Source: Desmonostoc muscorum FACHB-395 (GTDB lineage Bacteria > Cyanobacteriota > Cyanobacteriia > Cyanobacteriales > Nostocaceae). From it: 64,000 nucleotides of DNA. Below are positions 1 through 64,000 of the stretch, piece after piece (position 1 is the first letter of the stretch; every line of letters starts with the position of its first letter). The notes under the pieces were generated by a model. It was not told where the DNA came from. It searched no databases and saw only the letters and a list, made by a program, of their open reading frames with translations. The stretch spans positions 62,001 to 126,000 of the forward strand of contig NZ_JACJSF010000011.1 in NCBI RefSeq assembly GCF_014698035.1, given 5' to 3'. The translations under genes were made by a program, and so were the position numbers.

Positions 1-1137
1 AGCCTTAACACCTGTTTCTTTGCAGCGACGCAACAAGTCTACTAAGACGTTCCGCACATCGCCAACGATGGGCACTTCGGGAACGCGATTTTTGCCGACT
101 TCTGCGGGATCGATGTCGATGTGAATAACTTTAGCGCGGGAGGCGAATTCGTCTAATTTGCCTGTAACGCGATCGTCAAATCTAGCGCCGACGCAAATCA
201 GCAAGTCACAATCACTAACGGCAAAGTTAGCGTAAGCTGTGCCGTGCATCCCCAACATTCCCAAAGCTAGGGGATGATGTTCGTCAAAGCCACCGATCCC
301 CATTAAGGTTGTGGTGACAGGGATGTTGAATAATTCAGCTAGTTCTTTGATTTCTTCATGGGCACCAGCTGCGATCGCACCACCACCGATATACAGTAGA
401 GGACGGCGACTTTCAGTAATCAACTGAATTGCAGCGTTAATTTGCCGGGGATTTCCCTTCACGGTGGGACGATAACCGCGTAACTTTACTGAACCTGGTT
501 TTACAGGTACATAGTCAAATTCTTCTAAAGCTACATCCTTGGGGACATCAATTAAAACTGGCCCTGGTCGTCCAGTGCTAGCGATGTGGAAAGCTTCGGC
601 GACAATTCGCGCCATATCTTTGGGGTCACGCACTACATAGGAGTGCTTGACGATTGGTAGCGTAATCCCGTAAATATCGGTTTCCTGAAACGCATCTGTA
701 CCAATGGACGGGCGTGCTACCTGCCCCGTAACCACAATCATTGGGATTGAATCCATGTAGGCGGTGGCGATCCCTGTCACCAAGTTAGTTGCTCCTGGAC
801 CAGAAGTGCCAAAGCATACTCCTACTTTGCCAGTTGCACGGGCGTAACCATCTGCGGCGTGGGCTGCGCCTTGTTCGTGTCTCACGAGAATGTGCTTAAT
901 AGCACCAGTTGCTTCCACCTTATACAGGTCGTCATAAATTGGTAGAATTGCCCCACCAGGATAACCAAAAATATAATCAACGCCGTGGCGATGAAGGCTG
1001 TCAAGTAGAGCAAAACCGCCAGATGCACGTTTGGGCACGACTGGGGGGCTAGAAGGACGAGACTGTTTGTGATTCTCAGTTTGTGGGAGACTAATTTGGG
1101 AGAGCGATTCTCCTGCGGAGACACTTCGTGAACGCAC
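1..1137 (-). CDS. ilvB: Acetolactate synthase large subunit, N-terminal part (runs off the left edge)
   Basis: This gene encodes the thiamine-diphosphate enzyme that condenses pyruvate into acetolactate (or 2-aceto-2-hydroxybutyrate), the first common step of branched-chain amino acid synthesis. About 379 residues are visible. After a roughly 40-residue leader come [13 protein letters not shown], the catalytic-glutamate segment [15 protein letters not shown], and [13 protein letters not shown], which together define the TPP-binding Pyr domain. The start of the central domain follows ([24 protein letters not shown]). The C-terminal part lies outside the window. The start is GTG at 1137, or TTG at 1143; an in-frame TGA lies just upstream. 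The first residues ([10 protein letters not shown]) are encoded by a stretch that resembles a dispersed intergenic repeat found elsewhere in this window. Confidence 0.95.
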
Positions 1138-1269
1138 GGTCAAACCTCAGACTATAGCTAAAGTTAATGCTGGATTCTGTATTTAAGATTTCATTTTAGT
1201 TGAAAACTTCAATGAAAACCTGATTAATTTTTATATTCAATATAAAGATAGATTATTAGCCTACATTAA

Positions 1270-2532
1270 TTAAATTACGTCTTGCAAGACATTGCGGGTA
1301 TTTTTCCAAGCCCAAACACCGACAACAACAACAACAACACTCATTCCTATAAGCACAGTTCGCAAGCCCAAAGCATCAGTTAATGGCCCAGTAATTGCCA
1401 GGGGTAACGCCAGAGCGATGTTGACGGCATGATTTTGAAAGCCAAATACTTTACCGTGCATGGTAGATGGTGTTTGCTGTTGAATTAAAGTTTGCATGGG
1501 TACGCCAATTAGGGCAGCACCTATACCCAAAAATGCACAGAGTCCTAGCGCCAGTAATAAGTTGTGCGTAAAAGTGAACACCCCTAAAACTAGTGCCATC
1601 ATCAAAAATCCAATTAAAGGTAAGGGTTTGTGATGCAATTTATCACCCCAGTGACCTAAAATCGCTGCACCAGATACCATACCCACCCCTGCTGCTGCTA
1701 AGAAAAAGCCAAACTGTTTTTCTTTTAAACCAAACTCTTCAGCTAATCGGATTGTCAGCACTGTTAACGCTGCAAAGACACAATATAAAGTTGTCAGTTG
1801 CAGCATGGCATTCAATATCAAAGGGTTTTTCTTGAGATAGCGCAGGCTTTCGGTGAATTCAGCCCAAGGGTTATTTGATGCCCGATGTTCCCTCAATCGT
1901 TTGGGTTCTTTAAACTTAATCGGTTGCATGATTGCAGCCGACAATATGTATAATCCACCAACCACAAGCTCTTGACCGTATTCTTCTCCCATCCAGCTTT
2001 TCGCCAAACTCAAAATTGGCTCTCCGATAGCAAAGCCAACAATTAAAGCTCCCATCATCGTGCTGGTAAACAGCGCATTGGCTGCTAACAAATTCTCTCG
2101 CTTCACCAACAGGGGAATGGCTGCTTGCTCGGCTGGTGCAAAAAACTGCGTCACCGTAGAGATGGCAAAAGTCAGGATTAATAGAATCAGAAACTGTCTT
2201 GGTAACAAGGGAAGACACAGTGTTAATATTCCCCGCACAACATCTGAGCCAACCATAATTAGCTTTTTTGGCAAGCGGTCAACAAAGATACCACCAGCAG
2301 AACCGAACAAAATTGCTGGTATTGTAAAGGACAGCATCAAAGTTGAGTACATCGAGTTTTGTGCCAAGCCAGGAAGCGGTGAATAGTTCTCCAGCAGAGC
2401 AATCATCAAAACGAAGAAAACCTTATCTGCTAACTGGGACACCAGTTGCCCAATCCACAGGAGCATAAAACCACGGTTTTTTAGCAGTGCGCCAAACCCG
2501 TTATTAACAGCAGCTGGTTCAGTTGGAAACAT
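1270..2532 (-). CDS. MFS transporter, probable drug/siderophore-type exporter
   Basis: This 420-residue polytopic inner-membrane protein has the 12-helix layout of the major facilitator superfamily. The early motif GGIFVDRLPKKLIMVGSDVVRG, split here only by its loop, is the helix 2-3 signature of the MFS_3/EntS-like exporters. The tail (VLIGMSVVVVVVGVWAW) is a final membrane segment. Such proteins export siderophores, drugs or macrolides by proton antiport; the substrate cannot be read from sequence. The ATG start is at 2532. The gene is on the same strand as ilvB but 130 bp from it. No partner gene is adjacent, so the function beyond export is open. Confidence 0.85.
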   Translation of the reverse strand: MFPTEPAAVNNGFGALLKNRGFMLLWIGQLVSQLADKVFFVLMIALLENYSPLPGLAQNSMYSTLMLSFTIPAILFGSAGGIFVDRLPKKLIMVGSDVVRGILTLCLPLLPRQFLILLILTFAISTVTQFFAPAEQAAIPLLVKRENLLAANALFTSTMMGALIVGFAIGEPILSLAKSWMGEEYGQELVVGGLYILSAAIMQPIKFKEPKRLREHRASNNPWAEFTESLRYLKKNPLILNAMLQLTTLYCVFAALTVLTIRLAEEFGLKEKQFGFFLAAAGVGMVSGAAILGHWGDKLHHKPLPLIGFLMMALVLGVFTFTHNLLLALGLCAFLGIGAALIGVPMQTLIQQQTPSTMHGKVFGFQNHAVNIALALPLAITGPLTDALGLRTVLIGMSVVVVVVGVWAWKNTRNVLQDVI

Positions 2533-2557
2533 TTAGATACTTTCTTGCTTTGGGTAG

Positions 2558-2620
2558 ATGGGACATGGGGAATGGGACATTGGGCATTGGGTATGGGCTA
2601 TGGGGTATGGGCTATGGGGT
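2558..2620. repeat. Heptanucleotide tandem repeat (STRR type)
   Basis: Nine consecutive 7-base units of the form ATGGG(A/C/G)N run upstream of the MFS gene. Short tandemly repeated heptanucleotides of this kind are a known feature of heterocyst-forming cyanobacteria. The unit varies between ATGGGAC, ATTGGGC and ATGGGGT, which suggests slippage followed by point mutation. Confidence 0.85.
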
Positions 2621-2712
2621 ATAGTTTTTCTTGACTGTCCCCTGTACGCTATCACCTGTAACCTTTTCCCTTCCCCACTCCTAACTCCTAACTCATAATT
2701 CTATTGTCCGGA

Positions 2713-3354
2713 CTAATTTGCTTCATAGCGCTTTAACAGCATAAGCAAAAACTCAGCTGCTGTCAGATAACCTTTGGGTGGAGAAATTTCAATGGATGAA
2801 TCTACCCACCAGCCTTGTACAGCTTGGGAGGTAGATTCAGAGGGGATTTCCGTTAGACATCGCCACATAGACAAATGATCAACTGCTGGTTGTGCATAAA
2901 AGTTATTTTGCCCACAACCTAGCAAACAGGAACTCCAATGCGTGAAATAATCATGACTCATCCGATGAATCGGAAAATTACCCTGTAGTGGTACTCCCCA
3001 TCCATCTATAGCAATAAAAGCTTTGACACTACCACCCAAGAGTTGCCACAAATGTGCTGCCCCTATTGCCCCAACTACGCCAGCACTAAAGCTAATAAAT
3101 ATAATTGGTGATTCTAGAGAGTTGCTTAGGCGATCGCGCAAAAACTGCAAAATGTGCAATGCTGATAAAACCGAAATATCTTTACCTGGATAAATCAGTA
3201 TATTTGTGGGGTTGTGTGCGTTAGCGTAGCTCACCGCAGGTATCGCGCCATTAGAAACTAAATCTAACAATCCTACTCTAAAGCTTTCAGTTAACTCTGG
3301 CTCATGGATTCCAGGGCAAATAATTATATTCATCTCTCTATTCTGATTCGGCAT
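2713..3354 (-). CDS. Small alpha/beta-hydrolase-like protein of unknown function
   Basis: This protein has 213 residues. It opens with a short strand (MNIIICPGIHEPELTESF) and has FISFSAGVVGAIGAA, which fits a nucleophile elbow (S-x-S-A-G) of the alpha/beta-hydrolase fold. It then has AFIAIDGWGVPL and a histidine-containing segment (QPAVDHLSMW) that could supply the catalytic His. I see no signal peptide or membrane segment. The start is ATG 3354 (ATG 3333 is an alternative). The gene is followed by the repeat tract before the MFS gene and preceded by a miniature mobile element. I do not recognise a specific family; hydrolase function is inferred from the elbow only. Confidence 0.7.
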   Translation of the reverse strand: MPNQNREMNIIICPGIHEPELTESFRVGLLDLVSNGAIPAVSYANAHNPTNILIYPGKDISVLSALHILQFLRDRLSNSLESPIIFISFSAGVVGAIGAAHLWQLLGGSVKAFIAIDGWGVPLQGNFPIHRMSHDYFTHWSSCLLGCGQNNFYAQPAVDHLSMWRCLTEIPSESTSQAVQGWWVDSSIEISPPKGYLTAAEFLLMLLKRYEAN

Positions 3355-3369
3355 TGGAAGATAATTCTA

Positions 3370-3493
3370 CGGTTGGGTTAGGGTTTTTTGATGAAAATTC
3401 TAAATCACAGAGACGCGATAAATCGCCGTCTCTACAATAATCAATCCTTCGTTTTGACGGCGATTTATCACGTCTCTTGGCTTAACCGAACTG
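3370..3493. mobile_element. 124-bp miniature inverted-repeat element, copy A (TA-flanked)
   Basis: The element is bounded by TA dinucleotides. It has terminal inverted repeats CGGTTGGGTTAGG at the left and CTTAACCGAACTG at the right. Inside are two inverted GAGACG..GATTTATC..CGTCTC segments. Copy B at 27051-27174 has exactly the same length and is the reverse orientation. It has no coding capacity. TA target duplication is typical of IS630/Tc1-mariner transposition, so this is probably a non-autonomous derivative. Confidence 0.8.
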
Positions 3494-3709
3494 TATAATT
3501 TTTCATGCCACTTGCCCTGAGCGCCCCGCAGGGAAGGGATGCCCAATGCCCCACGTAAGTTTTGTATGTCTTTTGATGTATTATCTTGATTTACCCACCT
3601 ATCCTATCCCCCTGGATGGGATAATAAGTTACAAGTAAGGAAGGGATATGTGTAAGCTATTCCCTTATTTTATATTTCTCTGCACTCTGGTTATATTGAG
3701 GAACTAATT

Positions 3710-4828
3710 GTGGTTGCCACGCCGGAAAAAGTACAACACACCCACGAGCATCTATCAGGTAAAGACCGTGTAGCCGTACTGCTTATGGGCTACGGCGAAG
3801 TCGAAAGCTACGAAGATTTCGCCAACTATAACGAACAGGCTTTAAATCTACTGACAGCAAAGTTCGCACCAGTACCGACCTGGATTTATCCCCCTCTGGC
3901 AAAGCTTTTGGCGCTATTTGACCGCCATGAGTGGGGACACACACACCACGATTTCATCTCCCCACACAATGCCATTTTTGAACAGCAGCGAGCTGGGATT
4001 GAGAAGAATTTACAAGAAAAATGGGGAGATAAAGTTCAAGTTTTCAAGGCTTTTAACTTCTGTGCCCCTTTCCTACCCAATCAAGTCTTGGCAGAAATCA
4101 AAAATCAAGGCTTCGAGAAGCTGCTAATTTACCCATTGCTAGTTGTTGATTCTATCTTTACCAGTGGGATTGCGATCGAGCAAGTTAACAATGCTCTCGT
4201 TGAGTTGGCTGATGGTGAGGAACACTGGGTTAAAGCACAGCGTTACATTCCTTCTTTCTTCAACGAACCAGCTTACATCGATTTGATGGCTCATCTGGTT
4301 GAAGAGAAGATTGCTGAGTTAGCAGGAGCTTATCTCCCTTCTCAAATCGGGATTGTATTAATGAATCACGGCTGTCCCCATAAAGCTAAAGGCTTTACTT
4401 CTGGGATTGCTGAAAGTGAAGCAATGTACGATTTAGTTCGGGATAAGTTGATTAACCGATATCCGTTAATCTCGGTGGGTTGGCTCAATCATGACACGCC
4501 ATTAATTGATTGGACACAGCCAAACGCCGAACAAGCTGCAAACAACCTGATTCAGTTGGGTGCAAAAGTGGTAATTTTTATGCCAATTGGCTTTGCCACA
4601 GAAAACCACGAAACGCTATTGGATGTACACCATATCATCCATGCTTTAGAGAAACAGCATTCTGGCACGAACTACGTGCAAATGGCTTGTGTTAATGACC
4701 ATCCAGAATTTTTGGCAATGGTGGCCCAATGGGCTGATGATCATATTGCAGAGTTGTTGTCAGAGCAAGCTTTGGCAGTTAATCCCCAACTCGCTGGAGA
4801 TCACCATCATCACCACCATCATCATTAA
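3710..4828 (+). CDS. Ferrochelatase-like protein with a C-terminal octahistidine tail
   Basis: This 372-residue protein looks like the chelatase (ferrochelatase/CbiX) fold. It has an N-terminal half starting RVAVLLMGYGEVESY and a second half starting IGIVLMNHGCPHKAKG, each a repeated alpha/beta module. Conserved-looking histidines lie in HTHHDF, NHGCPH, LNHDTP, ENHET and NDHPEF. Chelatases insert Fe2+, Co2+ or Mg2+ into tetrapyrroles; which metal is handled here is not known. The last eight residues are all His, encoded by mixed CAC and CAT codons and so not a cloning artefact. They probably bind metal. The start is GTG at 3710. A bidirectional terminator follows. Confidence 0.75.
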   Translation: MVATPEKVQHTHEHLSGKDRVAVLLMGYGEVESYEDFANYNEQALNLLTAKFAPVPTWIYPPLAKLLALFDRHEWGHTHHDFISPHNAIFEQQRAGIEKNLQEKWGDKVQVFKAFNFCAPFLPNQVLAEIKNQGFEKLLIYPLLVVDSIFTSGIAIEQVNNALVELADGEEHWVKAQRYIPSFFNEPAYIDLMAHLVEEKIAELAGAYLPSQIGIVLMNHGCPHKAKGFTSGIAESEAMYDLVRDKLINRYPLISVGWLNHDTPLIDWTQPNAEQAANNLIQLGAKVVIFMPIGFATENHETLLDVHHIIHALEKQHSGTNYVQMACVNDHPEFLAMVAQWADDHIAELLSEQALAVNPQLAGDHHHHHHHH

Positions 4829-4842
4829 GTTTTGAGTTTATC

Positions 4843-4868
4843 AGGGTGGGTCTAACTTTGCCCACCCT
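4843..4868. terminator. Bidirectional intrinsic terminator
   Basis: A hairpin with arms AGGGTGGG and CCCACCCT has an A-run on one side and a T-rich flank on the other. It lies between two convergent genes, the chelatase-like gene and the flavin reductase gene, and can serve both. Confidence 0.7.
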
Positions 4869-4872
4869 AAAA

Positions 4873-5418
4873 CTAATTCACGCCTCGCAGCTTGCGAGTG
4901 TTATCAACTAAACTTTGAGCAAATTCATCAAATCTTTGAGAAAGCTTTTCATCTACGAGCTTGCCTTCAGGACTGAATGCACCCCAAGCTTGTCCGATCG
5001 CAATTTGTTCTGGAATTACCCAACCATGCACCCATCTGACAATTAGCCGTAGGTCATTTAATGCGTTACTATTTGACTGACCGCCCAATACGCTGATTAG
5101 TCCTGTCACTGTATCAGACAGTTGCTCAAAGCTCATCAAATCTAGAGCATTTTTCAGGACACCACTAACCCCACCATGATACTCAGGTGTGGCTAAAATT
5201 AATCCATCTGACTGACTGACAGTATCCTGTAACCGCTTAACATCTGGGTATTCTAGATACTCTTTTGCGCCAGTGCAAAACGGTAACTGCAACTGTCTTA
5301 AATCAAGAATTTCTACCTCTGCACCAAGGGCTTCTACCCTTTGCACTGCTACTTGTAAAGCAAGCTGCGTATAGGAGTTTGGTCTTAAACTACCACCAAT
5401 ACCAACAATTCTCACCAT
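4873..5418 (-). CDS. NAD(P)H-dependent FMN reductase / flavodoxin-fold quinone reductase
   Basis: This 181-residue cytosolic flavoprotein belongs to the NADPH-dependent FMN reductase family (ArsH/ChrR/SsuE relatives). The phosphate-binding loop GIGGSLRPNSYT lies at residues 6-17. The flavin-contacting TPEYHGGVSGVLKNALD sits near residue 78. LGGQSNSNALNDLR follows. It could reduce free FMN for a two-component monooxygenase such as the LLM enzyme at 9605, but the two genes are 4 kb apart and not co-transcribed, so that link is inference. The ATG start is at 5418. Confidence 0.85.
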   Translation of the reverse strand: MVRIVGIGGSLRPNSYTQLALQVAVQRVEALGAEVEILDLRQLQLPFCTGAKEYLEYPDVKRLQDTVSQSDGLILATPEYHGGVSGVLKNALDLMSFEQLSDTVTGLISVLGGQSNSNALNDLRLIVRWVHGWVIPEQIAIGQAWGAFSPEGKLVDEKLSQRFDEFAQSLVDNTRKLRGVN

Positions 5419-5748
5419 AATTAACCTACAAACTATTAACTAGCTACTATCACCAGATTTCTTAAAAAGCGGAATCGTTATGACTATGTTTATCTTAGCG
5501 ATTTGTGTCCGAATGTGTCAAATTAATCTCTGCTGGAAAATTTGAGGATGAAAAAGTTAGGAGTTAGGAGCCAGAATAATTATCCAGGTTGCTCAAATTT
5601 ATGTAATAACCGGAGAAACATGGGAATGCTTTTGTGTGGAAGTTAGACTAGATAAGAAAAGTGTAATTTCCAGTTATTACAATTTTTGGTAGAAGAATAG
5701 GCATAAAACCATAGCTCAACTTGTGCCAGCAGACAAAGGGTAATTATT

Positions 5749-7677
5749 ATGACAAATTTGGGAAAAAAAGCATTGGTAAAAAGGCAGTCATCAAAGCGAG
5801 TTGCTTGGGTTGGTGCGTTGGCAAAGCCCGCCGTAGGCATCGCAGCTAGCTTGATTATGTTACCAGGAATTTTCGGGAGTACCCCCGTCTTGGCACAAAA
5901 ACCAGAGAGTACCTCTACTACCTCTAGTACCTCTCTAAACTATGGTGATTTGCTTAAGAAAGCGAAGGCGGGAGAAGTCCAAAAAGTAGAGCTTGACGAA
6001 ACCGAACAGCTAGCCAGAGTTTATCTCAAAGGGCAAAAGGAAAATACGCCACCGCAACAGGTAAGACTTTTAGCGCAAAACACAGAGTTAATTAACATAC
6101 TCAAAGATAAAAATGTTGAGTTTGGCGAGGTTTCCTCTGCTAACAGTCGAGCCGCTGTTGGGCTGTTGATTAATCTTATGTGGATTTTGCCACTGGTAGC
6201 TTTAATGCTATTGTTCCTCCGACGCTCTACAAATGCTTCTAGCCAAGCGATGAATTTCGGCAAATCCAAAGCTCGTTTCCAAATGGAAGCCAAAACCGGA
6301 GTGAAATTTGAAGATGTCGCCGGGGTTGAAGAAGCTAAAGAAGACCTTGAAGAAGTTGTTACTTTCCTGAAACAGCCAGAAAGATTTACGGCTGTAGGCG
6401 CACGGATTCCCAAAGGAGTGCTGTTAATTGGCCCCCCTGGTACTGGTAAAACTTTACTAGCAAAAGCGATCGCAGGTGAAGCAGGTGTACCATTCTTCAG
6501 TATTTCCGGTTCAGAATTCGTGGAAATGTTCGTTGGTGTGGGTGCATCTCGCGTCCGCGACCTCTTCAAGAAAGCCAAAGAAAATGCCCCATGTCTAATA
6601 TTTATCGATGAAATTGACGCAGTAGGTAGACAACGCGGTGCTGGTATCGGTGGTGGTAACGATGAGCGCGAACAAACCCTCAACCAACTGCTCACCGAAA
6701 TGGATGGTTTTGAAGGCAACACAGGCATTATTATTATTGCTGCCACTAACCGCCCAGATGTCTTAGATGCAGCGCTGCTTAGACCAGGACGCTTTGACAG
6801 ACAAGTGATGGTGGATGCGCCGGATCTCAAAGGTCGACTGGAAATTTTGAAAGTCCACGCGCGGAATAAGAAAATTGACCCTAGCGTATCATTAGAAGCG
6901 ATCGCTCGTCGCACTCCTGGATTTACTGGCGCAGACTTAGCCAACTTACTCAACGAAGCGGCAATTCTGACTGCTCGGAGACGCAAAGAAGCTGTCACCA
7001 TTTTAGAAATTGATGCTGCTGTGGATAGAGTGGTTGCAGGTATGGAAGGTACTGCTTTAGTAGACAGCAAGAGCAAACGCTTGATTGCCTATCATGAAGT
7101 TGGACACGCTTTGGTAGGCACATTGCTCAAAGACCATGACCCTGTGCAGAAAGTTACATTAATTCCACGGGGACAAGCACTCGGATTAACTTGGTTTACT
7201 CCTAACGAAGAACAGGGGTTAGTTTCCCGTTCTCAACTCAAATCGCGGATTACTGCTACTTTGGGTGGTCGCGCCGCCGAGGAAATCGTTTTTGGCAAGC
7301 CAGAAGTTACCACAGGTGCAAGCAATGACTTGCAACAGGTGACAGGGATGGCGCGGCAAATGGTGACACGCTTCGGGATGTCAGAATTAGGCCCATTGTC
7401 TTTGGAAAATCAGAGTGGAGAGGTATTTTTAGGACGCGACTGGATGAATAAATCAGACTATTCTGAAGAAATTGCCGCCAAAATTGATTCACAGGTGCGT
7501 GAAATTGTCAACAACTCTTATATCAAAGCAAAAGAACTGTTGGAAGAAAACCGCATAGTTTTGGAACGTTTAGTAGATTTGTTAATAGAAGAAGAAACAA
7601 TTGAAGGCGATTCATTCCGCCAAATCGTTGCTGATAATGCCCAAGTAGCTGATGCACAATTAGCTGTACCTCATTAG
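5749..7677 (+). CDS. ftsH: ATP-dependent zinc metalloprotease FtsH (FtsH2/3 type)
   Basis: This is a membrane-bound AAA+ protease that extracts and degrades membrane proteins; in cyanobacteria such proteins turn over photodamaged PSII D1. It has 642 residues. An N-terminal hydrophobic segment (about 28-48) ends in a possible signal-like VLAQ, and a second membrane helix lies near 137-157. Walker A GPPGTGKT is at 228-235, Walker B LIFIDEID near 283-290, and the SRH region [17 protein letters not shown] follows. The zinc site HEVGH is at 449-453, with HExxH chemistry retained. The start is ATG at 5749. A second, divergent FtsH lies at 24510-26375, so the two are probably paralogues that may form hetero-hexamers. 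Confidence 0.97.
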
Positions 7678-7962
7678 ACATCTGGGCAATAATTCCTCTT
7701 TCCTCTGTGTTCTCTGCGCCTCTGTGGTTCGATAAATTACTTTTAAACTCCTCAAGGCACAGAGAGAGCAGAGAGGAAAACAGAAATTTTAGGAGTTACC
7801 TTGAAAGAGCTAGTCCTAAAATAAGTAAGCAATCTCTGTGTAAAAAGTCAGAAGGCTACTTCAGCATTTCCACAAACTGGTACATAAAGTCTTACCACTG
7901 TCAAGCTTAGGGTATTGTATTATATAGCCCCAATCAACGTACTACAAGTGGAAATAGACATT

Positions 7963-8877
7963 ATGAAACATAGATTTTGGGCAAGCTATTTGCTTGCGGC
8001 TTTAGCATTTCTTCCCTTAGAACCTGTGATTACTACACAGGTTTTGGCAACAGAGTCAGTTTTGCAACTAGCACAAGCCAAATCTGCTTACACGCAATAT
8101 ATGCAACTCGGCTATAACGAAACCAAACGTAGAAACTACCGAAAAGCTTTGGGATATTTTCAGCAAGCAGAACGGCTACGTCCTGGAGATAGATACGCTA
8201 CTTCTGCAATTAGAAATGTTACAAGTTACATCCAACGCGGTAGAAATCGTATTGCCTTCGTCCCAGGTAGACCTGGTAGGGTAAGGTCAGCAGGAACACG
8301 AGGAAGTTGCTTTCAAACTGGACAAAATATCATTCCCCTGACACCGACAGATAAAGAAGCTCAACGAACCACAGCAGAGCGTCCCACATTATTTTTCTAT
8401 GTTCCTCAAACCTCTACAACAGTACAAGCACTAGAATTTGTTTTGCGGGATGATGATAGCTCCGACCCATTGTATAAAGGAACTTTCAAACCTGTTGGGC
8501 AGAATGGTATTGTTAGTGTAAATGTACCTGCTAATCAGCCATCTCTACAAATCGGTAAAGAGTATAGTTGGACTTTTTCAATGATTTGTGATACCAACAA
8601 CCGCGATAAAGACTCTTATGTAGAAGGTACAATAGTGCGATCGCAAGATGAAAACCTCTCTCTTCAGCTAAACCAACCAAACACAGACTTGGATCGTGCA
8701 GTTCTATTTGCGACTGCTGGATTTTGGGAAGATTCTCTCAGAACCTTAGCTAATTTACGCCGCCAGCGTCCTAATGATCCCGAAGTTCAGAAATATTGGG
8801 AAGATTTGTTGAATTCAGTAGAGATTAAAGAAGTTGTAAACAAGCCTTTATTGCCCTGTTGTACTGTTCAAAAATAA
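7963..8877 (+). CDS. Exported DUF928-type protein with TPR-like N-terminus
   Basis: This protein has 304 residues from the chosen ATG at 7963; an upstream in-frame start at 7915 would add 16 residues ahead of an otherwise clean signal peptide. The N-terminus (MKHRFWASYLLAALAFLPLE, ending TTQVLA) is a signal sequence. Residues about 35-75 resemble one TPR unit (YNETKRRNYRKALGYFQQAE). The rest (PTLFFYVPQTSTTVQALEF, YSWTFSMICDTNNRDKDSYVEG) matches my memory of DUF928, a family of periplasmic cyanobacterial proteins of unknown function, often near CHAT/TPR proteins. A terminator follows directly. Confidence 0.7.
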   Translation: MKHRFWASYLLAALAFLPLEPVITTQVLATESVLQLAQAKSAYTQYMQLGYNETKRRNYRKALGYFQQAERLRPGDRYATSAIRNVTSYIQRGRNRIAFVPGRPGRVRSAGTRGSCFQTGQNIIPLTPTDKEAQRTTAERPTLFFYVPQTSTTVQALEFVLRDDDSSDPLYKGTFKPVGQNGIVSVNVPANQPSLQIGKEYSWTFSMICDTNNRDKDSYVEGTIVRSQDENLSLQLNQPNTDLDRAVLFATAGFWEDSLRTLANLRRQRPNDPEVQKYWEDLLNSVEIKEVVNKPLLPCCTVQK

Positions 8878-8892
8878 ATTAAAAATTACTTA

Positions 8893-8924
8893 AAAACCCG
8901 GTTTTGATGGAGAAGCCGGGTTTT
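8893..8924 (+). terminator. Intrinsic terminator after the DUF928-type gene
   Basis: A hairpin with arms AAAACCCGG and CCGGGTTTT has a T run in the 3' arm. It begins 16 bases after the stop codon. Confidence 0.8.
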
Positions 8925-9604
8925 ACCATTCATAGGTTTTGAGACGCGATAAATCGCCGTCTCTACAAGATTTTATGTTACAAAAACGACGTTCATTTCT
9001 AAGTGTACTGCGATCGCGTACCCGCCCGCCAGAGGCGATGGTCTCCGACCGACCGGAGGTCATCGCAAACGAGACAGTTAATCTGAGATATTGAACAATT
9101 AGTTTGTAATACTTAATATTAGAGAATCTAATAATTAGTATTTCATGATATTGTGTTCATCAGTACATATTTTTTTGTATGCATCGTGTAGACTCTATTT
9201 GCGGAGTAAGATTGCTACATAAATTTATGGTAATTCGAGCGCCAAGCAGCAACCCTAGTTTTGCTGTGGTATTAACCTGACTTACAGTTTGGTTATTTCA
9301 TTCCATATAGAGCAACTGAAGTCTACATTTTAGTTGTTTTGAAAGCATTCCATTATTACATTCAGTGTGGAGTTAGCAGTAAATGCTAGCCCAAAGCTTT
9401 GTATGGAAAGAATTTTATCAATCTGCCATCTGAGTATTTTTTGGGTGGATGTCAGCCGTTGTGTCTACTCATCAGACACTTGCCACGTAGTTATAAGGAT
9501 TTTACAAACAGTTAGGAATTAGCGATCGCACACTGACGTTAGATGAAAAGCCATTAGCTGCTATACGCAAATCAGCAATCACACTATAGAAAAGAAAAAA
9601 GCTT
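8925..9604. other. 680-bp intergenic region upstream of the catabolic block
   Basis: I see no gene here. Near 8940-8968 lies one arm pair of the dispersed GAGACGCGATAAATCGCCGTCTC palindrome family that also forms the core of the two 124-bp elements. GC-rich inverted sequence follows around 9020-9070, then an AT-rich stretch that probably holds the promoter of the monooxygenase gene. No operator could be assigned with confidence. Confidence 0.5.
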
Positions 9605-10969
9605 ATGAATACAACACGCAAGTTTCGTTTAGGTGCATTCGTTCAAGCCACCGGTCATCATGTCTCCTCTTGGCGACACCCTGATGCACAAGCAGATGCT
9701 GGATTGAATTTCGAGCATTACAAAGAAATTACCCAGACTGCTGAACGCGGCTTGTTTGATGCAGTTTTCTTGGCAGATAGCCCAGGAGTTTGGGGTGGCG
9801 CTCCAGAAACTCAGTATCGCAACGGTAAAATGGCCCATTTCGAGCCAGTCACTCTCTTCTCGGCCTTGTCCTCTGTTACCAAAAACATCGGCTTCATTTC
9901 CACCGCCTCGACTACTTATGAAGAACCCTACACCTTGGCGCGGAAGTTTGCCTCATTGGACTACTTGAGTAACGGCCGCGCAGGGTGGAATGTAGTCACC
10001 ACAGGCAATGAGAACGCTGCTCGTAATTTCGGACTTGAGCATCACCCAGAACATAGCCAGCGTTATGAACGCGCCGAAGAGTTTGTGGAAGTGGTGAAAG
10101 GTTTGTGGGATAGCTGGGAAGATGATGCTTTCATCCGTAACAAAGAGTCTGGTGTTTATTTCGACCCAGACAAACTGCATACACTCAACCATAAAGGCAA
10201 ATATTTTTCTGTCCAAGGCCCTTTAAATGTTGGTCGTCCGCCTCAAGGCTACCCCGTGATTGTCCAGGCTGGAGCCTCGGAATCTGGACGGGACTTAGCT
10301 GCACGCACCGCCGAAGTGATTTTCACCGCCAATCAAACCCTAGCTGATGCCCAGGAATTTTATGCTGATGTGAAAGGGAGATTAGCACAATATGGGCGAT
10401 CGCCAGACGATTTAAAAATTATGCCTGGTGCTTTCCCAATCATTGGCCGTACCGAAGCAGAAGCTCAAGAAAAGTACGAATTCCTGCAATCTTTGATTCA
10501 TCCTGATGTCGCTTGGGGAATTTTAAAGAACTATTACAAAGGTGTCGATTTGTCGAAATATTCTCTAGATGATGTGGCTCCTGAACTGCCCAGCGACACC
10601 AACACTAACAAGAGTCGTCTAAAACTAGTCAGAGATTTGGCGACTCGTGGCACTCTCACATTGCGTCAGTTGTATCTCTCTCTTGCCACCGCACGAGGAC
10701 ATCGCACCATCCTTGGTACTCCCGAAACCATTGCCGACCAGCTAGAAGAATGGTTCAACAATGGTGCAGCAGACGGCTTTAATATCATGCCGCCAATCCT
10801 TCCCACAGGATTAGATGAATTCGTTAACTTAGTCGTTCCCATCTTGCAAAAACGCGGATTGTTCCGTACCGAATACGAGGGTAGTACCTTGCGTGAAAAC
10901 TTGGGATTGCGTCGTCCGGTCAATCGTTTTGCTGCAAAACAAGTGGATAAGAGCCTTGTATTGGCGTAA
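9605..10969 (+). CDS. LLM-class flavin-dependent monooxygenase (NtaA/SnaA/DszA family)
   Basis: This 454-residue TIM-barrel enzyme uses reduced FMN from a partner reductase to oxygenate small organic molecules such as nitrilotriacetate, dibenzothiophene sulfone or sulfonates. Typical segments are KFRLGAFVQATGHHVSSWRHP at the N-terminus, GLFDAVFLAD, STTYEEPYTLARKFASLDYLS, GRAGWNVVTT, and YPVIVQAGASESGRDLAA. The usual family end (ENLGLRRPVNRFA) is followed by an extra tail, AKQVDKSLVLA, that recurs on the next gene's product. It heads a same-direction gene series with the amidohydrolase and esterase. The substrate is unknown. Confidence 0.9.
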   Translation: MNTTRKFRLGAFVQATGHHVSSWRHPDAQADAGLNFEHYKEITQTAERGLFDAVFLADSPGVWGGAPETQYRNGKMAHFEPVTLFSALSSVTKNIGFISTASTTYEEPYTLARKFASLDYLSNGRAGWNVVTTGNENAARNFGLEHHPEHSQRYERAEEFVEVVKGLWDSWEDDAFIRNKESGVYFDPDKLHTLNHKGKYFSVQGPLNVGRPPQGYPVIVQAGASESGRDLAARTAEVIFTANQTLADAQEFYADVKGRLAQYGRSPDDLKIMPGAFPIIGRTEAEAQEKYEFLQSLIHPDVAWGILKNYYKGVDLSKYSLDDVAPELPSDTNTNKSRLKLVRDLATRGTLTLRQLYLSLATARGHRTILGTPETIADQLEEWFNNGAADGFNIMPPILPTGLDEFVNLVVPILQKRGLFRTEYEGSTLRENLGLRRPVNRFAAKQVDKSLVLA

Positions 10970-11172
10970 ATGAATTGTTTGCAGATGTTTAAGCCATACC
11001 TTTTAGATCGCACCTTCTGTAGATCGCCGCCCTACAGAATCGGAAATCGAACCGCAGAGGACGCAGAGGACACGGAGAAATAGAGTTTCAGAGAGTTCTT
11101 GCGTAAGTTTTAACACACTAACCAGCATCCAACGCTGCTAGGAAAACCTTGTAATTTTTTAAAGGAAAAAAC

Positions 11173-12711
11173 ATGACTGAATATAGCCGATTAAAGACCT
11201 CACGCTCCGCCGCAATCAGAGCAACCCTTGATTATCCGGTAATCGATACCGATGTTCATACCAATGATTTCACACCGGCGTTTGAGGATTACATTGCTAA
11301 GTACGGCGGTGTGAAACTCGTAGATGAGTTACGTAAGACAGAAGCTTCTCGTCTTAACTCCAAGAGCAACGGTAAAGACTGGTATCAACAAACCCCTGAA
11401 GAACGTCAATATAACCGGACAATCCGATCGCCTTGGTGGGCGAGAGTTACCAAAAATACGCTGGATCTAGCTACTTACACCCTCCCCGAATTGCTCTATG
11501 AGCGTCAGGCGGAGCAAGGGTCAGACTATTCGGTGCTGTTTCCGAACAATGTTCTAGCACCAGCTGGAGCCAGTGCAGAGAATCGTCAGGCACTGCAACG
11601 CGCGGTAAATCACTATCATGCTGATATCTACCGCAAATATAGCGATCGCCTGACACCGGTTGCTGGTATTCCCTTAACTACTCCCCAGGAAGGTATTGAG
11701 GAGCTAGAATTTGCAGTAAAAACACTCGGTTTAAAAGTAATTAATATCACTGGCGGGGTGAAACGGCCGATTAAAGCGATCGCTGATAAATATCCAGCCG
11801 ATAAATTCCCTGAAATCGCCAAGTATGCCTCTTATATCGATTTCTATGGGCTAGATAGTGAATACAACTACGATCCCTTCTGGGCAAAGGTCGTGGAATT
11901 GGGCGTACCCGTCACCACCCATTACGGTAGCCAAGGTTGGACTGGACGCTCCTCCATTAGTAACTACATGAACAACCATATCGGTCACTTCGCCGATGGT
12001 TCGGAAGCTTTTGCTAAGGCGTTGTTCTTCGGTGGTGTTACCAAGCGTTTTCCACAGTTGCGGGTAGCGATGCTCGAAGGTGGCGCAGATTGGGGTGCCC
12101 GCGTCTACATTCATTTGGTAGATCGCTTCTCCAAGCGCAATATCAAGGCACTGGAAAATTACAATCCAGCATTGACAAATGCTGATGAGCTATTTGAAAT
12201 ATTTGAACGCTATGGTGCAGAAGTTACACAAGGGCATTCCCTCGATAAGGATGAATTGACCAAGACTGTACTGGGAGCTTCATTTAGCCGTCATAGCCGT
12301 GCGCCAATTGGTAGCGAATTGGATGATTTTGCAGCCGCAGGTATTGAAACAATTGAAGACATCCGCGATCGCTGGGTGAACAGTTTCTTCTTTGGTTCCG
12401 AGTCTGACGATCGCACCATTGCTACAGCATTCAACGACAAAGCCAATCCCTTGGGAGTCAAAATCAACGCCATCTATTCCTCCGATGTTGGTCACTGGGA
12501 TGTACCAGACTTGACTTCCCCCTTGGCTGAAAGCTGGGATTTGGTTCAAGAAGGCGTTATTTCCGAAGCCGACTTTAAGTCCTATGTATTCGCTAATCCC
12601 TACAAGTTTTACACCCAAGCTAACCCCGAATTTTTCAAGGGTACTGCGATCGAATCCAAAGTAGGTAACACCGAATTTCAACAAGTGGACAAGAGTTTGG
12701 TGGTGGCGTAA
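11173..12711 (+). CDS. Amidohydrolase-2 family enzyme (metal-dependent hydrolase/decarboxylase)
   Basis: This 512-residue protein begins with VIDTDVHTNDF, an aspartate-x-aspartate-x-histidine motif typical of the Amidohydro_2 (ACMSD-like) family. VTTHYGSQGW and MLEGGADWGA contribute further likely metal or substrate ligands, and the end motif IYSSDVGHWDVPD resembles the family's conserved C-terminal Asp-x-x-His loop. Such enzymes hydrolyse or decarboxylate ring-cleavage and amide intermediates. A good ribosome site (AAAGGAAAAAAC) precedes ATG 11173. The last nine residues, QVDKSLVVA, match the tail of the upstream monooxygenase despite different codons. Its neighbours suggest a shared catabolic pathway. 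Confidence 0.85.
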   Translation: MTEYSRLKTSRSAAIRATLDYPVIDTDVHTNDFTPAFEDYIAKYGGVKLVDELRKTEASRLNSKSNGKDWYQQTPEERQYNRTIRSPWWARVTKNTLDLATYTLPELLYERQAEQGSDYSVLFPNNVLAPAGASAENRQALQRAVNHYHADIYRKYSDRLTPVAGIPLTTPQEGIEELEFAVKTLGLKVINITGGVKRPIKAIADKYPADKFPEIAKYASYIDFYGLDSEYNYDPFWAKVVELGVPVTTHYGSQGWTGRSSISNYMNNHIGHFADGSEAFAKALFFGGVTKRFPQLRVAMLEGGADWGARVYIHLVDRFSKRNIKALENYNPALTNADELFEIFERYGAEVTQGHSLDKDELTKTVLGASFSRHSRAPIGSELDDFAAAGIETIEDIRDRWVNSFFFGSESDDRTIATAFNDKANPLGVKINAIYSSDVGHWDVPDLTSPLAESWDLVQEGVISEADFKSYVFANPYKFYTQANPEFFKGTAIESKVGNTEFQQVDKSLVVA

Positions 12712-12760
12712 AAGCCAAGATGAGGGCGTGAGGGTAGATGAGGAGAAATAATCAATATCC

Positions 12761-12788
12761 CATGCCCAATGCCCAATGCCCCATGCCC
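12761..12788. repeat. Heptanucleotide tandem repeat (AATGCCC)
   Basis: Four 7-base units (CATGCCC, AATGCCC, AATGCCC, CATGCCC) lie between the amidohydrolase and esterase genes. They account for the spurious upstream extension of the esterase reading frame. Confidence 0.8.
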
Positions 12789-12810
12789 AAATAAATTAGG
12801 AGTCACAACC

Positions 12811-13476
12811 ATGTCTGTTGAACAGCGCTCTCACAATGGTTCCTTGCCTTATCTTTTCTCGCCTGTTTCTGACAATGCCAAGCAACCTGCACCCTTAGTA
12901 CTGTTTTTGCATGGAGGACGCGATCGCGGGACGGATCTGAATGTGCTACTGAAATGGGGTCTACCTCGTTTCGTAGATTTATCCGACTCATTACCTTATG
13001 TCTTCGCCGCACCCCAGATTCCGGCTGAACAGACTTGGGCAGATCGAGCAGATGACGTGCTGGCTTTGCTTGATGAACTGATCGCTTCCCAGCCCGTCGA
13101 TCCAGCGCGGGTGATATTAGCCGGGTTCAGCTTAGGCTCGGCCGGAATCTGGCATATCGCGGCTTTGCATCCCGATCGCTTCGCAGGTCTAGTACCTGTA
13201 TCTGGACGTGTACCTAAAAGATTAGCAGAAAGCGAACTAGCTGCACTCAAAGACATTCCCGTTCAGATATTCCAAGGTGGACAAGACAAAAATTTGCCAA
13301 TTGAGGACACGGAGCATTTTGTTGAGCGCTTACGCAAAGTCGGGGGAAAAGTTGATTTGACAGTGCTACCGGAAGGCGATCATTTTATAGCAGATGAAGT
13401 TTACAGAGACTCGAAATTGCAACAATGGTTAGTTTCACAGAGTCGTCGTCAGGCTTCTGTAGTGGCATCGAGCTAA
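12811..13476 (+). CDS. Phospholipase/carboxylesterase-like alpha/beta hydrolase
   Basis: This protein has 221 residues from ATG 12811, which has the ribosome site TTAGGAGT; the in-frame start at 12769 lies inside a repeat and is unlikely. It has an oxyanion-loop segment LVLFLHGGRDRG, the nucleophile elbow LAGFSLGSAG (Ser), and a late GDHFIADEVY that supplies the catalytic His. An Asp in GGQDKNLPIED completes a plausible triad. It is likely a cytosolic esterase. It lies 99 bp after the amidohydrolase and in the same direction, so it probably belongs to the same catabolic set. It lacks the QVDKSLV tail. Confidence 0.85.
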   Translation: MSVEQRSHNGSLPYLFSPVSDNAKQPAPLVLFLHGGRDRGTDLNVLLKWGLPRFVDLSDSLPYVFAAPQIPAEQTWADRADDVLALLDELIASQPVDPARVILAGFSLGSAGIWHIAALHPDRFAGLVPVSGRVPKRLAESELAALKDIPVQIFQGGQDKNLPIEDTEHFVERLRKVGGKVDLTVLPEGDHFIADEVYRDSKLQQWLVSQSRRQASVVASS

Positions 13477-13515
13477 TTCAGTAATAACTGATGCCTTTGC
13501 TGGTTAATATTCCCA

Positions 13516-14304
13516 TTATGCAGATCGCTTATGCCTTGCTAACTTCAAAGCCGATAACAATAGAATTACACCCAAGATTACATACAACCAAGAACTTGCT
13601 ACATACCTCAAAAGGTTGCTACCAACGAATGCTCCTAGTATTGAACCAGATGCCATTGAAACAATGAATCTTTGATCTGATTTCACTTCTTTGAGTCGTT
13701 GCTGACTTCTATATTTGAATAGACCCATGATGATTGTGGGAATGCTGATTGCAAGACTCAAACTTCCTGCTAATTTGATATCAATTGCAAACACCAGAAT
13801 GATCGTAGGGATAATCAATTCACCACCTGCGACACCAAGCATACTGCTAAATATCCCAATCACAATTCCCGCTACAAAACCTATACCGATTCTCAGTAAG
13901 TCTGGAAGTTGCCAACTCTGAAAACTGAAAATGAGATTATGACCGATCAGTACGAAGCTCAGGAAAAATAGAAAAACGACAACAATCCGATTTAATGTTT
14001 GTTCGTTGATCTGGGTTGCATAGTGAACGCCAACATAAGAGCCAATTAGAGAGCCGGCCAGAATGTTGATGATTACTGTCAGGTTTGCAAAAACATTCTC
14101 AACACCAATAACGCCACTCCGAAAAATGAATGAAAAGGTAACAGTGACGAGGCTAACTATGAGATTGATAATAATTGACTGTAGAGTTCGATAGTTAAAA
14201 ATGCTAACTAAAACTGGTAAGCGAAACTCTGCACCACCCAAACCAATTAGCCCACCAAGAATCCCAACCAAAGCACCCCAAGCAAACGCCCAAATATTCC
14301 GCAT
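13516..14304 (-). CDS. TauE/SafE-family membrane transporter (sulfite exporter type)
   Basis: This 262-residue integral membrane protein has about eight hydrophobic helices. The two halves carry the repeated glycine-rich signature of the TSUP family: GALVGILGGLIGLGGAEFRLPVLV near the start and FSSMLGVAGGELIIPTIILVF in the middle. Members move sulfite, sulfoacetate, sulfur oxyanions or other organic anions. It is divergent from the aldo-keto reductase gene (43 bp between start codons) and convergent with the esterase. Next to a monooxygenase that could release sulfite and a sulfonate-type binding protein, sulfite efflux is a reasonable inference. Confidence 0.85.
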   Translation of the reverse strand: MRNIWAFAWGALVGILGGLIGLGGAEFRLPVLVSIFNYRTLQSIIINLIVSLVTVTFSFIFRSGVIGVENVFANLTVIINILAGSLIGSYVGVHYATQINEQTLNRIVVVFLFFLSFVLIGHNLIFSFQSWQLPDLLRIGIGFVAGIVIGIFSSMLGVAGGELIIPTIILVFAIDIKLAGSLSLAISIPTIIMGLFKYRSQQRLKEVKSDQRFIVSMASGSILGAFVGSNLLRYVASSWLYVILGVILLLSALKLARHKRSA

Positions 14305-14346
14305 TTAAATCTCTACACCTACAACAGTCGCATTAGGGACAATTCT

Positions 14347-15345
14347 ATGACCTTAGCAACTATCAATCTCGGTAAAACTGGATTAACTGTTTCCCGCCTT
14401 TGTCTTGGCACCATGACCTTTGGATTGCAGACTGACGAAGAAACTTCTAGAGATATCCTCGACACGGCAGCCGATGGCGGAATCAACTTTTTGGATACAG
14501 CCGATGTTTATCCACTTGGCGGCGGGCTCACCACTGCTGGGCGTACCGAAGAAATCGTTGGGCGCTGGCTCAAAGGTAAACGCGAACATTTTATCTTAGC
14601 TACCAAGTGCGTCGGCCGGGTTGGCCCTGCACCTTGGGATCAGGGTGCTTCGCGCAAACATATTCTAGATGCGATCGATGCTTCCCTACAACGTTTAGCA
14701 ACCGACTATATCGACCTGTACCAATTGCACTCCGATGATGCTTCCACCCCCCTCGATGAAACCCTAGAAGCGCTGGACGCGGTAGTTCGTGCTGGCAAAG
14801 TACGCTACATCGGTGTTTCCAACTTCTTAGCCTACCGACTCGCCCGCGCTTTGGGTCGCGCTGAGACACGCAATCTAACCAAGTTCGTCTCAATTCAGCC
14901 CCGCTACAACCTTTTGTTCCGCGAAATTGAGCGAGAACTATTGCCCCTAGCCAAAGAAGAAGGACTGGGTGTAATTTCCTACAATCCCTTGGCGGGTGGT
15001 CTGCTCACGGGGAAACATATTCTCGCTCAAGGCCCCACCTCCGGTACACGTTTTACGCTAGGTGCTGCCGCAGAACGTTATCAAGAACGCTACTGGCACG
15101 ATCGCGAGTTCAATACTGTAGAGGAATTACGCACAGTCGCGGATCTCGCCGGATTTTCCCTTACCACCCTAGCGGTAGCTTGGGTTTTATCTAATCCCAT
15201 TATCACTGCCCCCATCATCGGCGCTAGTCGCCCACAACAACTTGCCGACAACTTCAAGGCAGTAGAAGTCAAACTTGACGACAGTTTAAAGCAAAAGTTA
15301 GACGACTTAACCGCCGAATACCGAAGGGGAGATTCTCTTCGTTAG
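14347..15345 (+). CDS. Aldo/keto reductase
   Basis: This 332-residue NADPH-dependent TIM-barrel oxidoreductase belongs to the AKR superfamily (YajO/Tas-like). Motifs are SRLCLGTMTFG, the catalytic Asp and Tyr in NFLDTADVYP, Lys in FILATKCVG, and His in YIDLYQLHSDD. The NADP-binding C-terminal region includes IGASRPQQLADNFKA. It reduces aldehydes or ketones; the substrate is unknown. ATG 14347 shares a short divergent promoter with the TauE/SafE gene. Strong sequence conservation and a full catalytic tetrad indicate an active enzyme. Confidence 0.93.
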   Translation: MTLATINLGKTGLTVSRLCLGTMTFGLQTDEETSRDILDTAADGGINFLDTADVYPLGGGLTTAGRTEEIVGRWLKGKREHFILATKCVGRVGPAPWDQGASRKHILDAIDASLQRLATDYIDLYQLHSDDASTPLDETLEALDAVVRAGKVRYIGVSNFLAYRLARALGRAETRNLTKFVSIQPRYNLLFREIERELLPLAKEEGLGVISYNPLAGGLLTGKHILAQGPTSGTRFTLGAAAERYQERYWHDREFNTVEELRTVADLAGFSLTTLAVAWVLSNPIITAPIIGASRPQQLADNFKAVEVKLDDSLKQKLDDLTAEYRRGDSLR

Positions 15346-15563
15346 TTTCAAGTCAAAGGCAGGGAGCAGGGGGAACTACACTCTTTGGAATGAAGGGGGC
15401 AACATGGATTCTGACTGCGATCGCATAAGGAAGTCAGCTACAACCAAACAGCAAAAGTTTTTAAACAGTGCTGCCAGAAGTCCCTAATACCACCGGACGG
15501 CTTATATAGTCGTCCATTTTTATCTTGCAGAACAGCCAAAATGATGCTAGTGGATCGACCTTC

Positions 15564-17444
15564 ATGACGAAAAAGACCAGACAATTCAAATCCTTTCAAC
15601 GTGCTGCTGATGCACCAAACCTACCATCAACTCCATTCAGGTTCATTTTGTATTTCGTTAACCAGTTTCGCTGGTGGTATGTGTTAATGGTGAGCCTGGA
15701 GATGGTACACGCAACCTGTGGCGTTATGTTGCCTTATGCCATTGGTGAGATCATCCGAGGTGTGACGAAATCAACGGGCGACAGCCAGCCCATTTTTGAT
15801 GCCATGAGGCAACCCCTGATGCTGTTCATCGCCTTGAGTGTGGGTGAAGTAATATTCGGGCGTTCGGCTGGACTCTTGCAAACTATCCTCCATCCAATCC
15901 ACCGACAACATATTGTGCGATCGCTATATGCCTACTTGCAACACCATTCGCATCGCTACATGAGCAGCAGTTTTTCCGGGGCATTAGCACATCGGATTAG
16001 CGAAACTTCTCTGGGTGTTACTCAGACGATGCAAATGTTAATTACTGAATTTATGGCAGTAATTGTTGTGTATATCGTCGCCACAATGTTACTGTATCGC
16101 GCTTATCCTCCCCTGGCTGCACTCGTGGGCGTGTGGGCAGTTCTTTTCATCAGTATTTCGTTCTGGCTGGCAACTCGCTGCCGAATTTACTCTCGGAAAG
16201 CCGCAGCCGCAAGAAGTGAGACAACTGGCATCATCGTAGATACAGTAACAAATCTCACCAGTAGCCGATTGTTTGCTCGTTTAGGTTTTGAACGACGCTA
16301 TTTGAATGAGCAATTAAGCCGCGAACTCAAACAGGTGAGAAAGTCCAACTGGTATTCGGAGCGAATTCGCTGGTTTCAGTTCATCTCGGCAGCCATTCTG
16401 AAAATCAGCACTCTGTATTACTCGCTCTTTCTCTGGAGTCAAGGAAAGATCGCTACTGCTGATTTCGTCGTCGCAACTAGCCTGTCGCTATTGATCATCA
16501 TTGAAGCCCGGAATTTGAGCCGCCGCTTTCTGGAATTTTTTGAACATATTGGCAATGTCGCCAATGGTGTGTTTACCATCGTTCAACCCCACGAGTTGGT
16601 GGATCGCGATCGCGCGATCGCACACCCAATTACCCAAGGTAAGATTGAGTTTCGCCGGGTGAATTTCAATTACTCGGATGAAAAGAAAGTTTTCAACAAC
16701 CTTTCTGTCACCATCCAAGCCGGACAGCGTGTCGGACTGGTGGGCTTCTCTGGTTCGGGAAAATCCAGCTTTGTCAATCTAATTCTGCGTTTGTTCGACC
16801 CCCAATCTGGACAGATTATTATTGATGGGGTCGATATTCGAGACATGGCTCAGGATGCCCTACACGCTCAAATCAGCTTGATTCCCCAAGATCCATCTCT
16901 GTTCCATCGCACTTTGTTAGAAAATATTCGTTATGGACGCTTAGATGCAACCGATGAGGAAGTGTTCGAGGCGGCGCGAAAGGCTAATGCTCACGATTTC
17001 ATTATCCAAAGTCAGGATGGTTATAATTCTCTGGTGGGTGAACGCGGTGTCAAGTTATCTGGAGGGCAGAGACAACGCATTGCGATCGCTCGCGTAATCC
17101 TCAAAGATGCGCCGATCCTGATTTTAGATGAAGCCACCTCTAGCCTCGATTCAATCACCGAAAAAGCGATCCAAGATACCCTCGACTTAGCAATGAATGG
17201 GAAAACGGTCATCGTGGTAGCTCATCGACTATCTACCATCGTCCATCTAGATCGGATTTTGGTGTTCGATAAAGGTCGCATTATTGAAGATGGTTCCCAC
17301 ACTCAACTACTGGCACTTGGCGGTGCTTATCACAGGTTATGGAAAATGCAAGCAGGTGGATTTATCCCGGAAAATCTCGGCGAAGAACGCATACATGAGG
17401 TTCGCAGTGGCACAGATAACGTTCAAAAGGGAATGATCGCTTGA
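15564..17444 (+). CDS. ABC exporter half-transporter (fused membrane and ATPase domains)
   Basis: This protein has 626 residues from ATG 15564; a TTG at 15525 would add 13. The N-terminal half is a six-helix exporter domain (FILYFVNQFRWWYVLMVSLEM, then segments near residues 65-85, 140-190 and 260-300). The C-terminal half is the ATPase: Walker A VGFSGSGKSS, Q-loop LIPQDPSLFH, signature LSGGQRQRIAIAR, Walker B ILILDEATSSLDS, and the switch His in VAHRLSTI. It is expected to work as a homodimer, exporting a lipid, drug or peptide. It follows the aldo-keto reductase in the same direction, so it may export a product or intermediate of the catabolic block. Confidence 0.92.
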   Translation: MTKKTRQFKSFQRAADAPNLPSTPFRFILYFVNQFRWWYVLMVSLEMVHATCGVMLPYAIGEIIRGVTKSTGDSQPIFDAMRQPLMLFIALSVGEVIFGRSAGLLQTILHPIHRQHIVRSLYAYLQHHSHRYMSSSFSGALAHRISETSLGVTQTMQMLITEFMAVIVVYIVATMLLYRAYPPLAALVGVWAVLFISISFWLATRCRIYSRKAAAARSETTGIIVDTVTNLTSSRLFARLGFERRYLNEQLSRELKQVRKSNWYSERIRWFQFISAAILKISTLYYSLFLWSQGKIATADFVVATSLSLLIIIEARNLSRRFLEFFEHIGNVANGVFTIVQPHELVDRDRAIAHPITQGKIEFRRVNFNYSDEKKVFNNLSVTIQAGQRVGLVGFSGSGKSSFVNLILRLFDPQSGQIIIDGVDIRDMAQDALHAQISLIPQDPSLFHRTLLENIRYGRLDATDEEVFEAARKANAHDFIIQSQDGYNSLVGERGVKLSGGQRQRIAIARVILKDAPILILDEATSSLDSITEKAIQDTLDLAMNGKTVIVVAHRLSTIVHLDRILVFDKGRIIEDGSHTQLLALGGAYHRLWKMQAGGFIPENLGEERIHEVRSGTDNVQKGMIA

Positions 17445-17524
17445 CATTTGCTGCTACTTGAGATTTAATTTCAGATTTAATTCAGGAATTGTGCGGGAAA
17501 GAGTCTTTGACACTCCTAAAACTT

Positions 17525-17995
17525 ATGACTTCAGATATCAAACCCATTTTTGATACCCTGGCTGACGAGGAATCTGCCATCAACTGGAATCGTTTGCTGG
17601 TCGAAATCTTGACCGCTTTCGACTGCTCTACAGGTACTATCCATACCCTAGATCGGGAAAGGCAGTTACTGCACCTAAAGGCTTACCAAAGCATTCCAGA
17701 ATTTCTGTTGCCTAAAATGACGGTAATTCCTATCGGCAAAGGAATGGCTGGTGTCGCCGCCGAACGTAAGCAATCCGTACAGATTTGCAACCTGCAAATT
17801 GACGAACAGGGGGTGGCCAGACCCTCGGCAAAAGAAACTAAGGTAAAAGGCTCCATCACAGTGCCATTTATGCTAGATGGCCGATTGTATGGAACCTTGG
17901 GCATTGCCAAGTCGATTGCTTATGAATTCACTCCGAAAGAGGAAGAGATATTAATGGAGATTGGAGAGGCCATTAGCCGGAAAATCGTTAGTTAA
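17525..17995 (+). CDS. Single GAF-domain protein
   Basis: This protein has 156 residues from ATG 17525; a GTG at 17489 is less likely. Almost the whole chain is one GAF domain: a helix with LLVEILTAFDCSTGTIHTL, the core motif VIPIGKGMAGVAAERKQSV, and the end strand GSITVPFMLDGRLYGTLGIAKS. GAF domains bind small ligands or dimerise regulators. The domain stands alone, without an output domain, so it may sense a ligand for the adjacent pathway. It lies 80 bp downstream of the ABC exporter in the same direction and is convergent with the sulfonate-binding gene. Confidence 0.85.
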   Translation: MTSDIKPIFDTLADEESAINWNRLLVEILTAFDCSTGTIHTLDRERQLLHLKAYQSIPEFLLPKMTVIPIGKGMAGVAAERKQSVQICNLQIDEQGVARPSAKETKVKGSITVPFMLDGRLYGTLGIAKSIAYEFTPKEEEILMEIGEAISRKIVS

Positions 17996-18041
17996 CAGGA
18001 TTAGCAACTTTGCTAAACTGATTTACCAGACTTTCTTGGCA

Positions 18042-19088
18042 CTACTTCTGACTAATGGTTTCTGGTGTGATGGCTGCATATTGTTCGCTACTCAGCATCG
18101 CTTCCTTGATATTGATTGGTTTAGGAATCACTTTTTCTGTGGCAAACAAATCTGCAATTTTCTGTTGATTTTCCATGATTTCTGGCGTAATGGGTCTTAA
18201 GCCATAAGCTCGCCTTTCAATCATTGTTGCTAAAATATCTTCATCAATTTTGAGATGAGGAATAGTCAGCTTTACAACTTCTGCTCGGTTCTTTTCACCC
18301 CATTGACCTGTGTTATCTATTTCTTCAAGAACTAATCGTACTAATTTTGGGTTTTCTGTGGCAAATTTTCGCGCAGCCATGTAATATCCGCCCTGAGTAG
18401 AGATGCCGCTAGCATCTCTCAAAACACGAGCATTTGCCTTTTTTTGTGCTACAGCTAAATAAGGGTCCCAAGTTACCCAGGCATCTATTTTGCCTTGAAT
18501 AAAAGCATCACGGGCTTCTGAAGGAGGGAGGCTAATGGCTTGAATATCACTATATTTCAAACCAGCCTCTTCTAAAGCTTTTATTAATAAGTAATGGGAA
18601 GCAGAACCCTTTTGAAAAACTACTTTTTTACCTTTGAGATCAGCTAAAGTGCGAATTGACGAATTATTTTGGACGATAATTCCACTTCCTTTACCTGTGC
18701 TGGGTTTATTACTAGCAACATATACTAAAGATGTACCAGCAGCTTGAGCAAATATCGGTGGGGTTTCGCCTACAGAACCAATATCAACCCTACCTACATT
18801 CATTGCTTCCATCAGTTGCGGCCCGGCGGCAAATTGTGCCCATTCGACGGAGACACCTAAAGGCTGTAAACGCTTTTCTATCAATCCTTTAAGTCTGACC
18901 AGATCCCCAGAGCTTTGATATCCCATACGGACAGTTTTAGTTTTAAAGCCAGTGGTTTCATTCCCTGCATTTGGGGTTGTAACTGAACAACTAATTAAGG
19001 TAGTTGAGATTGTTAATAATCCAGGTAATAGGAATAGTGAAAAACGCTGAAAAATACTAACTTGTGGCTGTTTAAAAGCGGTAATCAT
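18042..19088 (-). CDS. ABC transporter substrate-binding lipoprotein, aliphatic sulfonate type (SsuA-like)
   Basis: This 348-residue protein has an N-terminal signal (FSLFLLPGLLTISTTLISC) ending in a lipobox with a Cys, so it is a membrane-anchored periplasmic protein. The body matches the SsuA/NrtA/TauA fold: RMGYQSSGDLVRLKGLIEKRL, the ligand region VEWAQFAAGPQLMEAMNVGRVDIGSVGETPP, KGKKVVFQKGSASHYLLIKALEEAG, and IQGKIDAWVTWDPYLA. The GETPP segment is typical of sulfonate binders. No ATPase or permease gene (ssuB/ssuC) is adjacent, so it must work with a transporter encoded elsewhere or have a sensing role. Confidence 0.88.
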   Translation of the reverse strand: MITAFKQPQVSIFQRFSLFLLPGLLTISTTLISCSVTTPNAGNETTGFKTKTVRMGYQSSGDLVRLKGLIEKRLQPLGVSVEWAQFAAGPQLMEAMNVGRVDIGSVGETPPIFAQAAGTSLVYVASNKPSTGKGSGIIVQNNSSIRTLADLKGKKVVFQKGSASHYLLIKALEEAGLKYSDIQAISLPPSEARDAFIQGKIDAWVTWDPYLAVAQKKANARVLRDASGISTQGGYYMAARKFATENPKLVRLVLEEIDNTGQWGEKNRAEVVKLTIPHLKIDEDILATMIERRAYGLRPITPEIMENQQKIADLFATEKVIPKPINIKEAMLSSEQYAAITPETISQK

Positions 19089-19459
19089 GGACGTGATACT
19101 TTGTTTTTATTTGGCTAATAGTTACCGATGCTCAGTAGGGTAACATCTTTACATTGGTGTCAACTTAAATGCCAACCCTTTTAAAACTTCATTTTCTGCC
19201 AGAGGCTAGAAATATTCCTCATTGGTTGGGCATTCTGAAACAAGACTGAACACCTATGACATCTGTTCGTCTCTACTGCGTATTGCTCTTAATGTAAGTT
19301 CAATGAAACTCTTCTAGACTTGAACTAAAGTTCAAGTTTCTCTTTGCATCTAGGAGGGACGGTTTTATGTCGTAAAATCTCTTAGAGGTTTTTTGATTCA
19401 GATTGTTAGGCTAACACCACATAAACCGTCAAACATTACATTACTCTTAACCTAAAGAT
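19089..19459. other. 371-bp intergenic region upstream of the SsuA-like gene
   Basis: I see no gene and no classic repeat. The region must carry the promoter of the SsuA-like gene. The dienelactone hydrolase gene ends at its right edge, on the same strand. A weak inverted sequence around 19310-19345 (CTTGAACTAAAGTTCAAG-like) could be an operator. Confidence 0.4.
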
Positions 19460-20215
19460 TTAGACTTTTTGAAGCTGAAGGTTCTTCTGGAAAAGTTCTT
19501 GAACGTTTTTCCAAGCATCGGCAGCAGCTTCGGCATTGTAGCTAGCGCGATGGTTGCAGAAAAAGCCATGTCCTGCGCCAGAATAGCGAAATATAGCATG
19601 AGGAATCTGATTTTTCTTCAATTCAGCCTCAATCTGTTCCGTTTGTTCTAAGGGGATTCCTTGATCGTCAAGGCCAAAGAAGGCGTAAATGGGGCCCTTG
19701 ATATCAGGAGTGCGGATGATGGTTGGTTCTCCACCACCGGGAGTTGAGTTGGGAATACCACCACCATAGAAGGAAGCTGTAACTTTAATATCTGGTAAAG
19801 TGGCAGCTAGATAAACTACGTGACCACCAAAGCAAAAACCAATGGAGCCGATCGCATCTCCTTGCACATTTGGTAAGGTTTTTAAATAGGCGATCGCAGC
19901 CTTAATATCACTCAATATTTCCTCGGCTGTTGTCTGTTCCTTATAACCTCTTCCTTGCTGGACATCTTCAGGGGTGTATCCACCCTCAAAACCAGGGGCG
20001 GTGCGTTGAAATAAAGTCGGTGCGATCGCAACATAGCCTTCTTTGGCAAATTTCTCAGCAACTTCTCGAATGTGAATGTTAACCCCAAAAATTTCCTGAA
20101 TCACGATAACGGCTGGGAAGGTTCCCTTTTGTGCGGGTTCCGCTAAGTAAGCATCGATTTGCAAATCCCCGTTAGGAACTTTAACTTGAGTGGTGCGAAT
20201 TTCTGTGTTTGTCAT
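19460..20215 (-). CDS. Dienelactone hydrolase family protein
   Basis: This protein has 251 residues from ATG 20215; an upstream in-frame start at 20275 adds an unlikely leader. It is a cytosolic alpha/beta hydrolase of the DLH family, which opens dienelactones in chlorocatechol degradation or acts on related esters. AVIVIQEIFGVN carries the conserved Glu. IGSIGFCFGGHVVYLAA holds the nucleophile Cys in the G-x-C-x-G elbow. GLDDQGIPLEQ gives the Asp and YSGAGHGFFCNHR the His. The triad is complete. Together with the amidohydrolase and monooxygenase genes it supports a degradative theme for 9.6-20.8 kb. Confidence 0.92.
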   Translation of the reverse strand: MTNTEIRTTQVKVPNGDLQIDAYLAEPAQKGTFPAVIVIQEIFGVNIHIREVAEKFAKEGYVAIAPTLFQRTAPGFEGGYTPEDVQQGRGYKEQTTAEEILSDIKAAIAYLKTLPNVQGDAIGSIGFCFGGHVVYLAATLPDIKVTASFYGGGIPNSTPGGGEPTIIRTPDIKGPIYAFFGLDDQGIPLEQTEQIEAELKKNQIPHAIFRYSGAGHGFFCNHRASYNAEAAADAWKNVQELFQKNLQLQKV

Positions 20216-20429
20216 CGTAGGGATTAGCCTGTAATTACTTTGAGAACGAAATGTTTTGTGGTAAGTTTTGTACAAAATACTTAAACTTTACCGATTTACC
20301 GTAGTTTATAGAGTAGTATTTCACAAACAATGTCCAAAGGCAAGTCCTTATTTAAGAAGGAAATAGCTTACCGGGAATAGGGAATAACTTTTTTCTGTCC
20401 CCTAAATTCTGAGATATCCCAACAGGAGA

Positions 20430-20813
20430 ATGAAAATGGCGCTCAAAGCAGTTCATCATATTCAGGCAACTTATCCTCTTGAGGTAGAGGATGCAATGCT
20501 ATCTTTCTACAGCAGAATTTTAGGATTGACTGAAATTTCCAGACCTGATGCGGTCAAAAACGATTCAGGAGCCTGGTATCAGGTGGGAGACATTGAATTG
20601 CACGTTAGTAGAGAGAAGAACGCCAATAACCAAGTATCTAGAAGACATTTTTGTTTCCAAGTCGATGACTTGAACACCTTTGAGAAACACCTAAAAGAGT
20701 ATGGGGTAGAAATTATTCCCGATCAACGACCACTACCAGGATGCGTGCGGTTTTTCATCCGCGATCCCGGTGGGAATCGCATAGAGATTGCAGAGTTCGT
20801 CAAGAGTACTTAG
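20430..20813 (+). CDS. VOC (glyoxalase/bleomycin resistance/dioxygenase) family protein
   Basis: This 127-residue protein forms a single VOC module: KAVHHIQATYPLEVEDAMLSFYSRILGL at the start, DIELHVSREKN and RRHFCFQVDD in the middle, and the closing FFIRDPGGNRIEIAEF. The likely metal ligands are the His of HHIQ, the His of RHFCF and the Glu of RIEIAEF. The family includes lyases, dioxygenases and drug-binding proteins, so the reaction is open. ATG 20430 has the ribosome site AGGAGA. It stands alone, just beyond the dienelactone hydrolase gene and divergent from it. Confidence 0.88.
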   Translation: MKMALKAVHHIQATYPLEVEDAMLSFYSRILGLTEISRPDAVKNDSGAWYQVGDIELHVSREKNANNQVSRRHFCFQVDDLNTFEKHLKEYGVEIIPDQRPLPGCVRFFIRDPGGNRIEIAEFVKST

Positions 20814-20848
20814 AAAGTATATTCTTTAGACATAGGAGTGAAAATGAA

Positions 20849-20879
20849 TGTAGAGACGTAGCACTGCTACGTCTCTACA
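20849..20879. repeat. Perfect 31-bp palindrome
   Basis: Two 15-base arms (TGTAGAGACGTAGCA and its complement) are separated by one base. This is a member of the dispersed GTAGAGACG...CGTCTCTAC family of intergenic palindromes. It lies 36 bp after the VOC gene and could help end transcription, although no T run follows. Confidence 0.8.
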
Positions 20880-20992
20880 AGGATTCTGGATAACGCATAT
20901 TTAATTTCTGGAGATGTCTTTTATATTTTTATTGTCTAAGAATATGCACAAAGCAGCACCAACATCCCAAAAGATGAATAAAAATACTTATA

Positions 20993-21018
20993 TTGAAGAT
21001 AGCGATCGCTATCTTCAA
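20993..21018. repeat. Perfect 26-bp palindrome centred on the HIP1 octamer
   Basis: Two 13-base arms, TTGAAGATAGCGA and its complement, meet with no spacer, so the centre is AGCGATCGCT. It lies 79 bp upstream of the JAMM peptidase gene. It could be a cruciform, an operator for a dimeric regulator, or an RNA hairpin in the leader. Confidence 0.8.
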
Positions 21019-21096
21019 AACAAAACCAGTAACTAGTGAGGTATTGTATTCAAACAAGAATCCCTAGCTAGCAACTAAAAAATTATAAACGCAGAG

Positions 21097-21555
21097 ATGA
21101 TCCAACTTAGCCCAGAACACTTGCAAACTATCCGCGCCCATGCCGAAAGCGCCTATCCAGAGGAGTGTTGTGGTATAATTTTAGGCTATTTGGCTAGTGA
21201 GAGCAAAATTGTAGTTGAAGTCATACCAACAGAAAATGCCTGGAATACAGAAGCGGGTGCTGAGTTCTCAGGGGAACGCACAGCAGAAAGTAAAAGACGG
21301 CAATATGCGATCGCACCCGAAGTTATGCTAAAAACCCAAAAGGAAGCACGCGATCGCTCACTGAACATCATCGGCATTTTTCATTCTCACCCAGATCATC
21401 CTGCTATCCCTTCAGAATGCGATCGCTTATACGCTTGGCAAGGATACTCGTATATAATAGTTACCGTCCAAAACGGTAAAGCTGGAGAACTTCAAAGCTG
21501 GAGCCTTGACGATCGTCATCAATTCCAAGCAGAGACAATTGAAAATATAAAATAA
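21097..21555 (+). CDS. JAMM/MPN+ zinc metalloprotease (M67 family)
   Basis: This 152-residue protein carries the full JAMM zinc site: the catalytic Glu near the start (YPEECCGIILG) and HSHPDHPAIPSECD, which fits H-x-H-x(10)-D. In bacteria such stand-alone JAMM proteins cleave the C-terminal extension or conjugate from ubiquitin-like sulfur carriers (CysO/ThiS type). The next gene encodes the matching E1-like activating enzyme with a rhodanese domain, which supports that role. No small carrier gene is visible between or beside them. ATG 21097 lies 79 bp after a HIP1-centred palindrome. Confidence 0.9.
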   Translation: MIQLSPEHLQTIRAHAESAYPEECCGIILGYLASESKIVVEVIPTENAWNTEAGAEFSGERTAESKRRQYAIAPEVMLKTQKEARDRSLNIIGIFHSHPDHPAIPSECDRLYAWQGYSYIIVTVQNGKAGELQSWSLDDRHQFQAETIENIK

Positions 21556-21697
21556 CTGGCTTAGTTCAAAGACAGTCACTCGTAGCGGTTTTAGCCGCCA
21601 ACACGGATAGGAAATTCATCTTCCCCACTCCCTATCTCCATAAGAGATACAGTTTTTCGATAGGATTAATATTCCGCTCTCCCAGATCATAACTGCT

Positions 21698-22870
21698 ATG
21701 CTCAATCCCAATCTGGACGAAATCCAGTTGACCAAAGACGATTACGAACGCTACTCCCGACACCTGATTTTACCGGAAGTAGGACTAGAAGGACAGAAAC
21801 GCCTGAAAGCCGCCAGTGTACAGTGTATCGGTACAGGTGGACTAGGTTCACCACTACTTTTATATCTGGCGGCGGCGGGTATTGGACGTATTGGAATTGT
21901 CGATTTCGATGTTGTTGATACTTCGAATCTGCAACGCCAAGTCATCCACGGGACATCTTGGGTGGGTAAACCCAAGATTGAATCAGCAAAAAACCGCATT
22001 CACGAGATTAACCCCTATTGTCAGGTTGATTTATACGAAACTCGCCTGACTTCCGAAAACGCCCTAGAAATCCTTGAACCTTACGATATCGTCGTAGATG
22101 GTACTGATAACTTCCCCACTAGATATCTAGTTAACGACGCTTGCGTATTGCTGAATAAGCCCAACGTCTACGGCTCAATTTTACGCTTTGAAGGGCAAGC
22201 TACTGTATTTAACTACCAAGGTGGGCCAAATTATCGTGACCTTTTCCCAGAACCACCACCACCAGGAATGGTTCCCTCTTGTGCAGAAGGTGGCGTACTC
22301 GGTATTTTGCCAGGAATTATTGGTTTAATCCAAGCAACCGAAACTGTCAAAATCATTTTGGGGCAAGGTAATACTCTAAGTGGACGATTGCTGCTATACA
22401 ACGCCTTAGATATGAAATTTCGGGAGTTGAAACTACGTCCTAACCCGATTCGCCCAGTAATTGAAAAACTAGTAGACTACGAAGAATTCTGTGGGATTCC
22501 GCAAGCTAAGGCAGAGGAGGCAAAACAGCAGTTGGAAAGTCAAGAAATGACTGTTAAGGATTTGAAGGAATTACTAGATAGCGGTGCAAAGGATTTTGTC
22601 CTACTGGATGTCCGCAACCCCCATGAGTACGAAATTGCCAAGATTCCTGGTTCGGTGTTAGTACCCTTACCAGACATTGAAAATGGCAATGGCGTTGCGA
22701 AGGTGAAGGAAATATTGAACGGACACCGCTTAATCGCTCATTGTAAGATGGGCGGGCGATCGGCAAAAGCCCTCGCCATCCTTAAGGAAGCCGGGATTGT
22801 CGGCACAAATGTCAAAGGCGGAATTACCGCTTGGAGTCGAGAAGTCGATCCTTCAGTTCCAGAGTATTAA
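21698..22870 (+). CDS. moeB: MoeZ-type adenylyltransferase/sulfurtransferase (ThiF/MoeB domain plus rhodanese)
   Basis: This protein has 390 residues. Residues about 15-265 form the E1-like ThiF/MoeB domain, with RYSRHLILPEVGLEGQKRL, the ATP loop GTGGLGSPLLLYLAAAGIG, DFDVVDTSNLQRQ and VVDGTDNFPTRYLVND; MVPSCAEGG holds a conserved Cys. Residues about 280-390 form a rhodanese domain with the persulfide Cys in IAHCKMGGRSAKA. The enzyme adenylates the C-terminal Gly of small sulfur carriers and loads sulfur for molybdopterin, thiamine, cysteine or tRNA thiolation. The JAMM protease gene lies 142 bp upstream in the same direction. Confidence 0.93.
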   Translation: MLNPNLDEIQLTKDDYERYSRHLILPEVGLEGQKRLKAASVQCIGTGGLGSPLLLYLAAAGIGRIGIVDFDVVDTSNLQRQVIHGTSWVGKPKIESAKNRIHEINPYCQVDLYETRLTSENALEILEPYDIVVDGTDNFPTRYLVNDACVLLNKPNVYGSILRFEGQATVFNYQGGPNYRDLFPEPPPPGMVPSCAEGGVLGILPGIIGLIQATETVKIILGQGNTLSGRLLLYNALDMKFRELKLRPNPIRPVIEKLVDYEEFCGIPQAKAEEAKQQLESQEMTVKDLKELLDSGAKDFVLLDVRNPHEYEIAKIPGSVLVPLPDIENGNGVAKVKEILNGHRLIAHCKMGGRSAKALAILKEAGIVGTNVKGGITAWSREVDPSVPEY

Positions 22871-23213
22871 CAAGAGAGGCAGGAGGCAGGAGGCAGGAGA
22901 AATACTGCTCCGCCTCTGCTCTGTTTCATACCACGATCGGAGCGAGTTTGCGGTTTAAGTCTCCCATTCCCTCATCTCCTGATGACCTTTTTAGAATTAA
23001 AAATTAAAAGTTAAAAATTAAGAAAAAGAATAATTTTGAATTAATTTTGGTACAAAGCTAACAATAATATATGACGCAGTGTTAGCAAGTCCACATACTC
23101 CTTCCCTACGGTACGCTACGCGAATGGAGAAGCAAGCTACGCGCAGCTTCTCATAGAGAGCGTCTTGGAATTTTTAATTAATAATTTTTAATTTTTAATT
23201 GGAGCGAAGCGAC
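22871..23213. repeat. Repeat-rich intergenic region
   Basis: GAGGCAG heptanucleotide units lie at about 22875-22899. AT-rich units resembling AAAATTA lie at 23000-23035 and 23172-23200. Between them, at 23105-23165, is the dispersed GTACGCTACGCGAA / CTACGCGCAGCTTCTC palindrome. I see no gene here. Confidence 0.65.
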
Positions 23214-24410
23214 TTGACTACCTCAAAATCTCATTTCAATATTTTATGGGTGCAAGTTTGGGTATTGGCAATGGTGCAGGGAGCAATTACCCTCACCTGG
23301 TTAATTTATAATATATATTTGCCACAACTTTTGACTCAGTTTGGTTTTCCCGCCTCGCTTGCAGTTGCCTTGGTGCTAGTCGAAAATGCCTTGAGTGCGT
23401 TGCTAGAACCATTGATGGGGGGACTTTCAGACCAAGCTAGACGCTGGGTAGGGACTCGGTTTCCCTTCATCTCAGTAGGTATGATTTTGGCATCGGCTTT
23501 GTTTATTGCCATACCATGCGTTGTGAGTTTGATTCCACCTACTACTGTAATGCGATCGCTCTTACCTATAGCATTGGTAGCCTGGGCATTAGCAATGACA
23601 ATATTTCGTTCTCCAGCGATGTGCCTGTTGGGGATGTATTCTACACCAGCCCAGTTACCTTTAGCAGTAAGTGTTGTAACTTTGGCAGGTGGTGTAATTG
23701 GGGCTTTTAGACCGATAAGCCACAAGTTTATTCTCAGCTTAGGGCCAGTTTATACTTTTGCGATCGGTTCTTTCGTCATGCTAGGGGCGGCCGCTGTGTT
23801 GCGATTAGTCAATCCTCCAGAAGCACCTGTGGATAGACACCAAATAGAAGTAGTAAAGTTGCCGTTACAAAAATTGGCTTTGATTTTAGTAACTGGTTTT
23901 GGTGTAGCGTGGGGTATCCGATTTCTCTTTGATGTTTTGGGTAAAGTACTAAAGGCCCAACTGAATACTGATAATATTGATGTGCTTATGGTGTGGATTG
24001 GATTAGCGATCGCAATTGCCAGCATACCAGCAGGAATCTTCGCCGTCAAAATTGGTAATCGTCAAGCAATGCTTTGTGGGATCTGTGCAATCATTCTCTC
24101 GTTACTGATAATGATATCTGTGGGCGCACAAATTCCGATAATTGCGGTAATCGTTGCTAGCTTTAGTTTAATTGTCAATGGGGCAATTCCTTTTGCTTTA
24201 GAACTAGTACCTCAGCGATGGGCGGGATTAGGAATTGGGATGTATTTTGGTGGATTTGCTTTAGCCATGAGTTTGTTTGGTGTCATCTTTCCCAAGTTAC
24301 AAGCAATAACACCTTTTGTTGGTGCAACTGGGGGTGCATTGGCATTTTTCCTAGCTGGTGTTTGTATTGCGGTAAGTGCCATTTCTGAAACGCAGAGGTT
24401 TAACGCATAG
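23214..24410 (+). CDS. MFS transporter (GPH/SLC45-like)
   Basis: This is an approximately 398-residue polytopic membrane protein with 12 predicted helices. The helix 2-3 loop GGLSDQARRWVGTRFPFISVG is of the kind found in the sugar:cation and SLC45-like branch of the MFS. The start is uncertain: only TTG codons (23199, 23214) are available before the first helix. The upstream one lies inside a repeat, so 23214 is preferred. The substrate cannot be read from the sequence. The gene is convergent with the ftsH gene at 24510. Confidence 0.8.
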   Translation: MTTSKSHFNILWVQVWVLAMVQGAITLTWLIYNIYLPQLLTQFGFPASLAVALVLVENALSALLEPLMGGLSDQARRWVGTRFPFISVGMILASALFIAIPCVVSLIPPTTVMRSLLPIALVAWALAMTIFRSPAMCLLGMYSTPAQLPLAVSVVTLAGGVIGAFRPISHKFILSLGPVYTFAIGSFVMLGAAAVLRLVNPPEAPVDRHQIEVVKLPLQKLALILVTGFGVAWGIRFLFDVLGKVLKAQLNTDNIDVLMVWIGLAIAIASIPAGIFAVKIGNRQAMLCGICAIILSLLIMISVGAQIPIIAVIVASFSLIVNGAIPFALELVPQRWAGLGIGMYFGGFALAMSLFGVIFPKLQAITPFVGATGGALAFFLAGVCIAVSAISETQRFNA

Positions 24411-24509
24411 GCGCTTCTCTACGAGACGCTACGCGAACGCCTTCCCGCAGGGTAGGGACGCAAAGTTATGCTCTGCGTCCCTCTGTTGATGAAATCTGAC
24501 AAATCTTAA

Positions 24510-26375
24510 TTACGAATGAGTTACAGATTTAACTTGACTCAACAAATCGTGCAGTTTTTCGCCTTCAATGACTTCTGTTTCTAAGAGTTGAGTTGCGATC
24601 GCTTCTAGCAAGTCTCGATTCTGTCTAAGAATCTCTAGGGCTTGTTCGTGGGCTGTTTCCACGATTTCCTTAACTTCGCTATCAATGGCTTTGGATGTGT
24701 CTTCACTCACCGCCCGTCGGGGATTAGCCCCACCATTACCCAAAAACATCGATTGTTGTCCTTGTTGGTAAGCTAATGGCCCTAAGACTTTGCTCATACC
24801 ATAAGATGTTACCATCCGTTCTGCCAAGTCAGTTGCTCGTTGCAAATCGTTGGAAGCACCTGTGGTAATACTGTTAAACACAACCTCTTCGGCGGAACGT
24901 CCACCTAATAGAGTTGCAATCTGACCCCGCAGTTCCTCTTCATTCATCAAAAAGCGGTCTTCAGTTGGTAATTGCAGAGTGTAGCCCAAAGCTGCCATCC
25001 CACGGGGAATAATCGAAATCTTTTCTACGCGACCGTTTCCTGTAGTTAGCGCCCCGACCATTGCGTGACCAACTTCATGGTATGCAACAATCTTTTTCTC
25101 AGTCTCGTTCATCACGCGACTCTTCTTCTCTAAACCGGCGACTACCCGTTCAATTGCTTCGGCGAAGTCTTCTTGAGCAACACTTTCACGCAGATTACGA
25201 GCTGCTAATAATGCTGCTTCATTTACCAAGTTTGCCAAATCTGCACCAGCAAAACCAGGAGTACGAGTAGCGATCGCTTTTAAATTGACATCATCTCCTA
25301 ATTTTACCTTTTGAGCGTGAATCTTGAGAATTGCTTCCCGACCAGATAAATCAGGACGGTCTACCAACACTTGGCGGTCAAAGCGGCCTGGACGCAGCAA
25401 TGCGGAATCAAGGCTTTCGGGACGGTTGGTAGCTGCTAGGACAATCACCGTTGCATCACCAGCCGCAAACCCGTCCATCTCTGTTAGTAACTGGTTGAGG
25501 GTCTGTTCTCGCTCATCGTTACCACCGTAGAAGCCGTTACTGCTACGAGACTTACCGATCGCATCTAATTCATCAATGAATATAATACAAGGAGCCTGTT
25601 TCTTCGCCTGCTCAAACAAATCCCGCACTCTGGAAGAACCCACGCCGACGAACAATTCCACAAACTCGGAACCAGAGATGCTGAAGAATGGAACTCCAGC
25701 TTCTCCTGCTACGGCTTTCGCTAAAAGTGTCTTACCAGTACCAGGAGGGCCAACTAACAACACACCTTTAGGAATTCTCGCGCCAATTTGCGTAAACCGT
25801 GCCGGAGTCTTGAGGAAATCTACAATTTCTACTAACTCAGTTTTTGCTTCTTCTACACCAGCCACATCTGCAAAGGTGATTTTAGCTGATTCGCCTTCAA
25901 CATAAACTTTAGCTTTGCTCTTACCAATGGAAAGCGCACCTTGAGGGCCACCGCCGCCACCACGTGACAGAAAGAATTGCCAAATACCAATAAAAATCAG
26001 TGGTGGAATCACCCAACTTAAGAGGGTTGTAATCCAAGTATTTTTGGGTGGAGGTGTAGCAGCAAACTCAACTCCCTTTTCTTCTAGCAGTTTGGGTAAC
26101 TCTAAATCAAAGATTGGTGTAGTTGCAAACACTGGGCCCGGCTCGGCATTTTCTGTTTTTAGTTCGTAGAGAATCTGGTTTTGACCAACAGAAACGCGAT
26201 TAACTTCCCCTTCTTGTACTTGATGAATAAATAAACTATAGGGAACACCAGTAGGGCCAGAAGCAAATAAACCAGGCAAAAATATATTTAAGAGCAGGAA
26301 TAGCCCTGATACTGCCAGTAAGATATTAGCAATGATCCGAAAACGAGGTGATTTAGGTTGTTCTTTAATTGCCAT
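24510..26375 (-). CDS. ftsH: ATP-dependent zinc metalloprotease FtsH (second paralogue, FtsH4-like)
   Basis: This protein has 621 residues from ATG 26375; a TTG at 26390 would add five. It has one N-terminal membrane helix (about 15-38) and a second near 115-137. Counted from the TTG, Walker A GPPGTGKT is at 214-221, the Walker B segment is [15 protein letters not shown], and the zinc site HEVGH is at 438-442. The [15 protein letters not shown] insert and the single-residue differences from the first FtsH place it in a different branch, which I think is FtsH4-like. It is membrane-bound and takes part in protein quality control, including PSII repair or assembly. Confidence 0.96.
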
Positions 26376-26470
26376 AGATGTTGTTACCAATCCTTAGAAT
26401 GAAAACTATTGAGAATGTAACTTTATGGAAAAATTAGATATTTCCAGTCTAAATAATTCAAGCAGCTAGC

Positions 26471-26656
26471 TTATACTGTTTCCAACCAATCAAAAATTTG
26501 GGCTAACTGGTCTAGCGTTACCAGTCCATACTGCCAGAGGGTCATAGCCAGGAAGTTGGGGGTCTGCTCACAATGTCGCAAAGCAAGAGAAATTGCTCCA
26601 CCCGAAATACCCAACTCTTCCTCTAAAAAATGCACCAATTGATCTGTAGCTTTCAT
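26471..26656 (-). CDS. Small DUF2949-type protein
   Basis: This protein has 61 residues from ATG 26656; a GTG-type upstream start would give 88. The sequence KATDQLVHFLEEELGISGGAIS, then LALRHCEQTPNFLAMTLWQYGLVTLDQLAQIFDWLE, split here at the middle, matches my memory of DUF2949, a family of about 60-residue proteins limited to cyanobacteria with no assigned role. It looks all-helical and soluble. It lies upstream of and in line with ftsH, 96 bp away, so the two could share a promoter. Confidence 0.7.
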   Translation of the reverse strand: MKATDQLVHFLEEELGISGGAISLALRHCEQTPNFLAMTLWQYGLVTLDQLAQIFDWLETV

Positions 26657-27050
26657 CGCAATGTTAAACAATGTTAAATAAGTTTTATTTCTGAGAAAGT
26701 TTGACTTGTGTGATGCAATGTCCAGGTTGCATCGCAAAGTTGTTCAATTTGTCTTAGATCCTTAAGGATACTACCTATTTTCATAATTTCTCCTGTTTAG
26801 CAATGTCGCAGCATTTTTTTATTTATGTAACTAAACTTAACAATTTAATTAATCTTTGGGAACTAACAAGCAAATACGGTTTACCGTACTCAAAGGCTTA
26901 ACACCAATGGAAATGAGAAAATTTAATGGACAGAACGCCGTTAAAGAAGACGCAGGGATTGTGAGAAGCGAAGAGAAATCCCCTGTCTCCTCTCCCATAT
27001 CCTGACTTTTCACGTTATATGGAAAAACCCACCAAAAACCTAACCCAATA

Positions 27051-27174
27051 CGGTTCGGTTAAGACAAGAGACGCGATGAATCGCCGTCTCTACAATAATC
27101 AGTCTTTTGTAGAGACGACGATTTATCGCGTCTTTGCGATCTAGAATTTTCATCAAAAAACCTTAACCGAACCG
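27051..27174. mobile_element. 124-bp miniature inverted-repeat element, copy B (TA-flanked)
   Basis: It is flanked by TA on both sides. The ends are CGGTTCGGTTAAG and CTTAACCGAACCG, a perfect 13-base terminal inverted repeat. The interior matches the reverse complement of copy A (3370-3493), including ATGAAAATTCTA near one end and the GAGACG...CGTCTC arms. The surrounding 26738-27245 interval has no gene that I can see. Confidence 0.85.
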
Positions 27175-27245
27175 TATTGCTTGCGATCTCACTCAATGTG
27201 CAAATTAAATGCTTAACAGCTTATGTTCCTTTTTCAGCAACAAAA

Positions 27246-28598
27246 CTAACTAATACCACAGGCTGCTAGTTTTACAGCTAAAGCATTCGGGTATCGCCAC
27301 GGTTGAGAACCACCAATCCAAATACGTGAGGGGAGATGACCGATTGGTGCTTTGAGACTAAAATTAAATTCCGAGTTCGCAGAAGTATAATTGTATATAT
27401 GCCAACCAACTTGTTTACAAAAAATTCCATAGTCTCCATTTACATTTTTGTAAATAAGTGTTTGCACACTAAAACCGAAGCGTCCATGACTGTAATTCAC
27501 CCATAAATGGTCAATAGTCTGCAAATGTTGGCAGGGAAATTTATCAACTTCACTACTCAATATATAGCTACCTCTAGGCTTGGCTAGTGCCTGACACATC
27601 AGTTCCCAAGTTTCGCTATCTGCTAATTGCCATTTTCCTTTTGCTAATAAATCATGCAAAGGCTTATAATCAATAGTAGTTAATGTATGATAATTAGAAA
27701 TATTTAGCAGTTTTTTTGGTTGTTCTTCTAGTGTCTGTAACGCTTCTGTGGCAGATTGAAAGCGTTGCGAAACGGCATTTTGTAAAAGTTTATCTAATAT
27801 TTGAGAAAGGCGATCGCTAACAATATTGTTTGCTGGTAAATGTTCTTGCCATACCCAGCGATCGCTAACAATATCGAACAAATCAAAGGGAGAAATAGCA
27901 GTGAGTAAGTAAATACATGTTACACCCAAGCTGTAAAGATCGCTAGCTGGTAATGCTTTTCCCCGCATTTGTTCTGGAGCAACATATTCTGGAGTACCTA
28001 CTATTGTGCCTGTACGAAGTTGCCTGGTATTCGTGGCGAGTTTAGCAATTCCAAAATCTATTAAAACCAAATCTCCTCGAACAGAACGGCGCATAATATT
28101 TTCTGGTTTAATATCTCGGTGAATTACTTGCCGGGAATGGATAAATTGCAGTGTGAGCAATAAACTTTTTAATATCTCCCATATTTGCGGTTCTTTAAAA
28201 ACGCCTTGTTGTTGTAATTCCTGAGCAAGTGTTTGGCCATCAATTAATTCCTCGACGATATAAAACTTTTTATTTTGTTCAAAGTGTGCTAATAACTTGG
28301 GTATTTGAGAGTGTTCTAGTTCATTGAGACGAAGTGCCTCTTGGTTAAATAGGCTGACTGCCTTGTGCCAAACCTCAGTATTTTCCTCTTGGAAACATAG
28401 CTGCTTAATTGCACATTTTGGTTTAGCTGGAAGATGTTCATCAATAGCTAAAAACGTTCTCCCAAAGCCACCGCACCCAATGACAGCGATCGCACGATAT
28501 CGCTGCTTAAGTAACAATTCCTGACCACAACTATGACAAAAACGAGAACTGTCAGAATTTTGCGGACGCAAGCAGTCAATATTGGTACAGTAGCTCAT
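27246..28598 (-). CDS. Ser/Thr protein kinase with N-terminal zinc ribbon and C-terminal GUN4-like domain
   Basis: This protein has 450 residues. A four-Cys ribbon (CTNIDC...CHSC) at residues 4-24 is followed by a Hanks-type kinase: glycine loop VIGCGGFGRTF, Lys in CAIKQL, catalytic HRDIKPENIM, DFG in LIDFGIAKL, and activation-loop end GTPEYVAPEQ. All key residues are present, so it is likely active. Residues about 305-450 resemble GUN4, the porphyrin-binding regulator of Mg-chelatase (DYKPLHDLLAKGKWQLADSE and WVNYSHGRFGFSVQ). The fusion suggests a kinase that responds to a tetrapyrrole, which is inference. There is no membrane segment. Confidence 0.88.
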   Translation of the reverse strand: MSYCTNIDCLRPQNSDSSRFCHSCGQELLLKQRYRAIAVIGCGGFGRTFLAIDEHLPAKPKCAIKQLCFQEENTEVWHKAVSLFNQEALRLNELEHSQIPKLLAHFEQNKKFYIVEELIDGQTLAQELQQQGVFKEPQIWEILKSLLLTLQFIHSRQVIHRDIKPENIMRRSVRGDLVLIDFGIAKLATNTRQLRTGTIVGTPEYVAPEQMRGKALPASDLYSLGVTCIYLLTAISPFDLFDIVSDRWVWQEHLPANNIVSDRLSQILDKLLQNAVSQRFQSATEALQTLEEQPKKLLNISNYHTLTTIDYKPLHDLLAKGKWQLADSETWELMCQALAKPRGSYILSSEVDKFPCQHLQTIDHLWVNYSHGRFGFSVQTLIYKNVNGDYGIFCKQVGWHIYNYTSANSEFNFSLKAPIGHLPSRIWIGGSQPWRYPNALAVKLAACGIS

Positions 28599-28664
28599 AC
28601 TATTTGTTGCAATTGCTATATCTCAAAGTATTCCCACGCGATCGCCATAATTAACCCGTAGTTT

Positions 28665-28747
28665 TGTAGGTTGGGTGCAGCGATAGCGTAACCCAACATA
28701 AAATTTGGTGGTAATGTTGGGTTGCGTTTCACTCCACCCAACCTACA
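28665..28747. repeat. Dispersed intergenic palindrome (TGTAGGTTGGGTG family)
   Basis: The 13-base ends TGTAGGTTGGGTG and CACCCAACCTACA are perfect complements. They enclose an inner pair, GTAACCCAACAT and ATGTTGGGTTGC. A related but degenerate copy lies at 37207-37320. It stands in the 368-bp gap between the kinase gene and the large tpsA-like gene, where I see no other gene. Confidence 0.75.
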
Positions 28748-28966
28748 TCAATATATCTTTTAAAAAACTCTAGGTTTCAACATAGATGAGGTTTATATGT
28801 TGGTTTTTGTGCCACAACTTTTGGCATAGGTGGGGATGATTTGCAAGTATTCTTGGTTCTTGGCTCAGTTGGCTTATGTCTGCGTTTAGAATTTTGTTAA
28901 GCGATCGCATTTTTGCCTAAAATTCTTCGTGGGTAAAAGGGTGAGAGCATAATTCCTCTTGCTACT

Positions 28967-31900
28967 TTACCAAGGATTACCAACCATTGTGAATCCAGAC
29001 CAATAATAAGGATGGGTAAGTAATTGCTCCCCTTCATCAGCACTGTTAGTAGGTAAAGACAAGTTCCCCACTACTCCCAAACCTTCTAATTGACCATTTT
29101 TAACGTAAATTTCCCCTTTGGCCATAGCTACCTGAGCCTGTCTGAGGGCTTCTGCCTTAATTGGAGCTGTCCTCAAGTTTTGATAAAATTTCGTCATCAA
29201 GGCTGCTGTACCAGCATCATTAACCGACCAAAGACTAGCAACACTAGTTTTCACGCCTGCCAGCACTGCTAAACCTGCAAATCCAAGCTCTGACTCTTCA
29301 TCTCCTAATGCTGTTCTACAAGCACTCAGCACCAGCATTTCAACTTCGGGTTCATTAAAGCGCAACTGTCGTAATTGGTTCAAGCGTAACTTGTCTTCCC
29401 ACAGTTGAATATAAGAATTACTCAAAGCGCCGGTAGTAAAATCGGCATGGGTTGCCATGTGAATAATCCCAAAAGGTTGTTGACGGCGGATAGTTTTGAG
29501 ATTTTCTAAGGTAGCTTGCTTGTCTAACAATAATTTGCCCTGCCAAAGTTTAGACACCAGTGTTGATAACTCCAGAGGAACTGCTGGTAAAGGCTCTTGT
29601 CCTTGTGTACTCTGAGAAACCCCTAGCGCTAAAATTTGAGATTTTTTAATGTCTTTATAAAGAGTGTTAGTCAAGCTGATACTGGGCATCAAACCAATGC
29701 TATATTTTTCTACTAGAAATCCCTTGCCATCATGAAGTGCTGCCATTGGGGTTGAACGTAACCCAATATCTGGTAGAAAAACTAAATTATTGATTTCTCT
29801 TGCTCGTAAATCTGCCTCTAGTGGTGCAATTATCCAGCGATAAAGTTGTTGAGATGGACGCAAATAACCGGTGCGGCGACGGTTTTGTGGACTAACTATT
29901 TGGTCACGAAACTCTTGAGCTACTTGGAGAACTTTGGCTCTGGTCGTTTCTGGGATGCGCTTGCGGATGGGGTCGCCTTTTCCAGTTACTACGACTATTT
30001 CCAGTTGGTCGCTATTCTGCTCTGCTAGAGTATTTAATTGTTTAGTAAATTTTTGAGATTTGCCCAAATTTCTCTCTGGTATTATCTCCACAGGAACAAA
30101 ACTGATGTAAATAAATGCAGGTTTAACACCAGTCGCTTCTTCAATTTTGCGAGCAATTTCTTTGGCATCATCTAGTGTTTTAATTTTAGGAGTCGGGATG
30201 CCTAAATGGTCGGCAAAATCATCTGTGAATTGATCTTCGGGTGTGGGATCGGTATTAATAACGGGGTTGTCAATCTTAGGATTATTGGGGCCAGGGACAT
30301 TCGGTTTACCTGGAGTGCATTGGAATGAGCAAGGGGGAGGATTCGGGGTATCATTCCGGGGAGGAATCTGACTGACGTTGATTCCTACCTGTACAGGTGC
30401 AGAAGACGAAACGCGGTCATTTGCACTAATTACAAAGGCATTTAGTGAGCCATTCACATCAGTCGGAGGGGTATACACCAAAGTATCACCGCTAGATAAG
30501 GTAGTTACCCCAGGAATGACGGGAAGTCCATTGACAGTCAGATTTCCTGTATTCACTGCATTAACTTGGATGGAGGTGATGTCATTATTAGCATCGCTGA
30601 CCAGTGCAGCCAAGCTAGAGAATGTCAAGGTCACTGGTTGATTGGTCTGGGTGTTGGGTAGCGATGAGTTTGCCGTTAATACAGGCGGAGTGTTGACGGA
30701 AGTAATAGTGATGCCGATTGGGGTGCCGATCGCATTTCCACCAGTTGGCAATACTGGAAAGTTACCCGAAGCGATGGTTGTACCGCCTCCCACATCAATT
30801 GTTCCGGCTGTACCATTAGTACTGGTCGCATCACCTACAATAAATGGCACATTACCTGGGCCACCATCATGTCGAATTGTGACAGTACCTCCGGCGATGC
30901 TAGTGGTTACTCCTTCTCCAGAATCGAAAATTCCGCCGGTGGCGATGGTAGTACCTACCCCTATTCCTTGAACTAGTCCGTTTGTCAGCACTTGCACATT
31001 GCCACCTTGAACAGTGTTGCCATTAACAAAATCCGTTGTGGCCTGTGTGTTGATGTTGTTAAAGCGAATTGTGCTGCCAAAGGGATTGGTAGTTCGTAAA
31101 GTAACGTTGCCACCTGTAGCACTTGCAGTCCCATCCACTCCGGTGGCGCTGGCTGAGGTATCAATGCCACCATTAACGGTGATATTCTCTGTGGCAGTTA
31201 AGGTGACTGCGCCAGCCGTGCCAGTAAAATCGCCACCTCCGGTCTTGACTAGATATGAGTTAATCGCCCCAGTGGTAATACTACCTGCTGTAGTTGTTGC
31301 GACTATATCGCCAGCCGTACCTAAGCGAGTGGCATTACTGGAAAAGGAATCGATAGTATCAGTGAGGATATTGCCTGCCGCAGTCAAAGTAACTGTTCCT
31401 GGGATGCCACCACCACTAAAGAAACCACTATCGCTGGTGTTGATCTGATTGAGGGTAATTCCACCATTACTACTTATGACTTGAACATTACCTGCTGAAT
31501 AGCCTTGTCCACTGGCAATAATGTTGCCTGCACTAATATTGCCTGTCGCAAACAAATTTACATTCCCGCTTCTAGCGAAATTACCAGTTGTGTTTAGATT
31601 TCCTAGTAATAAGCTGGCTCCCGAAATGTTAATGGCTCCTCCGCTTGTCTGGATTGTGTTGGTAGGGTCAACAAAGTTTACAGAACCGCTTTGTGAGTTT
31701 AGGCTGAAGCTACCACCACCGCCCAAGGCTAAAGTAGCAACACCATCGGTAGTTACTCCGGGTGTAGCTCCGGTGATGTCATTAATCGTAATATTGCCTG
31801 TAGCTTGTAAGCTGATATTCGCACCCGAAGCTGCGATCGCACCCCATGAAACTGTATTCGCCCCAATATCTGCATCGCCAAAGGCAATATTGCCAGCTGT

Positions 31901-33991
31901 AGCATCAAAAGTACCTACTTCACCATCGATAATAGTCAATGTGCTGGGGTCTAATAATAAAGTGCCAAAGCTGCCATTAGGGGCTGAAGCATCTACTAAA
32001 CCGTTGTAGGTTAAGAAATTTTTGCCTGATACTTCTACAAAACCACCATTGCCAGAATTCGCTCCTCCACGAGCCGAAATTTTACCAAAATATTGAGTTG
32101 TGTCGTTACCCCAAATAATGACGCGTCCGCCGTTTCCATTTAAATTGCTATCGGCATTAATGACGGAGTTGGAATTAATATAAGTTTGATCTGCGTTGGG
32201 TAAAGTTCCCTTACCTTGGTAATCGCCACCAATTAACACAGTACCGCCGCCATTGCTTCCAGAGGCGTTAATATTGGCATCAACCAACGCAACTTTTTTA
32301 CCCAAAGCAGTTACTGTACCGCCTATTTGACTTGATACATCCACTTTGCCTGAAACAATTGTTGTGCCTGGTGTTGTGGGAATCGTCACATTAGATTCTG
32401 TTAATTTTACAGTCCCATTAGGATTGGCAGTTAACCCAGTGTTACCAACTGTGAGCAATTCAGGTATTGAGGCGATGGGAATTGTCCAGTTATTGGGTTG
32501 ATTGCTACTAGAGGCGAGGGGCTGAATTTCCAGACTCAGCAAGTTTCCTGGCTGACTGAGACGCACCCAATTTTGCCCTGGTACGGATGTGATCGAAATC
32601 TGCCCTCCCGGTGCCGAAAGTTGCCCGGTGTTGACTACAGTACCACCCAATATATTCAAATTTTGCCCAACACCTACTGCCAAATTTCCAGCATTTGCGA
32701 TCGCTCCTGGCTGGTTCATACTAAAGGCAAATCCGTTGGGGGTGCCAACTAAAGCAGCGTAGTCATTAACACCAATAGCGTTGAACCAATTGCTGCCAAA
32801 ACCAATGCCATTGGCTGTTGTCACCGTGAAAGCACCAGGTACATTTAAGCTGGCGTTTGATCCAAAAATAAATCCGGCTGGATTCATCAAGAAGAGGTTA
32901 GCATTGCCACCTGTTACCTGAATTAAGCCATTGATAACCGAGGCATTCCCGCCTGTAATTCGACCAAGGATATTTTGCAGCGCCGGACTAGCTTGAAAGT
33001 TGGCGATTTGTTCTGGTGAAATCCCAAATTGTTGAAAGCTGTGAAAGAGGTTAACACCATCTCCAGAAGTTGTACCGCCAGTGATATCCAGTCGATTACC
33101 GTTGGGTGTAACAATTGTGTTTGTCCCATCGGCAGCAGGGACAATTTGTTGTGTTTGGGCTAATGCCGTACTAGTGACTGTCACCAGAGGCAAAATAGCT
33201 AGGACTGAAGCGGCGATTTTGTGTAGTAGAGGTTTTTTATGCCGCAAAATGAAGCGACTTTCGGGCACTTCTACATCGATTTGTAACTTTTCTGCTAATC
33301 CGCGTCGCCAAAGTGCTTGAGCGATCGCCTTCTGTGACCAGAGTATTTGTTCACTTTTTCTAGTAACAGAGATGCTTTGAGAATGATTTCGGTACAAATA
33401 CAGTGGCTCTTCAACTCGGCGCACTTGAGCTACTTCTGAAAGTCGGAGACACAAGTCGTAATCTTCAGCACATCGGAACGATTTATTAACACCTCCCACC
33501 TGGTCGTAAGCTGAACGGCGCATCAGGCGGAAGTGGAAAGTCATGAAGTTTACCAACAGCCCCTCTGGGGAGTAAGGAATGTCACAGCGATGACCGTAGC
33601 CGATGACTTGACTTTTTTCATCAATATTTAAGTAATCGGTATAAACAAATCCTGTTTCTGGGTGGCGATTAAGTACTGTAGCAGTTTGGGCGAGGGCGGT
33701 AGGGGCTAGGATATCATCACTGTCTACGATACCGATGTAACTGCCGCTAGTTTGAGCGATCGCTATCTTACAAGCCGCAGAAACTCCTTGATGCTGTGCT
33801 TCTACTACCCGCACTCGCCTATCTTGTTGAGCATAAGCGTTTGCGATCGCCACTGATCCATCTGTGGAGCCATCATCCCAAATTAGTAGCTCAAAGTCTT
33901 GCCATGTTTGCGCTAATACGCTGGCGATCGCTACCCCAAGGTAAGACTCCCGGTTGTAATTGACGATGACTATGGAGATCAGTGGTGGCAT
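28967..33991 (-). CDS. Fusion protein: family 2 glycosyltransferase + two-partner-secretion exoprotein + CHAT protease domain
   Basis: This protein has 1674 residues from ATG 33991; a GTG at 34024 is upstream. Residues 1-240 form a GT2 glycosyltransferase (SIVIVNYNRESYLGVAIASV, DSDD metal site, EDYD base). A hydrophobic signal (about 257-278, ending STALAQ) follows with no stop codon. About 280-530 is a TPS/haemagglutinin secretion domain (NPAGFIFG), then a Gly/Asn-rich beta-helix to about 1090 and a cadherin-like segment. The last 330 residues form a CHAT caspase-like domain with the dyad His near 1515 (IHMATHADF) and Cys near 1558 (VLSACRTALG). A GTG at 33268 could start a separate exported product. 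The TpsB gene is divergent. Confidence 0.9.
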   Translation of the reverse strand: MPPLISIVIVNYNRESYLGVAIASVLAQTWQDFELLIWDDGSTDGSVAIANAYAQQDRRVRVVEAQHQGVSAACKIAIAQTSGSYIGIVDSDDILAPTALAQTATVLNRHPETGFVYTDYLNIDEKSQVIGYGHRCDIPYSPEGLLVNFMTFHFRLMRRSAYDQVGGVNKSFRCAEDYDLCLRLSEVAQVRRVEEPLYLYRNHSQSISVTRKSEQILWSQKAIAQALWRRGLAEKLQIDVEVPESRFILRHKKPLLHKIAASVLAILPLVTVTSTALAQTQQIVPAADGTNTIVTPNGNRLDITGGTTSGDGVNLFHSFQQFGISPEQIANFQASPALQNILGRITGGNASVINGLIQVTGGNANLFLMNPAGFIFGSNASLNVPGAFTVTTANGIGFGSNWFNAIGVNDYAALVGTPNGFAFSMNQPGAIANAGNLAVGVGQNLNILGGTVVNTGQLSAPGGQISITSVPGQNWVRLSQPGNLLSLEIQPLASSSNQPNNWTIPIASIPELLTVGNTGLTANPNGTVKLTESNVTIPTTPGTTIVSGKVDVSSQIGGTVTALGKKVALVDANINASGSNGGGTVLIGGDYQGKGTLPNADQTYINSNSVINADSNLNGNGGRVIIWGNDTTQYFGKISARGGANSGNGGFVEVSGKNFLTYNGLVDASAPNGSFGTLLLDPSTLTIIDGEVGTFDATAGNIAFGDADIGANTVSWGAIAASGANISLQATGNITINDITGATPGVTTDGVATLALGGGGSFSLNSQSGSVNFVDPTNTIQTSGGAINISGASLLLGNLNTTGNFARSGNVNLFATGNISAGNIIASGQGYSAGNVQVISSNGGITLNQINTSDSGFFSGGGIPGTVTLTAAGNILTDTIDSFSSNATRLGTAGDIVATTTAGSITTGAINSYLVKTGGGDFTGTAGAVTLTATENITVNGGIDTSASATGVDGTASATGGNVTLRTTNPFGSTIRFNNINTQATTDFVNGNTVQGGNVQVLTNGLVQGIGVGTTIATGGIFDSGEGVTTSIAGGTVTIRHDGGPGNVPFIVGDATSTNGTAGTIDVGGGTTIASGNFPVLPTGGNAIGTPIGITITSVNTPPVLTANSSLPNTQTNQPVTLTFSSLAALVSDANNDITSIQVNAVNTGNLTVNGLPVIPGVTTLSSGDTLVYTPPTDVNGSLNAFVISANDRVSSSAPVQVGINVSQIPPRNDTPNPPPCSFQCTPGKPNVPGPNNPKIDNPVINTDPTPEDQFTDDFADHLGIPTPKIKTLDDAKEIARKIEEATGVKPAFIYISFVPVEIIPERNLGKSQKFTKQLNTLAEQNSDQLEIVVVTGKGDPIRKRIPETTRAKVLQVAQEFRDQIVSPQNRRRTGYLRPSQQLYRWIIAPLEADLRAREINNLVFLPDIGLRSTPMAALHDGKGFLVEKYSIGLMPSISLTNTLYKDIKKSQILALGVSQSTQGQEPLPAVPLELSTLVSKLWQGKLLLDKQATLENLKTIRRQQPFGIIHMATHADFTTGALSNSYIQLWEDKLRLNQLRQLRFNEPEVEMLVLSACRTALGDEESELGFAGLAVLAGVKTSVASLWSVNDAGTAALMTKFYQNLRTAPIKAEALRQAQVAMAKGEIYVKNGQLEGLGVVGNLSLPTNSADEGEQLLTHPYYWSGFTMVGNPW

Positions 33992-34197
33992 CGAAGTATT
34001 CCCAAGTTTTCTACCTGTTACCACAATATAATGCTACGGGCTATCACTTAGAAAAAATTGCTGTTAATTATTGTTTTAGTTACAAATCTTCTGAAATTTG
34101 AATGTCAAAAATATGATATTGAAATATTCATACAGCCATAGCACACTCAAAAATCAAGATCAGCCCAGTTGTTAAATAAGGCACCCACTGAGGATAA

Positions 34198-36033
34198 ATG
34201 AGAAAAGAAACAGAAACTGGTATTAAGCCGAAAACAACTAATCAGAAAAGCATTGTCTGTTTCTCTCATCAGTTAAACACTTGGCAAACTCTAGCAACTA
34301 CTAGATTAAATAAGCACAGTTTCAGTTTCCAGTGTGGCTTGCTAATTCTGCCTGCGGTCTGGATTGTAACTGCAAATGGACTGAGAGCTACGGCGAATAT
34401 ATTGACACCAGACTCAACTCAAAAGATTATTCAGCCAGAGTTACAAATAGTACAGGCATCAGAAACTACCCCGGAAAATAGCCCCAATCAAGCCGAACCC
34501 AATCCCCAACCAGAAACACCACAACGAATTCGGGTTCGCAAAATCCAGGTTGTAGATAGCACAGTTTTTAATGAAAATGACTTTAATCCAGTTGTCAAAC
34601 CCTTTGAAGACCGGGACTTAACTTTAGAAGAAATCAGACAAGCCGCAGATGCTATTACCCAGCTTTACTTAAATAAAGGCTATATAAATTCCAGAGCAGT
34701 TCCAGACATTCAACAACCTAGTACCGCCGATGGTGTTGTGGTAATTAGGGTAATTGAAGGGCGTTTGACAGAGATTGAGATCGAAGGAACGCGACGATTA
34801 AACCCATCTTATGTTCGTAGTCGCATCCAATTAGGTGCCGGCACTCCTCTGAATACTAGTAAGCTCGAAGATCAACTGAAGCTGTTGCGACTCGATCCCT
34901 TATTTACAAATGTAGAAGCACGTCTGCGTCCAACGGGTAAGGTTGGTCAAAGTGTTCTCATTGTCAGAGTTGAAGAGGCTAACCCTTTAACTGGTAGCTT
35001 GGGTGTAGATAATTATTCGCCTCCGAGTATTGGTGCGGAAAGATTAGGTATTGAACTGCGCGATCGCAATTTAACTGGGATGGGAGATGAGTTAGCAGGC
35101 TCCTATTACCACACCCTTTCTGGTGGTTCCGATGCCTTTGATTTTAGCTATCAAGTTCCTGTGAACGCCATGAATGGCAAGGTGCAGATTAGAGCCGCAT
35201 TTAATCGCAACGAAATCACTGAGGCACCCTTTGATGCTTTTGGCATTCGCGCCAACCAGGATCTTTATGAAATCAATTATCGTCAACCATTGATGCGATC
35301 GCCAAGAGAAGAATTTGCTCTATCTTTGGGATTTACCTATCAAGATGGTCAAACCTTCCTCTTCGATAACCTGGCAACCCCCTTTGGTATTGGGCCTGAT
35401 GCCAATGGCGTTAGCCGCACCAGTGTAATTAAATTTGGTCAAGATTATATTAAGCGCGAACCTCAAGGAGCTTGGTTTTTGCGATCGCAATTTAATTTTG
35501 GCATTGACGTATTAGATGCAACTATCAACAATGACCCCATACCCGATGGTCGCTTTTTCAGTTGGTTGGGTCAAATACAGCGCGTGCAGCAACTCAGCGC
35601 CGATCATCTCTTACTTATCCAAGCAGACTTACAGCTAACACCAGATAGCCTTTTACCCTCCCAGCAATTTGTGATTGGCGGTGGACAGTCTGTAAGGGGA
35701 TATCGCCAAAATATCCGCTCAGGGGATAATGGATTTCGTGTAGCAGTAGAAGATCGGTTCACAGTCCAGCGTAATGAATCTGGATTATCCATAATTCAAC
35801 TTGCGCCATTTCTAGACATGGGATCTGTCTGGAATCAGTCTAATAATCCCAATCGGCTGCCCGATCAAACTTTTTTGGTGGGTGCAGGCTTAGGATTATT
35901 ATGGAATCAGGCAATGGGAATTGATAATCTGTTTTTGCGGCTCGATTATGGATTTCCATTTATCGATCTGAGCGATCGCGGCAATAACGCTCAGGATGAT
36001 GGCTTTTACTTTAGCCTTCGCTATCAACCTTAG
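34198..36033 (+). CDS. TpsB outer-membrane two-partner secretion transporter (ShlB/FhaC/HecB family)
   Basis: This protein has 611 residues. A signal peptide lies near residues 45-70 (CGLLILPAVWIVTANGLRA). POTRA domains follow from about 105 (RVRKIQVVDSTVFNENDFN, NKGYINSRAVPDIQQPS, VIEGRLTEIEIEGTRRL), then a 16-strand beta-barrel. The conserved loop 6 motif VRGYR is in SVRGYRQN near residue 503. The protein ends in an aromatic-rich strand (DDGFYFSLRYQP), a typical outer-membrane C-terminus. It exports the partner TpsA domain, almost certainly that of the divergent gene at 28967-33991; their starts are about 200 bp apart. Confidence 0.94.
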   Translation: MRKETETGIKPKTTNQKSIVCFSHQLNTWQTLATTRLNKHSFSFQCGLLILPAVWIVTANGLRATANILTPDSTQKIIQPELQIVQASETTPENSPNQAEPNPQPETPQRIRVRKIQVVDSTVFNENDFNPVVKPFEDRDLTLEEIRQAADAITQLYLNKGYINSRAVPDIQQPSTADGVVVIRVIEGRLTEIEIEGTRRLNPSYVRSRIQLGAGTPLNTSKLEDQLKLLRLDPLFTNVEARLRPTGKVGQSVLIVRVEEANPLTGSLGVDNYSPPSIGAERLGIELRDRNLTGMGDELAGSYYHTLSGGSDAFDFSYQVPVNAMNGKVQIRAAFNRNEITEAPFDAFGIRANQDLYEINYRQPLMRSPREEFALSLGFTYQDGQTFLFDNLATPFGIGPDANGVSRTSVIKFGQDYIKREPQGAWFLRSQFNFGIDVLDATINNDPIPDGRFFSWLGQIQRVQQLSADHLLLIQADLQLTPDSLLPSQQFVIGGGQSVRGYRQNIRSGDNGFRVAVEDRFTVQRNESGLSIIQLAPFLDMGSVWNQSNNPNRLPDQTFLVGAGLGLLWNQAMGIDNLFLRLDYGFPFIDLSDRGNNAQDDGFYFSLRYQP

Positions 36034-36280
36034 TACACCAATATGGGCGGGCTTTCTTTCTGTAGCTGGAGATTCTCTTACCTTATCAATGTTTCCTAAC
36101 CTATGTCAGCATTTTTTGTTTTAAAAACCACTGAAAAAACGCATTTTCAGGTGATTGGCGATTTTTGGTCAATTTATTTTTGATTATTTACTGAGCTAAT
36201 CTGCATTTGGGGTGTACTCTCAATATACGGTAACTATCACACTCGACCTTTGAGATAAATTACACCCAGAGGTGAATACC

Positions 36281-36937
36281 ATGAAAAATTATGCTGATAA
36301 GCAGGAATTTATATTAAGTCAAATCACAAACAAGTATTTTCAACGCCGAGATTTCAGTGGATGTGACTTGAGTGGAATTGACCTAAAAGGAATTAATTTA
36401 ACTGGTGTTAACTTTATAGGAGCAGATTTGAGTCGCGCAAATTTGTCTGGCTGTGTTCTCACTCGTGCTAATTTAAGTGGTGCAAATTTGATGCAAGCTA
36501 GCTTACGCGACGCTAATTTGTATGAAGCATCTTTGTGTGAAGCTAATTTGATTAATGCTGATTTAACACGAGCAAATTTGTGCGGAACTTTCTTATGGCG
36601 GGCGAAATTTACAGGTAGTAATCTTTGGGGTGCTTCTTTATGCGATGTAGATTTGAGAGAAGCAGACTTAAGTGAAGCCAAATTAATTGAAGCATCACTG
36701 ATTGAAGCTAACTTAGTTAGAGCAAATCTCACAGGAGCAAAGTTATGTGGAGCAAAATTACTAGAAGCAAGTTTAGCCGAGGCTAACTTAACTGGTGCAG
36801 ACCTGACATGGGCAAATTTAACCAAGGCAAACTTAAGTCAAGCAAACCTTTGGGAGACAAACCTGATTTATGCGAGGTTCCGGGATACTATCATGCCTGA
36901 TGGCACAATTAAGCAACCTCAGATAGTTATTTATTAA
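36281..36937 (+). CDS. Pentapeptide repeat protein
   Basis: This protein has 218 residues from ATG 36281; a GTG at 36272 is an alternative. After about 25 residues nearly the whole chain is A(D/N)LXX pentapeptide repeats, for example GADLSRANLSG, DANLYEASL and EADLSEAKL, roughly 35 units. Such proteins fold as a right-handed square beta-helix. No enzymatic motif, signal peptide or membrane segment is visible. The role is unknown; relatives in cyanobacteria are common, and a few bind gyrase or membranes. The 15-bp coding periodicity also opens a long antisense frame, which is spurious. Confidence 0.9.
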   Translation: MKNYADKQEFILSQITNKYFQRRDFSGCDLSGIDLKGINLTGVNFIGADLSRANLSGCVLTRANLSGANLMQASLRDANLYEASLCEANLINADLTRANLCGTFLWRAKFTGSNLWGASLCDVDLREADLSEAKLIEASLIEANLVRANLTGAKLCGAKLLEASLAEANLTGADLTWANLTKANLSQANLWETNLIYARFRDTIMPDGTIKQPQIVIY

Positions 36938-37821
36938 TCAGAAGTAGCCCTGTCAAAGTCAGATAATCTTGTGATTTCGTTTCCATGCTCTGTATGGGGC
37001 TTTTCTTTTAGCTGCTGCTCTAGTAAGTGGTTAATGTTACTGAGCAACAAGGTATTTTGTTCTAGGAATTTCCCTATTTCACCATTAAATAGCTCGATTA
37101 TGGCATTAGTAACTATGTTTATTTGTAAAGGGTTATTACTGTAGCGATCGCCAAATCACATACTCAAACTGATCTTGAATTGATATTGCTAATTTAGCAA
37201 AAAAATTGTAGGTTGGGGAGCCACTGCGTTGCGCGGGTTTCCCGCGTTGTAGCAAGTGGCGTTGGAGGCTTTGCTTAACCCAACATATATCAGGATGTTG
37301 GGTGGAGCGGAGCGCAACTACGTCTAATACACTTACCAAAGTCGTTTTTTTAACGAACCGCCAAGGCGCAGAGAACGCAGAGAGAAGAAAGAGATGCTTA
37401 ACTGAACTGTATTGCGTTATAAGTAATGCTTAAGCTGTAGTTAATACAACTTAAACAATACTTATTAATGCTGAAGCTGTAGTTACAGACGCTCATTATA
37501 TGATAAGTAAACTTGAAGCTATAGTTAACACAATTTCTTCTGTGGTTATGAATGCTCAAGCTGTAGTTAATACAACTTCTTCTGTGGTTATGAATGCTCA
37601 AGCTATAGTTAACCCAGCTTCTTTTGTGGTTATAAATGCTCAAGCTGTAGTTAGCACAGCTTCTTCTGTAGTTATAAATGCTCAAGCTGTAATTAAGATT
37701 AGATAGACGCTTTAGATAAATTAAGAGAATTTACCAGTAGTTCTCTTATAAAAAGTATAAGTATTTTTGTGGATTTTGCTGAACCAGAATATATTTTCAG
37801 TAGGACATAGTAACTGTATAA
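36938..37821. other. 884-bp gene-free, repeat-rich region
   Basis: I find no convincing gene. The region holds a degenerate TTGTAGGTTGGG palindrome (37207-37320), a CGCAGAG(A/G)ACGCAGAG tract near 37366, a solitary end of the 124-bp element family (CTTAACTGAACTG followed by TA, 37397-37411), and a 13-unit 21-bp minisatellite (37425-37697). A 61-80 residue frame crosses the minisatellite on each strand but lacks a credible ribosome site. Confidence 0.7.
37425..37697. repeat. 21-bp minisatellite, 13 units (42-bp higher-order unit)
   Basis: Thirteen consecutive 21-base units alternate between AATGCTCAAGCTGTAGTTAA-like and ACAACTTCTTCTGTGGTTAT-like halves, giving a 42-base super-unit. The period never breaks frame, so both strands stay open across it. 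On the plus strand the units read as heptads such as NAQAVVN and TTSSVVM. A second array of the same period is at 50711-50878. Confidence 0.88.
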
Positions 37822-38262
37822 ATGTTACGAGTAACTAAATTTATGTCTTTGAGAAAACGTACATCCCGCGTTCTAGAAAATGCTGAGTTAAGATTTGCTG
37901 GACTCAAAGCAATTGATGCCAATCTGGATCTTGGAAATACTTGTAATTTAAAAGCCCTGACAGAAATAATTGAGGAATTACGCAGCAAGTTAGAAGCTCA
38001 TAATACTGCTCTCAGCACGATTGACTCTTCCAAAGTAGAAATTGAAGAATTAGAACAAACCTTGGGTACTTTCTCCGAAAAAATGCTCATGGGAATCGGC
38101 TTTAAATACGGCAAAGATAGCCGCGAATATGAGATGGCTGGTGGAGTTCGCAAAAGTGAACGTATCCGTAAAAGCAGAGCGACCCGCTTAAAAACTATTG
38201 CACAAAAAGCATCTATGCAAGGCACTCAACCGAATGGCACTAAGATAAGCGCAAACCCATGA
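37822..38262 (+). CDS. Hypothetical protein with a coiled-coil centre
   Basis: This protein has 146 residues from ATG 37822; ATG 37843 gives 139. It is highly charged and helix-rich, with a coiled-coil-like stretch around residues 45-85 (EIIEELRSKLEAHNTALS, KVEIEELEQTLGTF). A Lys/Arg-rich C-terminal third follows (RKSERIRKSRATRLKTIAQ) that could bind nucleic acid. I do not recognise a family. It has no signal peptide or membrane segment. It is convergent with fraE, with a repeat element between. Codon use looks like that of its neighbours. Confidence 0.7.
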   Translation: MLRVTKFMSLRKRTSRVLENAELRFAGLKAIDANLDLGNTCNLKALTEIIEELRSKLEAHNTALSTIDSSKVEIEELEQTLGTFSEKMLMGIGFKYGKDSREYEMAGGVRKSERIRKSRATRLKTIAQKASMQGTQPNGTKISANP

Positions 38263-38275
38263 TTTAACTGGCTTT

Positions 38276-38432
38276 TGAGTGTGGGGAGAGGGGGAAGGGT
38301 GGGAAGTGTGGGAGGTGTGGGGAGGGTGGGGAGAAAGAGGAGAAATTGAATAACTGCACATCAATGAACGCTGCATTGCCTCCCACACCCCCCACACCTC
38401 CCTGTCCTCCCACACCTCCCACACCCTGCCCT
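38276..38432. repeat. GT/CA-rich twin element, copy 1
   Basis: A GTGTGGGGA-type repeat block on the left and a TCCCACACC-type block on the right are roughly inverted to each other. They enclose a unique core. The core at 38331-38390 (including TGAATAACTGCACATCAATG) matches copy 2 at 41186-41245 with a single visible mismatch. The transcript would fold into a long hairpin. It lies immediately downstream of fraE. Confidence 0.85.
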
Positions 38433-38513
38433 GACGAAGTTTCAGCTTTTCTTAGTGCCATTCAGGTATTAACCAGTAATTCTTTCTCCCCTGCTTGCCT
38501 CAAAGCCCGATGA

Positions 38514-39293
38514 CTAAAATTCACGTTGTGAGAAGATAAAAATAGCGATCGCTAATAACAGGGCACTATAAAGTAAACCATAGCCGGCATTTGTAATCAG
38601 TGCAGTTGTGTCAGGTAGCGCTTGCAGACCATAAACGGCATCATTTTTCAAATCTAATCGAGATAAATCTGGCAAAATCAGAAATAAACCTTGAGTGAGA
38701 AGTTCTATACCAGGGTTACGACTCAAACGGCCTAGTTGGACTAAATCTTGAGTAATATTTCCGATTAAATATACCGCAAAGGTTAAAACAGTCGCTAAGA
38801 GAGAAGCAGTAAAAACACCGAAGGTAATAGCCATAGCGGTGATTAATGACAACTGCAATACTAAGAAAATTGCAGCAATTAGAATACTCGCCGTTGGATG
38901 AGGAATGTTAGCAAATTGCAGAAATATCAGATAAATTACTGTCATCGTGGCGACAAGTACAGCTAATACTGCGGATAAACCTAAGTATTTGCCCACGATA
39001 ATTTCGCTGCGACTGACAGGTTTTGCAATTAACACCAAAATAGTGCGTTTTTCAATTTCTTTATTAACCAGTCCCGTACCAACAAATATTGTCACAATTA
39101 ACCCGATGGCATTCATCGCCGCCATCCCGAAGTCTAAAAACATCTTGTCTTCAGTCGTAGCTGCAAATTCAGGCAGGACGCGAAAGGCAGCAGCGAGTAT
39201 AAGCGCATAAAAACCAATTATATATAGGATGCGATCGCGTATCACTTCCTGAAATACATTCTTTGCCAATACAAAAATTCTGTTAATAGTCAT
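38514..39293 (-). CDS. fraE: FraE, ABC-2 type permease for filament integrity
   Basis: This 259-residue inner-membrane protein has six hydrophobic helices (IIGFYALILAAAFRVLP, MNAIGLIVTIFVGTGLV, LAVLVATMTVIYLIFLQF, ITAMAITFGVFTASLLATVL and others). It has the ABC-2 permease layout and EKRTILVLIAKPVSRSEIIVGKY after helix 2. In Anabaena the fraC-fraD-fraE operon is required for long filaments and for septal transfer between cells, and the gene order and sizes here match. An ATPase partner is encoded elsewhere. It is the last gene of the set. Confidence 0.85.
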   Translation of the reverse strand: MTINRIFVLAKNVFQEVIRDRILYIIGFYALILAAAFRVLPEFAATTEDKMFLDFGMAAMNAIGLIVTIFVGTGLVNKEIEKRTILVLIAKPVSRSEIIVGKYLGLSAVLAVLVATMTVIYLIFLQFANIPHPTASILIAAIFLVLQLSLITAMAITFGVFTASLLATVLTFAVYLIGNITQDLVQLGRLSRNPGIELLTQGLFLILPDLSRLDLKNDAVYGLQALPDTTALITNAGYGLLYSALLLAIAIFIFSQREF

Positions 39294-39318
39294 TTGTCAT
39301 TTGTCATTAGTTATTCTC

Positions 39319-39371
39319 CCCTTGCTCCTCTGCTCCTCTGCTCCCCTGCTTCCCCTGCTTCCCCTGCTCTC
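39319..39371. repeat. CTGCTCCC-type tandem repeat between fraD and fraE
   Basis: Tandem 8-9 base units such as CTCTGCTC and CCCCTGCTT lie in the 81-bp gap between fraD and fraE. It is the complement of the AGCAGGGG repeat that has inserted into the Gfo/Idh gene at 49999-50030. Confidence 0.7.
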
Positions 39372-39374
39372 TTC

Positions 39375-40382
39375 TCACTGCTGCGGAGGCGGCGATCCGG
39401 CAATTAATTTACTGGCGCGATCGCATTCAATTTCTGCAACTGTAATCTTATTACCTGAATTGCTAGTTGCTGCAACTGGTTCAATTCGACAAGATTTTTT
39501 CAAGTAATAGCCTCGTAGGTTAGAACTTGGCCCTATCCAAATACTTAATAAATCTAATATATATCCAGACTTAGTATTAGCTACACGCGGTTCAATGCGC
39601 CATAAATCCTTCTCTTCATATTTACCCAGACTTTTTTGAATTACTGCTCTACCTAGAGTTCCTACTCGTTGTTTTGCCTCAAGCAACCATTTCTCTACTT
39701 CTGACCAAGGTGTTTGGTTTATTTGTTCTACTACTATTGGTTGAAGTCTTTCTAGAATTACAACACCGTTTTGCGGTATTTTTACTCGTTCTTCTGTTCT
39801 GACAACAACGGTACTACGTTTAAAAGTATCTGCTTGCAAACTAGGATATTGTTGAAACCAATGATCCATTACAAAATAAAACTGAATCCAGCAACTTAGT
39901 AGCATACTACTAGCAACTAAAATTATGATTCTTTGGCGGTCTTGTGGTTTAGGAATTCTAGCTTTAGCGTCAGTATCAGTTCCTTCAATAAACTCTGGTA
40001 TTGCCGTAATTAGTGCTGAAATTGTCGGCCAAAAAACGATTGTTCTTGGTGTAATTACATCCTGTTGATTTCCAAAAGCAAAAACACTCACTAAGAATCC
40101 AGTGATTACTGCCCCAACTGGCATAAAAGTGCCAGGAACTCTCAAAGGATCTTGAGTTGTATACCAAGCTGTGCCGGCAATTAAAAATAACCAACCGAAA
40201 AAGGCAATAATATCTTTGATATAGCCTGTAGCTAAATATGAAAGTACCCAAGAAAAAACACTCAAATAAATAAATGTCTGCCAAGAATAAGCTTTTGGTG
40301 GAACTAATACTTTTCTAATTCCCGCATAAAGCCCTTCCGCAAATTTAAAAATCCCAAATACATCTTTAAGTAGCGTATTCAT
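39375..40382 (-). CDS. fraD: FraD, septal-junction membrane protein
   Basis: This protein has 335 residues. The N-terminal half has about five membrane helices (TFIYLSVFSWVLSYLATGYI, IIAFFGWLFLIAGTAWY, MPVGAVITGFLVSVFAFG, IVFWPTISALITAIPEF, IIILVASSMLLSCWIQFYF). The C-terminal half is soluble and probably periplasmic, with a heptad-like stretch (VVILERLQPIVVEQINQ, VEKWLLEAKQRVG). FraD of Anabaena (about 340 residues) is a septal-junction component needed for molecular exchange between vegetative cells and heterocysts. Position two of the fraC-fraD-fraE order supports the call. Confidence 0.85.
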   Translation of the reverse strand: MNTLLKDVFGIFKFAEGLYAGIRKVLVPPKAYSWQTFIYLSVFSWVLSYLATGYIKDIIAFFGWLFLIAGTAWYTTQDPLRVPGTFMPVGAVITGFLVSVFAFGNQQDVITPRTIVFWPTISALITAIPEFIEGTDTDAKARIPKPQDRQRIIILVASSMLLSCWIQFYFVMDHWFQQYPSLQADTFKRSTVVVRTEERVKIPQNGVVILERLQPIVVEQINQTPWSEVEKWLLEAKQRVGTLGRAVIQKSLGKYEEKDLWRIEPRVANTKSGYILDLLSIWIGPSSNLRGYYLKKSCRIEPVAATSNSGNKITVAEIECDRASKLIAGSPPPQQ

Positions 40383-40439
40383 GTTCCTCCTTCCACCTAA
40401 TTAACTAATCACTCACTCTTCCTTTTAAGTAAAAGCTTG

Positions 40440-40988
40440 CTATTTTGCACTAAATAATAGAATAAGAGTTATAGCACTATAACTCAGGGAATTCGCTATT
40501 AGTACAGTAATTATTAAATTATTACTTTGGAATTTCAAGTTACCAAAAGTCCGCCATCGCCGCCGTTGAGATATTTGAGCTTCCTCTTCTTCTGGCTTTT
40601 TAACAAGAAATTGCTCATTTAATAATAGTAACAATACTTTTAAAATGAAAAACTTCATCAAAAAAGTAGCAAAGAAAATTATAAACGCAGTTAATATTAG
40701 AAAAGCTTGTGAATTAGGTGATTTAAAATTATTAAAAAACATATAGTTAATTAATTCTGCTCTCATCTGGATCGGTAACATTGGTTCTGATACAAAAAAT
40801 ATGAACCAACCAATTACACTAGAAAATAAATTGATAGAAATAGCATAAAAAGTACTAGTTTTTTTGTCAAATTTGAGTCGATAGTGCAAAAGATAAGCTT
40901 CGATGGGGATGGCAATCAGTACAAATAAAAAGTCAAACAGAATTCCACCAATGGGAAAAATCCTCGGAAGCATCCAATTTTCAGGCAT
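40440..40988 (-). CDS. fraC: FraC, filament integrity membrane protein
   Basis: This 182-residue protein has three to four membrane helices (PIGGILFDFLFVLIAIPIEAYLL, YAISINLFSSVIGWFIFFV, AFLILTAFIIFFATFLMKFFILK, and a C-terminal LIITVLIANSLSYSAITLILLF). The size and order (first gene of three on the minus strand) match FraC of Anabaena, a septum-located protein. Mutants in the family fragment into short filaments. A basic, Glu-rich cytosolic loop (KKPEEEEAQISQRRRWR) separates the last helices. Upstream (40989-41411) is copy 2 of a GT/CA-rich element. Confidence 0.85.
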   Translation of the reverse strand: MPENWMLPRIFPIGGILFDFLFVLIAIPIEAYLLHYRLKFDKKTSTFYAISINLFSSVIGWFIFFVSEPMLPIQMRAELINYMFFNNFKSPNSQAFLILTAFIIFFATFLMKFFILKVLLLLLNEQFLVKKPEEEEAQISQRRRWRTFGNLKFQSNNLIITVLIANSLSYSAITLILLFSAK

Positions 40989-41158
40989 AAATGGTCAAGG
41001 GTAAGGTATAGCTGTAGAGAGTATAACTGGGATAGTGAGGGTGATGGGGGAAATTATTACATTGTTCTTGTCCTTGACTATGCTCGTGTGCCAGTATTTC
41101 CTGATTGATATTGTTAATACATCAAGCTGATGCTTGTACGGGGACGTTAGACTGACTT

Positions 41159-41306
41159 GAGTGTGGGGGGTGTGGGGAGTGTGGGGAGAAAGAGGAGGAA
41201 TTGAATAACTGCACATCAATGAACGCTGCATTGCCTCCCACACCTCCCACACCTCCCACACTCCCCACACTCCCCACACCCCCCACACCTCCCACACCCC
41301 CCACCC
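41159..41306. repeat. GT/CA-rich twin element, copy 2
   Basis: It has the same architecture and orientation as copy 1 at 38276-38432: a GTGTGGGG block, a 60-base core (41186-41245), then (TCCCACACC)n. The two copies are direct repeats flanking fraCDE at a distance of about 2.9 kb. The core contains no evident gene or site. Confidence 0.85.
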
Positions 41307-41411
41307 GAACTACACGATACGTGAGAAATTCGGCTAGAGGGCTAGTTTCTCTACCTAAGATTACAAGACGTTAGGTAAGATTAAAGACTGCCACTTATAG
41401 CTTTTCGAGAG

Positions 41412-42548
41412 ATGACAAGGAACGGTATCGGTATTCGCACGGCGCAAGTGCGTCAAGAACGGCTCATTGGTCAAATTCACGTCTACGATGGCGTGGGTAA
41501 AGGTAAGTCTCAAGCGGCTTTGGGTGTGGTTTTGCGCTCTATTGGGTTGGGGATAAATACGCCTAGCGATTCTAACCGTGTTTTACTGCTGCGCTTTTTA
41601 AAAGGGCCGGAACGTGATTATGACGAAGATGGAGCGATCGCAGCTTTGCAGCGTGGGTTTCCCCATTTAATAGACCAGGTTCGCACTGGGAGAGCCGAAT
41701 TTTTTGGCCCAGAAGAAATTACCACCTTTGACCGAAATGAGGCGATGCGGGGTTGGGATGTCGCCAAAGGTGCGATCGCTAGCGGTTTATATTCAGTTGT
41801 CGTCTTGGATGAAATTAACCCCGTTCTGGATTTGGGTTTGCTACCAGTAGATGAAGTGGTAAAGACATTAAAATCCAAACCCCAAGAATTAGAAATCATT
41901 GCTACCGGACGCGCCGCACCGCCAAAGTTACTCGATATTGCAGATTTGCACTCAGAAATGAAACCTCATCACCATCCCACAGCCAAAGCCCTATTCTTGG
42001 AAGGGATTGAAATTTATACTGGTGCTGGTAAAGGCAAGTCTACTAGTGCTTTGGGCAAAGCCTTACAGGCCATTGGTAGGGGAATCAATCATCCAGGGTC
42101 TACCCGTGTGTTAATTATGCAGTGGCTTAAAGGTGGTAGTGGCTACACAGAAGATGCTGCGATCGCCGCTTTGCAGCAGTCATATCCAGAAGTGGTGGAT
42201 CATCAGCGCTGTGGGGGAGATGCGATTGTTTGGCGCAATTCCCGGCAAGAATTAGACTATGTAGAAGCCGAACGAGGTTGGGAAATCGCAAAAGTTGCGA
42301 TCGCCTCTGGAATGTATAAAACTATTATTCTCGATGAACTCAATCCCACCGTTGACTTAGAACTACTCCCCGTTGAACCCATTGTTCAAGCTTTGCTCCG
42401 CAAACCCCGCGACACCGAAATCATCATCACTGGCCGCTGTCAAAATCAACCAGCATACTTCGACTTGGCTAGCGTTCATTCAGAGGTGTATTGCCACAAA
42501 CATTATGCAAATCAAGGTGTAGAACTTAAACGGGGGGTAGATTTTTAG
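41412..42548 (+). CDS. Tandem-duplicated corrinoid adenosyltransferase-like protein (CobA/BtuR family)
   Basis: This 378-residue protein contains two copies of the CobA/BtuR/CobO fold. Repeat 1 (about 17-185) has Walker A VGKGKSQAALGVVLRSIGLG and repeat 2 (about 197-370) has AGKGKSTSALGKALQAIGRG. Each continues with RVLxxxxLKG, an Asp-rich EDxAIAALQxxxP and a VVLDEINPVLDLGLLP / IILDELNPTVDLELLP strand. Each half ends with IxTGRxxxP and HSE. The single-domain enzyme adenosylates cob(I)alamin or cob(I)yrinate, using ATP, in the cytoplasm. Both P-loops are intact, so both halves may be active. Confidence 0.88.
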   Translation: MTRNGIGIRTAQVRQERLIGQIHVYDGVGKGKSQAALGVVLRSIGLGINTPSDSNRVLLLRFLKGPERDYDEDGAIAALQRGFPHLIDQVRTGRAEFFGPEEITTFDRNEAMRGWDVAKGAIASGLYSVVVLDEINPVLDLGLLPVDEVVKTLKSKPQELEIIATGRAAPPKLLDIADLHSEMKPHHHPTAKALFLEGIEIYTGAGKGKSTSALGKALQAIGRGINHPGSTRVLIMQWLKGGSGYTEDAAIAALQQSYPEVVDHQRCGGDAIVWRNSRQELDYVEAERGWEIAKVAIASGMYKTIILDELNPTVDLELLPVEPIVQALLRKPRDTEIIITGRCQNQPAYFDLASVHSEVYCHKHYANQGVELKRGVDF

Positions 42549-42560
42549 ATGTTGCATCTG

Positions 42561-42588
42561 AATTCGTAATTCGTAATTCGTAATTCGT
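42561..42588. repeat. Heptanucleotide repeat AATTCGT
   Basis: There are four perfect 7-base units just after the adenosyltransferase-like gene. Confidence 0.9.
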
Positions 42589-42623
42589 AATGTTCTCAAG
42601 CTTGAATTTCTGGTGAATTTTCT

Positions 42624-42693
42624 TCCTTCTCTGCGAGACGCTGCGCGAACGCGCTCTTTGCGTCCTTCTCTAACGAGACGCTGCGCGAACGCG
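42624..42693. repeat. Tandem pair of the dispersed GAGACGCTGCGCGAACG repeat
   Basis: Two copies of CGAGACGCTGCGCGAACGCG lie 38 bases apart. Related copies occur near 24417 and, in altered form, inside the ilvB leader at 1108-1137. It is a common repeat of this genome with no coding content. Confidence 0.75.
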
Positions 42694-42768
42694 GTTCGTT
42701 CTCTGCTCTTTCAAATTTAATGAAACAGACCAGTAGGGCTAGCATTGTAATGCCGACCCTACAAGCAA

Positions 42769-43863
42769 CTAAGGCTGTTGGCGTATTCTTTGCCAGACAG
42801 TAAAGCCCAACAGAAGGACAATACTAGTGGCGGTGGTCATCATCACAGCCAAGCTCATGCCTTGTATTCGCATTGCCAGCAAGTTGAAAAATAAGGTAAT
42901 TGACCAAAGCGTGAACGCAGCATGGCGCTGGGAAAGTCCCCAAGCAAGTAGGCGGTGGTGCAGATGATCTTTGCCAGGAGTACTAAGAGGGTTATTTCCT
43001 GCTAGTAGCCGCCGTACAAATACTTGGGTGGTGTCTATTACTGGCAACAATAGAAATAAAACCGTGGGAATTAGTGCATAAACTGTGTTTTGTTGCAGTT
43101 TGCCTAAAATACTAGTTGCTGCCAGCACATAGCCAAAAAAGTATGCTCCAGCATCACCCATAATAATTCGTGACGGATGGAAATTATGGCGCAAAAAGCC
43201 TAATGCAGCACCTCCTAAAGCTGCAAGTACCAAGATTGCCGCCGCACGATTATTAAATTGGGCTGCAACCCCCAACAAACTCATGGCGGTAATAAAGCTG
43301 ATTCCTCCTGCTAAACCATCCATACCATCCATCAAGTTGATGGCGTTGGTAATTCCTACTACCCACAGTACCGTCAGCAACATCGACAGGAACGAGTCGA
43401 TGGGAGTACCAAACAGCACTCTTACACTGATACCATTAGCTACCAGCAACAGTGCTGTGACAATTTGCGCCCACAATCGAATAGAGGGTGGTAAGCCGAA
43501 CTGATCGTCGATAAAGCCCACCAGGACTAATATCGAACCTCCTAACAGAATAGTCAGCACCTGAGCCAATACGTTTTGGAGTTCGATCGGTCGTAAAAGG
43601 CTAGCTAATACCAGCGCGGCAATGACACCCGCGTAGATAGCCAGCCCCCCTGCATTGGGTAAAGGTTCGCGATTGAGTCGCCGAGCGTTGGGTTGGTCAG
43701 CCCAACCTACCCGTAAGGCGAATTTGCGGACTGTCGGAATTGAACGCCACGTTACAAGCCAAGCCAAAAGAAACGTAAATACTACTGCCAACCAGCCGGT
43801 GCCGCTAGGGTCGGCAATGCCAAGGTACTTAAGGGAGTTGTCTAGATTCATCTCCCAATTCAA
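42769..43863 (-). CDS. Undecaprenyl/decaprenyl-phosphate GlcNAc-1-phosphate transferase-like (WecA/MraY family)
   Basis: This is a 364-residue inner-membrane enzyme with about ten helices. It transfers a sugar-1-phosphate from UDP-sugar to a polyprenyl phosphate, starting O-antigen, teichoic or exopolysaccharide lipid-linked synthesis. Family motifs are all visible: PNARRLNREPLPNAGGLAIY, GFIDDQFGLPPSIRL, NAINLMDGMDGLAGG, HPSRIIMGDAGAYFFGY and GKDHLHHRLL (a histidine-rich loop). Absence of MraY-specific sequences and the HHRL motif favour the WecA/RgpG branch. It is divergent from groEL with a CIRCE element in between. Confidence 0.93.
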   Translation of the reverse strand: MNWEMNLDNSLKYLGIADPSGTGWLAVVFTFLLAWLVTWRSIPTVRKFALRVGWADQPNARRLNREPLPNAGGLAIYAGVIAALVLASLLRPIELQNVLAQVLTILLGGSILVLVGFIDDQFGLPPSIRLWAQIVTALLLVANGISVRVLFGTPIDSFLSMLLTVLWVVGITNAINLMDGMDGLAGGISFITAMSLLGVAAQFNNRAAAILVLAALGGAALGFLRHNFHPSRIIMGDAGAYFFGYVLAATSILGKLQQNTVYALIPTVLFLLLPVIDTTQVFVRRLLAGNNPLSTPGKDHLHHRLLAWGLSQRHAAFTLWSITLFFNLLAMRIQGMSLAVMMTTATSIVLLLGFTVWQRIRQQP

Positions 43864-43950
43864 GCATTACTGCCAGTATCTATAAAGAACATCACCTGTA
43901 TATTAATCAATTTTTTTTATTTCCATTTGTAACTTGAGTTGATTGAGAGA

Positions 43951-43977
43951 TTAGCACTCTTGCTCTGTGAGTGCTAA
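43951..43977 (+). promoter_or_regulatory. CIRCE operator (HrcA binding site)
   Basis: The perfect inverted repeat TTAGCACTC - nine bases - GAGTGCTAA lies 33 bp before the groEL start codon. HrcA represses chaperonin genes at this site and releases it under heat stress. Confidence 0.96.
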
Positions 43978-44006
43978 ATTGTCTAATGGAAGCGCTGGAG
44001 AAATAA

Positions 44007-45683
<1,677 letters not shown>

Positions 45684-45714
45684 CTTCTGCTCACCCAGAT
45701 AAATATTTTTTCAG

Positions 45715-45747
45715 CAGTTTGTCTTGTTAAGGCAAACTGTTTTTTTA
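45715..45747 (+). terminator. Intrinsic terminator of groEL
   Basis: A hairpin with arms CAGTTTG and CAAACTG is followed by seven T. It begins 32 bp after the groEL stop. Confidence 0.85.
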
Positions 45748-46107
45748 TAGCATTGCTGATTCAGAGCCGATATGTTATCTCTATTGCTGGGAAGTAGCTG
45801 GGCATAAATAAAAGTCATCATCATGGTTATCAGTAATTAGTCATGAATACAACTAACGACTAAAAAAAATGCCGATTCCTAAATTCCCCAATCTAAAGAA
45901 CTGCTTAATTTAAAAATTACAGTCTTTGTATTAATTTTTGTAATATTAATAGCAAAAGCTGAAATAAATAAAAACGCCTCATGGGTGCTGAGTAGGGAAT
46001 TTTACTTCTTTACTAAGAACTGTGAAAAGAGGAACTTGTTTAATTGCCAATTCCCAATTGCCAATTCCCAATGCCCAATTCCCAATTCCCAATGTAGGTA
46101 ATATTGT
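45748..46107. repeat. Intergenic region with an STRR heptanucleotide tract
   Basis: The only clear structure is seven 7-base units of TT(G/C)CCAA at 46044-46092, ending 15 bp before the corA start. The unit is the complement of the GGGAATT repeat at 56300-56344. I see no gene in the rest. Confidence 0.85.
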
Positions 46108-47253
46108 ATGGTACGAAAACTGCGTCGTCTTCCCAAAATAGTAACTAGGCTATATAAAAAAGATGAGTTCCATCACCAACCAGGTACTATACCTGGAACA
46201 ATTTTTATTGATGAAGATTCTCCACCACCGATAATTTTCTTGATTGACTATAACCAAACCAATTTCATCCGTGAACAAATAGCAACTCCAGAAGAGTGTG
46301 TTCCATATCTGGAGAGGGAATCAATTTCTTGGGTAGACGTACAAGGTTTAGGCAGTCAAGATATATTACAACGATTGGGTCAAGTTTTTGAGTTACATCC
46401 TCTCGTTTTAGAAGATATAGTCAATGTACCAGAGCGTCCGAAAACCGAAGATTATGAAGATCAATTACTATTCATTGCCCGCATGGTAGTACCAAAGGAA
46501 AGATCGTGTGGTTTTTACAGCGAGCAAGTGAGTTTGATATTAGGTAAAAATTATTTACTGACAGTCCAAGAAGAACCAGAACATGATTGTTTTGAAGCGG
46601 TGCGATCGCGAATTGAAAAAAACAAAGGGATCATTCGCAAACAAGGAGTAGATTATTTAGCTTACGCCGTGTTAGATGCGATTATTGATGGCTTTTTCCC
46701 GGTGCTGGAGCTTTATGGAGAGCGAATCGAAGAGTTGGAAGAGGAGGTAATAGTTAAACCAACCCCACAAACACTACAAAATATTTATCAAATTAGGCGA
46801 GAATTACTGCAATTACGTCGTGCTATCTGGCCCCAGCGAGATGCAATTAATTCTTTAATTCGAGATGGCAGTGATTTGATTAGTGAAGAAGTGCGAATCT
46901 ACTTGCGAGATTGTTATGACCACACAGTGCAAGTTATGGATATGGTAGAAACTTATCGAGAGCTAGCATCTGGATTAATGGATGTGTACCTTTCGGCAGT
47001 GAGCAACAAAATGAATGAAATCATGAAAGTACTAACGGTAGTTTCAACAATTTTCATTCCACTGACTTTTGTGGCCGGAATATATGGTATGAATTTCAAT
47101 ACCGAAAAATCGCCATATAATATGCCTGAGTTGAATTGGTATTGGGGTTATCCACTTTGCTTGGCAGTGATGGCAGTGATCGCACTTGGGTTGCTATTCT
47201 TTTTTTGGCAACGGGGCTGGTTGCAAAACTCTGTAACAATTAAGCGTAATTAA
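46108..47253 (+). CDS. corA: CorA-family magnesium/cobalt transporter
   Basis: This 381-residue protein forms a homopentameric inner-membrane channel for Mg2+ (and Co2+). The first about 300 residues form the cytosolic funnel, with [22 protein letters not shown] and long helices ([44 protein letters not shown]). The signature YGMNF ends membrane helix 1 ([20 protein letters not shown]), and helix 2 ([20 protein letters not shown]) lies near the C-terminus. All key elements are intact. The start is ATG at 46108, next to a heptanucleotide tract that may lie within its leader. Confidence 0.95.
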
Positions 47254-47317
47254 TAATTGCAGATGGACGACGAATGAAATATACATTCATTATTACCGGG
47301 AGTTAATATTTTAATTT

Positions 47318-48016
47318 ATGAGGAGTAGCGACCAGAATTTAGTAGTTTTGACAGTTTATATTATCGGTGTTTCCTATATTTTTAACCGCATGGTTGAATC
47401 CATCGATGATCAAGTAAAGTTTGAGTTTAAAAAAGGAATAGTTGACGAGCAACTCAAAGAACAAAATCTCGATGATAAAATTGGAATTTCCTTTAAACTC
47501 AAAGCCTCATACCCAATTGACGATTTGAAAGATTTAGGAATTAGTATTGAAAATAAATCTGATAATGTTGCCCTATACGTTGACTGGGATAACAGTTCTT
47601 TAGTAGTTGAACATAGCAAGCAATCGCGTCGCGTCATTCGGAAATCACCAGATTTAACCCGCGACTTAGCAGTACCCCAAAGTCCTAGCTTGATTGCTCC
47701 TAAGAAAACACTTTCTGAAACAGTGACAGCAGAAGATGTATTCGAGCGCGATCAAGCAACTGGAACCTATTTAGCAAAAAAACCACTAATTGATATCAAT
47801 GGGCTGCAAAAAGGGCAAAAAAAATTGTACAACGACTTTATTAACAGAAAAAAGGAGTTGGACTTTTCCTTACAACTGGTACTTAGAGTGTCTGAAGTGC
47901 GTTTAGGTCTAGCCCCAGGTCGTGATTTTCCTCCCATTAGCATTATCAATTGTCCTTTCACAGTCAGGAAACTACCTTGGACTTACGCTCTACCTTGGAA
48001 TAAAAAAAAGCAATAG
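47318..48016 (+). CDS. Hypothetical protein with one N-terminal membrane segment
   Basis: This 232-residue protein has a weak hydrophobic stretch at about 8-24 (LVVLTVYIIGVSYIF), which could be a membrane anchor or a signal without clear cleavage. The rest is charged and beta-rich, with an immunoglobulin-like pattern (FKLKASYPIDDLKDLGISIENKSDNVALYVDW). I do not recognise a family. It lies 65 bp after corA in the same direction and 42 bp before rnpB. It has no catalytic motif or Cys pattern. Confidence 0.65.
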   Translation: MRSSDQNLVVLTVYIIGVSYIFNRMVESIDDQVKFEFKKGIVDEQLKEQNLDDKIGISFKLKASYPIDDLKDLGISIENKSDNVALYVDWDNSSLVVEHSKQSRRVIRKSPDLTRDLAVPQSPSLIAPKKTLSETVTAEDVFERDQATGTYLAKKPLIDINGLQKGQKKLYNDFINRKKELDFSLQLVLRVSEVRLGLAPGRDFPPISIINCPFTVRKLPWTYALPWNKKKQ

Positions 48017-48057
48017 CAACCATACAGACTATGCCATCCAAGATTACACTGGATCTA

Positions 48058-48487
48058 AGGAGAGAGTAGACGCAGGCGGTTGCAGATCAGTCATAGTTAC
48101 TGATTTGAGGAAAGTCCGGGCTCCCGAAAGACCAAACTTGCTGGATAACGTCCAGTGCGAGCGATCGTGAGGATAGTGCCACAGAAAGATACCGCCAGAT
48201 CAATTAAAAATTAAAAATTAAAAATGTAAAATGAACAATTTTTAATTTTTAATTTTACATTTTTAATTGATCTGGTAAGGGTGCAAAGGTGCGGTAAGAG
48301 CGCACCAGCAGTATCGAGAGGTGCTGGCTCGGTAAACCCCGGTTGGGAGCAAGGCGATAGGAACTACGGTTGGTCTTTTACCAGTTCCGCTCAATGAGAG
48401 CCGCTAGAGGCGTTTGGTAACAAGCGTCCCAGATAGATAACTGCCCTCGCAAGAGAACAGAACCCGGCTTATGTACTGCTCTTTCCC
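48058..48487 (+). ncRNA. rnpB: RNase P RNA
   Basis: This is the catalytic RNA of RNase P, which matures the 5' ends of tRNA. Conserved landmarks in order are GAGGAAAGTCCGGGCTCC (P4 5' strand, near 48108), a GACCAAACTTGCTGG stem, a GCCACAGAAA segment, the GGTAAACCCCGG region, and the 3' strand ACAGAACCCGGCTTATGT near 48460. The first and last bases pair as P1 (AGAGAGTA with TGCTCTTT), but the exact ends are estimates. A repeat hairpin occupies 48197-48273. Such repeats inside rnpB are known from heterocyst-forming cyanobacteria. The RNase III gene follows. Confidence 0.95.
48197..48273. repeat. STRR hairpin insertion inside rnpB (P12 region)
   Basis: An almost perfect palindrome has arms starting AGATCAATTAAAAATTAAAA and ending in its complement, built from AAAAATT units. 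In the RNA it forms one extended stem, so it does not disturb the catalytic core. Confidence 0.88.
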
Positions 48488-48531
48488 CTTTTTTTAGTGC
48501 TGAGTTTAGGAGTTAGGACTTAGTATTTTTC

Positions 48532-48570
48532 CCCTTCCCCTTTCCCCCTTCCCCCTTCCCCCTTCCCCCT
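48532..48570. repeat. C-rich heptanucleotide tract (CCCCCTT)
   Basis: Several CCCCCTT-type units run directly up to the rnc start codon and would form its leader, so the ribosome site is obscured. Confidence 0.8.
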
Positions 48571-48571
48571 A

Positions 48572-49291
48572 ATGCCTCTTCCCTACCCACGCCGTCAACG
48601 GCAACTCGAAAGTTTAGTCCAAAAATTAGGTTTGTCGCGAGAAGCACCTATCAAGTGGGAACTGCTAGATTTAGCGCTAACTCATCCTACTGTTTCTGAT
48701 TCGGCGAATTATGAACAATTGGAGTTTGTTGGCGATGCAGTGGTGCGACTGGTGTCGGCTGTTGTGTTATGGGAAAATTATCCCGATTGTCCAGTAGGGG
48801 ATTTTGCAGCAATTCGTTCGGTATTAGTGAGCGATCGCATCCTCGCCCAATTAGCCAGAATTTATGGTTTGGAATTATACTTACTAGTTGCGGGTAGTGC
48901 TACAGCTGATAAAGTTGGTCAAGAGTCTCGACTGGCAGATGCTTTTGAAGCTGTTCTGGGTGCGCTTTATTTAAGTACTCAAAACCTGGAATTGATCCGC
49001 TCTTGGCTAGATCCCCACTTCCAAGAACTAACAACAGAAATTCGCCTCGATCCTGCCAGACTTAATTACAAAGCTGCTCTTCAAGAATGGACTCAGGCAC
49101 AATTTAAAGTTTTACCAGAATATCGAGTTGTGGAAGTCACTCAACCGCACCATAATCAAGAACGTTTCATGGCTGAAGTGTGGCTGCATGGAAAGAAACT
49201 CGGAGAAGGTAAGGGGCGATCAATCAAAACTGCTGAACAAGCCGCAGCTAAGGTAGCTTTTTTAGCAATCCCTAATCCGCAAACACCCTGA
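48572..49291 (+). CDS. rnc: Ribonuclease III
   Basis: This 239-residue dsRNA endonuclease processes rRNA and mRNA. The catalytic domain has the signature EQLEFVGDAVVRLV (residues about 50-63), which carries two acidic catalytic residues, and ADAFEAVLGALYLS, which carries the second pair. Residues about 165-237 form the double-stranded RNA binding domain (NYKAALQEWTQAQFK, KKLGEGKGRSIKTAEQAAAKVAF). It is preceded by a C-rich repeat and the rnpB gene, so two RNA-processing genes are adjacent. The start is ATG at 48572. Confidence 0.95.
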   Translation: MPLPYPRRQRQLESLVQKLGLSREAPIKWELLDLALTHPTVSDSANYEQLEFVGDAVVRLVSAVVLWENYPDCPVGDFAAIRSVLVSDRILAQLARIYGLELYLLVAGSATADKVGQESRLADAFEAVLGALYLSTQNLELIRSWLDPHFQELTTEIRLDPARLNYKAALQEWTQAQFKVLPEYRVVEVTQPHHNQERFMAEVWLHGKKLGEGKGRSIKTAEQAAAKVAFLAIPNPQTP

Positions 49292-49393
49292 GCTTAAAAG
49301 ACTGGCAATTAGCCGATAATCATTTGGTTGTCAGTGGTCATTTGTCCCTCGTCCTTTGTATACAAATGACAAATAACAGATGACAAATAACTA

Positions 49394-50482
49394 ATGACAA
49401 ACCAAATTAAAATTGCTGTTATCGGAGTTGGGCGTTGGGGAGTGCATCTGTTGCGGAATTTCTTAGCACATCCGCAAGTAGATGTAGTTGCTGTAGTAGA
49501 CCCCCATCCAGAACGATTAGCGGCGATAAAACAGCAGTTTAATTTAGATGAAAATGTAGTATTGACAACCCAATGGGAAGATTTAAAGAAAGTACCAGGG
49601 TTGACAGGAGTTGCGATCGCAACTCCGGCTACCACCCACTATGCTTTAATTAAAGACTCTCTCCAAAACGGATACCATGTTTTGGCTGAAAAACCGCTAA
49701 CTCTCGACCCCGCAGAATGTCGGGAACTTTGCCAGTTAGCAGAGCAGCATCATTTAATACTCATGGTTGACCACACTTATTTATTTCACCCAGCAGTAGA
49801 GGAAGGGCAAACTGTAGTACAGGCGGGTAAATTAGGTGATTTACGCTATGGCTACGCTACCCGTACCCATTTAGGGCCTGTCCGCCAAGATGTTGATGCG
49901 CTGTGGGACTTAGCTATTCACGATATTGCTATCTTTAACGCTTGGCTGGGTCAGATCCCTGTGAAAGTGCAAGCAACGGGTACGGTGTGGCTACAGGGAG
50001 CAGGGGAGCAGGGGAGCAGGGGAGCAGAGGGGAAGAAAGATACAAATTCTCCTCTGCCTCAAGGTTTAGCTGATTTAGTATGGCTAACACTGACATACCC
50101 AGATGGCTTTCAAGCTTATATTCATTTGTGCTGGCTGAATCCTGATAAGCAGCGACGGCTGGGGATTGTAGGTAGCCTTGGTAGTTTGATTTTTGATGAA
50201 ATGTCGCGATCGTCTCCTCTAACGCTGCTACATGGGGAGTTTGAACAGCAGGGCAATCATTTTATTCCGGTAAATCAAAAGCAGGTGGTGCTGGAATTAG
50301 AACCAGGGGAACCATTGGGGCGAGTTTGCTCTTGTTTTGTTGACTCTATCCTCAACAATACTCCCTCAGAGGTTTCGTCTGGCTGGGTAGGCACACAGTT
50401 AGTAGAAATTCTTGCTGCACTAACGCTATCTCTTGAGCAAGGCGGACAACCTGTTTTTCTGAATAACTGCTCTCAAGTCTAA
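49394..50482 (+). CDS. Gfo/Idh/MocA-family oxidoreductase with an in-frame repeat insertion
   Basis: This 362-residue NAD(P)-dependent enzyme has the Rossmann start IKIAVIGVGRWGVHLLRNF, with VDVVAVVDPHPERL, GVAIATPATTHYALIKDSL and HVLAEKPLTLDP (the catalytic Lys in EKP). Family members act on sugars or sugar nucleotides. Between VQATGTVWLQ and DLVWLTLTYPDG there is a hydrophilic stretch (GAGEQGSRGAEGKKDTNSP) encoded mostly by 8-bp AGCAGGGG repeat units, which I read as a repeat that invaded the gene without breaking the frame. The start is ATG at 49394. Confidence 0.9.
   Translation: MTNQIKIAVIGVGRWGVHLLRNFLAHPQVDVVAVVDPHPERLAAIKQQFNLDENVVLTTQWEDLKKVPGLTGVAIATPATTHYALIKDSLQNGYHVLAEKPLTLDPAECRELCQLAEQHHLILMVDHTYLFHPAVEEGQTVVQAGKLGDLRYGYATRTHLGPVRQDVDALWDLAIHDIAIFNAWLGQIPVKVQATGTVWLQGAGEQGSRGAEGKKDTNSPLPQGLADLVWLTLTYPDGFQAYIHLCWLNPDKQRRLGIVGSLGSLIFDEMSRSSPLTLLHGEFEQQGNHFIPVNQKQVVLELEPGEPLGRVCSCFVDSILNNTPSEVSSGWVGTQLVEILAALTLSLEQGGQPVFLNNCSQV
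49999..50030. repeat. 8-bp tandem repeat inside a coding sequence
   Basis: There are four AGCAGGGG-type units (the last is AGCAGAGG). The same unit is common between genes here, for example at 39319-39371 on the other strand. Confidence 0.88.
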
Positions 50483-50530
50483 TTTTCCGTTAAATAAAAC
50501 TTATCCAAAGTTTCCTCTAATACACCTTTA

Positions 50531-50694
50531 GAGGTTGTTTGAAAAGTGTTTCGCTGTGACTTTAGGCACTTTTAGATCCCCCTAAATCCCCCTTAAAAAG
50601 GGGGACTTTGATTCTGGTTCCCCCCTTTTTTAAGGGGGGTTAGGGGGGATCTAAAACTATTTGATACCAATAAAAGGACTTTTCAAACATCCTT
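50531..50694. mobile_element. 164-bp miniature element (IS-derived, TTA-flanked)
   Basis: The terminal inverted repeats are GAGGTTGTTTGAAAAGT (left) and ACTTTTCAAACATCCTT (right), with two mismatches. TTA precedes and follows the element (50528-50530, 50695-50697), compatible with the TNA target duplications of IS5-group elements. The interior is a second palindrome, TAGATCCCCCTAAATCCCCC paired with GGGGGGTTAGGGGGGATCTA, with an internal CCCCCTT/AAGGGGG hairpin. It has no coding capacity. Confidence 0.8.
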
Positions 50695-50710
50695 TTATAC
50701 TACAGTCTAC

Positions 50711-50878
50711 GAAGCTCCGAGGTTCATTAACGAAGTTCAAAGGCTCATTCACGAAGCTCTGAGGTTCATCAACGGAGTTCAAAGACTCATTAATGAAGCT
50801 CTGAGGTTCATTAACGGAGTTCAAAAACTCATTAATGAAGCTCTGAGGTTCATTAAAGGAGTTCAAAGACTCATTCAC
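50711..50878. repeat. 21-bp minisatellite, 8 units (42-bp higher-order unit)
   Basis: Units alternate between GAAGCTCTGAGGTTCATTAA-like and GGAGTTCAAAGACTCATTAA-like 21-mers. Both strands stay open; the plus strand reads as heptads EALRFIN and GVQRLIN, which are amphipathic, but there is no start codon. It starts 16 bp past the 164-bp element. Confidence 0.9.
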
Positions 50879-50947
50879 GAGTATTTATCAAAAATTCATC
50901 CGGTTTTTAGCGATTTTCGGGTAAGTCCTGATAAAATCAGCTAACGT

Positions 50948-51703
50948 ATGAGCATGATTATGCACAACCGTATATTTACTACTTTATTTTTATCTCTATT
51001 TCTGACTACCACACCCCAGTTTGTAGTTGCTCAAAACAATATTGAACAGCTATTTAAACAAGACGATCGCCAATGGTTGCCTAAGAACGATCCAACCTTA
51101 CCCGTTAAGCGTTCTGTGGTACGCATCACTGCGGAGTTTTTTAACAGCGATCGCCAAGGAACAGAGATCGGCACTGGTGTCATAATTCAGCGAAAAGGCG
51201 ATCGCACATTAATCCTCACTAATCGTCATGTCATTTTTGATGGCAATGAACAAGGTAAAAATATCCAAGTGGAATTTTTCAGTTCACCACCGTCAAATCG
51301 CGTGCGAATGCGGCGAGATGCCAAGCTGTTCAAAATGACTACAGACAAAGAACTCGATTTAGCCGTTTTGGAAGTTAGCGGTAAACTGCCAGAAGATATC
51401 CAGCCTTTATCTATCTCTTCAACTGCAATTACGCCAAAAATGCCCATTCGGATTATCGGTCATTCTGCCCAAAGAGGTGAAGATAAATCTTGGTCTATGC
51501 AATCAGGACAAATCAACTATCAAAATCAGCGATTAGAAATATCTCAAGCTGCACTCAAACCTGGTTATTCTGGCAGTCCTGTAATTAATTCACAAAATCA
51601 ACTTTTAGGCATCGTCTTTGCCCGCAAAAAAGGTGCAGACCGAGATTTCGCTTATCCCATGTCTGAGATTCAAAAACAACTGCTTACTTGGAGCATTCCT
51701 TAA
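50948..51703 (+). CDS. Exported trypsin-like serine protease
   Basis: This 251-residue protein has a signal peptide (MSMIMHNRIFTTLFLSLFLT, ending PQFVVAQ). A chymotrypsin-fold domain follows with the triad His in LTNRHVIFDG, Asp in KELDLAVLEV and Ser in KPGYSGSPVINS. It lacks an obvious PDZ domain, so it is not a full DegP/HtrA. It is expected to act in the periplasm or outside the cell. The next gene starts 7 bp after its stop codon, so the two are probably co-transcribed. Confidence 0.92.
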   Translation: MSMIMHNRIFTTLFLSLFLTTTPQFVVAQNNIEQLFKQDDRQWLPKNDPTLPVKRSVVRITAEFFNSDRQGTEIGTGVIIQRKGDRTLILTNRHVIFDGNEQGKNIQVEFFSSPPSNRVRMRRDAKLFKMTTDKELDLAVLEVSGKLPEDIQPLSISSTAITPKMPIRIIGHSAQRGEDKSWSMQSGQINYQNQRLEISQAALKPGYSGSPVINSQNQLLGIVFARKKGADRDFAYPMSEIQKQLLTWSIP

Positions 51704-51710
51704 ACAAGCC

Positions 51711-52460
51711 ATGAATTATAAAATTATCCTTGCCAGCCTATTGATTCTCAGCATCAGCCATCTTCCTGCTGCTGCTTCTTGCCCAGAAGGAAACCCCCGC
51801 ACTACTGATTACATCCGCCGAAAACCACCCAACCGTTGCGAAGGTATCAAACTCGAACCCTTAAGCGGCAATAGCTTGAGCTTAATTTCCATTGCTACCC
51901 GGAACCTCGCCAGTTTCGGCAACACTCTCACAGTAAAAATTCCCCAAATAAATGGTGGAAAAAACCCCCAAATAATAGTGAAATCATTAGGCGATAATTA
52001 TCACTATCAGATGGATGACTTGTTATTGTCTAAGAATGGTTCAGGTTTCAGCTTTAGCTGGGATACTTACGTTCTCAGAGAAGCCAAAATCCCAGCAAAT
52101 AAACTCCGGGCTGTGGCATCCTATAGTCTTGGTTCCCAACCTGTGTATGTTCCAGTCATCCTGGGGCAAACTTCTGGTAAGTATGAATTTGTCTTTTATT
52201 CTGAGGATAGAGTCCGATTTACCACCTTTGAAATCCTTCCCCAAGGTGAAAAAGCAATTTATAGCACTTCCCGCCCTAACCCGAAAAAGGGTGAAACTGT
52301 TTTTACCTGGGATGGTAATGTCCCAGCAGGGCGCTATGAACTGCGCTACGTTGCTAATATTGAGCGAAGAAATGAACCTAGCGATCGCATCGAAAGGCGA
52401 ATAGTATTTGAACATAACCCAAATTGGTTGAACAATCAAAGTTATAGTAGAAGGCTATGA
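51711..52460 (+). CDS. Exported hypothetical protein, 5' part of a probable frameshifted gene
   Basis: This frame has 249 residues from ATG 51711 (7 bp after the protease gene; an upstream in-frame start overlaps that gene and is unlikely). A signal peptide (MNYKIILASLLILSISHLPA, ending AAAS) precedes two Cys-containing segments (SCPEGNPR, PPNRCEGIKLEPLS) and then a beta-rich, Ig-like body (YELRYVANIERR, RIERRIVFEH). I do not recognise the family. The frame stops at 52460, but a coding-looking frame one base over begins at 52432. Dropping one A from the AAA at 52438-52440 would join NNQ to VIVEGYELPDYN. It is likely a secreted protein in partnership with the protease. Confidence 0.7.
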   Translation: MNYKIILASLLILSISHLPAAASCPEGNPRTTDYIRRKPPNRCEGIKLEPLSGNSLSLISIATRNLASFGNTLTVKIPQINGGKNPQIIVKSLGDNYHYQMDDLLLSKNGSGFSFSWDTYVLREAKIPANKLRAVASYSLGSQPVYVPVILGQTSGKYEFVFYSEDRVRFTTFEILPQGEKAIYSTSRPNPKKGETVFTWDGNVPAGRYELRYVANIERRNEPSDRIERRIVFEHNPNWLNNQSYSRRL

Positions 52461-53010
52461 ATTACCAGATTATAATTTACAAAAGCAATTAGATAATCAA
52501 ACACCTCTAGAATTTATTTTAAATCCAGATAATCAAGAATTTAACTTAGAATTTCCACAAAACACCAATATTTATATTACCTTAGCCAAACCTGCCAAAT
52601 TTGAATCAGAGCAATGGTTTCGGGGCAAGATAGAAACCAAAAATGTTCAGTTTGTAGATGTGGATAGAAATGGCAGCGATCTCAGAGATGATTTAGATGT
52701 TTCTACTATTGTGGAAGGTAAAATCCGCATGGTAGGGCAGGAGCAAGAAATTAAAAAAAATCAATTTCTCATGGGAGAAAATCCTGATATTCCTTTAAAT
52801 ATTCAACTAATACGCCATCTGCAAATTGTTCCCAAAAAGGGCATAGAAGCACGGTTTTCTGGTAAAACTAAACAGATTCAAATTGGTCTAGATCAGGATT
52901 TCCCTGTTTCCAAAATCCAGGGTAGCTGGTTAGATGGCGTTTTACCTCGTGATGCAATTATTGCGCTGTTCTCTTTTGGGGCTGCTACAATTCCTAATCT
53001 TGTGTCTTAG
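52432..53010 (+). pseudogene. 3' part of the frameshifted secreted-protein gene
   Basis: This frame is open from 52432 (just after a TGA) to the TAA at 53010, about 192 residues. The first 75 residues (GYELPDYNLQKQLDNQTPLE, NTNIYITLAKPAKFES, EQWFRGKIETKNVQFVDVDR) look fully coding but contain no ATG, GTG or TTG. A GTG start at 52660 would discard them. That pattern fits a +1 frameshift relative to the upstream frame; a sequencing error or programmed frameshift are alternatives. The tail (PRDAIIALFSFGAATIPNLV) is hydrophobic. Confidence 0.65.
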
Positions 53011-53109
53011 CTATTTAGTAACACTTCTAAATCTGCGTCAAAACCATAGCCGTTAGGATTGAGGATTCCAATTTATTTTTTTGAATTTTGAATTAAAGTC
53101 TAGTAAAAA

Positions 53110-55239
53110 TTATCTTTCAGAAGCCCCATTTGCATAAACTTCTGTTTTTGGAATACTTACCAAGATAGTTTGCTGCGGCGAAAAGCTAATCTCGTAAGTC
53201 TCGTTCCCAAGTAACACCTGGAATTTCATCGACTTCTCTTTGTCTACAACTGCTTTTACAGATTTGTTGCTCCCCAAAGAGGGGCTTTCCCCAGACTGCT
53301 GTAGGCTAGAGTATTGGCTTGCTTTTGCCCCCTTATTCTCAGAGGACAACCCCACATTCGCGACATTTTCTTTTTTGTTTTCAACAGGCAACAGCGAGAC
53401 ATCAATCAAGGGTAGGGTAATCTTCAGTGTCGTGCCTTGATGCAGTCCCGTACTCTCAAGAGTAATGCTGCCTCCCATAAGTTCGATTAAGTTTCGTGAA
53501 ATTGCAAGTCCTAGTCCAGTCCCTTCAAACTGACGCGCTGTTGTGCCATTCACCATCACAAAGGGGCGAAATAGTTTGTGCTGTTGATTTGGATCAATGC
53601 CTATACCTGTATCTTTAACTATTACCACTACTTGAGATTTACCATTACTAGATTGAATTTCTGTAGCAATGGTGATGCTTCCTGTGTCGGTGAACTTAGT
53701 AGCGTTGCCAATAACATTAATCAGCACTTGCTTTAGTTTTGCCGTGTCTGCCTTAATTGGTATCGGTTGAGGATCTAACTCGCATTTCAATTGCAAGCCT
53801 TTTTGTTGAACATTAACTGATTGTAAATTAATTACCTCTAGCAATATTTGTCGGAGATCGAGAGGTGTGATAACTACAGAAAGCTTACCCGCTTCGATTT
53901 TAGAAATATCGAGTAAATCATTAATAATATTTAGCAAATGAATCGTTGTTTCATTGGCACGTTTGAGGAATTCCATTTCTTCTTCACGGCTATCACATAA
54001 GCCATCTTCAACCACGCGAATGCAGTTAATAATAGTATGTAATGGGTTTCTCAATTCATGGGAAGTCGTAGCCAAAAACTGGCTTTTAATCTGGTTAGCG
54101 TTTTTTGCTTCTTTCCAAGCTATTTCTAGTTCTTCCGCCCCAGCTTTGAGCCGTTCTACCATTTGGTCTAATGCTTGGGCTAGTTGATTGAATTCCCGAA
54201 TTTGGAAATTGTGCGGAACTGGTTGTGCGGCGTGGTGAGAGTGAATATTAAGAGCGTAGTCTCGCAATTCTTCTACAGGACGTGCCAAGTAAGGAGCTAG
54301 ATATAGGGATGCTAACAAACTTGCACCAATCAAACCAACTGTCAAAACAATAAGAATTAGTTTAATTTCCTCTAAACCAAAAAGTGCATTATCGACACTA
54401 GTAACAGCTAAGACTATCCATTTTTGCTGCTGCTGTTGTGTTAGTGGATTTGCAATAGCTGTATAGCCAGCGACTAATTCGTTTCCCTCTTTAAAAGACA
54501 GATTTATCGAATCATTTCGTCCAGCAAGGGCATTTTTAATTATGCTTTTGAGTTGGGAAGCATTGGGATGTTGATTAATATTAGTTCCCACCCAGTCTGT
54601 GAATGGATGTGCCAAAATTGTGCCATCTTCAGCAATAACTACCATCACGCCTGTAAGCGATCCCGGTGGATTTCTGGTTTGTTGGTACAATGCAGACTGA
54701 ATACTTAAGCTGTAAACTAAATTTTTTCGCCTATCGGAGACTGGTGCAGATAAAACTAACTGTAATTGATTTTGTGCGTTTCTTTTTCCAGTCATTCCTG
54801 CCTTTGGCGGGAAGATTGTTTTGACATCAATTCCATCACTAGGCAAAGGGAACGTCAATTCTCCAATTGCTTGGTCTCCACAGCTACTGGCAATTATTTT
54901 CTGATTTAGGAGATCCGTTAATTGGATGCAGTCAATATTGGCTGGAAGTTGTTGCTTTAGCTGTGTGAGAATTTCTTGCTCTTGTATAGGCGAACCCGAC
55001 GGAATCACCGTTGTTTTACTTACACTCAGTAAACTAGCTTTTAAGATTGCGATCGCATCGCCAATTCTCTCCCCTTTACTAATGGCGCTTTCTGTTAAAT
55101 TTTGACGCGCAGTTCCCAATATGCTAGAACGTGCCTTATTCAAGGCCACAATCTCGCCTATAAGTAAAACTGGAACGAACAGCAGCAATATTCTCGTTAC
55201 TAAAATTCGACGAAAGGAAGATTGGCGGGAATTAGTCAT
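53110..55239 (-). CDS. Membrane sensor histidine kinase with extracytoplasmic Cache-type domain and HAMP
   Basis: This protein has about 709 residues from ATG 55239; an upstream in-frame start at 55269 adds 10. A first membrane helix (ILVTRILLLFVPVLLIGEIV) precedes an extracytoplasmic domain of about 240 residues (dCache-like: GVMVVIAEDGTILAHPFTDWVGTN). A second helix (LILIVLTVGLIGASLLASLYL) leads to HAMP, the HisKA H-box (ATTSHELRNPLHT) and the ATPase (NVIGNATKFTDTGSITI, DTGIGIDPN, FEGTGLGLAI). About 120 residues of C-terminal tail are unlike a receiver domain. No response regulator gene is adjacent. Confidence 0.93.
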   Translation of the reverse strand: MTNSRQSSFRRILVTRILLLFVPVLLIGEIVALNKARSSILGTARQNLTESAISKGERIGDAIAILKASLLSVSKTTVIPSGSPIQEQEILTQLKQQLPANIDCIQLTDLLNQKIIASSCGDQAIGELTFPLPSDGIDVKTIFPPKAGMTGKRNAQNQLQLVLSAPVSDRRKNLVYSLSIQSALYQQTRNPPGSLTGVMVVIAEDGTILAHPFTDWVGTNINQHPNASQLKSIIKNALAGRNDSINLSFKEGNELVAGYTAIANPLTQQQQQKWIVLAVTSVDNALFGLEEIKLILIVLTVGLIGASLLASLYLAPYLARPVEELRDYALNIHSHHAAQPVPHNFQIREFNQLAQALDQMVERLKAGAEELEIAWKEAKNANQIKSQFLATTSHELRNPLHTIINCIRVVEDGLCDSREEEMEFLKRANETTIHLLNIINDLLDISKIEAGKLSVVITPLDLRQILLEVINLQSVNVQQKGLQLKCELDPQPIPIKADTAKLKQVLINVIGNATKFTDTGSITIATEIQSSNGKSQVVVIVKDTGIGIDPNQQHKLFRPFVMVNGTTARQFEGTGLGLAISRNLIELMGGSITLESTGLHQGTTLKITLPLIDVSLLPVENKKENVANVGLSSENKGAKASQYSSLQQSGESPSLGSNKSVKAVVDKEKSMKFQVLLGNETYEISFSPQQTILVSIPKTEVYANGASER

Positions 55240-55534
55240 CAAGTGTCTCACTTTGCATCTGCAAACCACAACAGCAAAGATATGTAATTAGACTGGCTAG
55301 ATGAGACATTTTATTAAATTATCAGAATTTTATTTTCAATGTTTAAAAATAACAAATTGCTATCATTCAAAAAGAAACGTGGTATACCAAAACTCATATA
55401 TGCTAGATGTAAAAGTGGTTTGTGTTGCATATAAATACAGTGGTAAAATTGTAAATAAATAACTTGCAGGCATGGATTTTTTTTGAGAATCTACATACAA
55501 ACAAAGAAAATATTCCAACTATCAAATCAATTTA
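55240..55534. other. Intergenic region between divergent genes
   Basis: This 295-bp AT-rich region holds the promoters of the histidine kinase gene (leftward) and the RibD-C gene (rightward). I see no repeat or gene. Confidence 0.5.
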
Positions 55535-56278
55535 ATGTTGCAACATCGTCCTCATACTACAGTTGTTTTAGCAATGAGTGCAGATGGCAAGATAGCAGAT
55601 TTTAGGCGATCGCCTGCTCGGTTTGGCTCAAGGGTTGATAAAGCACATCTAGAAAAACAAATCGCTGCCTCTGATGCGGTTTTATTCGGTGCTGGTACTC
55701 TCCGGGCTTATGGAACGACACTTACTGTATCAGATCCAACTCTAGTGCGACTTCGGGCACAAGAAGGGAAGCCTCCGCAGCCAGTTCATATAGTGACTAC
55801 ACACTCTGGAAACCTCAATCCGGAAATTAACTTTTTTAAGCAACCAGTTAGACGCTGGCTACTCACGACAGCACTGGGAAAACTTTCATGGAAAGGACGT
55901 TGTTTACAGACGCTTCCTTCAACTCTGGGAACCGGAACACAAGAGTGTCCTCCAGAATTTGAGCAGATTCTGGTTTTTGAAACACCAACGCGAGAAATTG
56001 ACATTCCCGCAGCTTTGAAGCATCTAGCCAATATAGATATAACACGGTTAGTGGTCTTGGGTGGAGGTGAATTAGTCGCTTCCCTGCTGGGCTTAGATTT
56101 AATTGATGAATTATGGCTAACTGTCTGTCCCCTGATTTTAGGTGGTAGTACTGCCCCCACACCTGTAGAAGGGAAAGGTTTTTTACCCGATTTAGCTCCC
56201 AAGTTGCAGCTTTTAGAAGTTCATACTGTTGAGCAAGAAGTGTTTTTGCACTATCGCCTGCAACAACCAGCAGATTAG
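55535..56278 (+). CDS. RibD C-terminal/dihydrofolate reductase-like protein
   Basis: This 247-residue protein begins with HRPHTTVVLAMSADGKIADFRRSPA, typical of the RibD C-terminal (5-amino-6-(5-phosphoribosylamino)uracil reductase) domain. The NADPH-binding segment is RLVVLGGGELVASLLGLDLIDELWLTVCPLILGG, read here across two strands. The deaminase half of RibD is absent, so it is a stand-alone reductase. It may act in riboflavin synthesis as a separate subunit or on a related pterin. The start is ATG at 55535. Confidence 0.88.
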   Translation: MLQHRPHTTVVLAMSADGKIADFRRSPARFGSRVDKAHLEKQIAASDAVLFGAGTLRAYGTTLTVSDPTLVRLRAQEGKPPQPVHIVTTHSGNLNPEINFFKQPVRRWLLTTALGKLSWKGRCLQTLPSTLGTGTQECPPEFEQILVFETPTREIDIPAALKHLANIDITRLVVLGGGELVASLLGLDLIDELWLTVCPLILGGSTAPTPVEGKGFLPDLAPKLQLLEVHTVEQEVFLHYRLQQPAD

Positions 56279-56298
56279 ATTACGCTAAGTTAAGTTAT

Positions 56299-56467
56299 TG
56301 GGAATTGGGAATTGGGAATTGGGAATTGGGAATTGGGAATTGGGCAAAACAGTTCTGAGTGAAGAATTAGGAGTTACGAATTCTCCCCCTGCTCCCCCTG
56401 CCTCCCCTGCCCCTCTGCCCCTCTGCCCCCCTGCCCCCTGCCTCTTACTCATCCCTACTCCCCTAAG
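56299..56467. repeat. STRR heptanucleotide GGGAATT tract and C-rich tract
   Basis: Six full GGGAATT units occupy 56300-56344. A C/T-rich tract with CCCCTGC-type units runs from about 56383 to 56455 and then abuts the start codon of the next gene. No gene is visible. Confidence 0.88.
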
Positions 56468-57649
56468 ATGGTAGAACAACTTAAGCCTCGCTATTCTGTC
56501 CTTTGGACGAACAAAATCGCTGAAGTACCCCAAAATGCCTGGAATGCTTTAGCAATGCCACTCAAAACGCCATTTTTAGAATGGGAGTGGCTAAATAATC
56601 TCGAAACCTCCCAAAGTGCTACGGCTAAAACTGGTTGGTTGCCAAATCACTTGACATTGTGGCGGGATAGAACGCTGATTGCGGCTGCACCACTTTATCT
56701 CAAAGGACATAGTTCTGGTGAATTTGTATTCGATCACCAATGGGCAGAGTTAGCCGATCGCATCGGAGTTCAATATTACCCAAAATTGCTGGGCATGACA
56801 CCATTTACCCCAGCGGAAGGTTATCGCTTTTTAATCGCCCCAGGAGAAGACGAAGACGAAATCACCGCAATGATGGTGCATGAAATTGACACATTCTGCT
56901 CCAAAAATCGGATTTCTGGATGTCATTTTCTCTACGTCGATCCCCAATGGCGGCCGATGTTGGAACGGCATGGCTTTACAACTTGGTTGCACCACAGTTA
57001 CGTCTGGGAAAATGCTGGCTTTAAAACTTTTGATGACTACTTGAAAGTGTTTAACGCCAATCAACGCCGCAATATCAAGCGGGAACGTAAAGCTGTCGAG
57101 AAAGCTGGTTTAAGATTACAACCTCTGAGTGGTGATGAAATTCCCTACTCTTTATTTCCTTCGATGTACCAGTTTTATGCTGACACCTGTGATAAATTTG
57201 GCTGGTGGGGTAGCAAGTATCTCACACAGAGGTTTTTTGAGCAGCTACACAATGATTATCGCCATCGAGTCTTGTTTGTCGCTGCATATAGCGAAGAAGA
57301 TAATTCTCATCCTTTAGGAATGTCCTTTTGTTTGTTTAAAGGTGACAAACTCTATGGACGCTATTGGGGAAGTTTCCAAGAAATAGATTGCTTACATTTT
57401 GATGCTTGCTATTATGCGCCTATTGAGTGGGCGATCGCTAACGGAATCCAAATTTTTGACCCTGGCGCAGGTGGCCGCCACAAAAAACGCCGTGGTTTTC
57501 CTGCTATGCCCAATCATAGTTTGCACCGCTTTTACAACAATCGTTTAGGACAAATTATCCGTCCCTATATTAAGGAAGTAAATCAACTCGAACAGCAAGA
57601 GATTGAGGCGATTAATGCAGAGTTGCCATTTAGTAACCGGGATTCTTAA
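56468..57649 (+). CDS. FemAB/GNAT-fold peptidogalycan-type protein (DUF482 family)
   Basis: This 393-residue protein has no signal peptide. Segments such as [18 protein letters not shown]-like ([18 protein letters not shown]), [42 protein letters not shown] and [27 protein letters not shown] match the DUF482 family of GNAT-like acyltransferases. Its substrate is not known; relatives were linked to cell-wall or peptidoglycan-like polymers. ATG 56468 follows the C-rich repeat. It could be co-transcribed with the small DUF4346 gene 90 bp downstream. Confidence 0.82.
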
Positions 57650-57739
57650 AAGTTTGCCAAGGCAGAGGGGGAACGACGAATTACACTTAATATATAGTGT
57701 AAAAACCCTGAAAAAAGAAAATTTCTTTTGCTAGTGCTT

Positions 57740-58123
57740 ATGGATTTAATACTTGAAAATTTAGCCGCAATTGATGATAAACTTTCCCAGCGTCATATTG
57801 ACCTCGATCCCGGTGGATATTTTATTATTTACTTGGATCGAGACGCAGGGTTAATTTATGCCAAGCATTTCACAAACGTAATTGATGAGCGTGGTTTAGC
57901 TATCGATCCCGAAACGGGGAAGGTAATTCCGGCACGAGGAAAGGTAGAACGAACTTACACAACGGTTTTTAGTGCGAGGACGGCGAAAGAACTTTGCGTG
58001 AAGATTTTTGAAGAAACTCAGCCCGCGCCTGTAACTCAATTAAATCATGCGGCTTATTTGGGTCGAGAATTTGTTCGGGCTGAGGCGGCTTTAGTAAAAG
58101 GGCAAGAGTATGTTCAGGATTAA
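57740..58123 (+). CDS. Small DUF4346-type protein
   Basis: This protein has 127 residues from ATG 57740; a TTG at 57728 and a GTG at 57734 precede it and are less likely. It is soluble, with no signal. The sequence DLDPGGYFIIYLDRDAGLIYA, then KHFTNVIDERGLAIDPETGK and FSARTAKELCVKIFEE, matches my memory of DUF4346, a cyanobacterial and archaeal family. The role is not known. It is followed by AT-rich repeat units (AGATTTT) to about 58190 and then the convergent psb32-like gene. Confidence 0.75.
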   Translation: MDLILENLAAIDDKLSQRHIDLDPGGYFIIYLDRDAGLIYAKHFTNVIDERGLAIDPETGKVIPARGKVERTYTTVFSARTAKELCVKIFEETQPAPVTQLNHAAYLGREFVRAEAALVKGQEYVQD

Positions 58124-58204
58124 GCCAATTTTAGATTTTAGATTTTAGATTTTTCTTCAATCCAAAATCCAAAATTCAAAATCTAAAATTGAACAACTCT
58201 GTCA

Positions 58205-58936
58205 TTACCCATCAGATGACGGCTGATTTATCTGATAAATGTAGTAAGTCGCCATTGGGATGACGGTGGCGGCAATTAACAACCCTACTACCCAAGCAGT
58301 AGCGTTACCTTGGTTGGTTTCTTCTGCTTTCTTGTAGGTGCCTTCTACCTGTACATTGTCAGTAACTTGGGGTGGCCCCGGATCGGCTTTACCGGAGAGG
58401 ACGGCAACAAGGCGATCGCTAGCATCTAGAAATGCCTGATTGTATTTGTTACCATTGCGTAACGGCACACTTACTGTCTCAGTAGCTACACTCTCGGCAA
58501 TAGCGTCAGTGAGTAAAGGTTTGACTTCATCCCCAGTAATAATGGAAGTACCATTGGTAACTGTGTCAATAACCAATAAAGTTTGATTAGCTTGGGCTTC
58601 TTTTGTCGGAAACCATTTTTCAAACAACTCTTTGGTAAAGCTTTCTGGTGTTTCACCGTAGTCAAGGCGGCGAACAGTCACAATTCTGACTTGCTTATTT
58701 GTTTGTTTTGCCAAATCCTCGAAAGCGCTGCTAATTTTACCTTCATTCAGACGGCTGATAACCTCACCTTGATCCAAAACCCAGGTGTCTGCTGTGAGGC
58801 TGGGTAATTGATACACACCTGTGGCTAAAGCAGGTGTGGCAAACAGCGAGGCTGTTAAAATAACCGTCACCAATGTTAAAACCAGCCGGATGAGGTGTTT
58901 TTGACTACTAAATATTTGTTTGAGGAGCTGTTTCAT
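58205..58936 (-). CDS. psb32: Psb32/TLP18.3-like TPM-domain protein
   Basis: This protein has 243 residues from ATG 58936; a GTG-type extension to 58966 is less likely. A signal sequence (LIRLVLTLVTVILTASLFA, ending TPALA) exports it to the thylakoid lumen or periplasm. The TPM (DUF477) domain spans about 40-185: QLPSLTADTWVLDQGEVISRL, QVRIVTVRRLDYGETPESFT, TLLVIDTVTNGTSIITGDEV and QAFLDASDRLVAVLSGK. A C-terminal membrane helix (ATAWVVGLLIAATVIPMATYY) anchors it. Psb32 protects PSII and helps repair after photodamage. It is convergent with the DUF4346 gene. Confidence 0.85.
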   Translation of the reverse strand: MKQLLKQIFSSQKHLIRLVLTLVTVILTASLFATPALATGVYQLPSLTADTWVLDQGEVISRLNEGKISSAFEDLAKQTNKQVRIVTVRRLDYGETPESFTKELFEKWFPTKEAQANQTLLVIDTVTNGTSIITGDEVKPLLTDAIAESVATETVSVPLRNGNKYNQAFLDASDRLVAVLSGKADPGPPQVTDNVQVEGTYKKAEETNQGNATAWVVGLLIAATVIPMATYYIYQINQPSSDG

Positions 58937-59452
58937 CGTGTGATCCCTAAGACAGACTTGCACCAAAAATACTACAGAACTAGTGCAAAAATCACCTCGT
59001 TCGCGGTTTTCTCCGGGATCAAGTTTTTGCTACTACCAGCAGATATATATTTTACGGGATTTTTTGATTGCACAAACTTCTGATGATCGCGGTTGCAAGC
59101 ATAAAATTTACAAGAAATACCGCCCATTTTGAGAATTAACCCAAATGCTTAGGGCGGAATTTGCAAACCATCTAGAAATGATATCGTATAATGAGTATTT
59201 TTGGCAGAAAGAAGTATAACTTTTCATATATGCAAGTTGCTTGTCCTGCTATACCCTTTTATGGGTTATGTAGCGGTTCTCAGTTGAGTGCAATAGAGAC
59301 CTAACCCCCAGCCCCTTCCCTACAAGGGAAGGGGAGTAAGATTCGAAGCTTTTATCCTTTTAGGAGAGAGGTCAAAGTGTATTACATCCAAGCGAAAACA
59401 GCTATATGTGCAATTTTTCTGGTATTTTGGCTAAATCTAAAATAATATATAC
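58937..59452. other. 516-bp intergenic region
   Basis: It has no gene. It holds the promoter of psb32 on one side and that of surE on the other. At 59312-59334 there is a perfect palindrome with arms CCCCTTCCCT and AGGGAAGGGG (one of a common cyanobacterial family with AACCCCCAGCCCC leading in). The rest shows nothing. Confidence 0.6.
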
Positions 59453-60133
59453 ATGACCATAATTTTAACTAACGATGATGGCATTGATGCCCCCGGTATA
59501 AAAGCTCTAATTAAAGCTGTAAATGGCAAAAATGTTATTATCGCGGCTCCTGCCGATCATCAGTCTGGGTGTGGACATCAAGTTACTACCACTCGCGCCA
59601 TCAACCTCCAGCGACGTTCTGAGACTGAATATGCGATCGCAGGCACTCCCGCCGATTGTGTGAGAATTGCCTTAACACAAATTAACGCAGATGTCAAATT
59701 TGTGCTTTCAGGTATCAACGCTGGGGGCAACTTGGGAGTCGATGTCTACATTTCTGGCACAGTGGCTGCTGTGCGGGAAGCCGCAATGCACGGTATTCCC
59801 GGAATTGCTATTTCCCACTATCGCAAAGCCAAGCAGAATTTTGATTGGGATCTGGCTGCCAAATTGACAGCTGAAGTTTTAGCGGACTTACTCAAACGTC
59901 CCCTAGAACCGGGAAGCTTTTGGAATGTGAACTTGCCGAATCTGCTACCAGGAGAACCACATCCTGAAATAGTGTTTTGCCAAGCCTGTAGTAAACCTTT
60001 GCCTGTCAACTATCGAATTGAAGGCGATGATTTTTATTATGTAGGAGAATATGGCAAACGCGATCGCACCCCTGGTAGTGATGTGGATGTATGCTTTTCC
60101 GGCAATATTGCTGTAACTCAGTTAAGGGTTTGA
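59453..60133 (+). CDS. surE: 5'/3'-nucleotidase SurE
   Basis: This 226-residue metal-dependent phosphatase removes phosphate from nucleoside 5'- and 3'-monophosphates. Diagnostic motifs are MTIILTNDDGIDAPGIKAL with the DD metal ligands, IIAAPADHQSGCGH, FVLSGINAGGNLGVDVYISGTVAAVREA with the Asn ligand, and GIPGIAIS. The C-terminal DRTPGSDVDVCFSGNIAVTQL is also conserved. Length fits the family. The start is ATG at 59453. It is convergent with the GPH symporter gene. Confidence 0.96.
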   Translation: MTIILTNDDGIDAPGIKALIKAVNGKNVIIAAPADHQSGCGHQVTTTRAINLQRRSETEYAIAGTPADCVRIALTQINADVKFVLSGINAGGNLGVDVYISGTVAAVREAAMHGIPGIAISHYRKAKQNFDWDLAAKLTAEVLADLLKRPLEPGSFWNVNLPNLLPGEPHPEIVFCQACSKPLPVNYRIEGDDFYYVGEYGKRDRTPGSDVDVCFSGNIAVTQLRV

Positions 60134-60166
60134 AACTGTAAAACGAAAAAATCTTTTCCCACTCCC

Positions 60167-61618
60167 TTAATTTCCCCTCTTCTCTTGCCGTTCTTTGAGT
60201 TTTAACATCATTTCTGCGTGCATCTCGCGGGTAATTGGGTAAAAATACGTTAAAACTAAGCCACAAAGCAAACAAACGGTAGGTATCGGCCCAACAGCAA
60301 CGCGAATAGCAAACAGTGCCGATTCTGGTTGGATAGGTAGTGGACTTCCGGCTACGGATTCTTTGAAACCTGATACTTGCAAAGCATTTCCTACCAAAAA
60401 CAGTCCGAAAGCTAAACCAAATTTTTGTAGCAAAACCATGAAGCCATAAAAAATGCCTTCTCTGCGTTGTCCAGTTTGCAGTTCATCTAATTCAATTACA
60501 TCTGGAATCATCGACCAGGGAATCAGATAAGCTGTGGATACACCAATACCTGCCATCACAGCCATCACATACATCAAAACTATTTGACCAGGCTGTAAGA
60601 AAAATAGTCCGGCAGCAGCTATTATCCACAAACTCATTCCCAGAAAATAAACAACTTTTTTCCCGACTTTTTTACTCAACTCACCCCAGACAAATAGCAT
60701 CAGCAGGGCAGTTGCTTGGACTGCAATCAGCACTGTGGGCACATCTGATTCTTTAAGGGCCATACAATTGACTACAAAATAGGGAATAATGCTGGCTGTA
60801 ATCTGCACACCTAGCCAAGAAAAAAGATATATACCAATAACAAATAAAAAAGGTCGGTTGCTGAAGACTATTTTTAGCTGTTCGCCGAAGGGGAGAGATG
60901 CAGGTTCCTCGGTTTGGATGCGTTTAGCCTCAAAAGCCAAGATGCGATCGCGAACTCCAAAAACGCAGCAATATAATCCTAAAATCGAAATTACAGTACA
61001 AACTGCTGCTAAAACGAGATATGCTTGTTGGCGATCGCTAATTTTGATAAAAATAATTAGCGCTAAAATTAATGACAAAATGCTGCCACCAATGGAAAAT
61101 GTAAAGCGATAGCTGTTAAGGCTGGTACGTTCGTCGTAATCTTGAGTTAGTTCTGGAGTCATTGCCGTATAAGGCAAATTCACAACCGTGTAAAACGCTT
61201 GAGATAGAATCCCAATCGCTACGTAATACCAGAACAACGGCCAAATATTCTCACTCTGATTTGCACTAAATTGCGGTACAATCCATTGCAAGAAGAATAA
61301 AATTCCAAAAGGGATTGCTCCATAAAACATCCAAGGAAGACGACGGCCCCAACGCCGAGATTTCGTTTTATCAGTCAGGAATCCCACAAGAGGATCATTT
61401 ACGCCATCCCAGATTTTGCCAATCATCAAAATAGTGCCAGCTAAACCCGCAGGGATACCAGCGACATTGGTAAAGAAAATCAGCAGATAAAACACAGAGA
61501 TATTGGCAGTAATTGCCGGGCCTAAATCCCCTGCACCATAAGCCAGTTTTGTTTTTAAGTCGAGTTTTTCACTAAGAATATCTCGTTGGGCATCGCCATC
61601 AGCAGCATAATCTTTCAT
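60167..61618 (-). CDS. GPH-family MFS symporter (glycoside-pentoside-hexuronide:cation type)
   Basis: This is a 483-residue polytopic protein with 12 helices. Early segments LDLKTKLAYGAGDLGPAITANI, KIWDGVNDPLVGFLTDKTKSRRWGRRLPWMFYG and the Asp-rich WDGVNDP are standard for the GPH branch, which moves sugars (melibiose, xylosides) with Na+ or H+. The C-terminal half has the expected SAYLIPWSMIPDVIELDELQTGQRREG. The substrate cannot be read. The gene is on the minus strand, divergent from the phosphoribosyltransferase gene at 61696. Confidence 0.92.
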   Translation of the reverse strand: MKDYAADGDAQRDILSEKLDLKTKLAYGAGDLGPAITANISVFYLLIFFTNVAGIPAGLAGTILMIGKIWDGVNDPLVGFLTDKTKSRRWGRRLPWMFYGAIPFGILFFLQWIVPQFSANQSENIWPLFWYYVAIGILSQAFYTVVNLPYTAMTPELTQDYDERTSLNSYRFTFSIGGSILSLILALIIFIKISDRQQAYLVLAAVCTVISILGLYCCVFGVRDRILAFEAKRIQTEEPASLPFGEQLKIVFSNRPFLFVIGIYLFSWLGVQITASIIPYFVVNCMALKESDVPTVLIAVQATALLMLFVWGELSKKVGKKVVYFLGMSLWIIAAAGLFFLQPGQIVLMYVMAVMAGIGVSTAYLIPWSMIPDVIELDELQTGQRREGIFYGFMVLLQKFGLAFGLFLVGNALQVSGFKESVAGSPLPIQPESALFAIRVAVGPIPTVCLLCGLVLTYFYPITREMHAEMMLKLKERQEKRGN

Positions 61619-61695
61619 AATAACTTGCGCTCATACTAAAATAAAAAGTTTGCGATTGCCTTCAATACTAGCCATCTACCACTTCCGTTAGACTT

Positions 61696-62211
61696 ATGCC
61701 AGACCTTTACGTTTCTTGGTCAGATTATCACCAAAAAATTGAACAACTGGCTATCCAGATTTATCAATCCAGTTGGGAATTTAACCAGATTATCTGTCTT
61801 GCCAGAGGAGGATTAAGAGTTGGAGATATTCTCTCCCGGATATACCAGCAACCACTGGCAATCTTAGCAACCTCATCTTACAGTGGCGTTGGTAAGCAAG
61901 AAAGAAGTAATTTAATTTTCTCCCGCCACTTGACAATGACTGCCGAAAAGTTAGGTTCGCGCATTCTTTTAGTAGATGACTTAGTAGACTCTGGGATCAC
62001 ACTCCAACAGACTATACCTTGGCTCAAGCAAAATACTGATTCCCCAATTGAGGAAATTCGCACCGCCGTTCTTTGGTATAAAGCCTGTTCAGTTATAGCA
62101 CCCGATTATTATGTCGATTACTTGGCTGACAACCCCTGGATTCATCAACCCTTTGAACGCTATGAAAATTTGAACCCCGCAGAGCTTGCCACTAAGGTCA
62201 GTCCGTGTTGA
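61696..62211 (+). CDS. Phosphoribosyltransferase (xanthine/hypoxanthine type)
   Basis: This 171-residue cytosolic enzyme belongs to the type I PRT fold. The PRPP-binding signature is ILLVDDLVDSGITLQQ, preceded by the flexible hood (ARGGLRVGDILSRI, TSSYSGVGKQERSN). It should convert a purine base and PRPP to a nucleotide for salvage; xanthine or hypoxanthine is favoured by the size and by the WxxxYHQKI start, but this is inference. It is divergent from the GPH symporter gene, so the pair might handle uptake and salvage. Confidence 0.88.
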   Translation: MPDLYVSWSDYHQKIEQLAIQIYQSSWEFNQIICLARGGLRVGDILSRIYQQPLAILATSSYSGVGKQERSNLIFSRHLTMTAEKLGSRILLVDDLVDSGITLQQTIPWLKQNTDSPIEEIRTAVLWYKACSVIAPDYYVDYLADNPWIHQPFERYENLNPAELATKVSPC

Positions 62212-62370
62212 TAAATACTTAGTAGCGCTACGTAGAATTCAAAATTAAGAATTCAAAAGTTTATGGAGCGAGCTTTTTTGACTCACCAGATTTATTACTA
62301 TATTTTGCCAAAATTGGCACATTTACCCCTAAATATGTATGGTGTTATTTACCTGACTCATTGTTAAAGA

Positions 62371-63492
62371 ATGACAAACGATATTTCGCACAAACGGAAC
62401 CTTCACCGATTTGACCCTGTTGCGTATCTAGTAATTGGAAAACTTGGTCTTTCTCCTCTAACTTTCGGGCTGTTGGCAGCACTTACCGCTACTGTAGTTT
62501 ATTTGTTTACTGCATGGATAAGTGATACGCTGTGGTCTAAGCAGGGACAGATGGGGTTACTTAAAGACTGGATTCCCTGGTTAGTAGGACTTTTCATTAA
62601 TCCAGTAACATTGGGATATTACTTATGGAGTTTTCAAGCAATCGATAAAGTAATTCAAGACCTGGAAAAATCTGACGTATTAGAAATAGACAAATTTCAG
62701 ATTGATCAATTTGTTATTAACCTCTATTCCCAAAAATGGCGACAACTATCTGCACTTGCCAGCGCTCTCTTTTTCAGCACTATTGTTTTTATCATCAGAC
62801 CTAGATTAGAAGAGAGTTGGACTAGCTCTAGTTTTCTACCAGGACTTACCATTACGATCGCCACATTTGCAGTCGTATATATGGGTAGTATACTTGTCAT
62901 TAATTTGATTACAAATATTTGGATTTTCTATAGAATTTTAGGAAACAAGGATCTTGATATTAATCCTCTTCATCCCGATCGGTGTGGTGGTCTGCGATGT
63001 CTCAGTGATTATTCGCTTAAAACTGCCTATCTAGTTGCTGTTTTGGGTATCTGGATTGGCGTAATTGAGTATCAAGTAATTACACAAGATGTCGGAAAAG
63101 GATTCTGGTTTGTTCATCTGGTAATTCCATTGTATATTTTTCTATCAATGGGATGTTTTTTTGGGCCATTGCTGGCAGCAAATAGCGGTATGAAAAGAGC
63201 TAAAGAAAAGTCTTTAGATAAAATTGCTCGGCAGTTCCGAGCAGATTATTCGGGGATTTATACTAGTCTGGCTGAAGACACAGAAGCTTTCAAGAAAAAA
63301 TCTGAAAAAATTCAGCAGCTACGTGCCTTGTACACTATGACTGATGAGTTGCCCGTTTGGCCCTTCGATGTCAAAACTTTCCGCCGATATCTCCTAACTG
63401 TGCCTACTCCTCTTATTGGTATCCTAAGTGGCATATTTAAAAACTTGTTGATAAATCTACTAAAGCAACAGAATATCAAGCTTGGTGGGTAA
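62371..63492 (+). CDS. Integral membrane protein of unknown function
   Basis: This protein has 373 residues with about seven hydrophobic segments (LTFGLLAALTATVVYLFTAWI, WLVGLFINPVTLGYYLW, LASALFFSTIVFIIRP, TITIATFAVVYMGSILVINLI, TAYLVAVLGIWIGVIEY, VIPLYIFLSMGCFFGPLLAAN, YLLTVPTPLIGILSGIF). A charged loop lies near residues 280-320 (KSLDKIARQFRADYSG). A DINPLHPDRCGGLRCLSDYSLK stretch between helices could bind metal. I do not recognise a family. No lipoprotein or signal motif is seen. The C-terminus is cytosolic-looking. Confidence 0.7.
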   Translation: MTNDISHKRNLHRFDPVAYLVIGKLGLSPLTFGLLAALTATVVYLFTAWISDTLWSKQGQMGLLKDWIPWLVGLFINPVTLGYYLWSFQAIDKVIQDLEKSDVLEIDKFQIDQFVINLYSQKWRQLSALASALFFSTIVFIIRPRLEESWTSSSFLPGLTITIATFAVVYMGSILVINLITNIWIFYRILGNKDLDINPLHPDRCGGLRCLSDYSLKTAYLVAVLGIWIGVIEYQVITQDVGKGFWFVHLVIPLYIFLSMGCFFGPLLAANSGMKRAKEKSLDKIARQFRADYSGIYTSLAEDTEAFKKKSEKIQQLRALYTMTDELPVWPFDVKTFRRYLLTVPTPLIGILSGIFKNLLINLLKQQNIKLGG

Positions 63493-63555
63493 AGGCGTTA
63501 TCAGATAAAACTCAAATTTATTTGTCTAGCGGTGAAATGAGCCGGATAGCTTTAG

Positions 63556-64000
63556 TTAAGTTTTTGATATCTCCCCAAACTTAGGACTCCACCACCCTTT
63601 TGGCGTACTGAAATAAGCTACATCTTTATGTTTCGTATCTTTACGGGATTGTGCGTTAGAACATCGCAACATTGTCTTACTCTGCCCCTCCTTAATATAA
63701 CTGTACTCCTCTAGAGGTTTCTTACATACCGGGCAGGGATATGCCGTCATCTTCACGGGAGGCTTTTGTTGATTTTCAGCTTGGACAGTTTTAGCTTGTG
63801 GTGGCTGCCAAGTTTTGTTAAAGTCGCTCCAAAATAGCACGACATTTTCACAGCCTTTTGTGCATTTGAGGAAATATTTCTTTTTAACTTTACTACTCGG
63901 AATTTTAGAGAGAAAATTTTTGCATTCAGGGCATCGCGTTCTGGAAGTTTCATATTTGCGCTCACTTATCACATTAGCTTTACCTGTTGGGGAACTCGCA
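63556..64000 (-). CDS. C-terminal part of a zinc-finger protein, possibly a type IA topoisomerase (runs off the right edge)
   Basis: This reading frame is open to the right edge; the first in-frame start inside the window (GTG 63972) is probably internal, because the nine codons before it also read smoothly. About 148 residues are visible. Two Cys4 fingers can be seen: CPECKNFLSK...CTKGC and CPVCKKPLEEYSYIKEGQSKTMLRC. This doublet resembles the tail of type IA DNA topoisomerases, but I cannot confirm that without the rest of the protein. Confidence 0.55.
   Translation of the reverse strand, partial: ASSPTGKANVISERKYETSRTRCPECKNFLSKIPSSKVKKKYFLKCTKGCENVVLFWSDFNKTWQPPQAKTVQAENQQKPPVKMTAYPCPVCKKPLEEYSYIKEGQSKTMLRCSNAQSRKDTKHKDVAYFSTPKGWWSPKFGEISKT

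Follow-up and report, generated by a model that had tools for sequence, protein, structure and literature searches.

A GT2 glycosyltransferase, a TPS secretion domain and a CHAT module in one reading frame of Desmonostoc muscorum

How might a cell use a single gene in which a glycosyltransferase (GT) stands in front of an exported protein, with the export signal buried between the two? The question is raised by a stop-free frame on the reverse strand (28967-34024, 1685 amino acids counted from GTG 34024) of the window, that is, the whole stretch of 64,000 nucleotides that was analysed. The host genome comprises 9.43 Mb in 260 contigs, and the closest named records are from Nostoc. The frame encodes, in this order, a GT2 domain, an internal TpsA-type signal, a TPS domain, a long passenger and a C-terminal CHAT module (Table 1). 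An earlier note on this DNA had described such a fusion in one uninterrupted frame; it is confirmed by the frame itself, by the relatives described below and by Pfam, which matches Glycos_transf_2 (residues 17-176, 3.9e-31), TPS (PF05860, 299-494, 1.4e-42) and CHAT (1389-1683, 8.8e-75), while NCBIfam adds adhes_NPXG at 327-404 (4.6e-22). The TPS domain and the nearby TpsB gene (34198-36033) mark the second half as a TpsA.

Upstream of ATG 33991, many relatives lack an in-frame start codon, which makes this ATG the likely start, and the conserved block that precedes it is likely to be the promoter and ribosome-binding region of the GT start. The frames of the fusion gene and of TpsB are 173 bp apart; at two of the related loci, the region between the genes holds repeat-like insertions (L061:8670-9003 and L070:8886-9268). 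On the downstream side of the fusion gene lies an ORF that appears kinase-like by eye (window 27246-28598), a relative of which was found in only L059 among 40 loci.

Table 1. Features of the fusion gene and its surroundings in window coordinates; residues follow the P0001 numbering, counted from GTG 34024.
Feature	Position	Strand	Remarks
GT2-signal-TPS-passenger-CHAT polyprotein gene	28967..33991	-	starts at ATG 33991; open frame extends to GTG 34024
Complete GT2 (GT-A) domain	33239..33991	-	residues 12-262
Internal TpsA-type signal peptide (predicted)	33149..33238	-	residues 263-292; ends STALAQTQ
TPS secretion domain with NPxG motif	32543..33130	-	residues 299-494; Pfam, NCBIfam, model
Repetitive passenger	30260..32524	-	residues 501-1255; Cys-free apart from one pair
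Cys-x3-Cys (C1232, C1236)	30317..30331	-	Pro-rich linker ahead of CHAT module
Separase/TPR-CHAT-type protease module	28967..30259	-	residues 1256-1685 and stop codon; Pfam, model, fold matches
Catalytic-type His1526	29447..29449	-	H in 41/41 aligned CHAT modules
Catalytic-type Cys1569	29318..29320	-	C in 41/41 aligned CHAT modules
Conserved upstream block	33992..34130	-	strong conservation across 10 aligned members of the genus
TpsB/Omp85-type transporter gene	34198..36033	+	divergent; NCBIfam BamA/Omp85-type matches; conserved neighbour

Distribution and history of the fusion

The fusion gene is widespread. A query made of the GT and the junction was run against 59 genomes, 35 of them from the same genus with the own genome counted in. 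Long GT-led frames at 71-91% identity were found in 24 other same-genus genomes, which places the fusion in 25 of the 35; the same search found no such frame in the remaining 10. The order GT, TPS, passenger, CHAT within one frame was confirmed in all of the 24 except G024, where the contig ends ahead of CHAT, and 23 of them have TpsB upstream in the opposite orientation. Beside many of the distant members of the fusion family, TpsB was not seen. An order-wide search used a profile (A1) covering GT, signal and TPS and gave one-frame matches over both halves in at least 34 of 388 genomes, spanning at least six families in the search coding (f1, f3, f12, f15, f20, f33); the same-genus genomes of that search also include some without a both-halves match (G202, G274, G299, G034 and G415). 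A draw across the phylum gave at least 6 of 386 genomes at E <= 1e-140. Both counts are lower bounds, since four candidates were scored per genome and the fusion-bearing G215 was missed in the phylum draw. The named carriers include Nostoc, Desmonostoc, Anabaena, Tolypothrix, Plectonema, Stenomitos, Leptolyngbyaceae, Oculatella, Coleofasciculus, Trichocoleus and Xenococcaceae.

Loci L059-L214 hold 72 distinct frames with GT and TPS, a number that includes the decayed L085 and L191 (L134 is a named copy of L098). CHAT is reached by 65 of them, and five stop where their contig does. The other two, L098 and L147, are broken frames, and in each locus a frame bearing CHAT lies further downstream. 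The frame and the gene layout are real, and they are neither an artefact nor recent. The earlier note had considered that the fusion might be a recent one, which the several cyanobacterial families carrying it do not bear out. It had also named as a refuting case that homologues all keep GT and TpsA in separate genes. The relatives do not show this: of the loci looked at, L155 alone has GT and TPS-CHAT as separate tandem frames, on a contig of a metagenome-assembled genome (MAG) with a coverage of 4 in its title and with the CHAT frame broken as well.

TPS-CHAT genes without an in-frame GT are common, making up 18 of 79 rows in the trees, L155 and L179 included. In a quick tree of TPS+CHAT, GT-bearing and GT-less rows are mixed, the starred branches require the GT label to change at least four times, and L155 is placed among fused kin. 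In a quick tree of the GT, only one label change is forced, which is compatible with one origin; both trees have long branches, and the GT row of L088 (a second GT) has an extreme one. An old fusion with repeated loss of the GT appears to fit best, and three decaying GTs provide examples. In L085 (G058) and L191 (G316), the C-terminal half of the GT is gone; in L179 (G235), what is left is the conserved leader and about 25 GT residues (local score 79; best of 2000 shuffles 48). The GT is thus dispensable, since these three loci shed parts of it and kept the rest of the gene, and since GT-less rows are so frequent.

The start of translation and the internal signal

The earlier note had proposed that GTG 33268 could serve as a separate start for the exported part. 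This codon is residue 253 (242 when counted from ATG 33991), and no aligned relative shares the GTG; of 27 relatives, 14 have TTG at this position and 13 have no start codon. TTG is a permitted rare start codon, and at residue 253 it may be an occasional weak internal start. In L076 and L077, no ATG, GTG or TTG occurs across the stretch aligned to residues 225-300. The codon also sits inside the GT domain model, within its final beta-hairpin, and a separate start that is unconserved and falls inside the modelled GT fold is not supported.

The decayed loci are informative on the same point. The frame from the GT start continues into the signal peptide in L085, L191 and L179 alike, and the linker insertions of L073, L075 and L078-L081 preserve it too. 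Near the signal, start-type codons are few: L085 and L191 have a single TTG each, and the ATG and GTG codons of L179 all fall within the hydrophobic stretch itself. Since three decayed GTs keep their start and their frame into the signal, the expressed form is probably one chain from the GT start; judged by comparison among relatives, translation from the GT start is well supported.

The hydrophobic stretch that ends in STALAQ lies between GT and TPS; by hydropathy it is a signal-like segment directly ahead of the TPS domain, and yet it is internal, behind the GT. A hydrophobic segment follows the GT in all 72 fused linkers (best hydropathy at least 1.72), with the TPS domain next. Stand-alone frames of the GT family are built differently: 18 of them, with tails shorter than 60 residues, stop 23-59 residues beyond the profile match, in most cases just past a GRFxLR-like motif and near the place where the modelled GT domain ends (residue 262). 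None of the 18 has a hydrophobic tail (hydropathy over 12 residues at best 1.04). In the structural model, the GT-A fold takes in the GRFILR strand, the signal region is of low confidence, and the TPS helix comes next. Gln292 is invariant (34/34), and the segment ends in an AQ-type boundary of the kind that the N-termini of this genome's other TpsA proteins show. A match to an AXA-type expression in 71 of 72 linkers was discarded as evidence because the pattern is too loose. The exported character that the earlier note had assigned to the second half is supported, secretion of the protein being a prediction.

The two predicted enzymes and the passenger

The N-terminal half has the features of a GT2 enzyme, namely a GT-A fold in the model, a DXD motif (101-103) and the catalytic-type Asp188, its activity being predicted. 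The Asp columns typical of GT-A enzymes are retained in 32-34 of 34 sequences. The GT is under purifying selection, with omega values of 0.13-0.46 versus 0.09-0.15 for CHAT (8 close, partly overlapping pairs). Its closest solved structure is the K4 chondroitin polymerase K4CP, a polysaccharide enzyme, followed by other GT2 enzymes. Function by association was read from the neighbourhoods of its close stand-alone relatives. In 11 of 25 GT-alone loci (L086, L087, L089, L090, L091, L092, L095, L097, L158, L170 and L177), the largest neighbouring ORF within 6 kb is an exported repeat protein with cadherin, Ig, RTX, CARDB, FG-GAP or RHS domains, compared with 1 of 20 distant GT2 controls at 29-36% identity (L228, Calx-beta); cases were scored at E <= 0.01 or 1e-5 and controls at 1e-10, which all 11 positives pass, the controls were picked by hand down the search list and are not every eligible one, and the sets are non-independent, with several homologous pairs among the cases and several controls sharing one cluster type. 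The controls mostly adjoin ABC-transporter, kinase/chain-length or GT genes.

In the other 14 of the 25 loci, the largest neighbour is not an exported repeat protein. Negatives include loci where longer overlapping ORFs displaced the GT frame (L154, L157, L168, L169), DUF3466 neighbours (L083, L096) and phage-tail neighbours (L157, L168, L169); L172 was omitted as a named copy of L083, and L155 for its TPS-CHAT neighbour. The neighbourhoods favour protein modification over polysaccharide synthesis as the likely role of the subfamily. L086:5707-10392 encodes one protein with DUF4915, GNAT, GT2, TPR and GT41 regions, 38 bp from a cadherin/RTX gene, and L087:3278-7777 encodes a GT2-bearing protein of similar length that also adjoins a cadherin/RTX gene. 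In L157, L168 and L169 (Acidobacteriota, Desulfosarcinaceae), close GT2 relatives lie near tail sheath and minor tail protein genes.

The passenger is rich in G, N, T and S, with 1.3% Lys. The long beta-helix read into it by the earlier note is a prediction from this composition and from the modelled helix of the TPS domain. At the C-terminus, the intact His-Cys dyad noted earlier holds, both residues being invariant in all 41 modules, and with the predicted CHAT fold it places the module in the CHAT class. No sequence relative of the module was found in the PDB at E <= 0.1 (best 0.45), and fold comparison was therefore used; the fold matches of the model (pLDDT 89.4) put the module with the separase/TPR-CHAT type. 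A C-x3/4-C pair precedes CHAT in 42 of 65 fused relatives versus 2 of 18 other relatives and is absent from 23 of the 65. The surface-displayed protease of the earlier note may hold, but such a pair would also fit a periplasmic retention of CHAT.

The view that CHAT proteins usually stay inside the cell is not supported in this genome: 8 of its 18 other TPS genes have a CHAT gene nearby, and in all eight CHAT proteins visual inspection of the first 75 residues finds a hydrophobic stretch that looks like a signal. These pairs are found at L198-L205, and in L198 the TpsA and CHAT frames overlap by four bases. The genome also has a CHAT gene cluster (G000:C199:2398-34657) with 9 CHAT matches in 8 frames of 474-2127 amino acids over about 32 kb.

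What the fused chain might do

The reading we prefer, with a probability of roughly 45%, is that the exoprotein receives sugar from its own GT in the cytosol, that signal peptidase then parts the two, and that CHAT acts past the inner membrane. The gene would yield one chain with translation beginning at the GT2 domain, which would fold in the cytosol, the compartment that contains the sugar nucleotides. The TpsA-type signal peptide would steer the TPS domain, the passenger and the CHAT module into the Sec channel, and the GT would add sugar to its own still-cytosolic passenger while both are one molecule. Signal peptidase would then cut the GT from the exoprotein, and TpsB would export the passenger. 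CHAT, as a separase-like Cys protease, would either be held in the periplasm via the Cys pair or be displayed outside, its most likely substrates being its own or neighbouring exoproteins. The analysis shows the architecture, its conservation, the selection on GT and CHAT and the predicted CHAT fold, whereas glycosylation, cleavage, the final place of CHAT, its protease activity and its substrate are the steps that we infer in this scheme. Several observations weigh against it: the closest solved structure to the GT is that of a polysaccharide enzyme, the GT is dispensable, 10 of the 35 same-genus genomes gave no such frame, 14 of the 25 stand-alone loci have another kind of largest neighbour, TTG occupies residue 253 in 14 of 27 relatives, and 23 of 65 fused relatives lack the Cys pair. 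More tentative is the fuller picture of a self-modifying polyprotein found across several filamentous cyanobacterial families, in which GT2 glycosylates its nascent passenger in cis, signal peptidase severs the chain and CHAT, exposed outside or kept in the periplasm by a disulfide loop, cuts the sugar-bearing fibre to its final form. A single chain would then encode glycosylation, export and control by proteolysis.

An unlikely but serious competitor has signal peptidase splitting the chain to free an ordinary cytosolic enzyme, for example one for a surface polysaccharide, that is merely dose-matched to the exoprotein. The polysaccharide synthases among the closest structures speak for it, as do L092, L094 and L177, stand-alone relatives with GT or sulfotransferase neighbours or fusions; this GT subfamily, however, often adjoins exported repeat proteins, unlike the control GT2s, and the complete fused frames are TPS-CHAT. 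By analogy with FHA, the GT might instead be mainly a folded N-terminal brake on Sec export, with catalysis unneeded. The signal extension of FhaB is described as slowing export and delaying cleavage (PMC5422565), and the shortened GTs of L085 and L191 are still in frame; the retained Asp columns and the purifying selection nevertheless indicate catalysis, and L179 keeps only about 25 residues of the GT; this idea is quite improbable.

It is also very improbable that the internal segment stays uncleaved and that a cytosolic GT anchors the exoprotein in the inner membrane with TPS and CHAT in the periplasm. The Cys pair would favour a periplasmic CHAT here too, but the AQ-type boundary is that of TpsA N-termini in the same genome, and TpsB is a conserved neighbour within the genus. 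An assembly artefact or a chance recent fusion, to which the tandem frames of L155 might lend a hint, has a negligible probability, as the fusion is common to independent assemblies of many genera, and L155 nests among fused kin with its own CHAT frame broken.

With glycosylation before export preferred, the closest working parallel, by analogy, is the HMW1A/HMW1B/HMW1C system of Haemophilus influenzae, which likewise combines a TpsA with a Sec signal, a TpsB and a dedicated glycosyltransferase (PMC3983070, PMC5422565), and in which HMW1C modifies HMW1 in the cytoplasm ahead of Sec export (PMC3983070). The likeness is functional only, since HMW1C is a separate protein of family GT41, whereas the enzyme here is GT2 by Pfam and is fused ahead of an internal signal. 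HMW1 is anchored by two C-terminal Cys residues, and the present protein likewise has a Cys pair, ahead of CHAT, a domain that goes unmentioned for HMW1 in the available text of the two papers (PMC3983070, PMC5422565). Polymorphic toxins with caspase-like domains also join an exported protein to a caspase-like peptidase, for which, at the toxin C-terminus, an effector or a processing role is considered possible (PMC3482391). Unlike them, and unlike the variable C-terminal toxins of the CDI type, the present family has a constant CHAT (65 of 65 frames that reach this region, or 65 of 72 with the other seven cut or broken), and its GT stands ahead of the signal.

Compared with the TPR-CHAT protein Csx29 and with separase, CHAT is here linked to a secretion domain and not to CRISPR or cohesin, and Pfam finds no TPR in this protein, unlike in TPR-CHAT. 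Sequence identity to the gingipains RgpB and Kgp is low (12% and 9%), and gingipains use another route, type IX secretion. In the literature searched, which left subscription journals mostly outside, no published account of GT-TPS-CHAT was found, nor any paper on CHAT with filamentous hemagglutinin or two-partner secretion in cyanobacteria, on a CHAT domain with a hemagglutination activity domain, or on a flagellin with a GT domain as a precedent. Bradyrhizobium has a cytochrome polyprotein, which is not used here as support. The available text of PMC8283722 mentions CHAT once, alongside orthocaspase, and that of PMC7475262 gave no match.

If the preferred reading is true, each enzyme would come tied to a single substrate and export signal, which would neatly explain how a glycosyltransferase reaches a substrate that is exported, and the gene would be a clear bacterial case of an internal signal peptide splitting a polyprotein. 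TPS and CHAT genes are repeatedly paired in this genome, and separase-like CHAT proteases would be placed past the inner membrane in cyanobacteria.
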